Shown: piece after piece, positions 1 to 64,000 of the stretch
Position numbering within the stretch: the stretch's first letter is position 1
Layout: every line of letters begins with the position of its first letter
Source of the DNA: Candidatus Bathyarchaeota archaeon
Lineage (GTDB): Archaea > Thermoproteota > Bathyarchaeia > Bathyarchaeales > Bathycorpusculaceae
Assembly (NCBI GenBank): GCA_029879735.1
Contig: JAOUPS010000002.1
Location: 1 to 64,000, forward strand
Direction of reading: 5' to 3'
DNA: 64,000 bases
Position numbers and translations under genes: made by a program
Notes under the pieces: model-generated
Seen by the model: the letters and a program-made list of their open reading frames with translations, nothing else
What the model was told of the DNA's origin: nothing
Database searches by the model: none

Positions 1-1332
1 GGTATTGGGACAGTTATGGCTTCGAAAAATCTAAAGGCAGTGGCATTGAAGGGAACGGGCAGCATTAAAATCGCTGATCCCAGAAAATTCTGGAAGATTG
101 TTGAAGAAACAGAAGAAGAAACCTATGCTCATCCGCAGTATTGGCCTCGCAGAATCATGGGGACAACCAGAATTTTGATGCTTGCAGACAAGCTTGGCTT
201 CTTGCCTACGAGACACTTCACTTCAGCGACATTTGAGCATGCAGCCGAGGTAAGCGGTGAAAGATTGGCGAGAGAATACAACGTGAAAAACAGAGCTTGC
301 TTCTCGTGCATAGTTCCGTGCAGCAGAGTCTATCTGGTAAGAGAAGGAGAATACGCTGGCCTTTATGGAGAAGGCCCGGAATATGAAGCTCTAAGCAGCT
401 TTACTGCTAGAGTGGGCAACTCTAACCTAGACTTGGCCTTAAAGGCTGTTAACTTGGCAAACAGGCTGGGGTTGGACGCTATAACAACCGCTGAGTGCAT
501 AGCTTGGGCTATGGAGCTTTACGAGAAAGGAGAATTGACTAAGAAAGAAGCAGATGGTCTCGAACTAAAATGGGGGAATGGCGAGGCAATACTCGATTTA
601 ATCAAAAAAATAGCCTACCGTGAAGGATTCGGGGATTTGCTTGCCGGTGGAGTTAAGAGGGCAGCTGAAAAACTTGGAAAAGGAAAGGAAATAGCGCTTC
701 ACGTGAAAGGTTTAGAGATTATACAGGCTGACCCACGGGGCTTGAAGGGTTACGGCTTAGGATACGCAGTTGCAAGCAGGGGAGCCGACCACCTAAGGTC
801 TGAGCCCTTCATAGAGCTAAGCGATGACCCGGAAAAGGGCATGGAAATGTTCGGTATCCCAGAAGCAACCTTGAGGCTTGCACACAAAGGAAAGGGCAAA
901 CTTGTACGCTACTTTGAAAACTGGTGCGCAATAATAGATTCCTTAGAAGTCTGTAAAAACCTAGCTGAAAACATGGAACTGCTGCCATTTAATAGAGCGG
1001 CTGAAATCATCGAGGCCACAACAGGTTTTCACTTCGCAGAGAAAGCAGTGTTCGAAATCGGAGAGAGAATAATCAACTTGGAAAGAGCCTATCTTGTTCG
1101 GGAAGGAATCAGAAGAAGAGATGACTACTTGCCGACAAGATTCTTGAGACAGCCCTTGCCTAATGGCAATTCGAAGGGAGCAATATTCGAAATAGAGCCT
1201 ATGCTTGATGAGTACTACGCGGAAAGAGACTGGGACTTAAAAACAGGGGTTCCGAAAGCGGAAAAGCTGAGAAAAATAGGTTTAGGGTATGTGATCGACG
1301 ATCTAAGAAGAAATGGAGTTGAAATAAAGTAG
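1..1332 (+). CDS. Aldehyde:ferredoxin oxidoreductase (tungsten/molybdopterin), C-terminal part
   Basis: The frame is open from base 1, so the gene begins outside the window. About 443 residues of a family that is usually near 600 are visible. Counting from the first ATG at 16, the [4Fe-4S] cysteines are C95-x2-C98-x3-C102, with the fourth probably at C313 in EVCKN. The conserved block QADPRGLKGYGLGYAVASRG follows the family pattern for the molybdopterin-binding domains. The family oxidises aldehydes to acids with ferredoxin as acceptor, using a tungsten-bis-pyranopterin cofactor; moaABC genes lie at 42 kb. The substrate cannot be told from sequence. The acetamidase downstream is convergent. 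Confidence 0.93.
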   Translation, partial: GIGTVMASKNLKAVALKGTGSIKIADPRKFWKIVEETEEETYAHPQYWPRRIMGTTRILMLADKLGFLPTRHFTSATFEHAAEVSGERLAREYNVKNRACFSCIVPCSRVYLVREGEYAGLYGEGPEYEALSSFTARVGNSNLDLALKAVNLANRLGLDAITTAECIAWAMELYEKGELTKKEADGLELKWGNGEAILDLIKKIAYREGFGDLLAGGVKRAAEKLGKGKEIALHVKGLEIIQADPRGLKGYGLGYAVASRGADHLRSEPFIELSDDPEKGMEMFGIPEATLRLAHKGKGKLVRYFENWCAIIDSLEVCKNLAENMELLPFNRAAEIIEATTGFHFAEKAVFEIGERIINLERAYLVREGIRRRDDYLPTRFLRQPLPNGNSKGAIFEIEPMLDEYYAERDWDLKTGVPKAEKLRKIGLGYVIDDLRRNGVEIK

Positions 1333-1347
1333 AAAGCTAGAAAACTT

Positions 1348-2244
1348 TCAGATTAGCAAGCTGTTTAGGGACATAAAATCCTTTGACATAACTGCCCTAA
1401 TCCCTTTTTTCGGATCCACCACCTGATTGATTTCTAGGTTAATGGCGAGACTTCCAAACATGTATGCCTTCTCAAAGGGCCACTCATATTTTCGCATGAA
1501 GGCATCCACTGCAGCATCAGTTGCAAATGTAGCGGCTTCGTCTAGGGTGTCGCCGCAAGCCAAGAATGCATACCAGTCGTGGGTTTCAAGTATTGGCCAT
1601 TCAGGCTTTTTACCCTTAATGAGGCTGAACCTTAAGAGAACTTCGCCAGCCACCTCAACAGAAGAGACGCAAAGTTCTCCGTCGGCCTGAACTGCGTGTA
1701 GGTCGCCAGCTGCAAACAAAGCTCCTTCGGTGAACACGGGTAAATAGAGCTTGGTGCCAGCCGTTAACTCCTTGACATCCATGTTTCCACCATGCTTGCC
1801 GAGGGAACTCGAGGGAATTTCACCTGATTCAGGAGCCACACCGATAGTGCCTATCATGGGGTTTGCTTTAACGCGAACGTTCTTATCAAAATGAACGTAT
1901 CCGCTGCCTATCCCAACTATCTTGGTGGAAGGGTTAAACCGCTTTCTCCCTAAGATTCCATTTTTCGGAACCGTAACTATCACGCCCTTCTCCTCGACTT
2001 TTATGTCTAATATTTCCGCGACAAGTGTATCCCCTAGCTCCGCATCCTCAACGAACACCGGACCTGTCGCCCCGTCAACCCTAGACCAGTCAAACTCTTC
2101 TAAGGAAGTCTCTTCGTTTTTCACTTGTCCTCCAAAAGCATCCTCTGTTTCAAGCAAGACTAGCTCTCTAGGCTTGACGCGTTCAACTGGCTTGTGTTGA
2201 GAGCTAAAGCTATATATCAGTTTACTTCTAGGAACAATCTTCAT
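1348..2244 (-). CDS. Acetamidase/formamidase family protein
   Basis: This 298-aa protein matches the FmdA/AmdA family in length and motifs. Landmarks are the N-terminal block FDWSRVDGATGPVFVEDAEL, the central HGGNMDVKEL and the stretch FAAGDLHAVQADGELCVSSVE split over two motifs. Family members hydrolyse short amides such as formamide or acetamide to the acid and ammonia in the cytosol. The gene runs toward the oxidoreductase gene with 15 bp between the stops. It stands alone, so no operon partner narrows the substrate. The ATG is preceded by an AT-rich promoter region shared with the recombinase on the other strand. Confidence 0.9.
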   Translation of the reverse strand: MKIVPRSKLIYSFSSQHKPVERVKPRELVLLETEDAFGGQVKNEETSLEEFDWSRVDGATGPVFVEDAELGDTLVAEILDIKVEEKGVIVTVPKNGILGRKRFNPSTKIVGIGSGYVHFDKNVRVKANPMIGTIGVAPESGEIPSSSLGKHGGNMDVKELTAGTKLYLPVFTEGALFAAGDLHAVQADGELCVSSVEVAGEVLLRFSLIKGKKPEWPILETHDWYAFLACGDTLDEAATFATDAAVDAFMRKYEWPFEKAYMFGSLAINLEINQVVDPKKGIRAVMSKDFMSLNSLLI

Positions 2245-2613
2245 AACGAAACATCCAACCTTTGTTTCTAAATGCGCTTTAACATTTAGAAGTTTTTAAG
2301 TTTAAAAATTAATGTCACTTTGGTTTTCGAACTGACTGACTCGTTGTAAGAGCAACCACCAATATTTTTTGTATTAATACTTAAAATAAACGAGAAAACG
2401 AAACCTCCCTACGGTCTGGTTATTAATATAAATAGATGAGGTTTAAATACTGATTTGAATTACTATGATGAATATTGTCAAAAATCATTTAAACCATTTA
2501 TACTGGTTTCTTAATAGTCTGCGGTGAAATGTCGTGCTTGTCACAAATAGAGATTTGTGTATGTAACCGCATAATATTTATAAGCTAGTTTGTAATAAAT
2601 TATTCTGATAAGA
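2245..2613. other. Divergent AT-rich intergenic region
   Basis: This 369-bp region separates the acetamidase gene from the recombinase gene and is strongly AT-rich. I see no gene in it. It holds a near-palindrome CACAAAT-AGAG-ATTTGTG at about 2541-2558 and a TATA-like TTTATAAG at 2577-2584. Confidence 0.6.
2577..2584 (+). promoter_or_regulatory. TATA box for the recombinase gene
   Basis: TTTATAAG lies 30 nt before the ATG at 2614. With the usual archaeal spacing of about 25 nt to transcription start, the message would be nearly leaderless, which fits the absence of a Shine-Dalgarno sequence. Confidence 0.55.
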
Positions 2614-3720
2614 ATGGAAGATGTTAACGGGGCGCTAAAGGTTTGGAAGAGGCATCTTTCTAACCGGGTGGAACGTACTCGGAATGAGTATTTTAGGACT
2701 TTCAGCATGTTTGTTGAATGGGCTAAGAAAACGCCTGACCAACTGCGCAGCATGAAATATGAAGAGTCTCAAAAACAGGAGCCTTGGCTCAGAACTGAAG
2801 TTGAAAATTTGGTGCGTCAATTTTTGGGGTACCTAGATGAAAAAGGTTACAGTGGAAGTTATATTCACGTGGTTCTTTCATCCATCAAAAGTTTTTTCTC
2901 TGCGCAGAACATGCCTTTGCGATTGGACAGCAATGACCGGCCCCGTGTAGCGAGTGAACATGCAAGTGCTGTTCCGACACATAAAGACATGAAGAAGATT
3001 GTGGATGCGGCGGATAGTTTGCGGAACCGGGCTTTAGTGCTTTTCCTTAAAGACACTGGGTTAAGAGTTAGTGACGTTGCAAAATTGAAGTGGAAAGACC
3101 TTAAGCCAGGCGAACAAGGCTTTTACGGATTTAAAATAGTCACGGAAAAGAAGAAAGTGGTTGCTAGAGGCTTTTTTGGGCCGGAAACAACAGAAGCTCT
3201 AGAACTATACCGTAAACAGCGTTTAGAAGGCACTAGACATGTGAAGGCTGAAAAGAACATTGAAGATCATTATGTTTTTGTGCCTTTGCCTGTTAGTGGC
3301 CATTTTGATGGGGGCCGACATGGAATGGAACCAGCGGTTATAGGGGCTCGAGTAGGCGACTGCATCAAATTGGCTGGTTTCCGTGGAAAATATACTCCTC
3401 ATGGGTTGCGGAAATTCTGGGAACAGAATGTTAAAGCAGACCGGGAAGCTTATCTAAAACAGTTAAACGGAAGAAAGTTGTCTGCGGTTGAACGAGCTTA
3501 TTACTGGCGCACCGAAGAACAGTTGTGTCAGCTTTACAGGAAGAACTATAACAACTTGCGGATCTTCAGCACAACCATCAAAGAAGCTGACATAGAAAGG
3601 ATAGTAGAAAAAAGATTGAAAGAACGGCTTGAAGCGGTAACACTGGAAAAGACAATCGCATTAGAGAATCTGCTTAAGCGCATCGAAAAACTTGAAAAGA
3701 AGCTAGCTGAGAAATCATAA
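2614..3720 (+). CDS. Tyrosine recombinase / integrase
   Basis: A 368-aa protein with an N-terminal SAM-like core-binding region (about 1-110) and a C-terminal catalytic domain. The catalytic set is readable: R151 in DTGLRVSDVAKLKW, a lysine cluster near 179-181, H263-x2-R266 in YTPHGLRKFW, and a nucleophile tyrosine at Y308 or Y312 (LYRKNY). The last 40 residues form a lysine/glutamate-rich coiled coil. The family cuts and joins DNA at short att sites. Its position at the edge of accessory DNA suggests it once mobilised the 2.3-9.3 kb region, but no att pair was found. One copy of the dispersed GGAGATATCTCC element lies 60 bp downstream. Confidence 0.85.
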   Translation: MEDVNGALKVWKRHLSNRVERTRNEYFRTFSMFVEWAKKTPDQLRSMKYEESQKQEPWLRTEVENLVRQFLGYLDEKGYSGSYIHVVLSSIKSFFSAQNMPLRLDSNDRPRVASEHASAVPTHKDMKKIVDAADSLRNRALVLFLKDTGLRVSDVAKLKWKDLKPGEQGFYGFKIVTEKKKVVARGFFGPETTEALELYRKQRLEGTRHVKAEKNIEDHYVFVPLPVSGHFDGGRHGMEPAVIGARVGDCIKLAGFRGKYTPHGLRKFWEQNVKADREAYLKQLNGRKLSAVERAYYWRTEEQLCQLYRKNYNNLRIFSTTIKEADIERIVEKRLKERLEAVTLEKTIALENLLKRIEKLEKKLAEKS

Positions 3721-4040
3721 GTGGCTCGTTTTTACCTGCCTTTCCTAAGCAAATACTACGGTTCGGAGGAACCAACCCCTAGTGGAGATATCTCCCGCAA
3801 AACCCCATTTTTACTGCTTCATTAGAGAATAGAATTCAATTCAGAATGATCTTCGCTGGAGTGTAGGCTAACACAACATTCAAGGGGGCTGTTTCTACGC
3901 CGTTTACTCATGGTTGCATGCTGTTGAGAATAGGTAAAAAGCTTCTGCAGCAATTTGACTAAGCCACCAACGTACACAGAGGAAAAATTTTTACCACACT
4001 CAGCTAATAAGGATGTGAGTGCCAGTAGTTTACATATGAG
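3721..4040. other. Intergenic region holding dispersed repeat copy R1
   Basis: This 320-bp region has no convincing gene. It carries the first copy of the GGAGATATCTCC family at 3781-3815, and an AT-rich stretch before the TIR gene that may hold its promoter. Confidence 0.6.
3781..3815 (+). repeat. Dispersed GGAGATATCTCC-family repeat, copy R1
   Basis: The first 20 bases, AGTGGAGATATCTCCCGCAA, are identical to the reverse complement of copy R3 at 52967-52986. Similarity continues into a CCCCATTTTT tail. The core GGAGATATCTCC is a perfect 12-bp palindrome. Confidence 0.75.
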
Positions 4041-6692
4041 TTGAAAAGAATGCAGGGTGATTTGACACGTTTACTCGCATTTCCAAAGAACGCCTCAGAA
4101 GCAACTACAGGCGTTTTCTTTCCTAAGGATAATCTACTTGTTACCGGGCACGATAATGGTGTGGTTTTCTTATGGAATTTATCAGACGGATCTTCTCGAA
4201 AACTGTATGAGTGCTCTACAAAAATCGAAACAGTTACTGCTTCAGAAAAACAGGAACTTGCAATAGGTTCTCATTCAGGCGAAATTGTGGTCTTATCCAT
4301 AGAAAGACCAGGTCATACTATTGTCCAACCTGCTGCCTATGGCGTAAGAGATCGGGTGTGGAGATCCCTTTGGCTCCAAGATGATGCATTTATAACGAGT
4401 TCAACATATGGCTTGCTTAATGTATTCAGAAAGGAAGCTGACTCCAAGTGGACCAAAAATTCTCTATCAGGACATGAGAATAGTGTATTTGGCGTGGGTA
4501 GGTCAGATAGAGGCTTGTTAACTACGGGTGATTACTTCGGAAAGATTCTAATCTGGAACTTAGGCGATGGCGGATACGAACCTATTCAAAGGCTGAAAAT
4601 CCAAAACGCAGTGGAAGACATAGCTTGGTTTAAAGATGAGGCTTTTGCGGCAATCAATAACGGAGGCGGGATCTATCTATTTGAGCAAGACTCAGAGCGT
4701 AGATGGAGATCAGTATTTGAAGTGAGAAATGCCACAAGCCGGGGGAACTGTGTAAACATAACGCCTGATGGAAAGACAGTTTTCGCAGCAACAAATAGAG
4801 AAGTTATTCAGTTCGATATAGAAACGCGGCAAATAGATTCTATGAGAACTGGTGGAGTTAAAAAGATATTCTTCAAGGAGAATAATGTGTTCCTGTTAAC
4901 ATCCCATAGTTTAGTGTTTTTTGAAAGAAAGCCAATTGAGCTTAGGGCTGATCTCATCAAATATAAATATGTTAAGACGGGTCTTGTTGGCCATACCGGT
5001 GTAGGAAAAAGTACACTTTGCAGCTTTGTGACAACCGGTTCACCTCCTGCCGACTATTTGTCTACTGTTGGAAAGAAAATCTGGAACTGGGAATTGCCTG
5101 TGGAAGAAAACTTACAAAGAAGGATAGTTCTTCATGACCACGGTGGCCAAGAGACTGTTCTTGGCACTTTTCTTCCCTTCCTATCAGATTCTGATGTTGT
5201 CTTGATTCTATTCCAGCAAAATGACCTCGTCACTTATGAAAAAGCGATAAAAATTTTTGAAAAAATAAAGAATAAGGTTGCCGATAGAGTCAAGATTTTC
5301 TTCGTTCAAACCCATATAGATCAAAAAATGGCTGAGTTGAATACGGCAAAAATGGAAAAACTCATAGAAAGAGGAGAATTGATTGACAACCTGAAAGTTT
5401 GCCCTAAGGATGGTAAGGGCATAGAAGACTTGAAGGAACGTCTAACAAAAGAGATTTCGTGGAATAATGCGAGAATAATGATTCAAACGTTAAACGCGAA
5501 TGCTGTTTTGAGATGCATTGTAGCACTGCAAGAGAAAAATATTGGGGTTATCCAACTGAGTGAGTTCATCAAGTATTATGAAGAAAGTACTAACCTGAGA
5601 ATTCCAAGGCGTCATCTTGAGTTTCTTCTGAAGGATTATAGCAATCAAGGAATAATAGAGTACTATCCAGAAATTTTGGATTCAATCATCTTCAATGACC
5701 CCGAATACAATTCACTGAAAACAGAGATACCGATTGAAGCTATGAAGAGAAATGGAATAGTAAAGATAGGAGACCTTGCAGCCCTCTTCAAGAACGGCAA
5801 ATTCCTACAAATGATAGATAAGATGTATCTCAAACATAAGGTTTGGATAGAAAATGGTGAATGGAGAATATTCCCCGAACTACTCAAAGACGAAGCCATA
5901 GAGATACCTAAACACCTAATCAAGTTTTTCGAGAATATATCCACTGAAAAAAGATTGTTGCCAGATCAGATGATCGATATTGGGCGACTTATTGAAGCAC
6001 TTTTTGAATTGAAACTGCAATGTATTGATGCATCAAAGAAAGATGGACTTTTTTCATGGAAAGAACATGCATTGATTTACTATAGTTTTGAACGAATTGG
6101 TAACGCGATTGATGGGTTCTCTTTCCGATGCAATTATCGTATCGGGGGGATGAAGAAACAGATTTGCAAGAGATTGAAGACAGAGTTCCTAAACGTTTTA
6201 GAACAGCTCTATGGCCCCTTTCTAAAAGAAGAAACATTAGAGAATAAAAAAAAAGCTGATTTAGATAGGGATATAGTTCACGACGTTGCCATATCTTATG
6301 CAACTGAACAAGGAGAATATGCGGGAAAGGTAGCGGATATTCTTAGAGAGAACGGCATAGTTGTCTTTTTTGACGGATGGAACGCGGCAAAAATGTGGGG
6401 AAGAGACCTCGCAGAATATTTAATGCGCGTCTACTATCGACAATCCAAGTATTGCATGATGTTTATTTCTAAAGATTACGTATCAAAAGCTTGGCCTACT
6501 TATGAACGAAAGATGGCAATAGCCAGAAATATTGAACAGTTCGGCGGGTATATCCTTCCCATAAGGTTTGACGAATCTGAAGTACCAGGTCTTCCCCCGA
6601 CAGTTAGATACATTAACGGTAACAACAAGACACCAGAAGACGTTGCAGACCTATTTATTGAAAAACTTGAGGAAGAAGAAGACAAAGGTTAG
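4041..6692 (+). CDS. WD40 - ROC GTPase - winged helix/COR-like - TIR domain protein
   Basis: An 883-aa multidomain protein. Residues about 1-305 form WD40-type beta-propeller repeats (blades ending in VFLWNL, ILIWNL). A Ras-of-complex GTPase follows: Walker A GHTGVGKST at 317-325, switch II DHGGQE at 366-371, and THID at 424-427 in place of the usual N/TKxD. Residues about 480-740 resemble the winged-helix/COR region of Roco proteins. The C-terminal TIR domain (about 745-883) includes FDGWNAAKMWGRDLAEYL and SKDYVSKAW; E822 in TYERK sits where NADase TIR domains place their catalytic glutamate. Start may be TTG 4041 or ATG 4050. Bacterial and archaeal TIR proteins often cleave NAD+ or make cyclic-ADPR-type signals in antiviral defence. 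A sensor (WD40), GTPase switch and TIR effector architecture fits that role, which I infer. Confidence 0.85.
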   Translation: MKRMQGDLTRLLAFPKNASEATTGVFFPKDNLLVTGHDNGVVFLWNLSDGSSRKLYECSTKIETVTASEKQELAIGSHSGEIVVLSIERPGHTIVQPAAYGVRDRVWRSLWLQDDAFITSSTYGLLNVFRKEADSKWTKNSLSGHENSVFGVGRSDRGLLTTGDYFGKILIWNLGDGGYEPIQRLKIQNAVEDIAWFKDEAFAAINNGGGIYLFEQDSERRWRSVFEVRNATSRGNCVNITPDGKTVFAATNREVIQFDIETRQIDSMRTGGVKKIFFKENNVFLLTSHSLVFFERKPIELRADLIKYKYVKTGLVGHTGVGKSTLCSFVTTGSPPADYLSTVGKKIWNWELPVEENLQRRIVLHDHGGQETVLGTFLPFLSDSDVVLILFQQNDLVTYEKAIKIFEKIKNKVADRVKIFFVQTHIDQKMAELNTAKMEKLIERGELIDNLKVCPKDGKGIEDLKERLTKEISWNNARIMIQTLNANAVLRCIVALQEKNIGVIQLSEFIKYYEESTNLRIPRRHLEFLLKDYSNQGIIEYYPEILDSIIFNDPEYNSLKTEIPIEAMKRNGIVKIGDLAALFKNGKFLQMIDKMYLKHKVWIENGEWRIFPELLKDEAIEIPKHLIKFFENISTEKRLLPDQMIDIGRLIEALFELKLQCIDASKKDGLFSWKEHALIYYSFERIGNAIDGFSFRCNYRIGGMKKQICKRLKTEFLNVLEQLYGPFLKEETLENKKKADLDRDIVHDVAISYATEQGEYAGKVADILRENGIVVFFDGWNAAKMWGRDLAEYLMRVYYRQSKYCMMFISKDYVSKAWPTYERKMAIARNIEQFGGYILPIRFDESEVPGLPPTVRYINGNNKTPEDVADLFIEKLEEEEDKG

Positions 6693-6793
6693 AGCCAATC
6701 GCAATCTATAACGACTCGGATTGAGGTTAGTCTAACTCGATGCGCGTGTGTGTATTCATACCGAATAGAAGATTAAGAGCAAACTTTCAAGGT

Positions 6794-6964
6794 TCAAAAC
6801 AGAAGTGGAGGATCAGCTTCCTCTTCACGTTCTAATCTGCGACTTTCAGACATGTGAACGTATTCAAAAGGCATAGTCGATCGATGCAAAGCTTCCTTGA
6901 GTGTGAACGGATCCATAGCGTCAGCGAGCTGAGCAGCCCGCCAATGCATCTGAGTATAGTTCAT
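6794..6964 (-). CDS. Small protein resembling a tyrosine-recombinase C-terminus
   Basis: A 56-aa reading frame from ATG (6964) to TGA. The stretch MDPFTLKEALHRSTMPFEYV followed by HMS resembles the tail of XerC/D-type recombinases, where GHxS is followed about nine residues later by the nucleophile tyrosine and THVS. Here H27 and Y35 would be equivalent, with a one-residue deletion. No upstream catalytic domain is found in the same frame, so it is either a degraded integrase end or an independent small gene. The flanks (6693-6793 and 6965-7150) show nothing else. Confidence 0.45.
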   Translation of the reverse strand: MNYTQMHWRAAQLADAMDPFTLKEALHRSTMPFEYVHMSESRRLEREEEADPPLLF

Positions 6965-7150
6965 TGCCCCTTAAGTTTCTGTAGCCGTCAAGCAAGCTTT
7001 ATTAGATATGAACGGTGAATAAATTTTGGTGTCTTTTTCGGCTGGGGTGTCTTAGAGGGCAGCTGGACTATGCAAATGGAGTCGGTTGCTGCCTTTAGAG
7101 ATGTTGTCTAAGAGTGGATAGGCTGACTCGGGGTGTGGTGTTAGTCAGAT

Positions 7151-7591
7151 TTGAGTAGAAGAGTGGGGCACTTGAATCTTAGAATCCTTAGGAGGAGGGC
7201 TGAAATGTTGGATGCGGTTAGTACCGGGCTTCATCCCTCCGCTGTGATTACTCAGTTGGCTGAGAAGTATGGTGTTACGGAGCGGGCTTTGTGGAGTGAC
7301 TGGCAACGCCGGGAAAAATGGGTTCCTTTACTTTTGGATTTGGAGAAGTATGCAGGGTTTACTGAGATGATAGGGCAGAAGTTGAAGGGGGTTCAGAAGG
7401 CTGCTTGGAGCATCTATTTGAAAGCAAGCAACGACAGCGCAAGAGTAGGCGCCCTCAGAACTATACTTGAGGCTTTAGAGATTCACAGAGACATCGTTCA
7501 AACACGAGACGTCATAGAGCGCCTGGAAAAAATAGAGGAGATCGCACAGAAACAGAAAATGCATAGAAGTTCTGGGAGTACATTGCATTGA
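7151..7591 (+). CDS. HTH-containing protein, small-terminase-like, function unknown
   Basis: A 146-aa protein with a putative helix-turn-helix at about 25-60 (ITQLAEKYGVTERALWSDWQ) followed by helical sequence ending in a coiled coil. The layout of a recombinase-like HTH, then helices, resembles phage small terminase or element-borne regulators, but I cannot assign it to a family. The start is TTG. Its end overlaps the next gene by four bases (TTGA), so the two are probably cotranscribed. The 246-aa protein at 23,261 has a similar plan. Confidence 0.6.
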   Translation: MSRRVGHLNLRILRRRAEMLDAVSTGLHPSAVITQLAEKYGVTERALWSDWQRREKWVPLLLDLEKYAGFTEMIGQKLKGVQKAAWSIYLKASNDSARVGALRTILEALEIHRDIVQTRDVIERLEKIEEIAQKQKMHRSSGSTLH

Positions 7592-8100
7592 AAGCGTCGA
7601 TCATTAAAAGAATCGAGAAGCTTGAGGAGCAGTTTAAGCCGTGTGAGCCAGAACTACCGCCTGTTGATCTTGATCTGTTGATTAAGAGCGAAAGCGAGTA
7701 CTTCAGCAAACAGATGGTTCTTTTGCGTACTAAGGCGCGGGAGCTTGGTTACGGAGACAAGAACAATAAGGTTGGCTGGTTCGATCTGGGAAGCTGTGAT
7801 CCGGTCTGTAATGAAGAGGTTAGAATGGAATGTTTGGAAGCTTTAAACGATGAGGAAGTGCAGATTATCGAAACCCTGCACAAGATTATTGAGAAGTGTA
7901 TTCGGTTAACAGCCCTTCTAACTGAGGACGAGAAAGAAGCTATCAAACAATACAACTACATGACAGTTTACCTACGTTATGGCTGGACCGGTAGATATGA
8001 CGACTGTGAAGCCCCCAGTTATACACAAGACGAATACGAAGAGGCTAGACTACTCTATGAACAGATTATGGCTAAACATGGAGAGAAGATCTATGAGTAA
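7588..8100 (+). CDS. Hypothetical protein, accessory region
   Basis: A 170-aa acidic protein, starting at TTG inside the TTGA overlap with the preceding gene. The first residues (ASIIKRIEKLEEQF) resemble the start of the next protein (KAILRRLKKLEKVF), which suggests a shared N-terminal helix and possible common descent. The rest has no motif I recognise. Genes of this type lie beside plasmid or virus genes in archaeal elements, and the overlaps on both sides indicate one operon. Confidence 0.6.
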   Translation: MKASIIKRIEKLEEQFKPCEPELPPVDLDLLIKSESEYFSKQMVLLRTKARELGYGDKNNKVGWFDLGSCDPVCNEEVRMECLEALNDEEVQIIETLHKIIEKCIRLTALLTEDEKEAIKQYNYMTVYLRYGWTGRYDDCEAPSYTQDEYEEARLLYEQIMAKHGEKIYE

Positions 8101-8485
8101 CAAGGCGATTCTAAGGCGGCTTAAGAAGTTAGAGAAAGTTTTTGCTGTAGAGCCAAAAGACGAGTGGTTGGATATTCTAATGTGGAACGGATCGGAAGGC
8201 GGGATATTTGGGCACACACATTGTCGCATCTCTCTAGGTGGGAACCGAACGGAATGGATACCGTGCTCTGATGAGGAAGAACTTGAGATTATGCGTGAAC
8301 ACTACGAACGAGAGGGCCATAGGGTCTATGGTAAGGGTGCTGAAGTGTCTTTTGCGGAGTATCTTGAGCGTTTCAGCTATCTAGGATCTGAAGAGCTGAC
8401 TGTGAGAAGAGAAGCGATTATTGAACGGTTGAAGGGTGAAGAAGACGGAGTTAGAGTTGAGGATACCGGCTGCAGAACTTGTTGA
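8093..8485 (+). CDS. Hypothetical protein, accessory region
   Basis: A 130-aa protein. I place the start at ATG 8093, where ATGAGTAA overlaps the previous stop; a longer frame upstream would run through the preceding gene. The N-terminus (SNKAILRRLKKLEKVF) mirrors that of the previous protein, after which it is unrelated (ILMWNGSEGG, EEELEIMREHYEREGHRVYG). Function unknown. Its 3' end overlaps the GTG start of the ParB-like gene by 50 bp. Confidence 0.6.
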   Translation: MSNKAILRRLKKLEKVFAVEPKDEWLDILMWNGSEGGIFGHTHCRISLGGNRTEWIPCSDEEELEIMREHYEREGHRVYGKGAEVSFAEYLERFSYLGSEELTVRREAIIERLKGEEDGVRVEDTGCRTC

Positions 8486-9226
8486 TGTTGATACGTTGCG
8501 GGTGGATCACGAAAATCCTAATAGGATGTCCTCTAGGCAGTTTAAAGCATTGAAGAAGAGTATTCAGCGTTGGGGTTTTGTCGTTCCCATCATAACGAAC
8601 AGGGATTATCTTGTGGCTGACGGTGAACATCGTTTAAGGCTGCGAAGGATCTGGGCATGAAACAGGTCAGCGTTGTTAGGTTGCCTGTGGATGATGTGGA
8701 TAGGCGTATGATCAGGCAGGTGATGAATAAGATTCGTGGTGAACATGACCTTTTCCTGGATGCTGAGGAATATTATCGATTAGTTTCTGAAGGTTCACGG
8801 GATTTAATTAAGAGATTGTTGAACGAGAATGATCTTAGAATTGACAATTTGCTGAAGCTGCGAGAACCATTAGAGGATAACGAAGAAGAACTGAGGCGCA
8901 TTGCAGAGAAGTTTAGGACAAGAGTTGAAAGTAGTGAGCTGGATAGAGAATGGGAAAAGGTTCAGCCTAGAGAACCGTTGAGGCTGAAGTGTCATGTTGA
9001 ATTTTCTACTAAGGCTGAGGTTACGAAGAGAACGGTGGCTGTGTGCGAGGCTTTCGGCTTGGGTGTTGATGAGGCCAAGCATTTTATTGTTTTTGATGAT
9101 TTTTCTCTGGATTTTTGCAAGGGCGATTTGATTTTTCTTACGGGTGATTCGGGTGGAGGAAAGACACTGCTTCTTAAAGCATTCAAGAGATTTTTCGGCA
9201 ACTCGCCCCCTTATACGTCGTGCTAG
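8436..9226 (+). pseudogene. ParB-like protein fused to a P-loop ATPase, frameshifted and truncated
   Basis: The first 66 codons encode a ParB/Spo0J N-terminal domain: DHENPNRMSSRQFKALKKSI, then GFVVPI and VADGEHRLR, where GEHR matches the CTP-binding GERR-type box. Near 8636-8638 a base is missing. Restoring one A gives GEHRLKAAKDLGMKQVSVV, and the frame continues from 8657 through a helical linker. The C-terminal part begins an ABC-type ATPase (FLTGDSGGGKTLLLKAF, a Walker A motif) but stops 16 residues after GKT, so Walker B and the signature are absent. Two independent lesions argue for a decayed gene. Such fusions occur on plasmids and viruses and may have served partition. Confidence 0.7.
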
Positions 9227-9463
9227 TCGATCTGTCTTGAGTTGAATCTTTTAATACACCGTCAATGCCATTTTCTTGAACATTAGATGCCTAAAGAACG
9301 TCATCGGTTATTCCTTTTATGTTTATGTATTGCATTTGATACAGCAAACGCTTATGTAAATAATTTTTGAGTCTATAGAAGATTTTTCCATAATACTTTA
9401 ATACATTGTTGCAGTATATATGGATTTTCTAACGTATATAGAGAGAAAAGGAAGAAAAGAAAA

Positions 9464-12400
9464 ATGAAGAAATTATTGTCAATTGTAATAGTTGCTGTTC
9501 TAATGCTATCAATGTTCTCAATGCTTTCACCGCAGGTCAAACCTTCGTCAGGTGTGGCGCCTGAGGTAGTGTGTGTACCATTTCACGGGAAACATCTCGG
9601 CGTACCCCATGATACTTGGATTGGAAAAGAGATTGTTCTGAAGGGCACTGCACACGATTCAGATGGCGATACGACGTTGAAATCTTACAAATGGGATTTC
9701 GGTGACGGCTATTCAACAGGCTGGATCACTGGGGTCAATCCCTACGCGATCGAAGCAAAGCATACATACACTGGAACAATGGCTGACGGAACCACTTATG
9801 GACCAGGAAAATTCTTCACCGCTTGGTTGCATGTGGAAGACAATGAGGTAAACATTGGAAAAGACAGCTACTTCATTGCAATTAGAGACATATCAGACCC
9901 TAAGAAAAAACTTGAAATTGAAGTCAATGTAGCCATTGATAACGGCCTTTGGTGGTTACACAAGACCCAAATCAGATATTCATCCAGTGGTACAGATTAC
10001 GGATATTGGCGAGATAGTAGTTATGGCAGCTACATTACTGGTCCAACCAGTACAGCTGTTCTGTCCTTCGAGATCCACGGACACGTACCAACCGGCGATA
10101 GAGGGGAAGACCCATATGTAGAAACCGTCCAGAGGGGCTTAAGCTACGTCTTTACGCAATGTTATTCTCGCAGCATTAGTGGTCCAAGCCCTTCGTGTCC
10201 ATATGGTGACCCAGACACTAACGGCAATGGTATCGGAGTAGATGTCAGTAGCGGCCGTCGCGTATATGAAATCGGCATGGTGATGATGGCTATAGCTGCA
10301 AGCGGCGATCCGAATCTGATAGCCACAACTGGAGGTGTAGCAGGTCGAACATACTTTGATATACTCACTGATATGGTTGATATGTGTGCATGGGGCCAAA
10401 ACCAGGCTGGAAGCGGCAGAGGCGGCTGGAGATATGACTGGAACTATGGCAACAGTGACAATTCTGTTACTCAGTGGCCAATAATTGGTTTGGAAGCGGC
10501 TGAGACGAACTGGGGAATCCTAGCACCTGCCTTTGTCAAATCTGAATTGGACTTGTGGCTAGCCTACAGCCAAAATACCAACGGAGGATTCGGCTACACG
10601 TCGCCTTGGGAGTGGGTTAACGTCGCTAAAACAGGTGCTGGCTTATGTGGCCTTGCATACATTGAGCTTCCACCAACAGATACTAGGGTCACAAACGCGA
10701 TAAACTATCTCAATGCGAGGTGGGGCGCAGGTGGGACGGACGGATACTGGGGAAACTACTACGCTTTGTACGCGGTAATGAAAGGATGCAGACTCTTTGA
10801 TCCGGAAATCGAGTACATCGGTTCTCACAACTGGTACTGGCACGACCCAGATGGTTTTGCACGTTACCTTGTAAATCAGCAAAGATCTGATGGAAAATGG
10901 CCAGCTGGTGTTTATGGCGGCGACATTTTAGATACGGGTTGGGCTATGCTAGCTCTCACACCAACCGTTACATATGGACCTCCAGTTGCAGACGCTGGTT
11001 CAGACGTTGACAACCATCCACCCGAACCCGTTTCGGTAACGTTTGATGCCTCCGGATCGTACCACACTGATCCCACAAAAAATATTGTGTTGTACGAGTG
11101 GGACTTCGAAGGTGATGGAGTATGGGACTACAGTAGTACTGACATCAAAGTTGAACATGCATATCCAGCCTACAAGAATCCTGACGGCTCGATAGATTGG
11201 GACAAAACCGCCAAAGACTATACTGCCACCTTGAGAGTGACAGACAACAATGATCCGCCTCTGCAAGACAAAGACACATGCGTCATCCGCATAACACCGC
11301 CCCCATGGAAACCAGTTGCAGATCCAGACGGCCCCTATAGAGCAGTCACAGGCATTGCCTTACAACTAGATGGTTCAAAATCCTACGACCCTGAAAGCAG
11401 GATGTATGCGGAAACTCATCCTTGGTATGAAACAATAGAAAAATATGAATGGGATCTTGATAATGATGGGCAGTTCGATGATTCACCAGAGACCCAGCCT
11501 TCTTGGATTTGGAACAGCGAAGGCACCTACAGCGTAGGTCTCAAAGTTACAGATAGTCAACCAAGTGGTCCAGGAGGGACTGTTGGCCCACTAGACGTTG
11601 CTGCAAAATATGTTATAGTTACCGTTTCAGACTATGCAGAATCATTGATAATCACAAATAAGCAAAAGTTATTGGAATTCGGAGTTGAAGGTGGCTTATC
11701 GGGAGACCAATCTAAAGAGAAAGTAGAGAAACTGCTCATCACTGCGAAACTTCTGCATCCAGCAAGTATAACATGCCAATTGGAGAATGAATTATCAGAT
11801 CCTGACAACTGGGAACAAATTGACAAATTTGTGGAAGATATGTGGGCGAAATTTAGATTTGACCATCTAGTAATTTTGGGTCCCCCAGATGTAGTTCCCT
11901 TCTGTATTACAGATGATCCCACGGTGGACTTGCCGTTTCAACATACTAATGAAGGCACTATTAGAACAGACTTTCATTATGGAGAGATTAATGGAGACGA
12001 TTACCAAGATCTTGCTGTAGGAAGAATAGTGGGTAAAACTATCGATGACATGATTTTACTCATGAAACCTTTAACGGAACAAAGCATCGGCGAAGCAGGT
12101 GTAATAGGTGCATGCAACGAATGGCAAGACTGCGGAAATCACATTTACAACCAGTTAACAGACACAGCTGAGCTTGCCGTAGTCAAACTTTACCAAGGCG
12201 ACACTCTGAGCAGGGAGAACTTCAGGAAAGAGTTGCAGAATAAGGGTGTTATCACCTGGCTAGGTCACTCAAGTGAATACGTCTGGGTGTACGCAAAGAA
12301 AAAACAGGAAGAAGTTGCACTGAATCACGCAGATGTCAGAGATGTCGGATTGGGCGGTACAACACCTATAGTTGTCGCAATAGGTTGTTGGTCCGCAAGT

Positions 12401-13804
12401 CTTCCAGTCTTGGTCCATTTAGCTTGGTGTATTCCAACTTCGTTCATTCACAAAGGTGCCAGCTGTTTTATAGGTTCTACTGCATATGAATGGGCTGGAA
12501 GATGGGGAAACGCATATTCAGAGAAGCTGGCTAAGTACTTCTTTAACCATTTAATCGCTGGAGAAGATATAGGAACTGCTTTCAAGAATGCAAAACGAGA
12601 ATACGTCGACAAAGACCTGAAAGACATCTGGGGCGATCCGTGGGGTCGTGATAGGAAGACTCTTTTGGAATTTGTCCTTTACGGTGATCCATTATTCAAT
12701 CCAACTTTTCCGAATGAAGCTTCAACAAAAATGTCTTTGAGAAACAAATTAACCTCAAGAAAAATTGCCTCATCTATCAAGGAATCAATTGACATAACGG
12801 AGTTTTATCATAGTACTATTGATGATTTTGACTTAATAGAGATTCCAGGCGCTGAATTGCACGTTGAGCATGGATATCCAATAATCCCCATGATAACAAA
12901 GCGATACACAATACCAGCAGATGAGGAGTTTGCAGGTGTAAATCTTATCGATGCCAATGGAGAGATTCTTTCAGGTACATTCAAGCTTCCAATAGGCCAA
13001 GCATGGAGTATCATGCCAACCACAGAGACTGAACTGTATGTTGCTGGTAGTTATCCTGGAACACTCTACAAAATTTCTGTCTTTCAAGAGCTAGATGGAA
13101 CAAAGACACTGATTTTGACGGTGGCCCCCCTCCATTATGATAAACGGACAGGGGAAGTCTTTCTCTATAGACATATCGAGCTAGAAATAATAGCAGAACC
13201 CTCAACTATAGACATGATTCCATCTGACTGGGAGATACTAGAACCTATGTTACCAACAGAAAGCATCTCACAAGCCTTCTCAATAAGAAATACTGCTAAT
13301 CTACCTGTTACGGGAATAGACATAACTGCACAAGGCGACATTGAAGCATGGTTGACGTTCAATCTTACGGAAATAGACGAGCTACAACCAGGCGAGTCCA
13401 AGGGATTAGAGGCCTACTTAACAATACCACAACAGGTTAGCTTTGGTTTCTATTCAGGCTGCATAACATTAACAAGCAATTCTGGAAGTCAAAGCGTCCC
13501 TGTATATGTTTCAATAGGCGTTAACTGGGAATATCAATTTGAAGACTCAACAAGACAGACAATACTTAGAGTAAGCGCTAGCAAGGAATATTTCCAATTT
13601 GCAGCTCCTGACAAAGAGTTCTCGCCAAAACATGATCTTGATATGAGAATCACATGTAAAGCAATAATCATAATATACGAAGATTGGGAAATTAAAATAG
13701 TCACAGTTGATGTTGACACAGGCCTAGATTTTTGCATAGCGGTAGCATGGGATCAACAGACACGCAAACGCTACATGCTCCTTGACAAGCCGGGAATCGA
13801 GTAG
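9464..13804 (+). CDS. Secreted PKD / alpha-toroid / gingipain-type (C25) protease
   Basis: A 1446-aa exported protein. Residues 1-28 are a signal peptide (MKKLLSIVIVAVLMLSMFSM). A PKD domain follows (YKWDFGDG near 85), then at about 150-500 a prenyltransferase/squalene-cyclase-like toroid with repeated GGWRYDWNY, GGFGYTS and DTGWAMLAL motifs. PKD domains recur at about 515-620 (YEWDFEGDG) and 625-735 (YEWDLDNDG). Residues 745-1090 match peptidase C25: H935 in WLGHSS and C975 in IGCWSAS form the likely dyad, with YGDPLFNP closing the domain. The tail has Ig-like folds and no membrane anchor. The family uses a caspase-like fold. I infer extracellular protein degradation, with the toroid and PKD domains for binding. 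The gene stands alone. Confidence 0.85.
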   Translation: MKKLLSIVIVAVLMLSMFSMLSPQVKPSSGVAPEVVCVPFHGKHLGVPHDTWIGKEIVLKGTAHDSDGDTTLKSYKWDFGDGYSTGWITGVNPYAIEAKHTYTGTMADGTTYGPGKFFTAWLHVEDNEVNIGKDSYFIAIRDISDPKKKLEIEVNVAIDNGLWWLHKTQIRYSSSGTDYGYWRDSSYGSYITGPTSTAVLSFEIHGHVPTGDRGEDPYVETVQRGLSYVFTQCYSRSISGPSPSCPYGDPDTNGNGIGVDVSSGRRVYEIGMVMMAIAASGDPNLIATTGGVAGRTYFDILTDMVDMCAWGQNQAGSGRGGWRYDWNYGNSDNSVTQWPIIGLEAAETNWGILAPAFVKSELDLWLAYSQNTNGGFGYTSPWEWVNVAKTGAGLCGLAYIELPPTDTRVTNAINYLNARWGAGGTDGYWGNYYALYAVMKGCRLFDPEIEYIGSHNWYWHDPDGFARYLVNQQRSDGKWPAGVYGGDILDTGWAMLALTPTVTYGPPVADAGSDVDNHPPEPVSVTFDASGSYHTDPTKNIVLYEWDFEGDGVWDYSSTDIKVEHAYPAYKNPDGSIDWDKTAKDYTATLRVTDNNDPPLQDKDTCVIRITPPPWKPVADPDGPYRAVTGIALQLDGSKSYDPESRMYAETHPWYETIEKYEWDLDNDGQFDDSPETQPSWIWNSEGTYSVGLKVTDSQPSGPGGTVGPLDVAAKYVIVTVSDYAESLIITNKQKLLEFGVEGGLSGDQSKEKVEKLLITAKLLHPASITCQLENELSDPDNWEQIDKFVEDMWAKFRFDHLVILGPPDVVPFCITDDPTVDLPFQHTNEGTIRTDFHYGEINGDDYQDLAVGRIVGKTIDDMILLMKPLTEQSIGEAGVIGACNEWQDCGNHIYNQLTDTAELAVVKLYQGDTLSRENFRKELQNKGVITWLGHSSEYVWVYAKKKQEEVALNHADVRDVGLGGTTPIVVAIGCWSASLPVLVHLAWCIPTSFIHKGASCFIGSTAYEWAGRWGNAYSEKLAKYFFNHLIAGEDIGTAFKNAKREYVDKDLKDIWGDPWGRDRKTLLEFVLYGDPLFNPTFPNEASTKMSLRNKLTSRKIASSIKESIDITEFYHSTIDDFDLIEIPGAELHVEHGYPIIPMITKRYTIPADEEFAGVNLIDANGEILSGTFKLPIGQAWSIMPTTETELYVAGSYPGTLYKISVFQELDGTKTLILTVAPLHYDKRTGEVFLYRHIELEIIAEPSTIDMIPSDWEILEPMLPTESISQAFSIRNTANLPVTGIDITAQGDIEAWLTFNLTEIDELQPGESKGLEAYLTIPQQVSFGFYSGCITLTSNSGSQSVPVYVSIGVNWEYQFEDSTRQTILRVSASKEYFQFAAPDKEFSPKHDLDMRITCKAIIIIYEDWEIKIVTVDVDTGLDFCIAVAWDQQTRKRYMLLDKPGIE

Positions 13805-14051
13805 TTAAACGTCACTCTGCCCCAAACTTCCCTTTTTTGGTTAAGCGGAGAACATTCTAATCTCTTCTAGTTTTCGTGGTAAACTGAAATCTATGTTCAG
13901 ATTATGCTAAGGGTATAAGCTCCTAGGGCTAGTACAACAACGCAAACTTCTCAAGCTAGTGTGGAATAGTATTTTCTTGTGGGGAAGTGATTCTTGTATC
14001 CTAAACCAAGAAGCCGATAAGGATTCGCACGTATTATTAGTCTTTTGCACT

Positions 14052-14861
14052 CTAACCGCTTCTTATTAAGGAAAAGAGACAAGTTTTAGATAAAGGGCAA
14101 GCCCCTTTTGTCTCTAGGCACTTTGGCTTGGCAGCGCAGACGCTGAACCCATCGGGTGCTTCTGCACAATGGTACCATATGATCAAGTCAACTACTCCAG
14201 GACTTTCTGAAAGGTCAAGATTGAGAACACGAATGCCTGCCAGGTGCTCTCTGCAAAAGCAAACCAAAGCATCTTGTAAGGCGTCCTTTTGGAGAGGGTC
14301 GAACAGACTTCCAGAGGAGAGATGATAGATTCCTGTTCTGAGTATAAATCTCATTTCGTGAATGTCAATGGGTGCCCTGTCTAAGTAGCCCATGTCCCGA
14401 AGAAAAATGTCTCTTCCCTTTGGTCCCAAGATCTTGGCTCCTTTACGGTTTTGCGAGAGTTCGTGAAGATGCGAAGTCCATTCCCTTATTGATTTTTGAC
14501 TTAACTCTTCCAGAAGACTATACATTTTCTTCTCAGCCATATCTGACCGAAAAGCGACGTTCCGAATAATGTTGATGAGGGTTTCTTTCCCTTTCTCTTT
14601 CCTGAAAAAGCCTGCCATCAAATGCTCAATCTTTTTAAATTCATCCTTGAAGAGCTTTGCATACTTGCGTCGATAGTAATTGTTAGACGCTATTAGTTCC
14701 CCGAGTTTTTCAAGAGCTACCATTGAATCGGGATCTTTATCCAGTTCCGTCTTATTTCCCAGAAAAGCAGTAATGTCCTTTTCAATCTGGGTTCTATATT
14801 CGGTCTTGTCAATCAATTGTTGAAAGCTATTCGCCAAGCTGTCTGGATCAAAGATCTCCAT
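14052..14861 (-). CDS. HhH-GPD-like DNA glycosylase with a cysteine cluster (tentative)
   Basis: A 269-aa protein. The segment ILGPKGRDIFLRDMGYLDRA followed by PIDIHEMRFILRTGI resembles the helix-hairpin-helix and catalytic-Asp region of endonuclease III/OGG-type glycosylases (GPKTA...PVDTHV). The C-terminus has C-x5-C-x6-C-x5-C, close to but not the same as the endonuclease III Fe-S loop. The N-terminal 120 residues are helical and unassigned. It is divergent from nurA-herA, which supports a DNA-repair role. The glycosylase call is inferred from these motifs only. The 247 bp before it (13805-14051) contain nothing I recognise. Confidence 0.5.
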   Translation of the reverse strand: MEIFDPDSLANSFQQLIDKTEYRTQIEKDITAFLGNKTELDKDPDSMVALEKLGELIASNNYYRRKYAKLFKDEFKKIEHLMAGFFRKEKGKETLINIIRNVAFRSDMAEKKMYSLLEELSQKSIREWTSHLHELSQNRKGAKILGPKGRDIFLRDMGYLDRAPIDIHEMRFILRTGIYHLSSGSLFDPLQKDALQDALVCFCREHLAGIRVLNLDLSESPGVVDLIIWYHCAEAPDGFSVCAAKPKCLETKGACPLSKTCLFSLIRSG

Positions 14862-14913
14862 ACTTCATCACGCTCTTACTTCAGTTCAGTGAAACACTTG
14901 AACTATGAAGTCT

Positions 14914-14920
14914 TATATAC
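14914..14920 (+). promoter_or_regulatory. TATA box upstream of the nurA-herA transcription unit
   Basis: TATATAC lies about 30 nt before the ATG of the 32-aa frame at 14949, at the normal archaeal spacing, and would serve that frame plus nurA and herA. Confidence 0.5.
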
Positions 14921-14948
14921 AGTACTTTTATTAATTATATTGGTTGAA

Positions 14949-15047
14949 ATGGGCAAATATGACGAGGCGGTGTATCGTATTCTTTCTGATCCAGTTATGT
15001 CAAGTGAAGTTGCGAAGAAGCTTAGAATAGCGCAGAAGACTTTATAG
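14949..15047 (+). CDS. Small protein upstream of nurA
   Basis: A 32-aa frame from ATG to TAG, rich in charged helix-forming residues. The end, SSEVAKKLRIAQKTL, looks like the recognition part of an HTH. It sits between a good TATA box and nurA with 32 bp to the nurA start, so it is transcribed as a leader gene. It could be a truncated regulator or a genuine small protein. Confidence 0.4.
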   Translation: MGKYDEAVYRILSDPVMSSEVAKKLRIAQKTL

Positions 15048-15079
15048 GGGCTTTTAGGTGATTTTATGAGTGGGTAGCT

Positions 15080-16183
15080 ATGTCCAAAAATTTTGATTTT
15101 GAGCAGCTAGTTGATTTATCTAATTGGACAGACTTCGACACTTTCATGCAAGACTTCGGTGAGAGATTGGATCGCGACATCAAAAAGTCTATAGATACCC
15201 GGCGGAAGCTTAGGAAGACCCTTCTCAGCAACCCTAAAATAAGGAAGGCTATTCGTCCTCGGAAGGAAGATGTTAAGAAGTGGGAGTCGCTACTGGAGTG
15301 GGCGGGGGATGAGTTATTTGGGGGGAATGTGTGTGGTGTTGACGGGACGCTTTCTCATTATCCTATGGCTTCTGGGACGAGATGTAGGATAGGAATAGTC
15401 GCTACTTCTTACAGAAACAATAGGATTGAAAGGGTGTTGTACGTGTCTGAGAGGGAGCTTGCAGAGCCCTCTAAGACGCCTATGGAGCATTATAATAAAC
15501 TTCTTGAAGGCCATCGGGTCACAAACATGTTGGTCAGGGCAATTATGCTTTATGGAGAGAGGCAGCTGGCGCTTCAGAGGCCGGAGAAATGGAAGTTTGT
15601 TCATGGTCAACTATTGCCTTATGAGTTGAGGACCGGTTTGGGCGCTTATCGTGCCTTAGATGTGAGTTTGGAAATGGGAAAGAAGTTGATCAAGGAGAAG
15701 ACAGTTATAGGTATTATAGAAGATACTACACGTTTGGATCTTCTTAATGCAGGAATCATTCTCGAGAGGGGTGAGTACATGCCTGCGACCGACCTCAAAA
15801 GGGAACTTGAAATCTATCTTTATGGCGATGACGAAAAGGGCATTTCAGGCGCTCACTTCAACCCAAAGGACAGGGCGAAATTTGAAAAGTTCATTGACAA
15901 ATACGCTGCCAACATAAAGGTAGGAATTTTCAGGATAGGTTACAAACCGTATCTCTTTCACGCTCATAAGGATGTCTTTGATGAAGCTGCTGCCTTAATA
16001 GCGAGGGATAGTATGAACCAACCAATGCGTGGCTTTCCACTCTTGGTAGACTATGCTGACGAGATCTGTAGCAAAGTGCTTTCCTCAGGTGATTTTCAGA
16101 AGCAGATCACGTCTAGAATAGCTAAGATCAGCCCGGACGCTTTGGGATTTGAAATGATAGCTAGAAGCACGAGGAGGAGATGA
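15080..16183 (+). CDS. nurA: NurA 5'-3' nuclease
   Basis: A 367-aa NurA-domain protein. The first metal-binding aspartate is D88 in GVDGTLSHYPMASG, and a later acidic site is IIEDTTR near 210. The helical insert and C-terminal HAHKDVFDEAAALIARDSM match the family. NurA is a single- and double-strand exo/endonuclease that works with HerA to resect DNA ends for homologous recombination. The stop overlaps the herA start (ATGA), giving translational coupling. Mre11/Rad50, often adjacent in other archaea, are not in this window. Confidence 0.9.
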   Translation: MSKNFDFEQLVDLSNWTDFDTFMQDFGERLDRDIKKSIDTRRKLRKTLLSNPKIRKAIRPRKEDVKKWESLLEWAGDELFGGNVCGVDGTLSHYPMASGTRCRIGIVATSYRNNRIERVLYVSERELAEPSKTPMEHYNKLLEGHRVTNMLVRAIMLYGERQLALQRPEKWKFVHGQLLPYELRTGLGAYRALDVSLEMGKKLIKEKTVIGIIEDTTRLDLLNAGIILERGEYMPATDLKRELEIYLYGDDEKGISGAHFNPKDRAKFEKFIDKYAANIKVGIFRIGYKPYLFHAHKDVFDEAAALIARDSMNQPMRGFPLLVDYADEICSKVLSSGDFQKQITSRIAKISPDALGFEMIARSTRRR

Positions 16184-17775
16184 AAGTGCGCAAGAAAGAG
16201 AAGCTTCTAGGCCATATTCATTTCGATACACCAACTTTGGATAATTATATTTCTGAGGTTTTGGTGCCTAAAGAAAGAGTGAACGATGTTTTGCGCAACA
16301 GATATGTAAAAATTGATTCTGACAACAACATCACCTTTTTGGGTCGAGTGATTGAGGGCCCCTTTTACATTCCAGAAGAGGTTGCCAGAGGATCTGCTTT
16401 TGCTCAAACGTCAATATTGAAAGGCGCGGAATTTCAGGCAGTGCCCAACTATTACGCTCTTGTGCGAGTCGAACTGCTCGGCAAATATACCGGCGGAAAA
16501 CTTTTTTCTACTAATACGCGACCGACGCCTAAGTCACCGGTGATTGAGCTGGACACAAAGGAAGTCCAAAATCTCATAGGCCTTCGAGGAGATGCCTTGA
16601 TCGGTAGGCATGTAGGCTATGAGGCAGTTAAAATTTTGATGGATTCAACAACGAAGAATGTTTTTCCCAGAAATATTGGTATTTTTGGTACCGTTGGTTC
16701 AGGTAAGACAAACACTGCCCAAGTGATCATTGAAGAGACTAGTGAGGCAGGGTATGCTGTTATTATAGTTGATGTAGAGGGGGAGTACATAAGTATGGAT
16801 GAGCCAACAGGCATACTGGAGGATAAGCTGTCCGAGTTTGGCCTGAAACCTGAAGGACTCAAAGATTTCGGCGTTTACTTCCCCGTCGCCGGTGAAACCA
16901 AAAGAAAGAAGGCGATCCCGTTTGATATAAAATTTAGTTCAATGGATCCGTACATTCTAGCGGAGATCCTGCGATTTACTGAAGCTCAGGAAAGGGTTTT
17001 TCACAAATTGGTGGGAATGCTTCAGGCAAAGAGGAAAAAGGGAGAGGAAGAAGAGGACGAAACCTTAGCTTTCCTCATGGGTAAACCAAGAGGAAGGAGA
17101 AGAGAATACACAATTCTGAGTGCAATTAAACAGATATACGCTATGGGAAAGGAGCTCAAAGGTGGCGAGAGAATCTCAAGCTATACATTGTCTTCAAAGC
17201 TTGCCAAGCTGAGGAGGCAGAACATTTTTGATCAACCTGACGCCAGTGAAATTCAAGTTGGGTCACTTCTAAGAAAGGGCCGAGTCAGCGTCATAGATGT
17301 CAGTGGCTGCACCGCGGAGGTCAAAAACATAGTCATAGCTTGGTTGTTGGACAAAGTATTCGATCTGAAGATGAAAGCCCCTGAACGTACACCAAAAATC
17401 TTAGTGTTGATTGAGGAAGCCCACACTTTTGTTAGCAGAGAGAACGTAGACAGGATGTCGGCAACAGTAGATATGCTTAGGATGATAGCTAGGCGTGGCC
17501 GCAAGAGATGGTTATGCCTAGGCTTCATATCTCAACAGCCCGCGCATTTGCCGAGTGAGATCTTCGAATTGTGCAACACCCGAATAATTCACGGGATCAA
17601 AAGTGAGAGAAATATCAATGCTCTGAAAGCAACCGGTGGAGATATCGTCGAAAAGCTTTGGAATCAGGTTCCGGGTCTTGGTGTAGGAGAAGCTTTAGTT
17701 TCTAGCCCACAGTATACTCACTCGATTGTTATTGATGTTAGACCATGCAAGTGCAAGAGAGAACTTGTAGCTTGA
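16180..17775 (+). CDS. herA: HerA DNA helicase/translocase
   Basis: A 531-aa hexameric HerA/FtsK-superfamily ATPase. A HAS-barrel forms the first ~150 residues. Walker A is GTVGSGKTN at about 170-178, Walker B is LVLIEEAHTF near 410, and the arginine-rich segment RRGRKRWLCLGFISQQP precedes HIIHGIKSERN-like sensor sequence. HerA pumps DNA into NurA for end resection. The gene overlaps nurA by four bases and ends 40 bp before a convergent methyltransferase gene. Confidence 0.92.
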   Translation: MKVRKKEKLLGHIHFDTPTLDNYISEVLVPKERVNDVLRNRYVKIDSDNNITFLGRVIEGPFYIPEEVARGSAFAQTSILKGAEFQAVPNYYALVRVELLGKYTGGKLFSTNTRPTPKSPVIELDTKEVQNLIGLRGDALIGRHVGYEAVKILMDSTTKNVFPRNIGIFGTVGSGKTNTAQVIIEETSEAGYAVIIVDVEGEYISMDEPTGILEDKLSEFGLKPEGLKDFGVYFPVAGETKRKKAIPFDIKFSSMDPYILAEILRFTEAQERVFHKLVGMLQAKRKKGEEEEDETLAFLMGKPRGRRREYTILSAIKQIYAMGKELKGGERISSYTLSSKLAKLRRQNIFDQPDASEIQVGSLLRKGRVSVIDVSGCTAEVKNIVIAWLLDKVFDLKMKAPERTPKILVLIEEAHTFVSRENVDRMSATVDMLRMIARRGRKRWLCLGFISQQPAHLPSEIFELCNTRIIHGIKSERNINALKATGGDIVEKLWNQVPGLGVGEALVSSPQYTHSIVIDVRPCKCKRELVA

Positions 17776-17815
17776 TTTTGACTGATCAATTTTGCGTGAA
17801 TTGAAACGTGCTGAC

Positions 17816-19156
17816 TTAGGGTTTTTCTAGTATTATGATGTACTCATGAGGGTAAACCAGTTTGTTACTTGCACAGTTCGTTGACGCAAATTGCCCAGTT
17901 TCTTGATTTCTAATAGATGGTAGCCATTTCTTGTTGCTTGGTATTTGCCTCTTGATAACCTTCAGTAACTTGAAACCTACGTTGATTGATATTTCACTTA
18001 GAACTTCTGCATTTAGTATATTTACGTCTCCGAGGGTTGTGTTTCCTATAACAATACTTGCGATGCCACCTGGTTTAAGAACGCGAGTAAATTGTTCAAA
18101 GGCCTGTTGCATTTCAGCAAAATATGTGAAAACAGCGTCTGCGCATCCATTTAGGTAATGGTTCTTATTTCCATTGACCTTTGAACCTTCATTTTTAAGC
18201 CTTCTTACGATTTCGTTTCCAATTTCGCTGTGTATTTCCTTGACACTGACATCTTTCGGTTGTGTTGTTCCGATGTGATCCTTGCGGTTTTCTGTCATGT
18301 CGGTTTCGGGATTTATCCAGAGGAGTGTGAGTTGGTGAAGATCTGCATATTCGTAGGAAGTGACATATGGCGGGCTAGTTGCAATGATGGACACATATTC
18401 GTCTTCGCAAGGGATGTGCCTACAGTCTTCGCAAAATACATCCAAGTAATCGCTAAGTCTTGCTTTGACTTTTTTAGGTAAGATCTCATAATATTCTTTG
18501 TTCTTTCTTGTCATGTGTATGATGCGGCGTTTGAATGTTGGTATGGCTCTAGGTATATTCTTGTCTTTGTCTCTGGCCGGTTTAATAGAGTCCATGTTCC
18601 AGCATGAGCAGTTTTTCAGGATGTGTGAAAAACCGCATTTGAGGAAGTCTTGTACAGCTTTCTCTTGCATATCTTCTATTAATGAAAGAATAAGGGACAG
18701 GTTACGGATTGTATCGTCGCCAAACCAGAATCTCACCCTGTCATAGTTGGGAGATTCTCTGATCCTTTCCATCACTTTATTATCTGTTTTGTTCTTTTGA
18801 GGATTTAGCTTCGCAAAGAGTTTTGAGACATGCATTTCGAGTAGTTGTGGTTTAATGTATGTGGTTTTTGCCTTGGTGATGAGATAGGCAACGGGATTTA
18901 TGTCAACGCCAAGTGCGCGTCTTTGGATTAGTAGTGCTTCAAGGAGTGTTGTTCCGCATCCAACAAACGGGTCGCATATTAATTCTTCTTCGTTGCTGTA
19001 TTCCTTGATGATGCGTCTTACGAGTTGTGGGATGAACTTTGCTGGATATCTATGGTAACTGTGGGTAAGATAAGCAGTGTCTTTCGGCGTTAAATCTCTA
19101 TAGGTCCATGATTCATCTGTCTTTAAGGATGCAAAGTACTTAAGAATGTGCTTCAT
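17816..19156 (-). CDS. DNA methyltransferase, TSPPY type (N4-cytosine or N6-adenine)
   Basis: A 446-aa protein. The SAM-binding motif DPFVGCGTTLLEALL is near residues 60-75 and the catalytic TSPPYVTSYEYADL near 259. A C-terminal block GGIASIVIGNTTLGDVNI completes the Rossmann core. TSPPY points to amino-group methylation. It lies 42 bp downstream of the type IIG-like gene on the same strand, so the two probably form one restriction-modification operon, with this enzyme methylating a second strand or a second site. The recognition sequence cannot be inferred. Confidence 0.85.
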   Translation of the reverse strand: MKHILKYFASLKTDESWTYRDLTPKDTAYLTHSYHRYPAKFIPQLVRRIIKEYSNEEELICDPFVGCGTTLLEALLIQRRALGVDINPVAYLITKAKTTYIKPQLLEMHVSKLFAKLNPQKNKTDNKVMERIRESPNYDRVRFWFGDDTIRNLSLILSLIEDMQEKAVQDFLKCGFSHILKNCSCWNMDSIKPARDKDKNIPRAIPTFKRRIIHMTRKNKEYYEILPKKVKARLSDYLDVFCEDCRHIPCEDEYVSIIATSPPYVTSYEYADLHQLTLLWINPETDMTENRKDHIGTTQPKDVSVKEIHSEIGNEIVRRLKNEGSKVNGNKNHYLNGCADAVFTYFAEMQQAFEQFTRVLKPGGIASIVIGNTTLGDVNILNAEVLSEISINVGFKLLKVIKRQIPSNKKWLPSIRNQETGQFASTNCASNKLVYPHEYIIILEKP

Positions 19157-19198
19157 TTGGAATCCACAACATTCCTTTTATATCCTTGCCGGCGATTC

Positions 19199-22100
19199 TT
19201 AAAACTTTTCCAGAAAACTTTCTATGATAGTTTTATCGTCCTCATTCATACTATATAATTGGTAAACTAACTCATTGAGCTCCTCTTCAAGTTGTTCGAT
19301 GGGTGTAGCCTTAACCTCTTCTGCCGTCTTTTTCACATTCTCTAGAATTTCTGTTACTATTGAGTTATCCCTCGGAACAAGTATTTTCACAGTTTCATTT
19401 TGATTTACCTTTCTATTTCTAAGCGCCAAAATCAAATACTGCGCCTTTTCCTTAGTATCTACCCAAATAGAGTCCTCGCCTTCACTAGGATAAACAACAT
19501 AGCCTTTGCCTGATAACCCACTAAGGAAGGGCTTCAATTCGCTATGGTCTGTATTGAAAGTATGTTTAACATCGTCAAACTCTTCACCCCTTAGCCTATA
19601 ATGTTTTAAATAAATTTCAGGAAATTCCTCGACTAATCGTTTCGGTTTAACTTGATGGCGAATCTTTTGAACTATTTGAGCTATTTGCCCAACAATTTCT
19701 TTTTCTTGGTCGGACATAACTAGTCTTATGGGGAGTTTTTCCAAGTATTGCGTCTTATATCGAAAATACTTACCAGAAACAAACGGACTAGTTTGCTTAA
19801 GGTAAAATTCAAGTAGCTTAGAGTTTAATTCTGCAAGTAACAAGTAGTAGTTGTATTTGTCTCTAAAATTGTCCTTTAAAATAAGCCCGTAGGTCGTGTC
19901 AGTGATATAGTATTTTTCTTCATCGAGCGCAAAATTGCTCTTGTCAGAAACGTCGGGTGTCACAACTTTTTTTTGCCCAAGCCACTCAGGATTTCTCGGA
20001 CACCAGATCTCATACCATTCATGCCTTAACCCGTTTTTTATAGCATTCATTAGATATTCTTTACTCTTCAAGATCTTTTCATGTTCCTTAAAGTACGCCC
20101 ATGTCTTTGGGTATAACTTTTCTAGTTCAGTTCTTGGAATTACTACGACTTTACCCTGATCAATTCTATGTGGATAAATAATCCATAAATTCTGCCAATC
20201 AATGTCCCATCTCTTAATAAATTCGCCTTTTATCAATTTTTTCAGAAGAGCTTTTTCTATTTCAAAGTATTTCCCGGTGTTCAAATAACCTAAAGGTTGG
20301 ATTCTAGCAAGACCGTTTGGTAGATCATGCATTAGATGGACCCAGAAAATATCAATAGGGGTAGCTTGTATTCCCACAGATATTCTTTTGCATATTTTCT
20401 CCAAAGTGTAGTCTGAGTTCTTTTCAATTTTCTTCATAAGTCGGAAATGTGTTTCGGGAAGGAATCTCCATTTTTCCTTTTCTAAATTAGATTGATTAAC
20501 TTGAAAAATATCAACATAAAGGTCTGAATATTCCTGTTTGCCTATACTCTTCTTTATATGATCTAGCAGATTCTCCTTTGTTTTTTTTACTCTCACAAAT
20601 CGCATGTTGTGGTCTGGTCTTTTCGTTTTCGTTAAAATATAGATACTTGGGTAATTAGTGACTTCGGAAAAGACTCCACTATCACCGAAGTCCAGAAATT
20701 GTTCGATTATACAATTCTTTAGAATAAATTCTCTAATACTTTTGCCGTAATGCGATTGAACAAATTTATTATTTGTTATGAATCCAATTTTTCCACTTTT
20801 TTGTAGCCAGTCTATACCTTTTTCCAAAAAAAGTATGTAGAGGTCGAACTTCCCGTAAGCTGTTTCATAAGATTCTCTGTACTGGTTTCTAAGATGTTTT
20901 GGTATCCTTTGAACTTTAACGTAAGGCGGGTTTCCGACCACAAATTCATATCGTAAATAATTCTTTAGAAGAGACGCTAGTACTCCGTCTTCTATGGACT
21001 TTATTAGCCGTCCATCTTCAAATTCAGATTCTATACGTTTGGTTTCACCTAGAATATGGTCCGCATAGGGTTTGAAGAAATTCGCCAATAAGGTGAAATC
21101 TTTGTCTCTTAGATACTCTTGAAGAGGACCTTTAAGCCCCTCCTCTGGAACATGTTCCCCTCTTACCCTTAATTGAATCTTGATCGCGTCGAACATTGCC
21201 TGCAGCGTGCAAAAATATTCATCAAGATTGTATAGTGGCAACTCTTGTGACAGAATTTTTCTCCACGAAGGCAAAATGATGTCTACAGATATAGAGCTTT
21301 CACTATCAATCTTCATTGGCAGCGTAACCGGAAAAACTATGTCTTCTTCGGTTTCAGCTAGTTGAAGTTGCTTTTGAAATTCCGGCGGTAGCATCTCGAT
21401 AGCTAATGAGTCAGTTCTAAAAATTGGTATTCGTTTTAGGTAGAATATGCGAGGAGCTTCTTCTTCTAACGCCTTCTTAAAGTATGGGATAAGTTCAAGC
21501 ATAAACCTAGTTCTGGCAATTAAGCAGGCAAAAGGATGGATGTCAAACCCTACAATTTTCGGACTGTTACACAATTCTCTCAGAACATAAGCCCAGCCAT
21601 GTTTTTTCGCTTTCCCCTCAGCTTCTCTTAGATACCGCTCTAAAGCTTCCACAATGAAAGTACCTGAGCCACACGCAGGATCAAGCAATCGGTTAGATCC
21701 AATGTTTTTGTATCCAACAGCATCCAAAATGTAATCAACGACTTCGACCGGTGTGTAGAACTCACCCAACGCTTTTCTAGTGTCTTTGTCGAAATACTTT
21801 TGATAAAGATCGCCTAGTGGATCGCCTGCGACTTCTCTGAAATCGAACTTGTAAAGCATGAAAATAACCTTGGCTGCTGCTTCGCTAAAATCTTCTAATC
21901 GCTTATCTACACTCTCCTGTAACAGCTCGCTAGAAGATTTTTGCATAAATTCTGTAAACCCGTCTCTCCACCAGCCGAAAATATCATCCTCAAAAAGAGA
22001 GTAAACGAGTTGATCTCTCATCTCTCTAATAACACCACTCAAGACAAGCGGATATGCCACAAGTGGGATCTGCCCCCTGACTTGATGAATTTTTTGCAAA

Positions 22101-22939
22101 GTAAAACCGGAAACGCTGATTCCTGGAAAATCAAGATCCTCACAAGCCTTAGCAACAATCAATCTCGCCAGTAACGCATGAGCAGTCTCAAGACAGAACA
22201 TACAACGGAAAACATCACGCTTCTCCTTCAGAAATGGCGCCCACGAATCTGGAATCTTCTTCGGCTTTCGTGCCAAGGATTTCTGCCAAAAACCATAAGC
22301 TCCTTTCAGAAACTTCGACTTCGGATAAACAAAGTCAAACAATTCAACTAGGCTAGTCAGCAATGATCCAAATACAGAATCCTCTTCCAGTTTGAAGGTT
22401 TCAAAGAAATCCTCTTTGGCGAGTTGTGTTTTCAGAGATAACTTTTCAACACTTGAAAAATATTCTTCAACCCTCGAATAGAGGGTGAGATCGTACTCCG
22501 GCTTCTTAAGTATGCGAAACAATTTATCAGATTTTTTCTGGCTGATCTTACTCAAATCAACGGTCAAAATCCGCTCTGGATTTTCTCCAATCTTCTTGTA
22601 AACCATGAATTTCCAGCCATTCGTCAAAGCACCATACCTAGCTTTCAAGGGTAAAACGTATCTATTCCAAAGCTGACTTAAGGCATCACTTAACGTTCGA
22701 TGAGAAGGCTTTTTCGCCTCCAAAACAAAAACTGCATTCTGATACTCATCACGACAAACATAATCAGCTTTTTTTCGTTTCCCAGGAACAACACGCTGCG
22801 CCCTCACATCCTTCCCAAACTTCTTGTAACCAAGCTTTCTGAAGAACCTAGAATTAATAAGAACCTCATACAACTCATCCTCAGACATTAATGGATTTTC
22901 AGCCACGCGTCTGTAAATGTATTCAAGACACTCTTTCAT
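19199..22939 (-). CDS. Type IIG-like restriction-modification enzyme (nuclease + N6-adenine methylase)
   Basis: A 1246-aa protein. The N-terminal domain has a PD-(D/E)XK pattern (ADYVCRDEYQNAVFVLEAKK, D then E-A-K) near residues 58-78. A helical connector leads to the methylase, with LLDPACGSGTFIVEAL near 415-430 and FVVGNPPYVKVQRIP near 665. A TaqI-type specificity region follows (about 850-1130), with KTQYLEKLPI near its end, then a coiled-coil tail. This order is that of Eco57I/MmeI-type single-chain enzymes, which cut and methylate. Long type IIG-like proteins also act in phage defence. The partner methyltransferase is directly downstream. Start is ATG at 22939. Confidence 0.85.
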   Translation of the reverse strand: MKECLEYIYRRVAENPLMSEDELYEVLINSRFFRKLGYKKFGKDVRAQRVVPGKRKKADYVCRDEYQNAVFVLEAKKPSHRTLSDALSQLWNRYVLPLKARYGALTNGWKFMVYKKIGENPERILTVDLSKISQKKSDKLFRILKKPEYDLTLYSRVEEYFSSVEKLSLKTQLAKEDFFETFKLEEDSVFGSLLTSLVELFDFVYPKSKFLKGAYGFWQKSLARKPKKIPDSWAPFLKEKRDVFRCMFCLETAHALLARLIVAKACEDLDFPGISVSGFTLQKIHQVRGQIPLVAYPLVLSGVIREMRDQLVYSLFEDDIFGWWRDGFTEFMQKSSSELLQESVDKRLEDFSEAAAKVIFMLYKFDFREVAGDPLGDLYQKYFDKDTRKALGEFYTPVEVVDYILDAVGYKNIGSNRLLDPACGSGTFIVEALERYLREAEGKAKKHGWAYVLRELCNSPKIVGFDIHPFACLIARTRFMLELIPYFKKALEEEAPRIFYLKRIPIFRTDSLAIEMLPPEFQKQLQLAETEEDIVFPVTLPMKIDSESSISVDIILPSWRKILSQELPLYNLDEYFCTLQAMFDAIKIQLRVRGEHVPEEGLKGPLQEYLRDKDFTLLANFFKPYADHILGETKRIESEFEDGRLIKSIEDGVLASLLKNYLRYEFVVGNPPYVKVQRIPKHLRNQYRESYETAYGKFDLYILFLEKGIDWLQKSGKIGFITNNKFVQSHYGKSIREFILKNCIIEQFLDFGDSGVFSEVTNYPSIYILTKTKRPDHNMRFVRVKKTKENLLDHIKKSIGKQEYSDLYVDIFQVNQSNLEKEKWRFLPETHFRLMKKIEKNSDYTLEKICKRISVGIQATPIDIFWVHLMHDLPNGLARIQPLGYLNTGKYFEIEKALLKKLIKGEFIKRWDIDWQNLWIIYPHRIDQGKVVVIPRTELEKLYPKTWAYFKEHEKILKSKEYLMNAIKNGLRHEWYEIWCPRNPEWLGQKKVVTPDVSDKSNFALDEEKYYITDTTYGLILKDNFRDKYNYYLLLAELNSKLLEFYLKQTSPFVSGKYFRYKTQYLEKLPIRLVMSDQEKEIVGQIAQIVQKIRHQVKPKRLVEEFPEIYLKHYRLRGEEFDDVKHTFNTDHSELKPFLSGLSGKGYVVYPSEGEDSIWVDTKEKAQYLILALRNRKVNQNETVKILVPRDNSIVTEILENVKKTAEEVKATPIEQLEEELNELVYQLYSMNEDDKTIIESFLEKF

Positions 22940-23260
22940 TAAGGTTCATCCTTAATTCTTATTTCTCTTCTAACGCTTAAAAGGAATTTCCAATCGTCGC
23001 GTGCACGCACTATACAAGCCGTAACGCTTCATCGCATGCACTGATCGACAAGCTAGGAAAGACTTACTGTAGAACCAAGCCCCAGTGTTCCACTTGTCCA
23101 TTAGTAAACGAATGTATTTATTTCAAATGCATGCATATGCATTAACGCGGATTCCCTTGCACGGACAAAATGAACACAGATAGAACTTAAATGAAAGTAT
23201 TTTACCACTATAAGTGGTGTACTTACGAATTATTGAGATATACATAAGAGGACAAAAAGT
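22940..23260. other. Divergent regulatory region with palindromes
   Basis: This 321-bp region separates the R-M gene from the HTH gene. It contains a 12-bp perfect palindrome ATGCATATGCAT at 23131-23142, an operator-like palindrome at 23204-23218 and AT-rich promoter DNA. No gene was seen. Confidence 0.6.
23204..23218. promoter_or_regulatory. Operator-like palindrome overlapping a TATA-like sequence
   Basis: ACCACT-ATA-AGTGGT is a perfect inverted repeat with 6-bp arms. It lies 43 bp upstream of the HTH gene start at 23261 and contains ACTATAAG, so a bound repressor could block promoter recognition. The regulator is unknown; the adjacent HTH protein is the obvious candidate. Confidence 0.45.
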
Positions 23261-24001
23261 GTGAAAAACGACATCACAGACACAAAAACTAGCATAGGTT
23301 CAACATCAGAAAAATGTCCGAAAATGTCACATTTAATGTTAGACGAAGGGGGGCGTGACGAAATTCAAAGGCTGGAAAAGCTACTTTTTCCAGAAAGAAG
23401 CGATTTTTCGGGTTTTCATGGTCAAGAAAATGAAAGTTTCAGTGCAGAAAACTACACTAAAAACCGTTGTCAAACCAAAAGGAAGCCAGAATATCGCAAA
23501 ATCAACAAGTATTTCAAAAACACTGAACAGTATTGGAAGGAACGCAACCGTAGGAAGAAGGCTTGGGAACTATCCGGCCAAGGTTTCACCTACAAGGAGA
23601 TAGCTGAGAAGTTGGGTGTTAGCGATAAGACGGTTCAACGCGACATAAAGAAAATACGACCGTACTATTGCCGGTTGAGTCGAAAATACTTCCGCGAATT
23701 AGAGCAACAAAAAATTATGAAACTTAATGCAGAACTGGCAGGCAAAAACATTTCCCAGCAGTATAGAATCTTGAGCAAAAAAATGGATACCTACATGAAA
23801 CTTATGAAAATACGCGAATACCGACGGCACGTTATGAACGTCACATTCGATTTTGATGCACTTGTTGCCGGTGGACGTCCTCTTGTTATCTCGCCGAGCG
23901 TATGTAGTCCTATTGCCAAACCATTTCACATTCGATTTTGGATGAAGTCCGCCAACAACAAAAGGATGATTGGTTCATTACAGTTAAGTGATGTAAGATG
24001 A
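23261..24001 (+). CDS. HTH protein of a mobile-element type, function unknown
   Basis: A 246-aa basic protein. A helix-turn-helix is clear at about 105-135 (GFTYKEIAEKLGVSDKTVQR), followed by helical, tyrosine- and arginine-rich sequence. The first 85 residues are low in structure. Start is GTG with AGAGGA eight bases upstream. The plan is shared with the 146-aa protein at 7151. Transposase-like or terminase-small-like roles are possible; I cannot decide. After the TGA the same frame continues open to 24259, see the next entry. Confidence 0.65.
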   Translation: MKNDITDTKTSIGSTSEKCPKMSHLMLDEGGRDEIQRLEKLLFPERSDFSGFHGQENESFSAENYTKNRCQTKRKPEYRKINKYFKNTEQYWKERNRRKKAWELSGQGFTYKEIAEKLGVSDKTVQRDIKKIRPYYCRLSRKYFRELEQQKIMKLNAELAGKNISQQYRILSKKMDTYMKLMKIREYRRHVMNVTFDFDALVAGGRPLVISPSVCSPIAKPFHIRFWMKSANNKRMIGSLQLSDVR

Positions 24002-24085
24002 ACCTACGAAGGAATAGCGTGCGTTCAAATCCCATCCTATTTTCGTCGCGCTTGTGGTACCGTATATAAGACTTCACGGAGAACG

Positions 24086-24259
24086 TTGGTATTCACTGTC
24101 AACACGGATGATCCTAACCGTGATACTGGTTTACCTTCACTAAAGGTTGATAGAACTGGAACATTCAGTTTCAAGAAGAGACTAGACTTGCGATTCCGTT
24201 GCGTAAAAGATGGAGTGAAATATGAGATAGGGAGCTTGTACATCGGATTCCCTAAGTAG
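24086..24259 (+). CDS. Short reading frame, possible C-terminal remnant
   Basis: A 57-aa frame from TTG to TAG. Its sequence (VNTDDPNRDTGLPSLKV, KDGVKYEIGSLYIGFPK) has a protein-like composition and is in the same frame as the preceding HTH gene, separated only by that gene's TGA at 23999-24001 and about 28 codons. It may be the detached end of a larger protein. No Shine-Dalgarno sequence is seen. Confidence 0.3.
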   Translation: MVFTVNTDDPNRDTGLPSLKVDRTGTFSFKKRLDLRFRCVKDGVKYEIGSLYIGFPK

Positions 24260-24324
24260 AAAACTCACGAATGCGAGTGCTGTGTATAGACTAAATGCAT
24301 AAAAGTTACGCGTTTTCGCGCACG

Positions 24325-25116
24325 CTAATTCGTGATGGTCAATAGAAACTTCTGTAGATTTTCCAACCTGATAACTTGATCGCAATAACTTCTCAATATT
24401 CTCAAATCCCGCTGAGACCAATCACCAGAAATGACAACAACAAATCTCATCTCTGGATTCGCTCTTTTCAAATCAGTTGCAATAAAAGCAAGTTCCCGGG
24501 CAAAGTGAAAACCACCAACGCGCGACGTAGTATGCTTAACCTCGATAGCAACCGGCGCTTCTATCTCTAAGAGGAAGTCAACTCTTGAAGTAGTTGAATA
24601 TCCATCGATTTTTACTTCTCTTCTGAAGGCTATTCCCGAATTTTCGAGAATGCCCTGAACCTTGGTTTCAACTATTTCCCCAATCCTATAGTAGCGACTT
24701 GGTTCTCTTATCTTGACAAAGTGCATAGCGACCTGCAACATCTCCTCTATATCACTTGGTTTTATAGAAGAGAGTGACTCAGGTAAATGCATAACTACAT
24801 TTCGAAGGTTCCTAACCTTTCGAAGTTCACGTGTTAAGACTGGGTCCTCTATCGCCTTCCAATCTTCAAGCTTGGAGAGAATCTGAGAAAAAGATGGCTT
24901 CTCAGCTTCCTTTTTCCTCGCTCGTGTGTCCATTCTCAGCCACCTTGGAGCAAGTTCATTATACTTTAGTCTCAAAACCATTTCAATCGAATTGTAGCAA
25001 TGACGAATCGTTTTCTCATATAGTGACGCCCTCTCATCTTTAGAGCAAAACCTTGCTTCATTAAACGATCGAAATGCTTGCGTAAGTTCCTTTTCCGCCT
25101 TTACTCTTTCCTTCAT
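24325..25116 (-). CDS. HEPN domain fused to a PD-(D/E)XK nuclease domain
   Basis: A 263-aa protein if started at ATG 25116, which overlaps the upstream stop as ATGA; a longer start at 25179 would run into that gene. The N-terminal helical domain (about 1-140) ends with R105-NVVM-H110, the Rx4H signature of HEPN ribonucleases. The C-terminal domain carries D180 (SRVDFLLEI) and E192-V-K194 (AIEVKHT), a restriction-endonuclease-like site. HEPN proteins are RNases in toxin-antitoxin, abortive-infection and CRISPR systems. Fusion with a DNA nuclease fold suggests an RNA- and DNA-cutting effector. Function is inferred; the neighbours (R-M genes, a second HEPN) support defence. Confidence 0.65.
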   Translation of the reverse strand: MKERVKAEKELTQAFRSFNEARFCSKDERASLYEKTIRHCYNSIEMVLRLKYNELAPRWLRMDTRARKKEAEKPSFSQILSKLEDWKAIEDPVLTRELRKVRNLRNVVMHLPESLSSIKPSDIEEMLQVAMHFVKIREPSRYYRIGEIVETKVQGILENSGIAFRREVKIDGYSTTSRVDFLLEIEAPVAIEVKHTTSRVGGFHFARELAFIATDLKRANPEMRFVVVISGDWSQRDLRILRSYCDQVIRLENLQKFLLTITN

Positions 25117-25514
25117 GAGGACTCCCCCAGCAACCTCTCTATTAAGCCAAAGAATTCTTGAGCCTTTGATATAAGCCAATTATAGTTAAATTCATCAGGT
25201 GCAAAGCAAGAATGATATACCATGTTTCTACTCTCGTGTAGGAGCATAAGATCCCCCTCAACGCTTCCTAATTCGGTTATGGTGCCCTTTAATGCTCTTA
25301 CCAATTGAGGGATTTGTTTCTGGCGATAATTCAGACCGTTCATGCGTGCTAGATCCTTAAGTAACAGTTCTATCGCATTATGGAAATGAATTATGGCCAC
25401 TCTCTGATCAAAAATCGTACCTTGTGAGTCATGTTCAAGGGCATGTTTGAACAAATCCTCGGCACCCTTCCGCAGAGGAGATTGAATGCTGGTTAAGGCT
25501 GCGCTTGGGGACAT
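25113..25514 (-). CDS. HEPN domain protein
   Basis: A 133-aa helical protein from ATG 25514 (a TTG at 25550 would add 12 residues). The motif R96-NMVY-H101 near the C-terminus is the Rx4H active site of HEPN RNases; HFHNAIELLLKDLA near 43-56 matches the conserved second helix. It overlaps the HEPN-nuclease gene by four bases, so the two are made together. HEPN pairs usually dimerise to build the RNase site. No MNT nucleotidyltransferase antitoxin is adjacent. A TATA-like ATAAATATT lies near 25556. Confidence 0.65.
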   Translation of the reverse strand: MSPSAALTSIQSPLRKGAEDLFKHALEHDSQGTIFDQRVAIIHFHNAIELLLKDLARMNGLNYRQKQIPQLVRALKGTITELGSVEGDLMLLHESRNMVYHSCFAPDEFNYNWLISKAQEFFGLIERLLGESS

Positions 25515-25696
25515 TGCGTATCTAAGTAGAAATATTAACACGGAATTCAATATTTATCTTGTTCGCATTTGGGGAGATTAATGCGTACTCTCTCATAGGG
25601 GCTCGTGCCGAAGAGGCTTGTTTTGAAAAAGTCAAGTTTTAGCAAGGTGCCCAGTTTATGTTGAAGAAATGTTAGATAACGTCATATTTGACCAAG

Positions 25697-27484
25697 CTAT
25701 TCAACCTGTCTCTGCTTTTCCCATTCCGTTTTGCAATCCTCACAAATCCAGACCTCTTGACCTTTGAAGGTTTCAGCCTTCCAAGAAGTTAGTTTGTTAT
25801 AGCCACAAATCGCGCATTCATGCTTATCGTAAAACTTGTTGCTCCAGAAGGGTACCTTAATGTCTAAAAGTGTAACCGATGTTAACGATGTAACCGATAA
25901 GGGAAGAGTGCCCGCGTGTTTTTCGCTACTATTCTCAATGGTTTTAACATTCTTTTCTATGGAATTAGGCTCTGTTTTAGAGGGTAACACCCCTCTATTA
26001 TCGGTTACATTGGTTACGCCAGTTACAACCATAGGCAGCTTTGTCACAAATTCATAACCATACTTCTTTGCGATTCTTCTTAGCTTTGCTATGTCGAAAA
26101 TCCATGCTCTCTCTACTTTTTCACCTTTTCTTATGAGTTTGCGTTCACCACTCAAAACCTCTCTTAAGCGGAATCCGATCTTACGTTTTGTCACTACATC
26201 AAAATCTTGACAGTACATTTTATGAGCTGTCTTTTCGTCTATTTTTCCTTTCAAGTCTTCTTGCAGCCAATCCCAAATACGCACAAAAGGTAAGGGTTCA
26301 CCATCATAAAGACTGACTACCCCTCGAACAATATGTCCTTCCAACGTGTTCTGTTTCCGATCTAACCGTTCCCGAATCTGATCGTCAATAAAGTTGAAAA
26401 GCACATTATAAACTGGAATTCCGTGAGCTACCTGCAGGAGAGGTTTCCACAGTTCCTTAATTCTTCCCTTGAAAGGAAGCTCTATCTGTGGTAAGTCTTG
26501 AGTTCTGGTTTCCAGTCTCCACTTCAGCAGTTTATTTCTCAAATCTTCGAACCTTTTAGAATCGTCTTTTGAGAGATCAGCCCATTCTTTCTTTGGATAA
26601 CCTTCCGTCATCTGGATAAACAAGCATCTTTCAACAAACCCTTTAACACTGGGCAATTTTTCACTTGCGAAGGCTTTGAAGGAAAAAGTGTTGTAGTACT
26701 TTATGATTCTGTCATGTTCAAGCATGATGGTTCTCGGAACTTTTGCGCCTTTTTTGTAGCCACTCTTGTAAATCTTGATCTTGTCTCGGTCTCGGTCGAT
26801 GCCTTGAATCTCATCTTCCAGAATCACAGGAACACAATCTGCATCCTCTAAATAACCGTACACGTCTGCTGCTGGAACACTAACTGCAAACATAGGTCTA
26901 TAGGTCAATTCGTTTAGAAGGTTCAAGGCTGTAGTTTTTCCAGATTCGTTGTCGCCCACAAAATAAAGATAGCATGTAGTCACAAGTTTCTCTTGCTGAT
27001 ATGTCAATAACACACAGACAGCAAGAACATCCTTCCAGATTGGTTCCAAGTCTATGAAGGTTTCGAATTCCTCTCTGATTTGGTTATATAATGTTTGCTT
27101 GTCTGGAAGTGAGTCTTCAAAGAATTCATAAGGCTTGTATGGATAGTGTTTTGGTTCTTTGGGTTTGAAGGGTTTTCCATCTATAGTTACTTCTTCCAAG
27201 ACTTGAAATCCATTTTCGCTTTTCACCAGGAAAGTTGGTTTGTCATTGTATATGCACTCGAAATATCCGTTGTCACAAACGCCACTAACCTTTAACGGAA
27301 CAACCTTCTTTTTCTGTTTCTTCTGTTTAACCTTCGGGAAGAAGTCGCAGCACGCATCATCTCCAGGTCTGAGAACGCCTTTTCGAGCGTTTTCATAAAA
27401 TGGGCAGTTTGGAGTCATCCAGTATGCACATTGATTACACTTTTTGTTTACGAGGGCAGGTAGAAAATGTTCTGGTTTTCTCAT
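25697..27484 (-). CDS. Replicon-type P-loop ATPase with zinc-binding ends
   Basis: A 595-aa protein. The N-terminus has a cysteine cluster (KKCNQCAYWMTPNCPFY ... DDACCDFF). The ATPase core has Walker A GDNESGKTT at 177-185 and Walker B VPVILEDE at about 218-225, followed by sensor-like EKLPSVKGFVERC. The C-terminus is a zinc ribbon (HECAICGY ... WICEDC). Such proteins occur on archaeal plasmids and integrated elements, where they probably act as replicative helicase/primase-associated ATPases. The start overlaps the stop of the small zinc-ribbon gene (ATGA). It is the last gene of a four-gene operon. Confidence 0.65.
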   Translation of the reverse strand: MRKPEHFLPALVNKKCNQCAYWMTPNCPFYENARKGVLRPGDDACCDFFPKVKQKKQKKKVVPLKVSGVCDNGYFECIYNDKPTFLVKSENGFQVLEEVTIDGKPFKPKEPKHYPYKPYEFFEDSLPDKQTLYNQIREEFETFIDLEPIWKDVLAVCVLLTYQQEKLVTTCYLYFVGDNESGKTTALNLLNELTYRPMFAVSVPAADVYGYLEDADCVPVILEDEIQGIDRDRDKIKIYKSGYKKGAKVPRTIMLEHDRIIKYYNTFSFKAFASEKLPSVKGFVERCLFIQMTEGYPKKEWADLSKDDSKRFEDLRNKLLKWRLETRTQDLPQIELPFKGRIKELWKPLLQVAHGIPVYNVLFNFIDDQIRERLDRKQNTLEGHIVRGVVSLYDGEPLPFVRIWDWLQEDLKGKIDEKTAHKMYCQDFDVVTKRKIGFRLREVLSGERKLIRKGEKVERAWIFDIAKLRRIAKKYGYEFVTKLPMVVTGVTNVTDNRGVLPSKTEPNSIEKNVKTIENSSEKHAGTLPLSVTSLTSVTLLDIKVPFWSNKFYDKHECAICGYNKLTSWKAETFKGQEVWICEDCKTEWEKQRQVE

Positions 27485-27699
27485 GCATAGGCCTCTTCAA
27501 CTATCGGAAAAATGAGTCTCCAAAACTCTACACGCTGCTTGTTCTTTCGTGTTGGTTGAATCCGTCTAAAACATCCTTCACATAATGGTACTTTTGTTTG
27601 GTTGACAGCGTCTCTAACGTAGGTTTCGGTTGGCTTGCCACATATTTGGCAAAAATGATGAGAAGAACTTTTATGCTGTTTGACGGCTTCACTTGACAT
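27481..27699 (-). CDS. Small zinc-ribbon protein
   Basis: A 72-aa protein with CQIC near 17-20 and CEGC near 40-43 spaced as a four-cysteine zinc ribbon, and a basic helix after it. It overlaps the ATPase gene by four bases. It probably binds nucleic acid or the ATPase in element replication; there is no direct evidence. Confidence 0.65.
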   Translation of the reverse strand: MSSEAVKQHKSSSHHFCQICGKPTETYVRDAVNQTKVPLCEGCFRRIQPTRKNKQRVEFWRLIFPIVEEAYA

Positions 27700-27719
27700 A
27701 GTGGCACCATAAGCTTGCC

Positions 27720-27818
27720 TTAGCTTTTGGGTCCATCAGAGTTTTTGAGAATTGCCAGAGTTTCTTTGATGATGTTCTTTAGCTCCATGACTAGGGCTTT
27801 AAGTTCACTTTGGGTCAT
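27720..27818 (-). CDS. Tiny helical protein in the replicon operon
   Basis: A 32-aa frame (MTQSELKALVMELKNIIKET...) with a leucine/isoleucine heptad pattern typical of a short amphipathic helix or zipper. It starts 3 bp after the RHH gene's stop and ends 20 bp before the zinc-ribbon gene, all in one direction, so it is probably translated. Confidence 0.5.
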   Translation of the reverse strand: MTQSELKALVMELKNIIKETLAILKNSDGPKS

Positions 27819-27821
27819 TGG

Positions 27822-28007
27822 TTAAGTCTCCTGTTTGAATAAGCTCTTGTAGAGGTCTGGAGCCTCTCTCTGAATTTTCTCTCGAAGGGCGTCTCTCGCT
27901 AACTCGCTTAAGTCCTTGTGAGCGTCTAACTCGATGTATTTTTTCATCATTTCTTTGAGGGTTTGAGGCACTCTGATGTTTAGTTGAACCATTTTTTCGC
28001 TGCTCAT
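27822..28007 (-). CDS. Ribbon-helix-helix DNA-binding protein
   Basis: A 61-aa protein with an RHH/CopG-type fold: a beta strand MVQLNIRVPQTL followed by helices KEMMKKYIEL and DLSELARDALREKI. Such proteins regulate copy number or repress their own operon. It is the first gene of the replicon operon and diverges from the winged-helix gene. The shared region 28008-28083 contains GTTCATGGTTTAAACTTAGT followed by TCAAAC, where GTTCA/GTTCAAAC half sites could be the operator. Confidence 0.75.
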   Translation of the reverse strand: MSSEKMVQLNIRVPQTLKEMMKKYIELDAHKDLSELARDALREKIQREAPDLYKSLFKQET

Positions 28008-28083
28008 GGGTGTTTCCTCTGTAACCTCAGTGTATCACAAATTTAATATAGTTCATGGTTTAAACTTAGTTCAAACTTTGAGC

Positions 28084-28527
28084 GTGATTTCGTTGCGTAA
28101 AGGAGAATCAAGTAGAGAACAGGTGCGATGGCAGATCCAAAAGTTTCTCTTTTTAAATGGTCCAGCAACTTCAACGGACATCGTTAAAACCTGTAATGCA
28201 GTTAAGGCCACGGTCTACAAATATTTGAATGAGCTTTACGATGAAGGAAAGCTAATTTGGAAACCGCAGAGAAAACGAGGTAAAAGTACTTATGAACTTT
28301 CTAATGAAGCGAAAGACGAAGTAAAACTCTTATTGGAAAAACAAGAAATCAAGACAAAAATAGATCAGATGGCACCTCAAAAAATTCAGGAATTTAAAAA
28401 GTTTCTCGATTTTCTGGTAGAGAGTGAAAAGGGTGAAGAGTTTTGGTTATGGCTTCCAGACATAGACCATCCGGAAAAAATAAAGAAGTTCAAAAATGTA
28501 GGAACCAAGGTTTTGCGTCAAGATTGA
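28084..28527 (+). CDS. Winged-helix DNA-binding protein
   Basis: About 147 aa from GTG 28084; an ATG at 28006 in the same frame would extend the gene across the RHH promoter and is less likely. GTTTAAAC about 25 bases upstream can act as TATA, making the message leaderless. The HTH spans about residues 20-60 (GPATSTDIVKTCNAVKATVY) with a wing (GKLIWKPQRKRGKSTYEL). The C-terminal half is helical. It is probably the regulator of the divergent replicon operon. Confidence 0.6.
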   Translation: MISLRKGESSREQVRWQIQKFLFLNGPATSTDIVKTCNAVKATVYKYLNELYDEGKLIWKPQRKRGKSTYELSNEAKDEVKLLLEKQEIKTKIDQMAPQKIQEFKKFLDFLVESEKGEEFWLWLPDIDHPEKIKKFKNVGTKVLRQD

Positions 28528-28698
28528 TTAGGTCAAAAAGATTTTTTAATGTTAAATTGAAACCTCATTGAGCCTCTTCGCGTGTTCAACCCGCTGAATC
28601 AACAAGCATTAATAGGTGAAAGCGCATAAAGAAAGTCTCTGGAAGAGTTAGAGAATAGATGGAGGTTTGTTATAACGGTTCTCACCACAAATAGAGAT

Positions 28699-29598
28699 TT
28701 GTTGTCATCAGCCATGAAGGAAGCTTATGCCGTTGGAGCCTTCAACATCAGCAATCTAGAAAGCTTGTTGGCTGTTGTTGAGGCTGCAGTTGAGGAGAAA
28801 TCACCTGTCATAGTTGCTGTTACGCCTAGTTCTATCCGATATGCGGGTTTGGCTTTTTTTGAAAAAATCGTTAAAACGGCGGCGAAACCCGCTCCAGTGC
28901 CAATGTCTCTGCACCTTGACCACGGCGAAGACGTGGAGACAGCTTCAAAATGTATAGAGGCAGGATTCACATCCGTTATGATTGACGGCTCCCACTTGAA
29001 GTTTGAAGGAAACATAGCTTTAACAAAGCGTGTGGTGAATTTGGCGCATCCGAAGGGTGTTTCTGTTGAGGCTGAGCTTGGAAGACTCGCCGGCGTAGAA
29101 GAATCAACAGTTGAGGAGAGAGAAGCCGTTTTAACAGATCCCGATGCAGCAGAAGAGTTTGTTAAACGAACTGATGTTGACGCCCTTGCAGTTGCGATAG
29201 GCACCTCGCATGGAGCATACAAATTTAAAGGCGAACCCAAACTTGACTTTGAAAGGTTAAAGCTTATCCGCGAAAAGGTTGGCATCCCGCTTGTTTTACA
29301 CGGTGCTTCAAGTGTTCCATCATGGATTATTGAAAAAGCCGTTAAATACGGAGCTGAGTTAGGCGGAGCAAAGGGTATTCCAGAAGAGCACATACGGAAG
29401 GCTATTTCTCTAGGAATTGCAAAGATAAACATCGACACGGACTTGCGGCTTGCTTTCACGGCAACCGTACGCGAATTCTTAGTTAAATCACCAAAGATGT
29501 TTGACCCTAGGAAAATTTTAGGTTCAGCCAAAGAAGCCATGAAAGAGGTTGTTAAGAGTAAGATGCTCTTATTTAGAAGCTCCGGAAAAGTACTCTAA
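28699..29598 (+). CDS. Class II fructose-bisphosphate aldolase family protein
   Basis: A 299-aa zinc aldolase of the FbaA/KbaY/GatY family. Zinc and catalytic motifs are LDHGEDVE, the histidine in GTSHGAYKF, and VLHGASSVP; phosphate contacts include INIDTDLR. The family splits fructose-1,6-bisphosphate or tagatose-1,6-bisphosphate into dihydroxyacetone phosphate and glyceraldehyde-3-phosphate. The adjacent phosphofructokinase, 15 bp downstream, favours the glycolytic substrate. The minimal start is TTG 28699, but the family normally has about ten more residues (a LVTTxxLL motif), and the frame is open upstream to 28630 with GGAGGT at 28661-28666. The true start may be a non-standard codon near 28672. 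Confidence 0.88.
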   Translation: MLSSAMKEAYAVGAFNISNLESLLAVVEAAVEEKSPVIVAVTPSSIRYAGLAFFEKIVKTAAKPAPVPMSLHLDHGEDVETASKCIEAGFTSVMIDGSHLKFEGNIALTKRVVNLAHPKGVSVEAELGRLAGVEESTVEEREAVLTDPDAAEEFVKRTDVDALAVAIGTSHGAYKFKGEPKLDFERLKLIREKVGIPLVLHGASSVPSWIIEKAVKYGAELGGAKGIPEEHIRKAISLGIAKINIDTDLRLAFTATVREFLVKSPKMFDPRKILGSAKEAMKEVVKSKMLLFRSSGKVL

Positions 29599-29613
29599 AA
29601 GTGAAAAGATCAA

Positions 29614-30642
29614 ATGAAAGTTGCAATATTAAGCGGAGGCGGAGATGCTCCTGGAATTAACGCTGTAATTAGAGCGGTTGTTAGAAGGGGAATTCAACAT
29701 CATGGTTATGAAATTGTAGGTATAAGGGACGGATGGCGTGGTCTGCTTGAAGGCAGATTTTTGCCATTAGATTTGAAGGCTGCGTCTGGGATTCTTCCTC
29801 GCGGAGGATCCATACTTGGCACTTCAAGGACAAACCCCTTTAAACATAATAGGGGAGCTGAAAAGATACTGAAGAATGCTAAAAAAGCTGGCATAGCGGC
29901 TGTTGTTGTTATTGGTGGCGAAGACACTCTAGGCGTAGCCTACAAGATGACCGAACTTGGACTTAAATGCGTTGGCGTGCCCAAAACGATAGACAATGAC
30001 TTAGCTGGCACAGACTACACATTCGGTTTTCATACAGCGGTTGCCATTGCTACAGAAGCCCTTGACAAACTTCACGCAACAGCTGAAGCCCACCACAGGG
30101 TCATCATACTCGAGGTTATGGGCAGATATACGGGCTGGATTGCCTTGGAAGCAGGGCTAGCCGGAGGAGCAGACGCCATACTGATCCCGGAAAAACCCTT
30201 CGACATAGATGAGGTCTGCGAGTATATTAAGCGCAGACAGGAAAGGGGCAGAAACTTCAGCATAATTGTTGTTGCTGAAGGAGCCAAACCGAAAGGTGGA
30301 AAAGAAATAGTTTATAGCGAAAGCATCGACGAGTTTGAGCACGTTCGCTTCGGCGGTGTGGGTTACTACATTGGAAAGGAGATTGAAAGATGCATGAGCA
30401 TCGAAACCCGTGTTGTGGTTTTGGGTCATCTTCAACGTGGTGGTTCTCCGACAGCCTTCGACAGAGTATTAGCCACAAGGTATGGAGTGGCAGCCATAGA
30501 TCTCGTTCATGAAGGAAAGTTTGGGTATATGGTTGCCCTCAAAGGAAACAAGATGGTTTCTGTTCCGTTGAAGGATGTTGTTGGGAAACGGAAGACTGTG
30601 GATTTAGAGCTCTACGACATCGCAAGTGTATTTTTCGGATGA
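29614..30642 (+). CDS. pfkA: 6-phosphofructokinase, PPi-type signature
   Basis: A 342-aa group A phosphofructokinase: GGGDAPGINAVIRAVVRRG at the start, PKTIDNDLAGTDYTFGFHTA and EVMGRYTGWIAL for fructose-6-phosphate. The residues that decide the phosphoryl donor are E103-D104 in IGGEDTLG and K124 in PKTIDND. Asp104/Lys124 is the known signature of pyrophosphate-dependent enzymes (ATP enzymes have Gly/Gly). PPi use would make the step reversible. It follows the aldolase gene in an operon and converges on a second phosphofructokinase gene of the other type. Confidence 0.88.
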   Translation: MKVAILSGGGDAPGINAVIRAVVRRGIQHHGYEIVGIRDGWRGLLEGRFLPLDLKAASGILPRGGSILGTSRTNPFKHNRGAEKILKNAKKAGIAAVVVIGGEDTLGVAYKMTELGLKCVGVPKTIDNDLAGTDYTFGFHTAVAIATEALDKLHATAEAHHRVIILEVMGRYTGWIALEAGLAGGADAILIPEKPFDIDEVCEYIKRRQERGRNFSIIVVAEGAKPKGGKEIVYSESIDEFEHVRFGGVGYYIGKEIERCMSIETRVVVLGHLQRGGSPTAFDRVLATRYGVAAIDLVHEGKFGYMVALKGNKMVSVPLKDVVGKRKTVDLELYDIASVFFG

Positions 30643-30683
30643 AAGAGATGATAACAACAACCTAAGTCTGCCGTTCACGTAGT

Positions 30684-31646
30684 TTATGTTGCTAGTATAT
30701 TCGCCAGCCTTAGTAGGTTTAGGTCCAAAGGTTTTTTCGTCTTGCACGACCTCTCAAGTTCTGTGCTGGTTATTTCGCCCTCTTGCAGTCCAACTATTCT
30801 GTTTCCTCGTCCTTTCGATAACAGTTCAACTGCCTTGTTTGCGAATAGGCTGGCTAAGAGCCGACTTCTCGCCGTGGGGTTGCCGCCTCTTTGGGAGTAG
30901 CCCAAAATGCTGAGTTTAACCTCTGCTCCTGTGTTTTCTTGGATTTCTCTTGCAAGTTTGCGTGTGTCTCCAATTCCTTCCGCCGCTACAATTACGCCCG
31001 ACTTCTTTCCTTTAGCGCTGTTTTCCTTTAGCGTTTTGAAGATTTTCTCTTTTTCGCATTTGACTTCTGGGACTAGGATTATTTCGGCTCCAACCGTAAG
31101 TCCAACCGTTGATGCGAGAAAACCTCTTTTTCGTCCCATAACCTCAACTATGAATATTCTTTCGTGGGAGATCGCTGTGTCTCGGATTTTGTCGATTTCG
31201 TTGACTGCTGTGTTTACGGCTGTGTCGAAGCCGATGGTTTCATCTGCTCCAAAAACATCGTTGTCAATTGTTGCGGGTACCCCCACTATTGACGTGTTGG
31301 TTTCCTTGCTTAATTCTAAAGCTCCCTTGAAAGAGCCGTTACCACCAATAACTATGAGCCCGTCAACATTGTTCAAGGCAAGTGTTTCCGCAGCCTTCCT
31401 GATCCCTTCCCTCTTTCTAAACTGTGGGCATCTCGAAGTGAGAAGGATGGTGCCACCTAACTGTATTATTCCGCCCACGGAACGGGGAGTTAACCGTCTA
31501 AAAGTGTTTTTTAGCAAGCCCTCCCAGCCCTTCTCAAAACCTAAAACTTGAAAATTCTTTGAATAGGCAACGCGGACAACAGCTCGAATAGCAGCGTTCA
31601 TGCCAGGCGCGTCCCCACCGCTTGTAACAACTCCTATATTTTTCAA
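30684..31646 (-). CDS. pfkA: 6-phosphofructokinase, ATP-like signature
   Basis: A 320-aa group A phosphofructokinase: TSGGDAPGMNAAIRAVVRVA, ATIDNDVFGADETIGFDTAV and EVMGRKRGFLAS. Position 104 is Gly (IGGNGSFKG), as in ATP-dependent enzymes, but position 103 is Asn where E. coli has a Mg-binding Asp, and the residue equivalent to 124 is Ala. It is therefore ATP-like but not a perfect match. The gene is monocistronic and convergent with the PPi-type paralogue, 41 bp apart. Confidence 0.85.
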   Translation of the reverse strand: MKNIGVVTSGGDAPGMNAAIRAVVRVAYSKNFQVLGFEKGWEGLLKNTFRRLTPRSVGGIIQLGGTILLTSRCPQFRKREGIRKAAETLALNNVDGLIVIGGNGSFKGALELSKETNTSIVGVPATIDNDVFGADETIGFDTAVNTAVNEIDKIRDTAISHERIFIVEVMGRKRGFLASTVGLTVGAEIILVPEVKCEKEKIFKTLKENSAKGKKSGVIVAAEGIGDTRKLAREIQENTGAEVKLSILGYSQRGGNPTARSRLLASLFANKAVELLSKGRGNRIVGLQEGEITSTELERSCKTKKPLDLNLLRLANILAT

Positions 31647-31754
31647 TGCGGATTCCTCAGCTCTAAATTTGATTTCAGAATAAAGAGTATAATGGATTAA
31701 AGAAATAAGTTTGAGCCTTCTTTTCCTACTGAGAACATCAGTTTTTAGTAAAGT

Positions 31755-31760
31755 TTTATA
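31755..31760 (+). promoter_or_regulatory. TATA box of the SRP RNA gene
   Basis: TTTATA is centred about 27 nt upstream of the predicted RNA 5' end at 31785, exactly the archaeal spacing. Confidence 0.7.
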
Positions 31761-31784
31761 GTTTTGAAAGACATCAAGTATTTT

Positions 31785-32103
31785 GGCGGTGGGTCTTAGG
31801 CGGGGGGCTAGGGGTCCTCTGAACCGTAAACCCTCTACACGACGGGCCGAAAGCTGAGGCTGAGGCGTCTAAGGCCGCTGAGACCCCCATTTCCGAAACA
31901 ATGACTATCCGTCCTTTGAGGCTGGCGGTCACTGAGCAGCTTCCGTAGGGAAGCCGTCTTCGACGTTCACCAGGCGAACTTGGCCAGGCCCGGGAGGGAG
32001 CAACCTAAGTCTGGACGTTCAGCGCTCAAGGGGGTGCGGGTACGAGCGTAGGGTTTGAGGGGTCCGGCGGATTCTGGGCGTCGAACCTCAGTGATCCACT
32101 GCC
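31785..32103 (+). ncRNA. ffs: Signal recognition particle 7S RNA
   Basis: The ends pair as in archaeal SRP RNA: GGCGGTGGGTC at the 5' end with GATCCACTGCC at the 3' end. The S domain carries CCAGGCGAACTTGGCCAGGC and GGGAGGGAGCAACC, the conserved helix 8 internal loops bound by SRP54, and a helix 6 hairpin CAGCTTCCGTAGGGAAGCCG bound by SRP19. The 5' Alu part has GGGGGCTAGGGGTCCTCTG. The length of 319 nt is typical. The region is far more GC-rich than its surroundings, as expected for a structured RNA in an AT-rich genome. Confidence 0.93.
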
Positions 32104-32311
32104 TTTGCCAATTCTGCAAACTTGATTGAAAAAGCAAAACGAAAAACGTGAAGAATAACTGACAAAACGCAATAAACGCTGCATACTTGGGGCCTATTAG
32201 AAATTTGTTGCAGAAATCCTAAGGTTAAAAGTGACCTATATCGGTCCCTTTAGAAGGTCCACTAACAAGTCCGCACAGAAAACATGCAAAAAATGATAAG
32301 GGTATCCAATA

Positions 32312-32320
32312 GCGCGCGCG
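32312..32320. repeat. GCGCGCGC block 1
   Basis: GCGCGCGCG lies in AT-rich DNA about 20 bp before the Shine-Dalgarno sequence of the 53-aa frame. It is one of seven exact intergenic GCGCGCGC blocks. Confidence 0.8.
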
Positions 32321-32352
32321 AAATTCCAATCAGACAAGCGAGGTGACATCAT

Positions 32353-32514
32353 TTGGCGATACAAAAAAAATCAATCCGGACGGCTAAGAAGGAACGGATA
32401 CCTAAAGATTTAACAAGTGCGTTCACTGTTGTTGGGGATAGGAACGAGTCAAATGCGAATGAAAGTGTCAAGGTGGCGCGGTCGACCCCGTGGCAAGTAT
32501 CACTCGGTCACTGA
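32353..32514 (+). CDS. Small basic protein overlapping the SSB gene
   Basis: A 53-aa frame from TTG, with a good GAGGTGA Shine-Dalgarno sequence six bases upstream. The sequence is lysine/arginine-rich at the start (IQKKSIRTAKKERIPKDLTS). It overlaps the start of the OB-fold gene in another frame by about 60 bp, so one of the two starts must be shared or wrong. A frameshift joining the two is also possible. Confidence 0.35.
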   Translation: MAIQKKSIRTAKKERIPKDLTSAFTVVGDRNESNANESVKVARSTPWQVSLGH

Positions 32515-33109
32515 TTTTAGGCTTCTTCAGTATCTCGCTCTGATTTCAATGAAGTATGGAATCGATTCGAACAATTTATTTAATAGCTTTGTTGAAGCTT
32601 GGAACCATCAAAAATCTACGTGCAAAAGCCTTTTGATTGAATGCCGTAAGAAAACACCAGATTATGCGGTCTTTCTCGTAACCAACAGTTTCAAAGTGGT
32701 CGCCCAATTCCCAATACCCAAACACATCCTCGAAGAAATCAATCCACTCAAAGAATTTGCATACGAAAATGCGTCAACCAGAACGATACCCGAGAACGCC
32801 AAAGTGAAACACCTACTGATCGGAGATTTGAAGTCTGGAATGAACCGAATTAACTTAAAAGCAAGGGTTCTTGAAATTCCAAAGCCTAGATCCGTCATCA
32901 CCAGGTTTGGAGGGTTTGCCAAAGTAACGAACGCAAGTATCGCAGATGACACCGGAGTCATCCAGCTACCTTTGTGGAACAAACAAATAGACGCAGTTTC
33001 TGTAGGAGATCTTATACGAGTTGAGAACGCACGTGTTGTAACATTTAGAGGTGAACGCCAGTTGAGGGTCGGTAGAGGTGAACTATTAAGTGTCATTGAA
33101 AAAAGGTGA
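32453..33109 (+). CDS. OB-fold single-stranded DNA-binding protein (RPA/SSB-like)
   Basis: About 218 aa from ATG 32453; GTG 32417 would add 12. Residues near 115-215 form an OB fold of the archaeal SSB/RPA type: LKSGMNRINLKARVLEI, ADDTGVIQLPLWNKQIDAV, VGDLIRVENARVVTFRGE and LRVGRGE. The N-terminal half (FNSFVEAWNHQ, ECRKKTPDYAVFLV) is unassigned. Such proteins protect single-stranded DNA in replication and repair. GCGCGCGC blocks lie on both sides of the gene. Confidence 0.75.
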   Translation: MRMKVSRWRGRPRGKYHSVTDFRLLQYLALISMKYGIDSNNLFNSFVEAWNHQKSTCKSLLIECRKKTPDYAVFLVTNSFKVVAQFPIPKHILEEINPLKEFAYENASTRTIPENAKVKHLLIGDLKSGMNRINLKARVLEIPKPRSVITRFGGFAKVTNASIADDTGVIQLPLWNKQIDAVSVGDLIRVENARVVTFRGERQLRVGRGELLSVIEKR

Positions 33110-33130
33110 CTTACCTATTCGGATTGCTTC

Positions 33131-33139
33131 CGCGCGCGC
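33131..33139. repeat. GCGCGCGC block 2
   Basis: CGCGCGCGC begins 22 bp after the SSB stop and is followed by TTCTAG. The same CGCGCGCTTCTA context recurs in the block at 52227. Confidence 0.8.
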
Positions 33140-33216
33140 TTCTAGAACCATTAATCATAATAAACAGACAGCACATCTGTATGTGTTCATGACTTTGTGG
33201 AGTGAAGGGTGAAATA

Positions 33217-33360
33217 ATGCCTAGGGATCCTGTCTGCGGAGTGCTTTTGGATGAAAAGACGGCCAAGTTTAAGATCAGTCATGAAGGAGAAACATATTAT
33301 TTCTGCTGTTTGAAATGCAAGAAAAAATTCAAAAGGAATCGAAGGAAATTTGTGAAGTAG
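33217..33360 (+). CDS. YHS/TRASH-type metal-binding small protein
   Basis: A 47-aa protein. MPRDPVCGVLLDEKTAKFKI followed by YYFCCLKCKKKF matches the YHS domain (DPVCGM...YYFCSxxCxxxF), which binds metals through its cysteines and is often found as a metal sensor or chaperone. It has an ATG start with GGGTGA nine bases upstream. It stands alone between two GCGCGCGC blocks. Confidence 0.8.
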   Translation: MPRDPVCGVLLDEKTAKFKISHEGETYYFCCLKCKKKFKRNRRKFVK

Positions 33361-33372
33361 ACTGGGATTCTT

Positions 33373-33380
33373 GCGCGCGC
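33373..33380. repeat. GCGCGCGC block 3
   Basis: GCGCGCGC begins 13 bp after the stop of the YHS gene, preceded by TTCTT and followed by TATAGG. Confidence 0.8.
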
Positions 33381-33508
33381 TATAGGTGTGTGTGGGTTTG
33401 GGATAAAAATCATATGCAAAAATAGCAAGAAAACATGTCTCATTGGTTGAAAGCTTTGGAAAACGCTAAATGTCGTTACACTCTATTTAGACCGTTGGCT
33501 GTTCAACC

Positions 33509-34555
33509 ATGTCATTTAACGAAGTTCGTAAGGATTACCTGCTTGACCTTTGGGTTGTAATTGCAACTGAACGTGGTCGCCGCCCTACAGACTTTGCCAA
33601 AAGGGAAAGGGAGAAAGCAAAAATCGGTGTTTGTCCCCTTTGTCCCGGCAACGAGCACATGACCCCGCCAGCAGTTCTGGTTTATCTCAGATCAGGTAAA
33701 GACATTAGAAAAGCCAAAGATGAAAACGGTCTCCGCCACAAAAACTGGTTGATTCGTTGCGTTCCAAACCTTTACCCGGCGTTTACCCCACCCAAAGAAA
33801 AGGTTAGGCGAGGGCAGATCATGAAGGGCAGTGATTTGGCTGTGGCTTTTGGACATCACGAGGTTTTGGTTGAATCTCCAGTTCATGATGAGCATCCGGC
33901 AAACGCCAAAATTTCGCAACTTGTCCACGTCATTAACGCTTACATTGACAGGCTGCGTGAACTCTCCTCAAAGCCCTACGTGAATTACGTTTCCATCTTT
34001 CGCAATCACGGTCTTGAGGCTGGTGCTTCACTTTCCCACGCCCACAGCCAGATAATTGCAACGCCTTTCGTTCCACGGCTTGTGGAAGAAGAATTCGAAG
34101 CCAGCAGAAAATTCTGGACAAAAAACAAGAAATGCGTTTTCTGCGATATACTAGAAAGAGAGCTTGATGGACCTCGGCTCATCCTAGAAAACTCGGATTA
34201 CGTGGCTTTTGCTCCATGGGCAAGCGTCAATCCGTTAGAGTTTTGGATATTCCCGAAAAGGCATGAGACCACGCTGCTTGAAATGTCAAAGAGCGAAGTG
34301 AAAACCTTTGCCGAAACATTGAAAGTCTGTTTTAGTGGATTAAAAAAGTTGGTGAATGATCCGCCCTACAATTTTGGTTTTCACCTAGCCATAAACAAAG
34401 ACACAAGCAAACACTATCATTGGCATCTGGAGGTTTATCCTAGACTTGCGATTTGGGCAGGGTTCGAGAAAAGCACAGGCATGTACATAAACACGGTGAC
34501 TCCAGAAGTAGCATCAGAAAGCCTAAGAAAAGTAATTTCATCTCAAGCTTTGTAA
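33509..34555 (+). CDS. galT: Galactose-1-phosphate uridylyltransferase
   Basis: A 348-aa HIT-superfamily enzyme. The active site SHAHSQI gives H177-x-H179-x-Q181, with the histidine nucleophile forming the uridylyl intermediate. CPLCPG near 45 and CVFCDI near 212 are metal-site cysteines, and HYHWHLEVYPR near the end is conserved. It exchanges UMP between UDP-glucose and galactose-1-phosphate; archaeal members may prefer other sugars. Its end overlaps the convergent debranching enzyme gene by 18 bp. Confidence 0.9.
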   Translation: MSFNEVRKDYLLDLWVVIATERGRRPTDFAKREREKAKIGVCPLCPGNEHMTPPAVLVYLRSGKDIRKAKDENGLRHKNWLIRCVPNLYPAFTPPKEKVRRGQIMKGSDLAVAFGHHEVLVESPVHDEHPANAKISQLVHVINAYIDRLRELSSKPYVNYVSIFRNHGLEAGASLSHAHSQIIATPFVPRLVEEEFEASRKFWTKNKKCVFCDILERELDGPRLILENSDYVAFAPWASVNPLEFWIFPKRHETTLLEMSKSEVKTFAETLKVCFSGLKKLVNDPPYNFGFHLAINKDTSKHYHWHLEVYPRLAIWAGFEKSTGMYINTVTPEVASESLRKVISSQAL

Positions 34556-36622
34556 GACTCGCTTTTCATATTTTGGTCTAAACCGCATAACGTCTTCCAC
34601 ACAGGCTCTCAATGGTTCTGCAATACTCCACGCTTGGGCGATACATCCTCTGGGAGTGTGCGGTGACTTTCCATCAAAGATTTCGCTTAAGATTCCGAGC
34701 CCAGCTTCCAAAACTTGTTTAGTGAACAATGGTGCGAGGAAATTTTTTAGCACGTATCCACGCCTGTGTTCTGTATAGCCTTTGGTCTTCAGGAAGGCTG
34801 TCGTGAACGAACCTAGCAGCCAAGGCCAGACCGTCCCATTATGATAGGCTTCGTCTCTGCTTCTTCTGTCTCCAGCATAAACTCCAATGTACCTCTGATC
34901 ATTCCTTGTAAGAGTTCTTAAGCCATAAGGTGTTAAAAACTCACGATACACAACATCAACGATCTTTTCGTTTTTGGCATTATCAAGCATGGTGAAGTCT
35001 AAAGAAACCGCAATAATCTGATTAGGTCTCAAAGAGCCATCCTTGCCATATTCGCTTATAACATCGAACAAACAGTTCTTTTCTGGATTCCAAATTTTCT
35101 CAACGAAACTTTTTCTTGCTTTCTCAGCCATCTGAGCGTATTTTTCAGCTTCATTATTTTCTTCGAATCTATTTGCCAAAAGTCCCACGGTTCTTAAGGT
35201 GTTATACCATAATGCTTGAACCTCAACGGCCTTTCCAGCCCTTGGAGTTATTGTTTGGCCATCTATTGCTGTGTCCATCCACGTCAGTTGGGCACCATGT
35301 GAAAGCAAGCCGTCGCTGTCCACGTGTATGTTGAAAGCTGTCCCTCTCGCATGGTTTTCAATAATCGCTTTTAGGTTTCCCCAGAGTTGCTCTCGAACGA
35401 ATTTGAAATCGCCTGTATACTTCAAGTATTGCAGTACCGCATTCACGTACCATAAGGTTGCGTCAACAGTGTTATAGGCTGGCTGTCCCGCTTTGTCTGA
35501 GAGAAAGTTGGGAATTAAACCATTCTTGCAGTGATTTGTGAATGTTAGGAAAACCCGTCTCGCATCTTCAAATCTTCCAGTTACAAGCATCAATCCAGGC
35601 AGGGAAATGAAGGTGTCTCTTCCCCAAGTCTCAAACCAGTGGTAACCGGCAATCACAGACTTTTGCCCATCGTTTATTCCTTTAACTATGAACATGTCTG
35701 TGGCCAGAATAACCCAGTTTAACCAGTCGTTTGTCGGGATGTCTTTATGTTCTTCGTAAAATTTTGTCAACAGTTTTTCACGACGTTCCATTTCTTTCTC
35801 GTATAAGGCTTCCACATCATTCATGGTAACACGCATTTCAGCCAGAGTTTTTCGTACATCGCCCTCATTTTTGTCCGCAATTGCGGTGATTGCGAATTTC
35901 TTGTTTTTGCCTGCTTCCATGTTTATTTCAAAGTGTCCGAGCTGATAGCAGTCGTCTAGACAGCTTTCTCCACGCTTGGCTTCTTCTCGGAGGTAAATCT
36001 TCTCAATCCACTTTCCCTCGGCAAAGTAGTCCCCCCTCGTCGTTGTCATCATTAGCGTGGACCGGGGGATACCGAAGCGTATGTCCACCCCTTTTGCTTC
36101 TCGTTTCTGAGCAAATTCCCACGGAATTTTCCGTCTATCCGTCACCGAGTGAAAACGTCTCCAGTTAATTAGTGGAAAAACTCGAATTTTAACGTCAAAA
36201 CCACTTTTGTTCAAAACATTGTAAATAGTTATAACCGTGTTTTTCTTGTAAGGCATGAAAATTGTTTTTCGAACCTCAACGTTTTGCACGGCATAGACGT
36301 ATTTTGGGAAGGGCGAAATTGAAAATTCCTTTAGGAACGTATATCCTTGCGGAAAAATTTCATTTTGGAACTCGTTGCTACCGAGTGGATAAACGTTGTT
36401 TCCTATGCTTATTTCTTCGTCCAATTTTGCCAAGCATACTCGTCGGTCTCTTGGAGGATGAAAGGCTGCAACGAGCAATCCGTGGTATTTTCTTGTGTTT
36501 ATGCCTAAAACCGTAGAGGACGCATAGCCGCCTAGACCGTTTGTTACAATCCATTCTTTTCGGATGGCTTCCTCAAAGTTTGAAAGTTTTTCTCTACTGA
36601 GGATTACGGATGGTAACTTCAT
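34538..36622 (-). CDS. Glycogen-debranching enzyme (amylo-alpha-1,6-glucosidase)
   Basis: A 694-aa protein. The N-terminal GDE domain begins EWIVTNGLGGYASSTVLGIN followed by TRKYHGLLVA. The catalytic GH133 alpha/alpha barrel has WFETWGRDTFISLPGLMLV, with the catalytic aspartate in GRD, and later DEAYHNGTVWPWLLG. It hydrolyses alpha-1,6 branch points in glycogen. It is the third gene of a tpiA-DUF89-debranching operon and begins immediately after the DUF89 stop. Confidence 0.9.
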   Translation of the reverse strand: MKLPSVILSREKLSNFEEAIRKEWIVTNGLGGYASSTVLGINTRKYHGLLVAAFHPPRDRRVCLAKLDEEISIGNNVYPLGSNEFQNEIFPQGYTFLKEFSISPFPKYVYAVQNVEVRKTIFMPYKKNTVITIYNVLNKSGFDVKIRVFPLINWRRFHSVTDRRKIPWEFAQKREAKGVDIRFGIPRSTLMMTTTRGDYFAEGKWIEKIYLREEAKRGESCLDDCYQLGHFEINMEAGKNKKFAITAIADKNEGDVRKTLAEMRVTMNDVEALYEKEMERREKLLTKFYEEHKDIPTNDWLNWVILATDMFIVKGINDGQKSVIAGYHWFETWGRDTFISLPGLMLVTGRFEDARRVFLTFTNHCKNGLIPNFLSDKAGQPAYNTVDATLWYVNAVLQYLKYTGDFKFVREQLWGNLKAIIENHARGTAFNIHVDSDGLLSHGAQLTWMDTAIDGQTITPRAGKAVEVQALWYNTLRTVGLLANRFEENNEAEKYAQMAEKARKSFVEKIWNPEKNCLFDVISEYGKDGSLRPNQIIAVSLDFTMLDNAKNEKIVDVVYREFLTPYGLRTLTRNDQRYIGVYAGDRRSRDEAYHNGTVWPWLLGSFTTAFLKTKGYTEHRRGYVLKNFLAPLFTKQVLEAGLGILSEIFDGKSPHTPRGCIAQAWSIAEPLRACVEDVMRFRPKYEKRVLQSLR

Positions 36623-37504
36623 TTACATTATCAACTTCGCAACGTTTTTTCCTCTGGGCACACCGAAAAAGTTCGCTACGGGATTACATTTAGTCCTGAA
36701 CAGCAATGCGTGAGGTTTTTTCAGTTTGTATTCTGTTAACGTTTCGGCATAACCCATTCCCTTCGCAAAAATCATGTCAACAGAATCGTAAACCTCTAAA
36801 AATTCTTTGGAAAATTCTTTTAGTGCTAATCCAACAGCGTCCGTTCCGGTCGTGATAATTTTGTCGGCAATCTTGTTCACTCCGGAAACTTCTGCATCTT
36901 CTAGAGTTGCGTCGTTGAGTATGGCTCCGCCTTTAACACCAACCGTCACTGTTACACCCATGTTTTTCAGTTGCTCAACAAGCAAAGTGTCAAAAACAAT
37001 TTCCCCAGCGTTATCTGTCAAGTAAAAGACTTTATTGGCTTTCTTGGCTAGTTCGTAAATCTTGCCAGTGTCATCCAAGACCATGTCTTTTCCAGCGTTT
37101 CTGAAGAGTTTTCTGAGACCGCCAAATGTGAATTTGTGGCCTGAGATGTCAAACTCTATTATATTTCCAACTATGGCGCATAGGCATGCCCTCTTGAACC
37201 TGTCCCGCTGCGTGTAGCCTTCTTCAACAAGTTTTCTAGCGAGGGGCAGGAGCTTCAACGCTTTTTCGTTGCTTATCCTTTTGCTTCTCTTGTACGGGTC
37301 GTTGTTGCCCGTAATCCTCTTTATCAGTCGGTCTCTTTTGGTGCCTAGGTCTGCTGGCACCGCTGTTGGCTTAAACTCTTTGCCTAGTAATCGCAAGAGT
37401 TCAACCATACTCCTGAAACGTAAGGCAGGGTTTGTCGTGGCTTCTGTGAGTTCTGCTTCGGCTCTGTTGACTATGCACGCGGCACATTCAGCCTCAACCT
37501 TCAA
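36623..37504 (-). CDS. DUF89/ARMT1-family damage-control phosphatase
   Basis: A 293-aa protein with the archaeal DUF89 layout: N-terminal cysteines (AECAACIVNRAEAEL), the metal site in FYLTDNAGEIVFDTLL, KGGAILNDATLED, and the C-terminal GMGYAETLTEY and LFRTKCNPVANFFGVPRG. DUF89 enzymes are metal-dependent phosphatases that remove harmful side-product sugar or cofactor phosphates. Its place between triosephosphate isomerase and a debranching enzyme supports metabolite repair in sugar metabolism. Confidence 0.87.
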   Translation of the reverse strand: MKVEAECAACIVNRAEAELTEATTNPALRFRSMVELLRLLGKEFKPTAVPADLGTKRDRLIKRITGNNDPYKRSKRISNEKALKLLPLARKLVEEGYTQRDRFKRACLCAIVGNIIEFDISGHKFTFGGLRKLFRNAGKDMVLDDTGKIYELAKKANKVFYLTDNAGEIVFDTLLVEQLKNMGVTVTVGVKGGAILNDATLEDAEVSGVNKIADKIITTGTDAVGLALKEFSKEFLEVYDSVDMIFAKGMGYAETLTEYKLKKPHALLFRTKCNPVANFFGVPRGKNVAKLIM

Positions 37505-37515
37505 TTCTAGTTCTC

Positions 37516-38217
<702 letters not shown>

Positions 38218-38289
38218 TTAGCGTTAACGTTTATCGCTAATATTGTTTTGGAATGAAACTTTGAAATACACGTGTTCAGCATGCTATCT

Positions 38290-38832
38290 TTACGGTACGA
38301 AAACAGCTGTTGCAACGACTGTTGTCCATAAGCCCTCTTTGTCTCCGGTTGCAGACTGCGTTATGTTGGTTGTTTTGACGATTAATCCGCTGGTCTTAAA
38401 CAACTTTTTTCTCTCATCCCAAGCGGTTTCTGGGTCAAAACGGATTCCCATGGTTGTCGCCATCATTGTTGCAGCCAGATCTTCCGCATAATCTCCAGCC
38501 ACTTCATCCCTCTGTCCAAAAGAATGGTGCTCAGCAAGATAACCATAATCATTCTTGCCCGACGGAATCGCCACCCCTATTGATGCGGCAATCAACCTGT
38601 GCGGCTCATTAGTCGAATTCTTAGCCAGAACAACGAAGATTATCTCTCCAGGCTTCATCATTTTCAAACCATTTTCTCTCGAAACAAGTTTACAACCCGG
38701 CGGTATTATGCTTGAAACATTCACCATGTTGAACTGTCGTATACCAGCACTCCTCAAGGCTAACTCAAAAGATTGTAAATACTCTTTATGTTTGCCTACA
38801 CCTTTCGTTAAGAAAAAATATTTGGGAATCAT
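38290..38832 (-). CDS. pdaD: Pyruvoyl-dependent arginine decarboxylase
   Basis: About 180 aa from ATG 38832 (a further ATG at 38853 is possible). The proenzyme cleaves itself at a serine in NVSSIIPPG to give the pyruvoyl group. [15 protein letters not shown] and [17 protein letters not shown] are family hallmarks. It makes agmatine from arginine for polyamine (and tRNA agmatidine) synthesis. Confidence 0.9.
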
Positions 38833-38982
38833 TTCGCAATAAATTAACAACATATGTTTATTAGTTTTTTGTTTTCGGCGAACACTATCTTGTTTGAGTT
38901 ATTGAACATTCCCAGAAGTTTGTTGGTGTTGGGGAAAAGAATAACAAGGCATTACGCCTAATCTCTTTAAGAGGTTTGGCAG

Positions 38983-40164
38983 GTGCGACTGTACCACAGT
39001 GTATTCAAAGATGAAACAAAACTTGACATTAACTATGTTCCTTACAGGCTTCCTCATAGGGATGCGGAACTGCATTTACTAGCGGAGTTTTTCAGCTTCA
39101 TGTTGAAGGCTCAGGGAAGGATGGCTCAGAGGGTCATTATAACTGGGGACATCGGTACCGGTAAAACCGTGCTTTCCCAGCGTTTCGGGACGAACATCAC
39201 CCGCGAAGCAGATAAACGTGGAATAAATCTCCGCTATGTCCATGTTAATTGCCGTGAATACCGGGGAAGCCTCTTCCTCATCCTACACCATGTGGTTTCA
39301 ATCTTTCATCCGAATTTTCCAAGACGCGGCTACTCCGCCGAGGAGCTTCTGCGAATTCTCCTGCAAGTTCTAGATGAACAAGACACACACGTGATCTTGA
39401 CGCTAGACGAGTTTGAAAGCCTTGTTGAGAGAGAAGGCTCTGAAGCCGTTTACAAGCTCACTCGCTTACAGGAAATAAGAATGAACAAGCCTCAAAGAGT
39501 CTCGCTCATATGCATTCTGCGAGGTCTAAGGGCGATTGAAGGGTTAGACGCAAGCACGAGAAGCACCTTGCAATCCAACATAATTCATCTCGAGAGATAC
39601 TCAGAACAGCATCTTATGGACATCCTCAACGATCGCGTTTCCCTAGCCTTCAAACCTTTAACGGTGCCAGAAGACACTTTAGGCCTAATCGCGGAACTTG
39701 CCTTCTCTGAGAACGGAAATGCCCGCTTTGGAATCGAACTGCTTTGGAGGGCTGGAAAGTACGCGGACGCTGAAGATCTGGGCATTGTTGCGCCGGAGTG
39801 TGTCCGAAAGGCCGTTTCGAGCATATACGCTGTTATGCGCAAGAGTGATTTAGCCTCTTTAAGCCATCACGAGAAACTCTTCTTGCTCGGCGTAGCCAGA
39901 CTTTTCAAAGGTAGTCAGAAAGCTTATGCTTCTTTAACCGAGGCTGAACGGGCTTACGCTGTTGTCTGCGAAGAATTTGATGTGCAACCGCACAGCCACA
40001 CGCAACTATGGAAGTATCTGCAGATGCTTTCAGCTCTGAGCATAGTGAAAAAGAAGGTTTCAGCAGCCGATTCACGTGGAAGGTCAACAATTGTTTACCT
40101 GCCTAGGATTCCAGCCCACGAACTAGAGAAAGAATTAAGCACCCTTCTAGAAAAAGAAGCGTGA
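38983..40164 (+). CDS. Orc1/Cdc6 replication initiator
   Basis: A 393-aa AAA+ protein: Walker A TGDIGTGKTVLSQRFG near residues 52-62, Walker B ILTLDEFESL near 140-150, sensor 2 near NARFGIELLWRAG, and a winged-helix domain at about 290-393. It binds origin recognition boxes and loads MCM. Start is GTG. The 129 bp upstream contain a GT/GGGG-rich stretch (TTGTTGGTGTTGGGG at about 38921-38935) that could be an origin element, although no paired ORB is evident. Confidence 0.9.
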   Translation: MRLYHSVFKDETKLDINYVPYRLPHRDAELHLLAEFFSFMLKAQGRMAQRVIITGDIGTGKTVLSQRFGTNITREADKRGINLRYVHVNCREYRGSLFLILHHVVSIFHPNFPRRGYSAEELLRILLQVLDEQDTHVILTLDEFESLVEREGSEAVYKLTRLQEIRMNKPQRVSLICILRGLRAIEGLDASTRSTLQSNIIHLERYSEQHLMDILNDRVSLAFKPLTVPEDTLGLIAELAFSENGNARFGIELLWRAGKYADAEDLGIVAPECVRKAVSSIYAVMRKSDLASLSHHEKLFLLGVARLFKGSQKAYASLTEAERAYAVVCEEFDVQPHSHTQLWKYLQMLSALSIVKKKVSAADSRGRSTIVYLPRIPAHELEKELSTLLEKEA

Positions 40165-40240
40165 AACAGTCACGAGAACAGCCCGAAAATTTATACATGA
40201 ACTTTTCGAAATAGCACTATAAGCACTGAGGGATGAAGAA

Positions 40241-40690
40241 ATGAAAAATAAAGTGGTCGTTGCAGTTTGTGGTGGTTTTGACCCGATTCACGTAGGACAC
40301 ATAAGACACTTTAGGGATGCCAAAAAACTGGGAGAAATTCTGGTTGTAATGTTAAATGACGATGACTGGCTTATGAAAAAGAAGGGTTATGTTTTTATGC
40401 CGTTTGAAGAACGAAAAGAAATAGTTGAAAGTATCAGGCACGTTGATAAAGTTATACCAGTCATAGACACAAATGGTTCGGTTGCCAAAACTCTCGAACA
40501 GTTGAAACCTGATGTTTTTGCTAAAGGCGGTGACAGAAAAATAGGTAACATTCCAAAGTCTGAAATAGATGTTTGTAAAAGATTGAGAATCAAAATAGTT
40601 TTTAGTGTCGGTGGTGGAAAAGTTCAGTCGAGTTCATGGTTAATAGAGAAGATGAAGAAAGAGCCAACAAACTCGCCGACACACACCTAA
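40241..40690 (+). CDS. Cytidylyltransferase-like nucleotidyltransferase (RibL/TagD type)
   Basis: A 149-aa protein with the HxGH motif in GGFDPIHVGHIRHFRDAKKL and the later KGGDRKIGNIPKSE and KVQSSSWLI. Archaeal members include the FAD synthetase RibL and glycerol-phosphate cytidylyltransferases. The sequence does not decide which. GAGGGATG precedes the ATG. The 3' end overlaps the next gene. Confidence 0.8.
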   Translation: MKNKVVVAVCGGFDPIHVGHIRHFRDAKKLGEILVVMLNDDDWLMKKKGYVFMPFEERKEIVESIRHVDKVIPVIDTNGSVAKTLEQLKPDVFAKGGDRKIGNIPKSEIDVCKRLRIKIVFSVGGGKVQSSSWLIEKMKKEPTNSPTHT

Positions 40691-41001
40691 AACAACCCTT
40701 TAATAACGAAGCAAGCCTAACATCATCCATGCAAATAGAAAACATCCTTGGCAGCAGAATTCGTGTGAAAATTCTGAAAATCCTAGCACAAGTGGGTGAA
40801 CTCAACGTTTCTGAGATTGCCCGCAGGCTCGGCGTGAACTACACAACCACAAGTAAGCATCTAAAAATTTTGGAGGATGAACACATCCTCCAGCATAAAG
40901 TGTATGGTAGAATCCGTTTATACAGGTTTAACGAACATTCACCTAAGGCTAAGGCAATACAAGAACTTATGGAAACCTGGGAACATGCAAATAAGCAGTA
41001 G
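40636..41001 (+). CDS. ArsR-type winged-helix regulator
   Basis: A 121-aa protein, or 90 aa if it starts at ATG 40729, which would remove the 55-bp overlap with the previous gene. The HTH is NVSEIARRLGVNYTTTSKHL, followed by a wing (HKVYGRIRLYRFN). It resembles ArsR/Lrp-type regulators without visible metal cysteines. It is followed in the same direction by the coiled-coil gene and moaCBA. Confidence 0.75.
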   Translation: MVNREDEERANKLADTHLKQPFNNEASLTSSMQIENILGSRIRVKILKILAQVGELNVSEIARRLGVNYTTTSKHLKILEDEHILQHKVYGRIRLYRFNEHSPKAKAIQELMETWEHANKQ

Positions 41002-41022
41002 ACAGTTAATTATATCCAGCAA

Positions 41023-41754
41023 GTGGTGCAAGCTTTGGTCAAAAGGGAGTTTACCGAAAAGATAAGCGAATTTGAAGAAGTCTTGCAGAAGGTTGCAAGC
41101 GACATAGCCAGTGGAGCACTTTTCGAGAAGCTTCCACCGTCAGAATTGCTGAACAAGACTGAGGAGTACATCAACCGCCTAGAGGACTTAGCAATAAGCA
41201 CTAAAGAGTTTATGCTCATTCTTAAACCAGAAAAAGCCTACATGATAAAGGTTGTTTGCAAAAACTTCACCCAAACCTTAACAACCTTCAAGGATGTTTT
41301 GCTTCAAAACACGCAAGATCCACTTGCAAATTCCCGTTTAGCCTTCGAACAGCTGAGAAAAGCCCTAACAGATGGTTCAGATTTTCTTTTTTTGATGCGG
41401 GAGGTCAGGGATGATCCTTCTCCGCTTATAGAAGCCATGCTCGCTTTGAAGAAGGCTTCCGAAACTAAAGGTCCAATAGTGAGTATACAGGCTTCAGAGG
41501 ATGTTCAACCTCTCATCAAATACGTTTTAAGCCGCATCGACGAGTTTAGAGCCTCATTGATGGGTTTAGAGAAGAAGGTTGGGGAAATGAAGCAGATCAT
41601 GCGAGAACTCCAAGAAGAAAGTCTGAGAATACTTTCAGGCGAAGCCAAAGCACAGCCTAAAACAGACAAGGATAAAAATGAAAAGGAACAACTTTCCCTC
41701 TCAAACTTTAAAGCAGAAGAAAAAGAAGGAGACAACGCTCATGACGATGGTTGA
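41023..41754 (+). CDS. Hypothetical coiled-coil protein upstream of moaC
   Basis: A 243-aa mostly helical protein with a long coiled coil near 175-215 (GLEKKVGEMKQIMRELQEES) and a charged tail. No family recognised. GTG start. Its end overlaps moaC by 14 bp, so it is part of that operon. A structural or cytoskeletal role is possible, but there is no evidence for one. Confidence 0.6.
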   Translation: MVQALVKREFTEKISEFEEVLQKVASDIASGALFEKLPPSELLNKTEEYINRLEDLAISTKEFMLILKPEKAYMIKVVCKNFTQTLTTFKDVLLQNTQDPLANSRLAFEQLRKALTDGSDFLFLMREVRDDPSPLIEAMLALKKASETKGPIVSIQASEDVQPLIKYVLSRIDEFRASLMGLEKKVGEMKQIMRELQEESLRILSGEAKAQPKTDKDKNEKEQLSLSNFKAEEKEGDNAHDDG

Positions 41755-42235
41755 TATAACCGGAAAACCTGAAGTCATCCGTGAAGCAACCGCAACCGGG
41801 ACGATCAAACTGAAAGCTGAAACCATGCGCTTAATCAAGGAAGGAAAGGTTGCGAAGGGAGACCCCCTCTACACGGCCAAAATTGCGGGAGTTCTGGCTG
41901 CCAAAAAAACAAGCACCTTAATCCCCTTTTGCCATCAACTGCCATTGACGAGCGTAAAGGTTGAAGTAGAAGTCTTGGATCACTCCACAGTGCAGGTTAC
42001 TTCCACCGTCAGGACAAAAGCCCAGACAGGCGTTGAAATGGAAGCCCTAGTTGCAGCCACCATCAGCCTCTTAACAATCTGGGACATGGCTAAACAATAC
42101 GAGAAAGACGCAGAAGGACAATACCCATCTACAGTTATCCAAAACATCCATGTCGTAAAAAAGGTTAAAGAAAACATTCAGAGGGAAATCTCAAGTGAGC
42201 GAAAGCACGAAAAAACACAAGACTATAGCTCCTAA
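41741..42235 (+). CDS. moaC: Cyclic pyranopterin monophosphate synthase
   Basis: A 164-aa MoaC. I use ATG 41741, preceded by AAGGAG, because the family begins with MVDITGK; an upstream ATG at 41678 adds an unrelated lysine-rich lead. Motifs are DPLYTAKIAGVLAAKKTSTLIPFCHQL-type sequence with PFCHQLPL, the active-site region TGVEMEALVA and DMAKQYEKDA. It converts the MoaA product to cyclic pyranopterin in molybdopterin synthesis, needed by the tungsten enzyme at the left end. The gene overlaps moaB by 41 bp. Confidence 0.92.
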   Translation: MTMVDITGKPEVIREATATGTIKLKAETMRLIKEGKVAKGDPLYTAKIAGVLAAKKTSTLIPFCHQLPLTSVKVEVEVLDHSTVQVTSTVRTKAQTGVEMEALVAATISLLTIWDMAKQYEKDAEGQYPSTVIQNIHVVKKVKENIQREISSERKHEKTQDYSS

Positions 42236-42725
42236 AAAACTGAAATTCGGCATCTTCATCTGCAGCACATCCCGCTACCAAGAACTGAAAAAAGGTAAGC
42301 ATGTGAAAGACGCCTCAGGAGACCTAATTGAATCTTTGCTGAGAAACGCAGGGCACACGGCATCGTTTCGGAAAACAATTCCAGACGATAAAGCGTCAAT
42401 TGAGGAAGGTATGCGGCATGCTTTGAATTTCGCTGATGTGGACGCCGTTGTTTTTTGTGGCGGTACCGGCATAGCCATCGCGGATGTCACTGTTGAAACA
42501 GTTTCGCCTTTCCTAGAGAAGGTCTTGCCAGGGTTCGGCGAGATTTTTAGGCGTTTAAGCTACGATAAGATCGGCTCTGCCGCTGTTTTGTCTCGCGCCA
42601 TTGCAGGTGTGGCAAGAGGGAAAGCGTTTCTCTGTATTCCAGGTTCGACTGATGCCGTTAGGCTTTGTTTTGAAAAGCTTATATTGCCGGAAGCCGCCCA
42701 CATCGTTAAGCATGCACGGGAATAA
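42195..42725 (+). CDS. moaB: Molybdopterin adenylyltransferase family protein
   Basis: A 176-aa MoaB/MogA-fold protein: FCGGTGIAIADVTVETVSPF is the GGTG nucleotide-binding region, and SAAVLSRAIAGVARGKAFLC with IPGS follows the family. It activates molybdopterin with ATP before metal insertion. GTG start, overlapping moaC; moaA follows after 2 bp. Confidence 0.9.
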   Translation: MSESTKKHKTIAPKKLKFGIFICSTSRYQELKKGKHVKDASGDLIESLLRNAGHTASFRKTIPDDKASIEEGMRHALNFADVDAVVFCGGTGIAIADVTVETVSPFLEKVLPGFGEIFRRLSYDKIGSAAVLSRAIAGVARGKAFLCIPGSTDAVRLCFEKLILPEAAHIVKHARE

Positions 42726-42727
42726 CG

Positions 42728-43657
42728 ATGTTGATGAAAGACAACTACGGACGCCCGCTCCTTAACCTACGCGTAGCAATCACGCAACGTTGTAATCTGC
42801 GTTGCTTGTACTGTCACAGGGAAGGCGAAGAACGACTTGTGAGAGACATCGCCGCGGAAATGACCGTTGACGAAATTGTTCGCATCGTTAGGATTGCTGT
42901 TGGTTTGGGCATCTCTAAGGTTAAGCTTACGGGCGGAGAGCCTCTCATGCGCAAGGACGTCGTGGAAATTGTTAGGGGCATCGCATCGATACCGGGCTTG
43001 AAGGACTTGTCCATGACCACTAATGGAACGTTGCTTGATCCTTTGGCTGAAGGGCTGCATGCAATCGGCTTAAAACGTGTAAACATTAACATTCCCACCC
43101 TTAACGGCGAAGTTTATGGTGAGTTGACTGGTGGCAGATTGGAAGATGTTTTGGAAGGTGTTAAAGCTGCTGTTGAGGCTGGGCTTTACCCCGTTAAGCT
43201 TAACATGCTCATCTTAAAAGGCGTAAACGACCGTGATGTCCCAGAAATGATTGAATTCGCCCGAGAAACTGGAACAATTTTACAGTTGATTGAGCTTGAG
43301 CCAATAAACATAAGCGATACTTACTATTCCACGCATCATAAGTTGCTGGATGAATACGAATGCATGTTAAGGCAGAAAGCAGTGAAAACTGAAACTAGAA
43401 GGTATATGCAGAACCGCCACATCTATCACTTGCCAGAAGTGACGGTTGAAATTGTGCATCCAATAGAGAACACAGAATTCTGCATGCGCTGCACACGCCT
43501 ACGCGTGACAAGCGACGGAGAACTGAAACCATGCCTGATGAGAAACGACAACCTCGTGGACATTTTAACACCCATGAGAAACGGAGCAAACGACAAAGAA
43601 CTGACAGAACTGTTCAAACTAGCGAACCAAAAAAGGCAGCCATACAACAAGAATTGA
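42728..43657 (+). CDS. moaA: GTP 3',8-cyclase, radical SAM
   Basis: A 309-aa radical-SAM enzyme. The N-terminal cluster is CNLRCLYC (C-x3-C-x2-C) and the second cluster is in FCMRCTRLRVTSDGELKPCL. KLTGGEPLMRKD is the SAM-binding loop. It carries out the first step of molybdopterin synthesis from GTP. Last gene of the moaC-moaB-moaA operon. Confidence 0.92.
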   Translation: MLMKDNYGRPLLNLRVAITQRCNLRCLYCHREGEERLVRDIAAEMTVDEIVRIVRIAVGLGISKVKLTGGEPLMRKDVVEIVRGIASIPGLKDLSMTTNGTLLDPLAEGLHAIGLKRVNINIPTLNGEVYGELTGGRLEDVLEGVKAAVEAGLYPVKLNMLILKGVNDRDVPEMIEFARETGTILQLIELEPINISDTYYSTHHKLLDEYECMLRQKAVKTETRRYMQNRHIYHLPEVTVEIVHPIENTEFCMRCTRLRVTSDGELKPCLMRNDNLVDILTPMRNGANDKELTELFKLANQKRQPYNKN

Positions 43658-43799
43658 ATATGCATACTTTAATTTCGTCTGCAAAATTCTGGGATATGGG
43701 TGCACATAACATCCAAGAGGCCATGGAGTAATGATGTTAAACCTTTAACAACTGATGCTTCACTTAAACAGACGTACGGTGACAAATTACATAAGCGGC

Positions 43800-44312
43800 C
43801 TAGACATTTTCTGAAAAGAGTTCGATCACCTTTGCTTCACGCTTATCGATGTCCAGCAACGCAACGGTTGATTTGCCAGTTAAATATCCGCAGACTTCGC
43901 CTGGATTCACAACTAAAGTTTTGCCCTTTCGGTAAACTTCAGCATTATGCGTATGTCCATAAACAACAACGTCAAAGCTTTCACCATTGATTAAAGCCAT
44001 TAAAAGCTCCTCTTCGTTTCCGTGTAGCAATGCGATTTTTAAGCCGTCTACAACTATTTCGGCGAAGTTTCCACGCATCTCCAACTCTTCATGCTCGCCG
44101 AATCTCTTCTTTAAAAGTTCACGGTCACCATCATTGTTCCCGAATACACCAATCAACTTCGCTCTTAACTTCTTGAATTTTGGAATTACAAAGGGCGCCA
44201 CATAATCTCCGGCGTGGAGCACAAGCTCAACATTTTCCTCGTTCAACTTTTTTACAGCTTTATCAACCATAGGCAATCGGTCATGCGTATCTGCAATTAA
44301 ACCCACCAGCAT
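43800..44312 (-). CDS. YfcE/MJ0936-type metallophosphoesterase
   Basis: A 170-aa calcineurin-fold phosphodiesterase with all metal motifs in order: GLIADTHDRLP, LHAGDYVAPF, FGNNDGDRE, LLHGNEEEL and VVYGHTHNAEV. The family hydrolyses phosphodiesters with Mn or Ni. The biological substrate is unknown. Confidence 0.88.
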   Translation of the reverse strand: MLVGLIADTHDRLPMVDKAVKKLNEENVELVLHAGDYVAPFVIPKFKKLRAKLIGVFGNNDGDRELLKKRFGEHEELEMRGNFAEIVVDGLKIALLHGNEEELLMALINGESFDVVVYGHTHNAEVYRKGKTLVVNPGEVCGYLTGKSTVALLDIDKREAKVIELFSENV

Positions 44313-44396
44313 TTTCTCACCTTTCTAACCTATTTCGTTTGGGTGGAAATAAAGTCTTTTCTGATGTTTCTTAGCACATAGAAGATTGTTCTAGAA

Positions 44397-44415
44397 TATT
44401 CCAATTCTTGGAATA
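44397..44415. promoter_or_regulatory. Perfect inverted repeat, putative operator
   Basis: TATTCCAA-TTC-TTGGAATA has 8-bp perfect arms with a 3-bp spacer and lies 83 bp upstream of a winged-helix gene. It could be that regulator's binding site. Confidence 0.45.
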
Positions 44416-44497
44416 ATCAAGCAAGCGAAACACCACTTAAAACATTCCGTAGCCCTTTCCATTGTAGAAAAGAGTTCTGAAAGAGGAATATAGAAAA

Positions 44498-44833
44498 ATG
44501 AATCCATGGGGCTCAAATCCTCCAAAAAGAAGGGATAAGCTCTTCATAGTTGCGGAAATTTTGGAAATAACAAGGGAAGGAAGCTTGAAAACTCAGGTTA
44601 TGTACAGGGCAAACTTGAGTTTTACTCAGCTCAACAATTATCTCAATTTTATGTTAAAAATCAACTTACTGGAGAAGGTCATGCGAAATGAAAAAGAAAT
44701 ATACAGAGCTACAGAGAAAGGCACCAAGTTTCTACACCGCTATCGTGAAATAACAGAGCTACTTAAAACCGAAAGTGAAAATAGCAAGAACAACGTTAAG
44801 ATTCCTCCTCCTCACCTGCTAAAAAGAGGTTGA
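44498..44833 (+). CDS. Winged-helix regulator (HTH_45-like)
   Basis: A 111-aa protein. KLFIVAEILEITREGSLKTQ, VMYRANLSFTQLNNYLNFML and KEIYRATEKGTKFLHRYREI follow the archaeal PF14947-type winged helix. Members are common small transcription factors in TACK archaea. Confidence 0.8.
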   Translation: MNPWGSNPPKRRDKLFIVAEILEITREGSLKTQVMYRANLSFTQLNNYLNFMLKINLLEKVMRNEKEIYRATEKGTKFLHRYREITELLKTESENSKNNVKIPPPHLLKRG

Positions 44834-44936
44834 GAACCGCAGGCGAAATCAAAGCATATATCTTTAATATTGTTCTGAAGAGAAATGCATCAGGGTGGAA
44901 TATCCGGGGAGAAATAAAGCCGCAACAGAACTCGAA

Positions 44937-45059
44937 TTATTGTTTCAGCTTTCGCTCTTTCTGGTAAGTCTCAACTTTTTCTTTTAAGGTTGGGAATTCG
45001 TTCAGCATGGCTCTCACAACTTGCCAGCGAATTTCCTCGGTTTTTGCATTAACATCCAT
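44937..45059 (-). CDS. Small helical protein
   Basis: A 40-aa frame (MDVNAKTEEIRWQVVRAMLN then EFPTLKEKVETYQKERKLKQ) with charged heptads. A TATA-like TTTATATGG lies about 45 bp before its ATG on the same strand. The composition and promoter suggest a real gene; function unknown. The flanking DNA at 44834-44936 and 45060-45298 holds nothing else I recognise. Confidence 0.5.
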   Translation of the reverse strand: MDVNAKTEEIRWQVVRAMLNEFPTLKEKVETYQKERKLKQ

Positions 45060-45298
45060 GTTATTCAGGCATCCCTAAATATTGTGTAGCAATACACCAT
45101 ATAAACCTTTGTTTCCACAAGCGATATATCCCAGAGAAAGCGTATTCGACGCTTCTACACGCCCTTTTGTCCCATCTCAAGGTTGATTGACATGTTGGCG
45201 TGCGCTAACAATCTCGGTTAAGTACTTTTGGGCGATCATGGAAATTAGCGAAAACCTAAAATTTACTAATCAGCATCAGTCCTTTTCTTAATTGCTGT

Positions 45299-45571
45299 AT
45301 GGAGGAGCTTTGGTTGGTTGTTTCTTTTGATCGTGTCGCGGAAATCTATGATGAAACGCGGGGTTTTCCGGTTTTTGTTATGGAGAAAATCGTTGAGACG
45401 CTGATGGATGAGTTGGAAGGCTACGTAAACATATTGGATGTAGGTGTGGGGACTGCGAGGTTTTCGAAGCCGTTGCAGAACCGTGGATATTATGTGGTTG
45501 GCATAGATGTGTCTTTGAAAATGTTAAGGAAGGCTTTTGAGAGGGGAATGCATATAAGGATAACGATGTAA
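45299..45571 (+). pseudogene. N-terminal piece of a class I SAM methyltransferase, split by an insertion
   Basis: The first 83 codons (to 45547) are a normal methyltransferase start: FDRVAEIYDETRGFPVFVME, the SAM loop ILDVGVGTARFSKPL and VVGIDVSLKMLRKAFERGM. The last few codons before the stop belong to the inserted element. The continuation (RNLLIGSVCSLPFRDDSFDV) lies at 50735, over 5 kb away. Joining the two at the shared ATGC restores the frame. The intact protein would be about 245 aa. Confidence 0.85.
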
Positions 45572-45584
45572 ATGATATGGAAGA

Positions 45585-45617
45585 ATGTTACGTTTATGTG
45601 TAACATGAGTGTAACAT
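45585..45617. repeat. Cluster of TGTAACA-type motifs at the left end of the insertion
   Basis: ATGTTAC, GTAACAT and GTAACAT occur at 45585-45591, 45600-45606 and 45611-45617; the first two form an inverted repeat. A further TGTAACA is near 45750 and TGTTACA at about 50677 close to the right end. Possible protein-binding sites of the element. Confidence 0.45.
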
Positions 45618-45811
45618 TTTCTAATTTTGTGATATTTTCTACTTTTTGGTAGAAATTTTTAGGGCTAAACTAAGCTTTGTTGTTCATTCTAATTATGAAA
45701 GCTTAGAGATTGAGAAAAAGTAGAAAAAAAAATAGAAATTTCTACTTTGTAACACGATTATAATGGAAGCTTATCCTCTCCTCAGTAGCTCAAACGCTAT
45801 ATTGGTAACTC

Positions 45812-46078
45812 TTAATCCTTTTCTGGAATGCTCTCTTCTCTTAGCTTGTTTATTGTTTCTGTTAGCTCTTTGGCCTTCTCAGAATCAATTTTTCTAACTA
45901 ATTGAATCCCTTCCGCTATCAAATTTTGATGTTCACTCTTCAATATTGGTAACTCTTGTTTCTTTTCCGCTCTAAATGGTAACTCTTTACTTTTTTGGGT
46001 TAAGGGGTTAGCAAAGCTCTCTCTTATGCGTTTAAGCTGTTTTTGTAAGGTTATGAAGTTACATTTCACTTTGATCAA
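45812..46078 (-). CDS. Hypothetical coiled-coil protein of the insertion
   Basis: An 88-aa charged protein with heptads (KQLKRIRESF ... LVRKIDSEKAKELTETINKL). No family recognised. A GCGCGCGC block lies 27 bp before its start. The 240 bp after it, at the left end of the insertion, are AT-rich with self-complementary GTAGAAA/TTTCTAC stretches that could terminate transcription. Confidence 0.5.
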   Translation of the reverse strand: MIKVKCNFITLQKQLKRIRESFANPLTQKSKELPFRAEKKQELPILKSEHQNLIAEGIQLVRKIDSEKAKELTETINKLREESIPEKD

Positions 46079-46104
46079 TTCTAGGTGTGATTATTGGAGC
46101 ATAT

Positions 46105-46113
46105 CGCGCGCGC
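46105..46113. repeat. GCGCGCGC block 4
   Basis: CGCGCGCGC is flanked by ATAT and TAGAT, between the 88-aa and nuclease-like genes of the insertion. Confidence 0.8.
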
Positions 46114-46190
46114 TAGATAGACTACTCTTGTTGATTAGTTCAACTTAAGTTAGTTTGAAGAAGAATTAAATTTTAATTCCTCCTTCCTTC

Positions 46191-47255
46191 CTAAGAGAAA
46201 AAGTCATCGAGTTTCTTAACTTTTGGGTGAGGTTCAAATTTTATCGGTTTCACTCTAGGTCTTCCTTTCCGAGCAACTCTTTGTGTTACCTTCAATTCGT
46301 GCTTGGCTAGTTTCTTGCAAATAGTATGTTCAATCGAGGTTCTTGTCTTCAAGGCTGGGATAGGCACCAGCCAACTTTCAGGTTTTTGAACTGGTCTTCC
46401 GATTATTCTTAGGGCAAACATCGCCTCTAATGCTTCGGTAATCCAGCGTCTTCTAATCTGAATCGTCTTTACATCAGGTTGCTTCCAAGGTGGAAAAAGG
46501 ATTTTGGCTTTTTCGTAAATCATGTCTGTAGTAATTTCATAGACTCCGCTACGACGTTTGGGGTCTTGAAATTGAGAAAATACGTGTTGGATTAGCGTAA
46601 TCATTGTGTATTGAACCGGAGGTTTCTCACGGATGAAACTGAATGAAGACCTGAGATAAGTTAGAGATTCCTCTGGAAGTATCAAACCTGTTGGTTGCTG
46701 CATCATATTTTCTAAGGTCTTATTTCTAGTTTGACCATGGGCGCAAGATAGGATTAGGTGTTCTCTCCTCTCACCTCCTCTCGCAGCAGAAATAATCCAA
46801 GTCCAAACAGCGAAACCATCAGCCTTTAGAAAATCATAAGTCTGCTCTTTGGCAACTTCCATAATTGCAGTAAGGATTCTTCCTGAATCTTCGATATGGC
46901 AAACAAGAACAATATCATGATAGTCTACTCTACCAGTAGAGTTTTTCCATTGTGAGCAGGGAACTGCATACTTTTTGAGTTCTTTGACTTCTTTTTCAAG
47001 AAGTTCTTCTTTAAATGGAAAAGACCATTTCAGTTCAAATATCAATCCTTTTGTTCGACTGTCATATAGTGCCACTGTATCTGGTGTTATTTCATTTCCA
47101 TAATCGTTTTTCAGTTTTGTTTCAATTCCGACGTAGTCTACTACTAATGGTTTCTGCTTGAGAATGTGATAAATAGCTGAGAGTACAGCCACAGTGTCCG
47201 CATATCTTCTGTAAGCTCTAATATAATCCTGCTGAAGTGTCAGCAGACTTAACAA
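46191..47255 (-). CDS. PD-(D/E)XK nuclease-like protein of the insertion
   Basis: A 354-aa protein. P58-D59 in ITPDTVALY and E74-L-K76 in GLIFELKW give a PD-x14-ELK pattern on predicted beta strands, the active site of restriction-endonuclease-like enzymes. The middle contains aromatic-rich DGFAVWTWIIS, and the C-terminus is strongly basic with a winged-helix-like segment (IRRRWITEALEAMFALRIIG) before GRPRVKP. No closer family is recognised. It starts 5 bp after the stop of the 364-aa gene, so the two form an operon. It could be the element's cutting enzyme or a defence nuclease. Confidence 0.55.
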   Translation of the reverse strand: MLSLLTLQQDYIRAYRRYADTVAVLSAIYHILKQKPLVVDYVGIETKLKNDYGNEITPDTVALYDSRTKGLIFELKWSFPFKEELLEKEVKELKKYAVPCSQWKNSTGRVDYHDIVLVCHIEDSGRILTAIMEVAKEQTYDFLKADGFAVWTWIISAARGGERREHLILSCAHGQTRNKTLENMMQQPTGLILPEESLTYLRSSFSFIREKPPVQYTMITLIQHVFSQFQDPKRRSGVYEITTDMIYEKAKILFPPWKQPDVKTIQIRRRWITEALEAMFALRIIGRPVQKPESWLVPIPALKTRTSIEHTICKKLAKHELKVTQRVARKGRPRVKPIKFEPHPKVKKLDDFFS

Positions 47256-47260
47256 TCAAA

Positions 47261-48355
47261 CTACCTCGGCTTTACATCGACAATTTCGCCATCGCCCATA
47301 ATTTCTTGAATCTTGTCTACAAGTCTCCACACTGCAGAGGGTGTTGCGCGAGTGATTGGTGTTACAGTAATAGAGTCGCCTAGAATTGCGACACTGAAAG
47401 ATGACCCATCTTCATAATCACATAGGTCTGCAACAAAATATGGGTTTCCTCCATGAATAATGGAACATGAATAGGAATTGGCTATTTTCTTGCCGAAACG
47501 ACTTAGTTGCTCAGTTCGGAAGCCAAATGTATAACTTATTTGTAAGGGTCGCAGTTGTATTATCCCTTTCTCAACATTTCGTTCTCGTTTATCATAAAAG
47601 TTCTTTCGCTCAAGCCCATATTCTATCGCTTTGAACACAATGTTCTCATAAAACGCTGAAAAACTTCCAAACTTCAGCTTTGACAAGCCATTTCTTGCTA
47701 TTTGCGCCTTAAGAAGTATTGTATCATCTTCGCCCTTCAACACGAATTCCAGTTGGTTAACTTTGACTATGAACCCATCAGACAAGAGTCTCTTTATCTC
47801 TTCGTCCACATCTACATCCCACAATATCTCTGATCCTTTCTTTCGGGGGTAAACTCTTTCCTCGACAGTTTTCATTCTTTCTCTTTTAATGGTAAAGAAT
47901 GTTAGCGTCGTTTTACCTTGGCAAGCCTCTCTTATCATCTTCAAAAGCAAACGCATTTGAGAGTAATTGAGATATAACCTCGAAACAAATGGGTAGAGTT
48001 TGTTGAAGAATCTTTCCAAAACGTGCGCTACGAAATAGGATTCAGCATTCGTGAGAACTATCCAAACACCTTCGTGTCCAGCATCAATGATAACTTCTCT
48101 TCTCATCTCTCTCAGACCCATTGTTCTTTGAAGAGATACTCTATAAAGTTCTTCTCCAAGCGCTGCAACATTCACAAAATATGACTTAGAGAGCTTCTCT
48201 TCTTGAGATAGGATTTTTGGCAAATCTTCAACTTCTAAATCGGTGAGAAGGATAAGTGCCTTCAGAGCGGGTCGTTTTCGGCGAGTTGTGTATAATTTGT
48301 CATAATATAGATGCATACTCGTTCGGTCAAGGATATCAAAAGTTATATTCTGCAT
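47261..48355 (-). CDS. Unknown 364-aa protein, operon partner of the nuclease-like gene
   Basis: A 364-aa alpha/beta protein of no recognised family. Notable stretches are LKALILLTDLEVEDLPKIL, EVIIDAGHEGVWIVLTNAES, YVAHVLERFFNKLYP-like helix and the C-terminal FVADLCDYEDGSSFSVAILG. It has no P-loop, HTH or membrane segment that I can see. It lies 5 bp upstream of the nuclease-like gene on the same strand, so the pair is probably one functional unit. Confidence 0.55.
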   Translation of the reverse strand: MQNITFDILDRTSMHLYYDKLYTTRRKRPALKALILLTDLEVEDLPKILSQEEKLSKSYFVNVAALGEELYRVSLQRTMGLREMRREVIIDAGHEGVWIVLTNAESYFVAHVLERFFNKLYPFVSRLYLNYSQMRLLLKMIREACQGKTTLTFFTIKRERMKTVEERVYPRKKGSEILWDVDVDEEIKRLLSDGFIVKVNQLEFVLKGEDDTILLKAQIARNGLSKLKFGSFSAFYENIVFKAIEYGLERKNFYDKRERNVEKGIIQLRPLQISYTFGFRTEQLSRFGKKIANSYSCSIIHGGNPYFVADLCDYEDGSSFSVAILGDSITVTPITRATPSAVWRLVDKIQEIMGDGEIVDVKPR

Positions 48356-48491
48356 AAAAGACCCACTTTCTTCCCCTTCCTGTTTTACATCATATTCTCT
48401 TATTAAAGGTGCTGCATTAAGCCTTTTTGGTGCGTGCCACGCGCTACTGTTGAAACTATCAACCTAGGGATTTTTGAACTTTTCATAAATC

Positions 48492-48785
48492 TCAAGAGTC
48501 TTTAATCAACTTGTCAGTTTTCCCTACTTTCAACAAAATCTTAGGCTTGTCCTTATTGTTTTTCTTGCTAATACGTAGAGTTAGCTGTCCCTCTTTCATT
48601 TGAAAAACCACCCATCTCACACATTCATACAAACTGAACAAGATCTTCGTAATAGATCTCCAAGAAAGATACCTATTGAAGACAACATGATAGTTCTTCC
48701 TACTTGACCTAATCAGCAGGAAACCTTCCAGCCTATGCTGTTTCATTAAAGTCTCTGCTAACCATAAAGCTTTTCTAAACTTCAT
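48492..48785 (-). CDS. Hypothetical protein of the insertion
   Basis: A 97-aa basic protein (IRSSRKNYHVVFNRYLSWRS, LTLRISKKNNKDKPKILLKV). Similar short basic proteins occur in archaeal integrated elements; the pattern S-x-K/R-N-Y-H-V-V-F may contact nucleic acid. Function unknown. A GCGCGCGC block lies nine bases before its ATG. Confidence 0.55.
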   Translation of the reverse strand: MKFRKALWLAETLMKQHRLEGFLLIRSSRKNYHVVFNRYLSWRSITKILFSLYECVRWVVFQMKEGQLTLRISKKNNKDKPKILLKVGKTDKLIKDS

Positions 48786-48793
48786 GTTATCTA

Positions 48794-48801
48794 GCGCGCG
48801 C
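48794..48801. repeat. GCGCGCGC block 5
   Basis: GCGCGCGC in the context CTAGCGCGCGCTTG, immediately upstream of the 97-aa gene; CTAGCGCGCGCTT recurs exactly at 52224-52236. Confidence 0.8.
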
Positions 48802-48864
48802 TTGATATTATGGGCTCGCGCTCTGGAGTCCCGTTCAGGAGGAATAGAGGGGAAGCCACTTCCG

Positions 48865-49536
48865 CTAGTATCGTGTCCAATAATAAAGGTCTATGAATTG
48901 TCCGTAGGGAACAATAGAGTCTGTTCCATACTCTTTCGAAGAGATTTTCTTAAAGAGATCTACTGTTTCAGGTTGCTGTTTCAAGCTATCCTGAAATCTA
49001 ATCATAACTTTCTTCCACTTTTCAAGTGTCCAATAGTTATTAGTTATACCTGAAACGTGGAACCTCGGCATACGCTTTCTCACCACTGAATCAAAGGCGA
49101 GTGTTTGCCCCCACAGAAACATCAACGGTTTGGTTGTTGCCATAGCTAGATAATATCCGCCCGCGTTCTTTTCAAATGTCTTGACCCAGCCAAGCTCATG
49201 CCAAATCAACTCTAGTGGTTCATTAGGTACCTCATTAAATTCTAGCAAACTGTATTTTCTGATTTGACTATAAGCTTCCCGAATTATTTGAAGTGAGTCT
49301 TTTAGTCTGCCAACTAACTCAGCGAAGCTGTTTGGACGATGCCATTGCCATATTTTAAGAGTCTGACCTAATCTAGTGAAAGTTTCCTCAAAATGTTCAC
49401 CATCTAGAATATGTTTGCTATCATTTTCTGTTCTGAGTTTACTCTTCCAGAATTCACCAAAGCAGTAAGGGTAAGATTGATAATCAAACCTTTTGAAGTA
49501 TTGAAATCTAATCTCAAATTCCTTCAGATTGATCAA
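48865..49536 (-). CDS. Unknown 223-aa protein of the insertion
   Basis: A 223-aa aromatic-rich protein. TTKPLMFLWGQTLAFDSVVR near 150-170 is reminiscent of a motif in proteins distantly related to HhH glycosylases (K-LHFL-P---DS-V), but this is weak. Otherwise no family recognised. It lies between two genes of the insertion with 36 bp to the surface-protein gene. Confidence 0.5.
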   Translation of the reverse strand: MINLKEFEIRFQYFKRFDYQSYPYCFGEFWKSKLRTENDSKHILDGEHFEETFTRLGQTLKIWQWHRPNSFAELVGRLKDSLQIIREAYSQIRKYSLLEFNEVPNEPLELIWHELGWVKTFEKNAGGYYLAMATTKPLMFLWGQTLAFDSVVRKRMPRFHVSGITNNYWTLEKWKKVMIRFQDSLKQQPETVDLFKKISSKEYGTDSIVPYGQFIDLYYWTRY

Positions 49537-49572
49537 CTATTACCCTCTAATTCACACAGCGTGCGCTAAGTT

Positions 49573-50436
49573 TTATTCAGTTGTTGGTGTAGATTCAGGT
49601 TTTCTCACCGCGAAATAGACGGTTGTAGCTACGAGTATCATTGTTGCTGCTATGAGGATATAGTTGAAATTCCGAGTCATGTTTAGGTCATCTATTAGGG
49701 TGTCATAATCTTCTTGGAGACCATTGTAATAGGCAGTAAGCAAACCATAGTCTTCTTGCAAATTGGCACAGTCAGACTGAAGTCGGCTATATATGTTGGA
49801 AAGTTCAGAGTATGTGGAATCAAGACTCTCATAGTCATTCTCAAGTCGGTAATAGCTAGAATTAAGAGAGTTGAAGTTGGTTGCTAAAATAGAATAATTG
49901 CCTAAGAGGTTATTGTAATTGTCTGAAACTGAGTTATAGTCGTTCAAAAGTTCGTTGTAGTCAGCTGATAGAGTATTGTAGTCAGCGAGCAATGAATTGT
50001 AATCATTTAGTAGGTCGTGGTAGGTAGCATTCAACGAGATGAATTCTTCACAGGGAAAATACTCTATGATTTCGAAACTCAATGTGAAGTTCTCTTGAAC
50101 ATAGTAGTATTCGCCGTCCCAATACTTCCACCAGATTTGCAACGAAACTGTGTGATTTCCAAGATTTGAGTATGGTAACTGATTTGGTGGATTGAAATAG
50201 ATGTCAAATCCATTAAAATCTTCATAGAAGTTTTCTTGATATGTTCCAACAAGGATATCGTCCCAAAATAGGTAGAGTTCCCCTCCTATTCCACGAACTT
50301 GCAAGTATATGTTTGTGAAAACGCTTCCCTGTGGTGGATAAAGTGCAGCCGATGACTGAGCAGTCCCTTTCGGAATTATTAAAGCCATCATCAATAACGC
50401 TAGAGGTACGACCCAAAGCTCACGTGCTAATTTCAC
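49573..50436 (-). CDS. Membrane-anchored surface protein with coiled-coil stalk
   Basis: A 287-aa protein: signal peptide (LWVVPLALLMMALIIPKGTA) at the start, a beta-rich extracellular domain to about 145, then a regular Asn/Tyr/Leu heptad stalk (YNTLSADYNELLNDYNSVSD and on) to about 250, and a C-terminal transmembrane helix (YILIAATMILVATTVYFAV) with a short tail. Similar stalked surface proteins are common in these archaea. On a mobile insertion it could act in adhesion or superinfection exclusion; this is speculation. Confidence 0.7.
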   Translation of the reverse strand: MKLARELWVVPLALLMMALIIPKGTAQSSAALYPPQGSVFTNIYLQVRGIGGELYLFWDDILVGTYQENFYEDFNGFDIYFNPPNQLPYSNLGNHTVSLQIWWKYWDGEYYYVQENFTLSFEIIEYFPCEEFISLNATYHDLLNDYNSLLADYNTLSADYNELLNDYNSVSDNYNNLLGNYSILATNFNSLNSSYYRLENDYESLDSTYSELSNIYSRLQSDCANLQEDYGLLTAYYNGLQEDYDTLIDDLNMTRNFNYILIAATMILVATTVYFAVRKPESTPTTE

Positions 50437-50607
50437 TTTACATACACTCCATGATTAGTATTCTATGAATGAGAATAATAGTCTTTCTCCCGACAAGGAT
50501 GGACACAAGAACACTGAATCTAGCTCATATTCTCAAAATCTTTCCGATGTGGGCTTATTTCTACGAAAAAGCTCAAAAGTGCAAAGAAAATGGTTAAACT
50601 TGTAATT

Positions 50608-50616
50608 CGCGCGCGC
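50608..50616. repeat. GCGCGCGC block 6
   Basis: CGCGCGCGC preceded by AATT and followed by ATTTTAAAG, in the 298-bp gene-free right end of the insertion (50437-50734), which otherwise is AT-rich with no feature beyond a TGTTACA motif. Confidence 0.8.
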
Positions 50617-50734
50617 ATTTTAAAGACTCCAGATTTTTGTTTACCCATACAAAACCATTCTAAGAAACTTTATAGTGTTACATTGATATTTATCTCTTCC
50701 ATTAAAAAATGTTGAATAATGTCACAAACGTGTT

Positions 50735-51230
50735 ATGCGTAATCTGCTAATAGGCAGCGTTTGTAGTCTTCCGTTTAGGGATGATTCCTTTGACGTTACG
50801 ATTAGTGTGGGGCTTCTTCATCTGAAGGATTGGAAGGTTGCGTTGCGGGAGATGTCGAGGGTTACTAGAAAGTTGTTTGTGTCTGTTATACGTAGGAGGA
50901 AGAGTCGCTAGTGAGGAATATAGAGGTTTACTTGTTGAATATGGATGGAAGTTTCCTCAGCTTGGGATAGCGGAGCGGGAATTAGGGACAATACTTAAGC
51001 CAATTAAGTCGATAGATGTTACCACTTATGAGGTTAGTGTGAGGGAGAGCTTGTCTTTTTTGGAGCGGAAGGCATATTCATATCAGTGGGATGTCCCTGA
51101 AGAAACACACAGGCGAGTTATACAGCAACTTAAAACAAGGTGTTTTCCTGAGGCATACTCTGTGAAGGTTGAAGTTTTGATATGGAACATAAAAACTATA
51201 TGTGATCTCGTTCACTGGCGTAAGGATTAG
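50735..51230 (+). pseudogene. C-terminal piece of the split methyltransferase, with a frameshift
   Basis: Codons 50735-50911 encode RNLLIGSVCSLPFRDDSFDV, TISVGLLHLKDWKVALREMS and RVTRKLFVSVIRRRKSR, the middle of a class I methyltransferase. A stop then appears, but the sequence resumes in another frame (EEYRGLLVEYGWKF, LSFLERKAYSYQWDVPEE) to the TAG at 51230. Dropping one T near 50909 joins the two (CGC AGT GAG GAA TAT). The gene is therefore both split by the insertion and frameshifted. Confidence 0.8.
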
Positions 51231-51306
51231 GCGAAATGCAATTTTAATTGTTTGTTGCAAAACTGTTTTTATGTTAGGCTCGAAACTATGCATTCGAGGT
51301 GTAGGG

Positions 51307-52026
51307 ATGTGGGTTGAGGCTGTGCTTTTTGATTTGTTTGACACTTTAGTTCTGCTTGAGAGTGATGAAGTTTTCTATTCGCCTTGTCTTAGGAGACTTC
51401 ATGGATTTTTAGCTAGAGAGGGGATTAACGTTCCCTTTGAAGATTATAGACGTGTTTATTTTGAGGTTAGGGATAGGATTTACGCTGAAACTGAGAAGAA
51501 TTTAGAAGAACCACATTTTAACGTTCGTGTTTCTCAGACGTTACAGCAATTTGGATATGATTTTGATGTTTCGAACCCTTTCGTTACTGGGGCTACCATG
51601 GCTTTTGCCAATGAGCTTATGCATTATGTGCACTTAGACGTTGACACTGTTGATGTTTTGCGTAAATTGCGTGGAAGATATAGGTTGGGACTTGTTTCTA
51701 ACTTTGCCATTCCCGAGTGCGCTTGGAAGCTTTTGGACAAGTTTGGTTTGAAAGGATTTTTTGATGTTGTCTTGGTTTCCGGTGAGATCAATAAGCGTAA
51801 ACCTAGCCCCGAGATTTTTGAGAGGGCGTTGAACGCTTTGGGTGTAGATACTTCAAGAGCGGTTTTTGTTGGTGATACGATTGGCTTGGATGTTAAGGGC
51901 GCCAAAAATGTTGGGATTAGTCCTATCCTGATCGAGAGGAGACCTATAGAAAGGATTATGGATGTTAAGCCAGATGAAGTCATCAGAAGTCTAAGGGAAC
52001 TGTTGGTTGTGCTTGAGGAGTGTTGA
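51307..52026 (+). CDS. HAD-superfamily hydrolase
   Basis: A 239-aa protein from ATG 51307, with GAGGTG five bases upstream; an earlier ATG at 51202 would overlap the methyltransferase remnant. HAD motifs in order: DLFDTLV (nucleophile Asp), LGLVSNFAIP (motif II), KRKPSPEIF (Lys) and VFVGDTIGLDVKGAKN (motif IV). A phosphatase of unknown small-molecule substrate. Confidence 0.85.
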   Translation: MWVEAVLFDLFDTLVLLESDEVFYSPCLRRLHGFLAREGINVPFEDYRRVYFEVRDRIYAETEKNLEEPHFNVRVSQTLQQFGYDFDVSNPFVTGATMAFANELMHYVHLDVDTVDVLRKLRGRYRLGLVSNFAIPECAWKLLDKFGLKGFFDVVLVSGEINKRKPSPEIFERALNALGVDTSRAVFVGDTIGLDVKGAKNVGISPILIERRPIERIMDVKPDEVIRSLRELLVVLEEC

Positions 52027-52057
52027 TGGGGCGATAATAACGTATGATACAAGTGAT

Positions 52058-52074
52058 AGTGGAGATATCTTCCG
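52058..52074 (+). repeat. Dispersed GGAGATATCTCC-family repeat, copy R2 (partial)
   Basis: AGTGGAGATATCTTCCG matches the first 17 bases of the family with one change; the C/T-rich tail is not conserved. It lies 31 bp after the HAD gene. Confidence 0.55.
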
Positions 52075-52226
52075 AAGTAGCCCTATCTATGGTGCGACTT
52101 CCACTTTATACAATGTACTTCGCAACTCATAAGATCCTATGGAAAATGGTTTTAGACTTCGTTAATGTTCTGTAGACTACATTGTAGACGTTGTACCAAA
52201 GATTTAAGGATCAAGTTGTGTTGCTA

Positions 52227-52234
52227 GCGCGCGC
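52227..52234. repeat. GCGCGCGC block 7
   Basis: GCGCGCGC in CTAGCGCGCGCTTCTAAG, about 50 bp before the flavin reductase gene start. Confidence 0.8.
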
Positions 52235-52285
52235 TTCTAAGTGAATTTTATAACTTGCTTGAAACAATAATACCGGGGTGGTGTT

Positions 52286-52909
52286 TTGGTTAAGGTTGTC
52301 ACTTTACCACCAAACAAAGAAACGCTCACATTGCTGAACTTGAAGCCAACGGTAATAATAACAACTGTAGGAAAAGACGGGTCAACAAACGCAGCGCCTT
52401 ACAGTCGATTCTCAATTGTGGACTACAATCCACCTCAGGCTCTGTTATCAACCAACATGAAACGTGACACCTACAGAAACATTTTGGAAACAAAAGAATT
52501 CGTTATCAACTATCCCGGCACCGATCTATTGAAGCAGATATGGGTAACCAGCAAACATTTTCCATACGGAGTCGGTGAACTTGAAAAAGCAAACTTGACG
52601 GGATTTCCTTCCGAGAAGGTGAAGCCTCCACGAATAAGAGAATGCAAGGCTCATATAGAATGTAAAGTCCTTTGGACCAAGCCCATCGGATCAAGTTGCG
52701 TCGTCTTAGGAGATATTGTTTCAATATCTGCTAGCACTATAATGGAACAGCTTGAGACAAGACAAAAAATGATCAGGCTGAATCCACCGCTTTATTTTGC
52801 GTTCCAAGAGGACGAAATGACAAGAAAGTGGATGTTCGCCGAAATAGGAAAGATACACACCATAACTGAAAAAGACGAGGAAATTCAAGTTACAAGCGAG
52901 CGCCTCTAA
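52286..52909 (+). CDS. Flavin reductase-like FMN-binding protein
   Basis: A 207-aa split-barrel flavoprotein: LKPTVIITTVGKDGSTNAAP followed by YSRFSIVDYNPPQALLS and FVINYPGTDLLKQ, the FMN-phosphate and ring contacts of the family. TTG start preceded by GGGGTGGTG. It may reduce flavin or act as an electron carrier; near HdrA and F420-type genes. Confidence 0.85.
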   Translation: MVKVVTLPPNKETLTLLNLKPTVIITTVGKDGSTNAAPYSRFSIVDYNPPQALLSTNMKRDTYRNILETKEFVINYPGTDLLKQIWVTSKHFPYGVGELEKANLTGFPSEKVKPPRIRECKAHIECKVLWTKPIGSSCVVLGDIVSISASTIMEQLETRQKMIRLNPPLYFAFQEDEMTRKWMFAEIGKIHTITEKDEEIQVTSERL

Positions 52910-52954
52910 TTAGCACCTATATCATCAGCAACCGTTTCAATGATAACGCGTGTA

Positions 52955-52986
52955 AAAAATGGGAGTTTGCGGGAGATATCTCCACT
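52955..52986 (-). repeat. Dispersed GGAGATATCTCC-family repeat, copy R3
   Basis: On the minus strand this reads AGTGGAGATATCTCCCGCAA, then ACTCCCATTTTTT; the first 20 bases equal copy R1 exactly. Confidence 0.75.
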
Positions 52987-52990
52987 TATC

Positions 52991-53014
52991 TTGGGTTCAA
53001 ATCCCCGCGACCCA
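52991..53014 (+). other. tRNA 3'-end-like fragment
   Basis: TTGGGTTCAAATCCCCGCGA followed by CCCA has the T-loop TTCAAAT and acceptor-like tail of a tRNA, but only three T-stem pairs form and no matching 5' acceptor (GGGTCGC) is found upstream. It resembles a tRNA end left by an integration event. Confidence 0.35.
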
Positions 53015-53067
53015 TAAGAAATTCCGGCGGATGTTGCTGGCAAACTCGCGCGCACAATCTCAAGCTT

Positions 53068-53110
53068 AGTAGTTGTTATTTTTTTCCTACGAGAAGAAAA
53101 AACAACTACT
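53068..53110. terminator. Bidirectional hairpin with T/A tracts
   Basis: AGTAGTTGTT (53068-53077) pairs with AACAACTACT (53101-53110), and the stem continues through T7/A6 tracts around a short loop. It lies between convergent genes and would give a U-tract on both strands. Confidence 0.5.
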
Positions 53111-53239
53111 ACAATCTTCTAGCCTTCCATCTTATGGTAACTACGCTTTTATACCATATGTGCTGTGAATTGACACACTTGTTTTGCTGAGCAAGCTTGC
53201 GAAATTCGTGTGCGCGGCTCTACAGTTTGTGTCTTCTTT

Positions 53240-55603
53240 TCAGCCTAGAATCTTCTTTTTGATGGCGTCGCGTTTTTCAGCTGGTAGAGGACCGAATTTT
53301 TTGATTCTTTCAGTGAATCTTGTGAATAAGTCTGCGGCTTTCTTGTAGACTGGGAGTGGCACGTAGCTGTAGCGGACTCGCATGCTTTTGATTTCAAACT
53401 CTGCTAGTGAACGTCCCATTTCAATCATTCGTTTCTTTGTGAACTCTTCGTGTATGTGTTCCTGTCCCTCGATCACTAGGATGCCGTCAGCTCCATAGGC
53501 AAAGGCGTGAAGCAGGTGTTTTAGGCCCAGGATGGCTGTTGATGGAACAGGCACGATTCGGATGTTTTCTGGGTAGTTGACGCGGTCAAGTCCAAGAAAG
53601 TCCATGCCCGTGTATCCAACGTTCTTGTCAACAAACGCGACTATCCTAACCTCGTCGGGTTCCTTGTCACTGAGGACACCCCTCAGATGAGCGAGTATCT
53701 GCTTCGTTGTTGAATTCTTGAAGTCGATAGCTTCTCTTGGACAGACGGGTATGCAAGCACCGCAACCGGTGCACATGAAGGGGTTGATCTCGGCTTTGCC
53801 CTCTTGCATGGTTATCGCGTTTACTGGACATGTTTCGATGCAGATGCCGCATCCGTCGCATAACTCTGAAATCACGTAGGCTTTTTCGGGACTTGTGGTG
53901 ATGTACTCGCTTTTGAGGAACAGAGAAGCCTTAGAAGCAGCCCCCAGCGCGTCGGAAACCGTGTCACGCACGTCCTTCGGACTCAGACCGCATCCACATG
54001 CAAAGACTCCTGTGACCAGCGAGTCAACAGGATCAAGCTTCGGATGCTTCTCTTGAATGAATCCGTCTTCACCTATGGCCACTTTCATCTTGTCTGCGAG
54101 CTCTTTGAGTCCAGAAGGTGGAACCATAGGCGTGGCCAATGCCACCAAATCGAATTCTTCTTCTGTTACGCTGTCCGCTAGAGTGTCTTCAGCCAAGACA
54201 ACAAGTTTGCCGTTGTTGTTCTTCCAGACTTCAGCCACCTTTCCGCGCACAAAAACGACTCCAGCTTCTTGGTCCCGCCAGTAAAGCTCTTCGTAGCCCT
54301 TGCCAGTAGCTCTGATATCCGTGTAGTAGATGGAAACGTCTATTCCAAGCATTTTCTTGAGCAGAAAAGCCTGCTTCAAAGCGTACATGCAGCATATGCG
54401 GCTGCAGTAAATAATATGGTTTTTATCTCTTGAACCGGCACAGAGCACTATCGCCATTTTTCTAACGTCGCTGCCGTCAGCCCTTTTCACGAAGCCACTC
54501 GTGGGACCCGCGGCTGAAGTAAGCCTCTCCAAATCCATCATGGTTATGACATCTTTGTAAATGCCATATCCGTAATTCTCAAGCTTTCGAGCGTCGTAAA
54601 GCTCGTAGCCCGTAGCCATGATTATAGCGCCTACTTTCAAATCGATTGTTTTTCCCTTGTCTTCTAGGTTTATGGCTTTTGAGGGGCATAGTTTCTCGCA
54701 TTTTCCGCATTTTGTACAAGCGTCAAAGTCTATGACATAAGCGGATGGCACTGCTTGTGGGAACTCTATGTAAGCCGCTTTTCTCTGAGATAAGCCTTCA
54801 TTGAATCCGTCTGGCACAGTTACCGGACACACTTTTACGCATACACCACAGCTTCTGCATTTGTCAACATCCACGCCTCTTGGTTTCATGAAAACCTTAA
54901 CGTCAAAGTTGCCTGGTCGTCCACTAACCTCTTGAACCTCAGCGTAAGTAAGTAGATGAACGTTTGGGTTTCTGCCAACCTCGGCCATTCTTGGCGTAAG
55001 TATGCATTGGGCACAATCAAGGGTTGGAAAAACCTTCGTCAGTTTTGCCATGTTTCCTCCGATGGTCGGTTTTCTATCCACAACATGAACGTTAAAGCCT
55101 AAATAACCAAGTTCAAGGGCTGCGGTTATTCCGGCAATACCCCCGCCTACGATCAGCATTTCCCTTGTGCCTTTTTCACTTATTGTTTCTAAAGGTTCAA
55201 GTTCAAGACTGCGCTCATAGCTTCCTCTGATTAAGGATATTGCTTTCTTTGTGGCTTCTTCAGACGGTTGTGGACCGTGAGCCCACGAGTCTTGTTCTCT
55301 GATGTTTACAAACTCAAGCATGTAAGGGTTTAAGCCTGCACGTTCTAGGACGCTTTGAAAAGTGGGAAGGTGCATTCTCGGCGTGCAGCTGGCAACTACG
55401 GCTCTGTCTAGATCCTTCTTCTTTATGGCGTCAATTATCATTTCCTGGGCTGGTTTCGAGCATAAATATTTGTTGTATTTAGCTACAACAACTCCTTCCC
55501 AGTTCTTGACGGCTTCAAGTACAGCATTTACATCAACAACATTGCCTATGTTTCCGCCGCACTCGCAGACGAAGATGCCGATTTTCGATGACTTTTTCTC
55601 CAT
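53240..55603 (-). CDS. hdrA: HdrA-MvhD fusion, heterodisulfide reductase subunit A-like
   Basis: A 787-aa protein. The N-terminus has the HdrA cysteine block (FVCECGGNI). The FAD site is LIVGGGIAGITAALELGYLG near 150. Ferredoxin-type clusters occur near 248 (CRSCGVCVKVCP), 295 (CTKCGKCEKLCP), 582 (CDGCGICIETCP) and 612 (CTGCGACIPVCP). From about 650 the MvhD/FlpD domain follows (VRIVAFVDKNVGYTG ... IRIVPVP), but the usual cluster cysteines are replaced (CxxC by D/V; GCHPGDC-type by EGQEHIHEE). HdrA normally bifurcates electrons between ferredoxin and disulfide or other acceptors. The HdrD-like gene is divergent. Confidence 0.88.
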   Translation of the reverse strand: MEKKSSKIGIFVCECGGNIGNVVDVNAVLEAVKNWEGVVVAKYNKYLCSKPAQEMIIDAIKKKDLDRAVVASCTPRMHLPTFQSVLERAGLNPYMLEFVNIREQDSWAHGPQPSEEATKKAISLIRGSYERSLELEPLETISEKGTREMLIVGGGIAGITAALELGYLGFNVHVVDRKPTIGGNMAKLTKVFPTLDCAQCILTPRMAEVGRNPNVHLLTYAEVQEVSGRPGNFDVKVFMKPRGVDVDKCRSCGVCVKVCPVTVPDGFNEGLSQRKAAYIEFPQAVPSAYVIDFDACTKCGKCEKLCPSKAINLEDKGKTIDLKVGAIIMATGYELYDARKLENYGYGIYKDVITMMDLERLTSAAGPTSGFVKRADGSDVRKMAIVLCAGSRDKNHIIYCSRICCMYALKQAFLLKKMLGIDVSIYYTDIRATGKGYEELYWRDQEAGVVFVRGKVAEVWKNNNGKLVVLAEDTLADSVTEEEFDLVALATPMVPPSGLKELADKMKVAIGEDGFIQEKHPKLDPVDSLVTGVFACGCGLSPKDVRDTVSDALGAASKASLFLKSEYITTSPEKAYVISELCDGCGICIETCPVNAITMQEGKAEINPFMCTGCGACIPVCPREAIDFKNSTTKQILAHLRGVLSDKEPDEVRIVAFVDKNVGYTGMDFLGLDRVNYPENIRIVPVPSTAILGLKHLLHAFAYGADGILVIEGQEHIHEEFTKKRMIEMGRSLAEFEIKSMRVRYSYVPLPVYKKAADLFTRFTERIKKFGPLPAEKRDAIKKKILG

Positions 55604-55690
55604 TAACTGTAATCCCTCGGTTTCATTGATTGTTTTGATTCATACTGAGGAAAACGCTTAAAAAATGTTATGTTGCCATTTTAGGCAAAT

Positions 55691-56812
55691 GTGATATTGA
55701 AAATGAACGCTCAAGAGCTCGTTCAGAAACATAAACTGCTTGAATGCATTCAATGTGGGATGTGTACGGGAAGCTGTCCTGTCTCCAGAAAAGCCAGCTT
55801 AAACGTTAGAAAGTACATGCGCGAGGTCGCTTTCAACGGCAAGCTGACCATACATCCACAGAACGAGTTGTGGAGCTGCACAACATGCGCGACGTGTGGA
55901 ATCCGCTGTCCTAAGGAAATAAATCCATACGAGTTTCTAATCGATATCCGTAGCTTGGCAGTTGAAGGAGGCCAAATCGCACCTACGATCCGAGACGCTT
56001 TGGAAAGCATTTTCAAAAACGGCAATCCGTGGGAAAGAATAAGGAGCAAAAGGTCTGAATGGGCTCAAGACCTAAACGTCAAGCATGTCTCACAAGGAGC
56101 TGAAATCCTATACTTTGTCGGTTGCACACCCGCCTACGACCCACGAGTCCAAGAAGTGGCGAAAAGTCTCTTGAAATGTTTTGAAAAAGCTGAAGTAAAC
56201 TTTGGAACTTTGGGTGACGAGGAAAACTGTTGTGGAGGCGAAGTCTATGGCATGGGTGAAAAAGGTTTGTTCGAGTTTCTAGTCGAGGAAAACATGAAAA
56301 TCTTCAACAAGTATAGCATTAAACAGGTTGTTACAGCTTGTCCCCACTCCTACCACACTTTCAAAAACCGATATGAACAGACAACCTTCGAGGTTCAACA
56401 TCACACGCAATTGCTCGCCAGCCTAATTGAAAGCGGAAAACTGTCATTCTCAAGGCAAGTAAACAAGAAAGTCATCTATCACGACCCATGCTATTTGGGC
56501 AAGCAAAACGGTGTTTACGATGAGCCCAGAAAGGTTATTGAAGCCATACCTGGCACAGAACTGTTGGAATTTGACCGCTCAAGAGCACGGAGTCTCTGCT
56601 GCGAAGGCGCCGGCGGAAGGATGTGGATCGACATTCCCGGTGAACGCCTAGCAGAGGTCCGCGTCAGGAATGCTGCTGAATCTGGAGCAGAAATATTAGC
56701 GGTTGCATGTCCCTTCTGCCTCTTGACATTCGAAGATGCCGTCAAGATAACTGGTTACGAAGGCAAGATTCAGGTGATGGACATAGCAGAATTAGTTTCG
56801 CTTGCTCTGTGA
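55691..56812 (+). CDS. HdrD/HdrBC-like Fe-S oxidoreductase
   Basis: A 373-aa protein; ATG 55703 may be the true start. Two [4Fe-4S] motifs occur early (CIQCGMCTGSCPVSR; CTTCATCGIRCPKE). Two CCG domains follow: VGCTPAYDP ... ENCCGGEVYG and HDPCYLGKQNG ... RSLCCEGAGG, ending with ACPFCLLTF. CCG domains hold non-cubane clusters that reduce disulfides in HdrB/HdrD and relatives. Divergent from hdrA with 87 bp between. Together they could form a soluble Hdr-type electron module. Confidence 0.87.
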   Translation: MILKMNAQELVQKHKLLECIQCGMCTGSCPVSRKASLNVRKYMREVAFNGKLTIHPQNELWSCTTCATCGIRCPKEINPYEFLIDIRSLAVEGGQIAPTIRDALESIFKNGNPWERIRSKRSEWAQDLNVKHVSQGAEILYFVGCTPAYDPRVQEVAKSLLKCFEKAEVNFGTLGDEENCCGGEVYGMGEKGLFEFLVEENMKIFNKYSIKQVVTACPHSYHTFKNRYEQTTFEVQHHTQLLASLIESGKLSFSRQVNKKVIYHDPCYLGKQNGVYDEPRKVIEAIPGTELLEFDRSRARSLCCEGAGGRMWIDIPGERLAEVRVRNAAESGAEILAVACPFCLLTFEDAVKITGYEGKIQVMDIAELVSLAL

Positions 56813-56834
56813 ATCAGCATTAAGATCGTTGCCA

Positions 56835-57905
56835 TTACTTGCTTTTGAAGTATGGGATTATCTCTTCACTGTACGCCTTCATCACTTGGCGGGGGTCGGG
56901 TCCCACATTCAGTAGCAGAAAGTGTTTAACACCGGCTTTTGTGAACTCGTCTATTTTGTTTATGCAATCTTCTACGGTTCCGGCTATAGAAAACTCGATT
57001 GCAGCTTCCGTTGGAATCAATTCGCCATAGGCTAGAAATTTCTCTACCCATTCAGAATTTAGAAGTGCTTTAAAGTATGATATTGATTGAAGTTCCTCGG
57101 GTAGTTCAATGTCGTAACCTGCTTCTCTCAACAGGTCTGGCGAGGGTATCACTTGAGACCTTATCTTTTCAATTTGCTTGTAAGCATCTTCAGCCTTTTC
57201 AGTAACAGACGTATACAGATACACTCCCGTATCTATATCGTCCAAGGATCTGCCTGCCTTTCCAGCTCCTTCTTTGACCAACTTAAGGCGTTCTTTATAC
57301 AACCTTGGAGAAAGCGGGATTGAAAGCCAACCATCAGCCATCTCCCCTGTTAACCTAAGCGTGCGTGGACCGTTTGCCCCAAAGTATATGGGTACCCTGC
57401 CTTTAACGGGATTGATCTGCAAAAAGGCGTCTTTCAGTCTCCAGAAACGTCCTTCATAATTTAACACCTCGCCAGACCAGAGCTTACGCATAATTGTTAC
57501 AGCCTCAACTAGTTTCGAAATAGGCTTTTTCCATTCTATTCCAAAGGGTTCAAGGTTCATCGCTTCCCCGGCCCCGAGTCCTAGTATTACACGGCCGCCT
57601 GAAATTTGATCTACGGTGGCAACTTTTTGAGCGAGAACTGCAGGGTGGTATCTGTGGGGATCGGTGACACAGGTTCCTAAAGCCGCCTTTTCTGTTACCG
57701 TTGCGGTCGCAGCCAGCGTAGACCAAGCCTCCGGCACGATTCCTGGAGGTATAAACAAAATGTGATCGGGAACCCATATCGAGTCGAAACCAGCTTCTTC
57801 GTTGACCTTGGCTATTCTAAATAATTTCTCCACGGGAGTAGCCGGAATGGGCAGGAAGCAGCCGAACCTAATGTTGCTCTCAGTCAACTCCATAGCTTTC
57901 ACCAA
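56835..57905 (-). CDS. F420-dependent/luciferase-like oxidoreductase
   Basis: A 356-aa LLM-family protein: FRIAKVNEEAGFDSIWVPDH, ISGGRVILGLGAGEAMNLEP and RVPIYFGANGPRTLRLTGEMADGW-type sequence (GANGPRTLRL). Archaeal members such as Mer use F420 on C1 carriers or alcohols. The substrate is unclear. ATG 57893 is an alternative start. A paralogue at 62.7-63.9 kb is frameshifted. Confidence 0.85.
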   Translation of the reverse strand: MVKAMELTESNIRFGCFLPIPATPVEKLFRIAKVNEEAGFDSIWVPDHILFIPPGIVPEAWSTLAATATVTEKAALGTCVTDPHRYHPAVLAQKVATVDQISGGRVILGLGAGEAMNLEPFGIEWKKPISKLVEAVTIMRKLWSGEVLNYEGRFWRLKDAFLQINPVKGRVPIYFGANGPRTLRLTGEMADGWLSIPLSPRLYKERLKLVKEGAGKAGRSLDDIDTGVYLYTSVTEKAEDAYKQIEKIRSQVIPSPDLLREAGYDIELPEELQSISYFKALLNSEWVEKFLAYGELIPTEAAIEFSIAGTVEDCINKIDEFTKAGVKHFLLLNVGPDPRQVMKAYSEEIIPYFKSK

Positions 57906-58099
57906 TGAAGCACTTTATCATGTTCCCCTTATTTTGATTTCGCCGAAATTTTGTGTTAAGATTCTTGAATAAGCCTTGTCCGCTTCTGGAGATACAGAGT
58001 AGTGGGGCACACTGAAAACACTTGATTTTCAAATCTGATTTTGTAAAAAACGTATGAGAAGACTTTTATGGAAATTGATGTTTTTAGTAGAGCAAAAAG

Positions 58100-58912
58100 G
58101 TGAGCGTTATGGAATACAAGTACTTGATTTACGAAAAAGCTGCGAGTTTCTTGACGCCAGAGGAAGAGAACATAGCCATAATAACATTGAATAGACCTGA
58201 TGCCCTAAACGCCCTAAGTAGAGGTTTACTAGAAGAACTGGATAACGTACTCGAAGAGATAAGAAAAGATGGCAAGATCAGAAGCGTCGTTATCACGGGG
58301 GCGGGCAGAGCTTTCAGTTCAGGGTTCGACTTAAGCGAAGCTGGAGCGGGCGATGAAGCTGATATGAAAGCTGGCATGGAGTTGGGCCAAAAAGTTTTCG
58401 ACAAGATAGAAACCTTCGATAAACCTGTAATAGCCGCAATAAACGGATACGCGCTAGGCGGAGGGCTCGAAATGGCAGCGGCATGTGACCTGAGAATTGC
58501 ATCAGAAAAGGCTAGTCTTGGAAACACCGAAGTGAATTTAGGATTGATTCCCTCGTGGGGAGGATGCGTTCGAATTCCGAAACTCATCGGAAGAGCTAAT
58601 GCTGCCCAGATACTTCTAATGGGAGAACGATTTGACGCTAAAGAAGCCGAGAGGCTTGGGCTTCTTAACAAGGTTGTTGCTCCCGACGAGTTGAAGTCAA
58701 CGGCAATGTATCTTGCCGGACAATTGGCCACAAAAGCCCCCATAGCAATGCGGCTAGTCAAGAATATACTTTCAAAGGCCATGGAAATCAGCATGGAAGA
58801 AGGAAACAAGATGATGATCAAAGGCGGCATAACGTGCATGAAGTCTGAAGACATCATCGAAGGAATCTCTGCCTTCTTTGAAAAAAGAACACCTAAATTT
58901 AAAGGCAAATAA
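58100..58912 (+). CDS. Enoyl-CoA hydratase/crotonase family protein
   Basis: A 270-aa crotonase: GAGRAFSSGFDLSEA and NGYALGGGLEMAAACDLRIA form the oxyanion hole and active-site region; the C-terminus is normal. Start GTG 58100 or ATG 58109. It hydrates unsaturated acyl-CoA and precedes the hydroxyacyl-CoA dehydratase genes on the same strand, 91 bp apart, so they may act in one pathway. Confidence 0.88.
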   Translation: MSVMEYKYLIYEKAASFLTPEEENIAIITLNRPDALNALSRGLLEELDNVLEEIRKDGKIRSVVITGAGRAFSSGFDLSEAGAGDEADMKAGMELGQKVFDKIETFDKPVIAAINGYALGGGLEMAAACDLRIASEKASLGNTEVNLGLIPSWGGCVRIPKLIGRANAAQILLMGERFDAKEAERLGLLNKVVAPDELKSTAMYLAGQLATKAPIAMRLVKNILSKAMEISMEEGNKMMIKGGITCMKSEDIIEGISAFFEKRTPKFKGK

Positions 58913-59003
58913 GCCAACACTCTCTTTTTCTTTTGTTTTTCTAGAAGCTACTGGATAATATATAGCAACTAGTTTTTATCTAACCTCATTTTTACTTTAG
59001 GCC

Positions 59004-60092
59004 ATGAAGATACCAATTGGTATACGTGACTTGTGCGAGAATCCCACGGAAATATTGAACCGATATGAAGATTCTGGAGTCAAGGTGATCGGATTTACAT
59101 GTAGCTATGTTCCTGAAGAGCTGATCATTTCAGCTGGACTCCAGCCTTACAGAATCACAAATATTGGGGCAAACACAAGTGCCCTGACACCAAGCTTTGT
59201 GTGTCCATTTGCTAGCGCCACGTTAGAAAACATAATCAAACATGAAGACTTCTTTAGCGGATTTATCGTAGCCCATACCTGTGATCCTATGTGGAGACTC
59301 TACGATATACTGAAGAAAAAAATCGGCAAGCCATTATTTCTCCTGAGAGTGCCGCATAACACAGACAACGAGTTGTCGCTTGATTTTTTCAGAATGGAGC
59401 TTATGAGATTTAAAAAATTTCTCGAGAAGAACTTTGAGACAAGGATTGATCATAGCGCACTATTTAGCTCCATCGAATTGTGCAATGAAAGCAGAGATCT
59501 GCTCAAAAGTATCTACGTGTTAAACAGCGGTGGCGAGTACAAGATCAATGCATTCGACCGCTTTCACCTCGTTCTTGCAAGCATGTGGATGCCAAAACCA
59601 GAAATCAATACGCAAATCAAAGCATTGAACTTCAATAATGGCGAAACTTATGGTGATGTGAGGTTGCACCTAAACGGTACAGCTATTTACGATCTTGTTT
59701 TGCTAAAGACGATAGAAGAGTCCGGCGGATTCGCTGCATCCGATGACTTGTGCACAGGCTCCAGATACTTCTGGAGCAATGTCGAGAAATCTGAAGATCC
59801 CATTTCAGCGTTAAGTAATAGATATCTTAAGAGAACGCCTTGTCCTTCCCATGCTCCTCTTGAACAGAGGCTTGAATACATAAATTTCATGATTGAAGAG
59901 TTTAAGGTGCAAGGGGTCTTAACATTTGCCGAAGGGTTCTGCGACCCAATCTTATATGATAGCGTGCACATAAGAAACATGCTTGCCAAAAAAGGAATCC
60001 CCACAATGGTCATAGATTATGAAAATCCAGCCCAAGAGATCGGCAGAATCAAGACCAGAGTTGAAGCATTCATTGAATCTATAAGTGGTTGA
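59004..60092 (+). CDS. 2-hydroxyacyl-CoA dehydratase / benzoyl-CoA reductase-type subunit
   Basis: A 362-aa HGD-D family protein. Cluster cysteines are visible in FTCSYVPEELIISAGLQPYR, FVCPFASATLEN and HTCDPMWRLYD. The family pairs two subunits around [4Fe-4S] clusters and needs an ATP-driven activator, which is not in the window. It may dehydrate 2-hydroxyacyl-CoA in amino-acid fermentation or reduce an aromatic ring. It is followed one base later by the partner subunit. Confidence 0.82.
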   Translation: MKIPIGIRDLCENPTEILNRYEDSGVKVIGFTCSYVPEELIISAGLQPYRITNIGANTSALTPSFVCPFASATLENIIKHEDFFSGFIVAHTCDPMWRLYDILKKKIGKPLFLLRVPHNTDNELSLDFFRMELMRFKKFLEKNFETRIDHSALFSSIELCNESRDLLKSIYVLNSGGEYKINAFDRFHLVLASMWMPKPEINTQIKALNFNNGETYGDVRLHLNGTAIYDLVLLKTIEESGGFAASDDLCTGSRYFWSNVEKSEDPISALSNRYLKRTPCPSHAPLEQRLEYINFMIEEFKVQGVLTFAEGFCDPILYDSVHIRNMLAKKGIPTMVIDYENPAQEIGRIKTRVEAFIESISG

Positions 60093-61305
60093 AATGAGCT
60101 TACAAAGAAAAAAGAGCCGTGTTCTTCAAACAACGAAAAAAATAGGCGAGCTTATCATGGCATACTTTTCACAGACTTCGGATGCAAAGGCCCAAGGTAA
60201 GCCGGTTGCCTGGGTAACCGTGTTCACGCCTGTCGAACTGCTATACGCTATGGATGTTTATCCAATCGCTCCCGAACACTTCGGTGCGATGTGCAGTGCT
60301 CGCGGTTTCATACTGGATTATCTTCAAGAAGCCGAAAGGGAAGGATACTCCCAAAATTTATGCTCATACAGCAGGTGTTCTCTGGGTTATGTTCTCAGCG
60401 GAACGAGCGGACTCATGCCCCCTCCCGACATTCTGGTGACTTTTAGGAATTCATGCGACGTCTACGTTAAATGGTGGCAGAGTCTCCACATGCATCTTGG
60501 AACACCCTTGTTTGTAGGTGAGACTCCCTATGTTTTGACGTCAGAGGACTTGGACAACTACGTTCTGGATTACGTTGTCAAACAGTTAGAGCAGCTGGTG
60601 GAGATGGCTGAGGAAAAGTTCGGGTCAAGGCTTGACATGGAAAAGCTTGCAGACATCGTGAGGCTTTCGGATAAAGCGAGTGAGCTGTGGCTTGAAACCT
60701 TGAAACTTAGAAGATTCAGACCGTGCCCGCTCGGGGGCAGAGACTCAGCTTCAGACATTTTTCCACTTGTGGTTATGCAAGGAACAACTGAAGCCGTCGA
60801 ATTTTACGAGGAGCTTCTGGAAGAGGTTAAGCAAAAAGTCAACATGGGGGAGGGCGTATTAGAAAATGAGAGGTTTAGATTGCTGTTCGATGGAATATGG
60901 CTTTGGCACGCGTTTGATCTCATAAAATACTTCGAGGATAGGGGAGCAGTTTTTGTCTACGAGCCTTACAGTGATGCTTGGGCTTACAGGCTTGACGCAT
61001 CAAAACCGTTAGAAAGTATAGCACGAAAGATTTTGGCTATGGGCTTGAATGTTGACATAGATATACGAACTGAAAGATTTTCAGAGAGTATCGAGGAGTT
61101 TCAAATAGACGGAGCCGTCTTGTTCTCTAACAGAAGCTGCAAGACATGGTCGACCCCACAGCTAGTGACAGCAGATATACTGAACAAGAATTTCAATGTC
61201 CCTTACCTTCTCTTTGAAGCTGACATGGCTGATCCTAGGCAGTATGCTGAAGCCCAAATCAAGAATAGAATCGATGCCTTTCTGGAGGTTTTAGGTGAAA
61301 GATGA
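60085..61305 (+). CDS. 2-hydroxyacyl-CoA dehydratase / benzoyl-CoA reductase-type subunit, partner
   Basis: A 406-aa second HGD-D/BcrB-like subunit: VAWVTVFTPVELLYAMDVYP, MCSARGFILDYLQEAE, CSYSRCSLGYVLSG and FRNSCDVYVKWWQ are the conserved core with cluster cysteines. The start is ATG 60094 or GTG 60085, next to the stop of the first subunit. The dimer partner and operon position match other systems of this type. Confidence 0.82.
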   Translation: MVEMSLQRKKSRVLQTTKKIGELIMAYFSQTSDAKAQGKPVAWVTVFTPVELLYAMDVYPIAPEHFGAMCSARGFILDYLQEAEREGYSQNLCSYSRCSLGYVLSGTSGLMPPPDILVTFRNSCDVYVKWWQSLHMHLGTPLFVGETPYVLTSEDLDNYVLDYVVKQLEQLVEMAEEKFGSRLDMEKLADIVRLSDKASELWLETLKLRRFRPCPLGGRDSASDIFPLVVMQGTTEAVEFYEELLEEVKQKVNMGEGVLENERFRLLFDGIWLWHAFDLIKYFEDRGAVFVYEPYSDAWAYRLDASKPLESIARKILAMGLNVDIDIRTERFSESIEEFQIDGAVLFSNRSCKTWSTPQLVTADILNKNFNVPYLLFEADMADPRQYAEAQIKNRIDAFLEVLGER

Positions 61306-61447
61306 AGAAATGGGGATATCTCGTGCGCGCTCATGATTTGTTGTTGTAGGCCCCCTAGGGAGGTCACAACGGCATTTAAGCCAGTTTCTGGGCAATTGGA
61401 AGAGAACTTTTATCACATGTTTTCGTTGGCTGGAACTCTTTCACTTG

Positions 61448-61585
61448 TCATCGTCTACGAGGTTCGTGACGACGACAACTAAACCGTTCAGAAGTAGTAG
61501 TCCGATAGGCCTTAGCGATTACTCCTTCTTTTGCGGCCTCGATCAATTCAAGATCTTCTTTACTAAGTTCGGTTTTTGACTCCAA
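61448..61585 (-). pseudogene. Remnant of a cytidine-deaminase-like gene (tentative)
   Basis: A 45-aa frame. ELSKEDLELIEAAKEGVIAK followed by AYR resembles the N-terminus of cytidine/blasticidin deaminases, but the zinc motifs are absent and the frame ends early. Truncated or unrelated. The surrounding gap 61306-61624 also has a GTGCGCGC block at 61323 and no other feature. Confidence 0.3.
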
Positions 61586-61624
61586 TGCACACGCCTCATG
61601 GAACGTTCGTGCAATTAGCTTATC

Positions 61625-62659
61625 TTACTCAAAATCTTTGAGCATAATATATGCTTGTTCTTCAGTATAAGCTATTTTTATTAAAAAATCGGCTATTTCT
61701 TGCTTATCTTGGTTTAACGCTGCTCTGCACAGCTGCATAATCTTCTTTCCAGAGCGTCTAAACAATATCGATGCTTCAGTCCAGTTACTTACATTGTATT
61801 TGTTTGTCAACGTGTTAAGTACATCCGCTTGCCACAATCGCATCCCGTGACTATTTTCAAATGTTTCGGGCAACAGAGGCGGTGTTGTCGCATAGGTAAC
61901 CATATGCTCAAAACACTTTTTATTATCCCACTCAAATATTTCATCAGCCAATTTACGCATGGCAGGAATGCCAAACAGTCTTACTGGAGGATGTAAAAAC
62001 CGCTCGGCTTTATAGGCGAAACCCTTCTTTGCGACTTCAAGCTCAGATGGTATCTCTTCAGGAATGGTAAAAGCCCTTATGGTGTTTTTCTTGCTCATTC
62101 CTGGCACTTTGACGTCTAGAGATTTCTCAAACTCATCATAAGGTATTTTCTGAGCATTCTCGTGGCTGCAATCATGCACAGAAACAACCTGTTTCTCATC
62201 ATCATACCCGACAACAAGAACATAATGGATGGGAACATGCTGTTTCTTATATAGATCTGAGTAATAATGGAGATAATACATATCAAGGGCGCCAGCCATA
62301 ACGGGTTGTCCTTCATTAATAAGATCTTTAAGACGAGAAAAAGTGAACTTGAAACTTCTTCCCTCAATCACAGTTTCTTCGAATCCTATGATATTTGCCA
62401 AGTCTTTCATCAAATATTTGGGATTTGCACCCCAATAGACCATACGCGGTGGATCTGCCCTTTTGATGTGAAGATAAGTAAAACCAGCCATACCGCCTAC
62501 GATAGAGAGGAGGAAATCAGTATAATCCGCTCCCTTCCACGCCAAGATATCTTCCAGTCCATTAACATAGCATGTGGATTCACATACTTTATGAGGTAAT
62601 GTATGTAGCTTTTTCATATGATCTGTCTCTTCTGCGTTTTCTTTCACTAATCTAAACAA
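61625..62659 (-). CDS. BtrH-like/cysteine-peptidase-fold protein
   Basis: A 344-aa protein (ATG 62617 possible). LHTLPHKVCESTCYVNGLED at the start, with a cysteine in KVCEST and a later histidine in VPIHYVLVVGYDDEKQVVSV, and DCSHEN matches the BtrH N-terminal/C39-like fold. BtrH transfers acyl groups in butirosin synthesis; relatives have unknown substrates. It stands alone between the dehydratase pair and an LLM pseudogene. Confidence 0.72.
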   Translation of the reverse strand: MFRLVKENAEETDHMKKLHTLPHKVCESTCYVNGLEDILAWKGADYTDFLLSIVGGMAGFTYLHIKRADPPRMVYWGANPKYLMKDLANIIGFEETVIEGRSFKFTFSRLKDLINEGQPVMAGALDMYYLHYYSDLYKKQHVPIHYVLVVGYDDEKQVVSVHDCSHENAQKIPYDEFEKSLDVKVPGMSKKNTIRAFTIPEEIPSELEVAKKGFAYKAERFLHPPVRLFGIPAMRKLADEIFEWDNKKCFEHMVTYATTPPLLPETFENSHGMRLWQADVLNTLTNKYNVSNWTEASILFRRSGKKIMQLCRAALNQDKQEIADFLIKIAYTEEQAYIMLKDFE

Positions 62660-62682
62660 GCAAAGATATTAATCCTATCCAC

Positions 62683-62715
62683 AGTTGAGATGTCTCCCGC
62701 ACACCTCTATTTCTC
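62683..62715 (+). repeat. Dispersed GGAGATATCTCC-family repeat, copy R4
   Basis: AGTTGAGATGTCTCCCGCAC matches the family with three changes, followed by ACCTCTATTTCTC in place of the C/T tail. Between two minus-strand genes. Confidence 0.55.
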
Positions 62716-62745
62716 ACGTTCAATCAGGCAAGCACATTTAGATTT

Positions 62746-63862
62746 TTAGCCTCTGAAGTACTCCATTATTTTTTTCATGCATTTAAAGGAGCTTTTCATC
62801 TTGCGGACGTCGAAGAAGAAAGTCATATTGAATAGCACGATGTGCTTCATGCCAACTTTGCTGAACCGTTCTATTCGGCCTATCATTTCATCTGGAGTGC
62901 CGTACGTGTAGTAGTCTTCACATATCTTCCTAGGGACCTTTTCCAAGGCTTCCAGCATTGTTTTTCGATCGTATCTCGTGGGAATGTAATCGAGGAGTCC
63001 GTAGAAGTTCTGCCCCAGAGGATGCTGAATGCCGTAGCGTTGAAAAGCCTCACTCGATAAGGTCAACATGTAGTTTTTCGCTAGCGGTGCTTCAAGCATC
63101 CTGAGACATTCGTTGTGATCTTCATCCAAAACTGTGTAAGACCATAGAGCGGGAGTTATCTCATCTGGGTTTCTGCCTGCCTTTCTCGCAGATTCTCTTA
63201 TTGTTCCAAGTCCATCCTTATAGAAGTCGATATCGGGGGTTGCCGGTAACCATCCGTCTCCCAGTCATTTCAAGCATCTTTGGTCCATGGGCTCCAATCC
63301 ATATCGGAGGATACTTTCCTTTCTCATAGGGCTCCAAACCAAGGACAGCGTCTTTCAATTTCCAGAATCGATCGTCAAAATCCACTTTTTCATTGTTTTC
63401 CCAAAGCAGTCTAATTATCTTGATGGATTCTTCAAGCCTTTTCACCGGCTTGTTCCACTCGATCCCGTATGGTGCGACGTTTTCTCTTTCACCTGCCCCG
63501 ATTCCAAGGATCACTCTTCCCTTAGATATATGATCTAGCGTCAAAAAAGCCTGGGCGAGCATACCTGGATGTCTCCTAAAAGCCTCAGTAACGCTTGGTC
63601 CCAAGAGAATTCTTCCAGTGTTCCACGCAGCTACAGCTAGAGTACAAAACGCTTCAAAGAACACGTGTGGATTCTCTTGGAACGCCGCTAATTCAACAAT
63701 GTCAGGCGTCCATATTGATTCAGGTACCCATCCCATCAGGTGGTCTGGCCACCACGCAGAGTCGTAGCCTGAATCCTCAATTCTCTTTATTGTGTTGATA
63801 CCTTTATCGAAAGGAGGGAGAAATGCACCCATGGTTCCAATCTTTACCTCATTAACATCCAA
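62746..63862 (-). pseudogene. F420/luciferase-like oxidoreductase with frameshift
   Basis: Reading leftward from 63862, the first 200 codons (DSAWWPDHLMGW, RVILGIGAGERENVAPYGIE) are an LLM enzyme like the one at 56.8 kb. After LEMTG the frame shifts near 63258-63264; in the other frame the sequence resumes as GDGWLPATPDIDFYKDGLGT and continues to the stop at 62746. The two parts make a full-length 370-aa protein. A recent frameshift or a sequencing error fits the otherwise intact sequence. Confidence 0.75.
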
Positions 63863-63934
63863 TTTTTGTCACTGAACAACATCTTTCACACGGCTTATTT
63901 AAAATGTGTTGTATGTTTGAAGACTACTGACCAC

Positions 63935-63967
63935 AGTGGAGATATCACCTGCAATTTCCCTTTTTTT
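63935..63967 (+). repeat. Dispersed GGAGATATCTCC-family repeat, copy R5
   Basis: AGTGGAGATATCACCTGCAA differs from the 20-base core at two positions and is followed by TTTCCCTTTTTTT, like R1 and R3. It lies upstream of the LLM gene start. Confidence 0.65.
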
Positions 63968-64000
63968 GGATTTACCGTAAAAAAACTTTCTCACATTTCC

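Follow-up and report, generated by a model that had tools for sequence, protein, structure and literature searches.

An overlapping archaeal gene pair encoding a HEPN protein and a candidate HEPN-PD-(D/E)XK nuclease

Two overlapping genes were found on the reverse strand of a contig from a Candidatus Bathyarchaeota archaeon, within the 64,000-nucleotide stretch analysed here, which we call the window (Table 1). Gene 1 encodes a small protein that we assign to the HEPN fold, and gene 2 a larger protein in which a HEPN part appears to be followed by a PD-(D/E)XK nuclease part. Both frames are open and intact, with the catalytic motifs retained in both. The original prediction had placed R96/H101 in gene 1, R105/H110, D180 and E192-V-K194 in gene 2, and an ATGA overlap between the two genes; all these residues were found at the predicted positions in the translated frames, and the four-base overlap was borne out. 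D180, E192 and K194 sit in RVDFLLEIEAPVAIEVK. The motif GGGGGAG, five bases upstream of the ATG of gene 2, could be a ribosome-binding site, with translational coupling of the two genes. Codon usage preferred the frame of gene 1 weakly (0.076 bits/codon) and that of gene 2 better (0.161 bits/codon), the yardstick being the mean of 17 reference ORFs (0.258 bits/codon). About 320 bases between gene 2 and an HTH gene on the plus strand (24002-24324) had no gene assigned.

Table 1. Features of the gene pair, of its neighbours and of two tandem-HEPN proteins related to gene 1. Positions without a prefix are those of the window; L033 and L028 denote loci elsewhere.
Feature	Position	Strand	Remarks
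Gene 1, stand-alone HEPN protein	25113..25514	-	133 aa, ATG start, RNMVYH at R96/H101
Gene 2, candidate HEPN + PD-(D/E)XK nuclease fusion	24325..25116	-	263 aa, ATG start
Gene 2, HEPN part (about residues 1-138)	24703..25116	-	motif R105-N-x3-H110 (RNVVMH)
Gene 2, PD-(D/E)XK part (about residues 139-263)	24328..24702	-	D180, E192-V-K194
ATGA stop/start overlap of gene 1 and gene 2	25113..25116	-	four bases
Type IIG-like restriction-modification gene	19199..22939	-	1246 aa; Eco57I methylase 1.4e-30, TaqI_C 2e-19, HSDR_N_2 2.4e-5
N6/N4 DNA methyltransferase	17816..19156	-	446 aa; profile matches
P-loop NTPase, C-terminal Cys motif	25697..27484	-	GDNESGKTT; upstream of the pair on the same strand
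Tandem HEPN-HEPN protein	L033:1177-1899	-	archaeon
Tandem HEPN-HEPN protein WP_000414754.1	L028:4007-4705	+	Leptospira plasmid; no Pfam HEPN assignment

The stretch around the pair looks like a defence or mobile cassette. The type IIG restriction-modification (R-M) locus that had been predicted about 1.4 kb away was recovered by Pfam profiles, its gene end lying 1.39 kb beyond gene 2. MNT domains (PF01909) were detected at six places in the genome and at none on the contig of the window, so that the predicted lack of an MNT antitoxin holds for the contig. The P-loop NTPase upstream of the pair is probably the replication helicase of an integrated element. Six of 91 related genomes had homologues of it at about 50% identity, flanked by different genes, and we therefore rejected a tie between the pair and such an element. 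A tyrosine integrase is also present in the window, farther from the pair. On the plus strand, a HerA-like ATPase gene (16180-17775) overlaps a 367-aa gene by four bases (15080-17775 together); the 367-aa protein gave no Pfam match, and the two are possibly a HerA-linked nuclease pair. Another plus-strand gene (4041-6692) encodes an 883-aa protein with an N-terminal WD40-type propeller, a Ras/Roc-like GTPase and a C-terminal TIR domain (TIR_2, E 2.3e-15; PADLOC PDC-S66, E 1.4e-13), which is likely a defence effector.

Alignment with its relatives gives good support to the assignment of gene 1 as HEPN, as R96, N97 and H101 were invariant across gene 1 and these relatives in two alignments. Gene 1 was the sole match in a PF05168 (HEPN) scan of the whole genome (E 0.0033, 18 bits), and its score under the curated cut-off of 22 reflects a limit of sensitivity and not a structural feature. 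Residues 1-140 of gene 2 matched DUF4145, a HEPN family (E 0.0011, 19.4 bits, under the cut-off of 23.1), and the HEPN sequences of the two genes had no detectable similarity to each other. For the nuclease half, residues 88-257 matched PADLOC PDC-M24B (E 1.4e-4; E 2e-4 for the half by itself), and residues 139-263 matched the SfsA nuclease domain (E 0.0049) and the DpnII-MboI REase (E 0.1). This half also aligned at 34% over 62 residues with a protein of a related genome (L020), itself a DpnII-MboI nuclease by PF18742 (E 1.4e-46). Support for PDC-M24B as the system of the pair stopped at the nuclease half of gene 2, the only half to match by itself; gene 1 fits no PADLOC model. The original prediction of a HEPN gene beside a HEPN-PD-(D/E)XK gene was well supported for gene 1, and the two domains of gene 2 are backed by several weak, independent profile matches. 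Neither gene passed the curated Pfam cut-offs in any of the three domains.

Single-sequence AlphaFold models of the two proteins were of low confidence (pLDDT 55 and 58). Gene 1 was modelled as helices, and the N-terminal half of gene 2 as five helices (pLDDT about 50-80), which is what a HEPN domain would show. In the low-confidence model of gene 2, the order after the five helices is alpha-beta-beta-alpha-beta-alpha-beta, as expected for PD-(D/E)XK, and D180, E192 and K194 lie on modelled strands 178-185 and 191-196 (pLDDT < 50). A Foldseek search with both models returned nothing significant (all E > 0.2), with the HEPN structures 1jog, 1wty and 8yuf at chance level only. We also estimated how often the motifs arise by chance. 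In shuffled copies of each protein, Rx4H occurred in 27-29%, which makes it weak evidence alone, and RNx3H in 1.3%; the strand-like pattern VDFL...(V/I)E(V/I)K occurred in none of 20,000 shuffles, all of these figures being a rough guide only because the patterns were tightened after the sequences had been seen. Since Rx4H is common by chance, the fold calls lean on the weak, independent profile matches and, for gene 1, also on the alignment with the invariant R-N-x3-H.

The relatives of gene 1 were informative about its possible partner. A five-member profile of gene 1 identified a 240-aa protein (L033) from a second archaeon of the same phylum. A tblastn search with gene 1 against plasmids gave weak matches in Leptospira and Sinorhizobium, one short match in Variovorax and nothing else. 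Gene 1 aligned with the first half of the archaeal protein (29% over 104 residues, pairwise E 9e-12) and with the first half of the Leptospira protein (pairwise E 3e-10), and hhalign gave a probability of 96% for the first half of the tandem chains against gene 1. The two tandem proteins are 41% identical over their length, across phyla, and each carries two HEPN-type motifs, RNxLYH followed by RNxLVH (RNELVH / RNNLVH). Their second half matched HEPN models weakly (DUF3644, Csx1). The occurrence of this family in an archaeon and on Leptospira plasmids suggests lateral transfer, judging from sequence similarity. That the closest relatives of gene 1 we found are the first halves of two-HEPN chains supports a two-HEPN assembly. 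Similarity between the HEPN part of gene 2 and the second half of the tandem chains was not detectable; hence, the parallel concerns the arrangement and is not proven descent. Six further relatives (L039, L040, L041, L042, L043 and L045), all from one archaeal family, are stand-alone proteins of 100-146 aa no longer carrying the full RNx3H motif, and they are possibly domesticated, non-catalytic versions. A weak HEPN relative was located inside a HEPN/MNT pair (L007). At another locus (L005:589-1743, plus strand), a 384-aa protein carries a larger domain followed by a C-terminus that appears HEPN-like (RNKVQH).

A search for the same pair next to defence genes elsewhere had been proposed, and no second copy turned up in the genomes and viral contigs searched. 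Searches of several hundred archaeal genomes from the class and phylum (the two sets overlap) did not recover the pair, and neither protein had close relatives in species-level genome contigs or viral contigs. For gene 2, no recognisable relative was found among the archaeal class and phylum genomes, species-level contigs, viral contigs, phages and plasmids, the last two searched by tblastn. Three of the loci with weak phylum matches to gene 2 were inspected and rejected, being an unrelated helical protein (L015), an MNT/HEPN neighbourhood (L019) and the DpnII-MboI nuclease L020. The tandem-HEPN alignment gave no match in viral contigs. The pair rests on a single locus.

HEPN RNases normally carry two Rx4H motifs at the dimer interface. 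A heterodimer of gene 1 and gene 2 is plausible from the sequences, and it is the simplest reading because the genes overlap and a second HEPN is already part of the chain in the nearest relatives of gene 1. With our confidence evenly balanced, we propose that the two genes encode a two-subunit nuclease effector in an archaeal defence or mobile-element stretch, made of a HEPN heterodimer with a PD-(D/E)XK arm and acting in a back-up, growth-arrest or suicide role. We infer its dimerisation, catalysis, trigger and role as follows. The HEPN domains of gene 1 and of the N-terminal half of gene 2 would pack together, and their two RNx3H motifs would make one RNA-cutting site, like other HEPN dimers, while the ATGA overlap would hold the subunits stoichiometric. 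The C-terminal PD-(D/E)XK domain would form a second arm, cutting or sensing DNA, and the response would be fired once this arm or another trigger meets invading DNA, beside the neighbouring R-M genes. Such a last-resort response would fit the pattern of HEPN co-effectors described in BREX-related and Dnd systems (PMC12839542, PMC10853773). A narrower version, a compact two-gene RNA/DNA suicide effector in which the composite site of a split HEPN:HEPN RNase is coupled to a DNA-cutting PD-(D/E)XK arm and the recognition or cutting of foreign DNA triggers RNA destruction without CRISPR, MNT or a helicase, is put forward tentatively and with considerably less than even confidence.

Alternatively, the pair could work like a toxin-antitoxin system, which we consider unlikely. 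The toxin would then be gene 2; gene 1, the earlier of the two to be made, would bind the HEPN half of gene 2 and keep it inactive, and the toxin would be released once gene 1 is lost. Antitoxin and toxin usually come in this order, with a small gene upstream of a larger nuclease gene and overlapping it, MNT is absent nearby, and a HEPN:HEPN interface would be a natural route to inhibition. However, gene 1 retains the catalytic R-N-x3-H, which would be needless in an inhibitor, and its relatives are tandem HEPN chains rather than antitoxins. Those tandem relatives, together with the four-base overlap, favour a joint complex and thereby also weigh against two separate homodimers made from a shared transcript, with gene 1 as a HEPN RNase and gene 2 as a HEPN-REase of the catalogued kind. 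We regard this as unlikely too, even though known HEPN RNases are mostly homodimers and the two HEPN sequences are dissimilar. HEPN-REase fusions are also known alone (PMC3710099). Finally, a single HEPN-HEPN-nuclease chain, which looks like two genes because the five-G run before the junction is one base off in length or is a site of programmed frameshifting, is improbable: the G-run lies directly 5' of the overlap, the relatives of gene 1 are single two-HEPN chains and the draft assembly comprises 156 contigs, but a stop/start overlap with a well-spaced GGGGGAG is typical of a genuine coupled pair, and no fused relative carrying the nuclease was found among the phylum genomes. The domain set would be unchanged under this reading.

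If the heteromer of gene 1 and gene 2 is real, it would illustrate how a minimal module of two genes can tie RNA cutting to the recognition of DNA with neither CRISPR nor MNT in control, and asymmetric HEPN dimers could be studied in it on a small scale. For now, what the pair contributes is a split-gene arrangement, in a field where many HEPN-restriction-nuclease combinations are already catalogued. Calling the effector unusual, as was done at first, was an overstatement, because Anantharaman et al. had listed HEPN-REase fusions in 2013 (PMC3710099), including DUF4145-REase, DUF86 with an archaeal Holliday-junction-resolvase-like REase, and EC042_2821; in defence, HEPN domains recur in company with REases (PMC3710099). 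Like those fusions, gene 2 appears to place a HEPN domain and a restriction-endonuclease-fold domain in a single chain close to R-M genes, whereas here a separate second HEPN gene overlaps the fusion gene and the family match stays under Pfam cut-offs. An overlapping second HEPN gene next to a HEPN-REase fusion was not described in the papers compared here, and each ingredient is already known.

The pair also shares features with three other arrangements. As in HEPN/MNT (HepT/MntA), a HEPN RNase motif occurs in a small two-gene module, but the partner here is HEPN plus nuclease and the contig has no MNT nucleotidyltransferase. Gene 1 is a homologue of the first HEPN in the tandem proteins of L033 and WP_000414754.1, in which a second HEPN motif comes after it; unlike the pair, these are single chains without a nuclease, and no homology between their second HEPN and that of gene 2 could be detected. 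No McrB/C was seen among the examined neighbours of the pair. CnuE of CoCoNuT type III-A resembles the proposed complex as a two-HEPN effector beside DNA restriction systems, and differs in consisting of wHTH-linked single chains in McrBC-type operons (PMC11090510).
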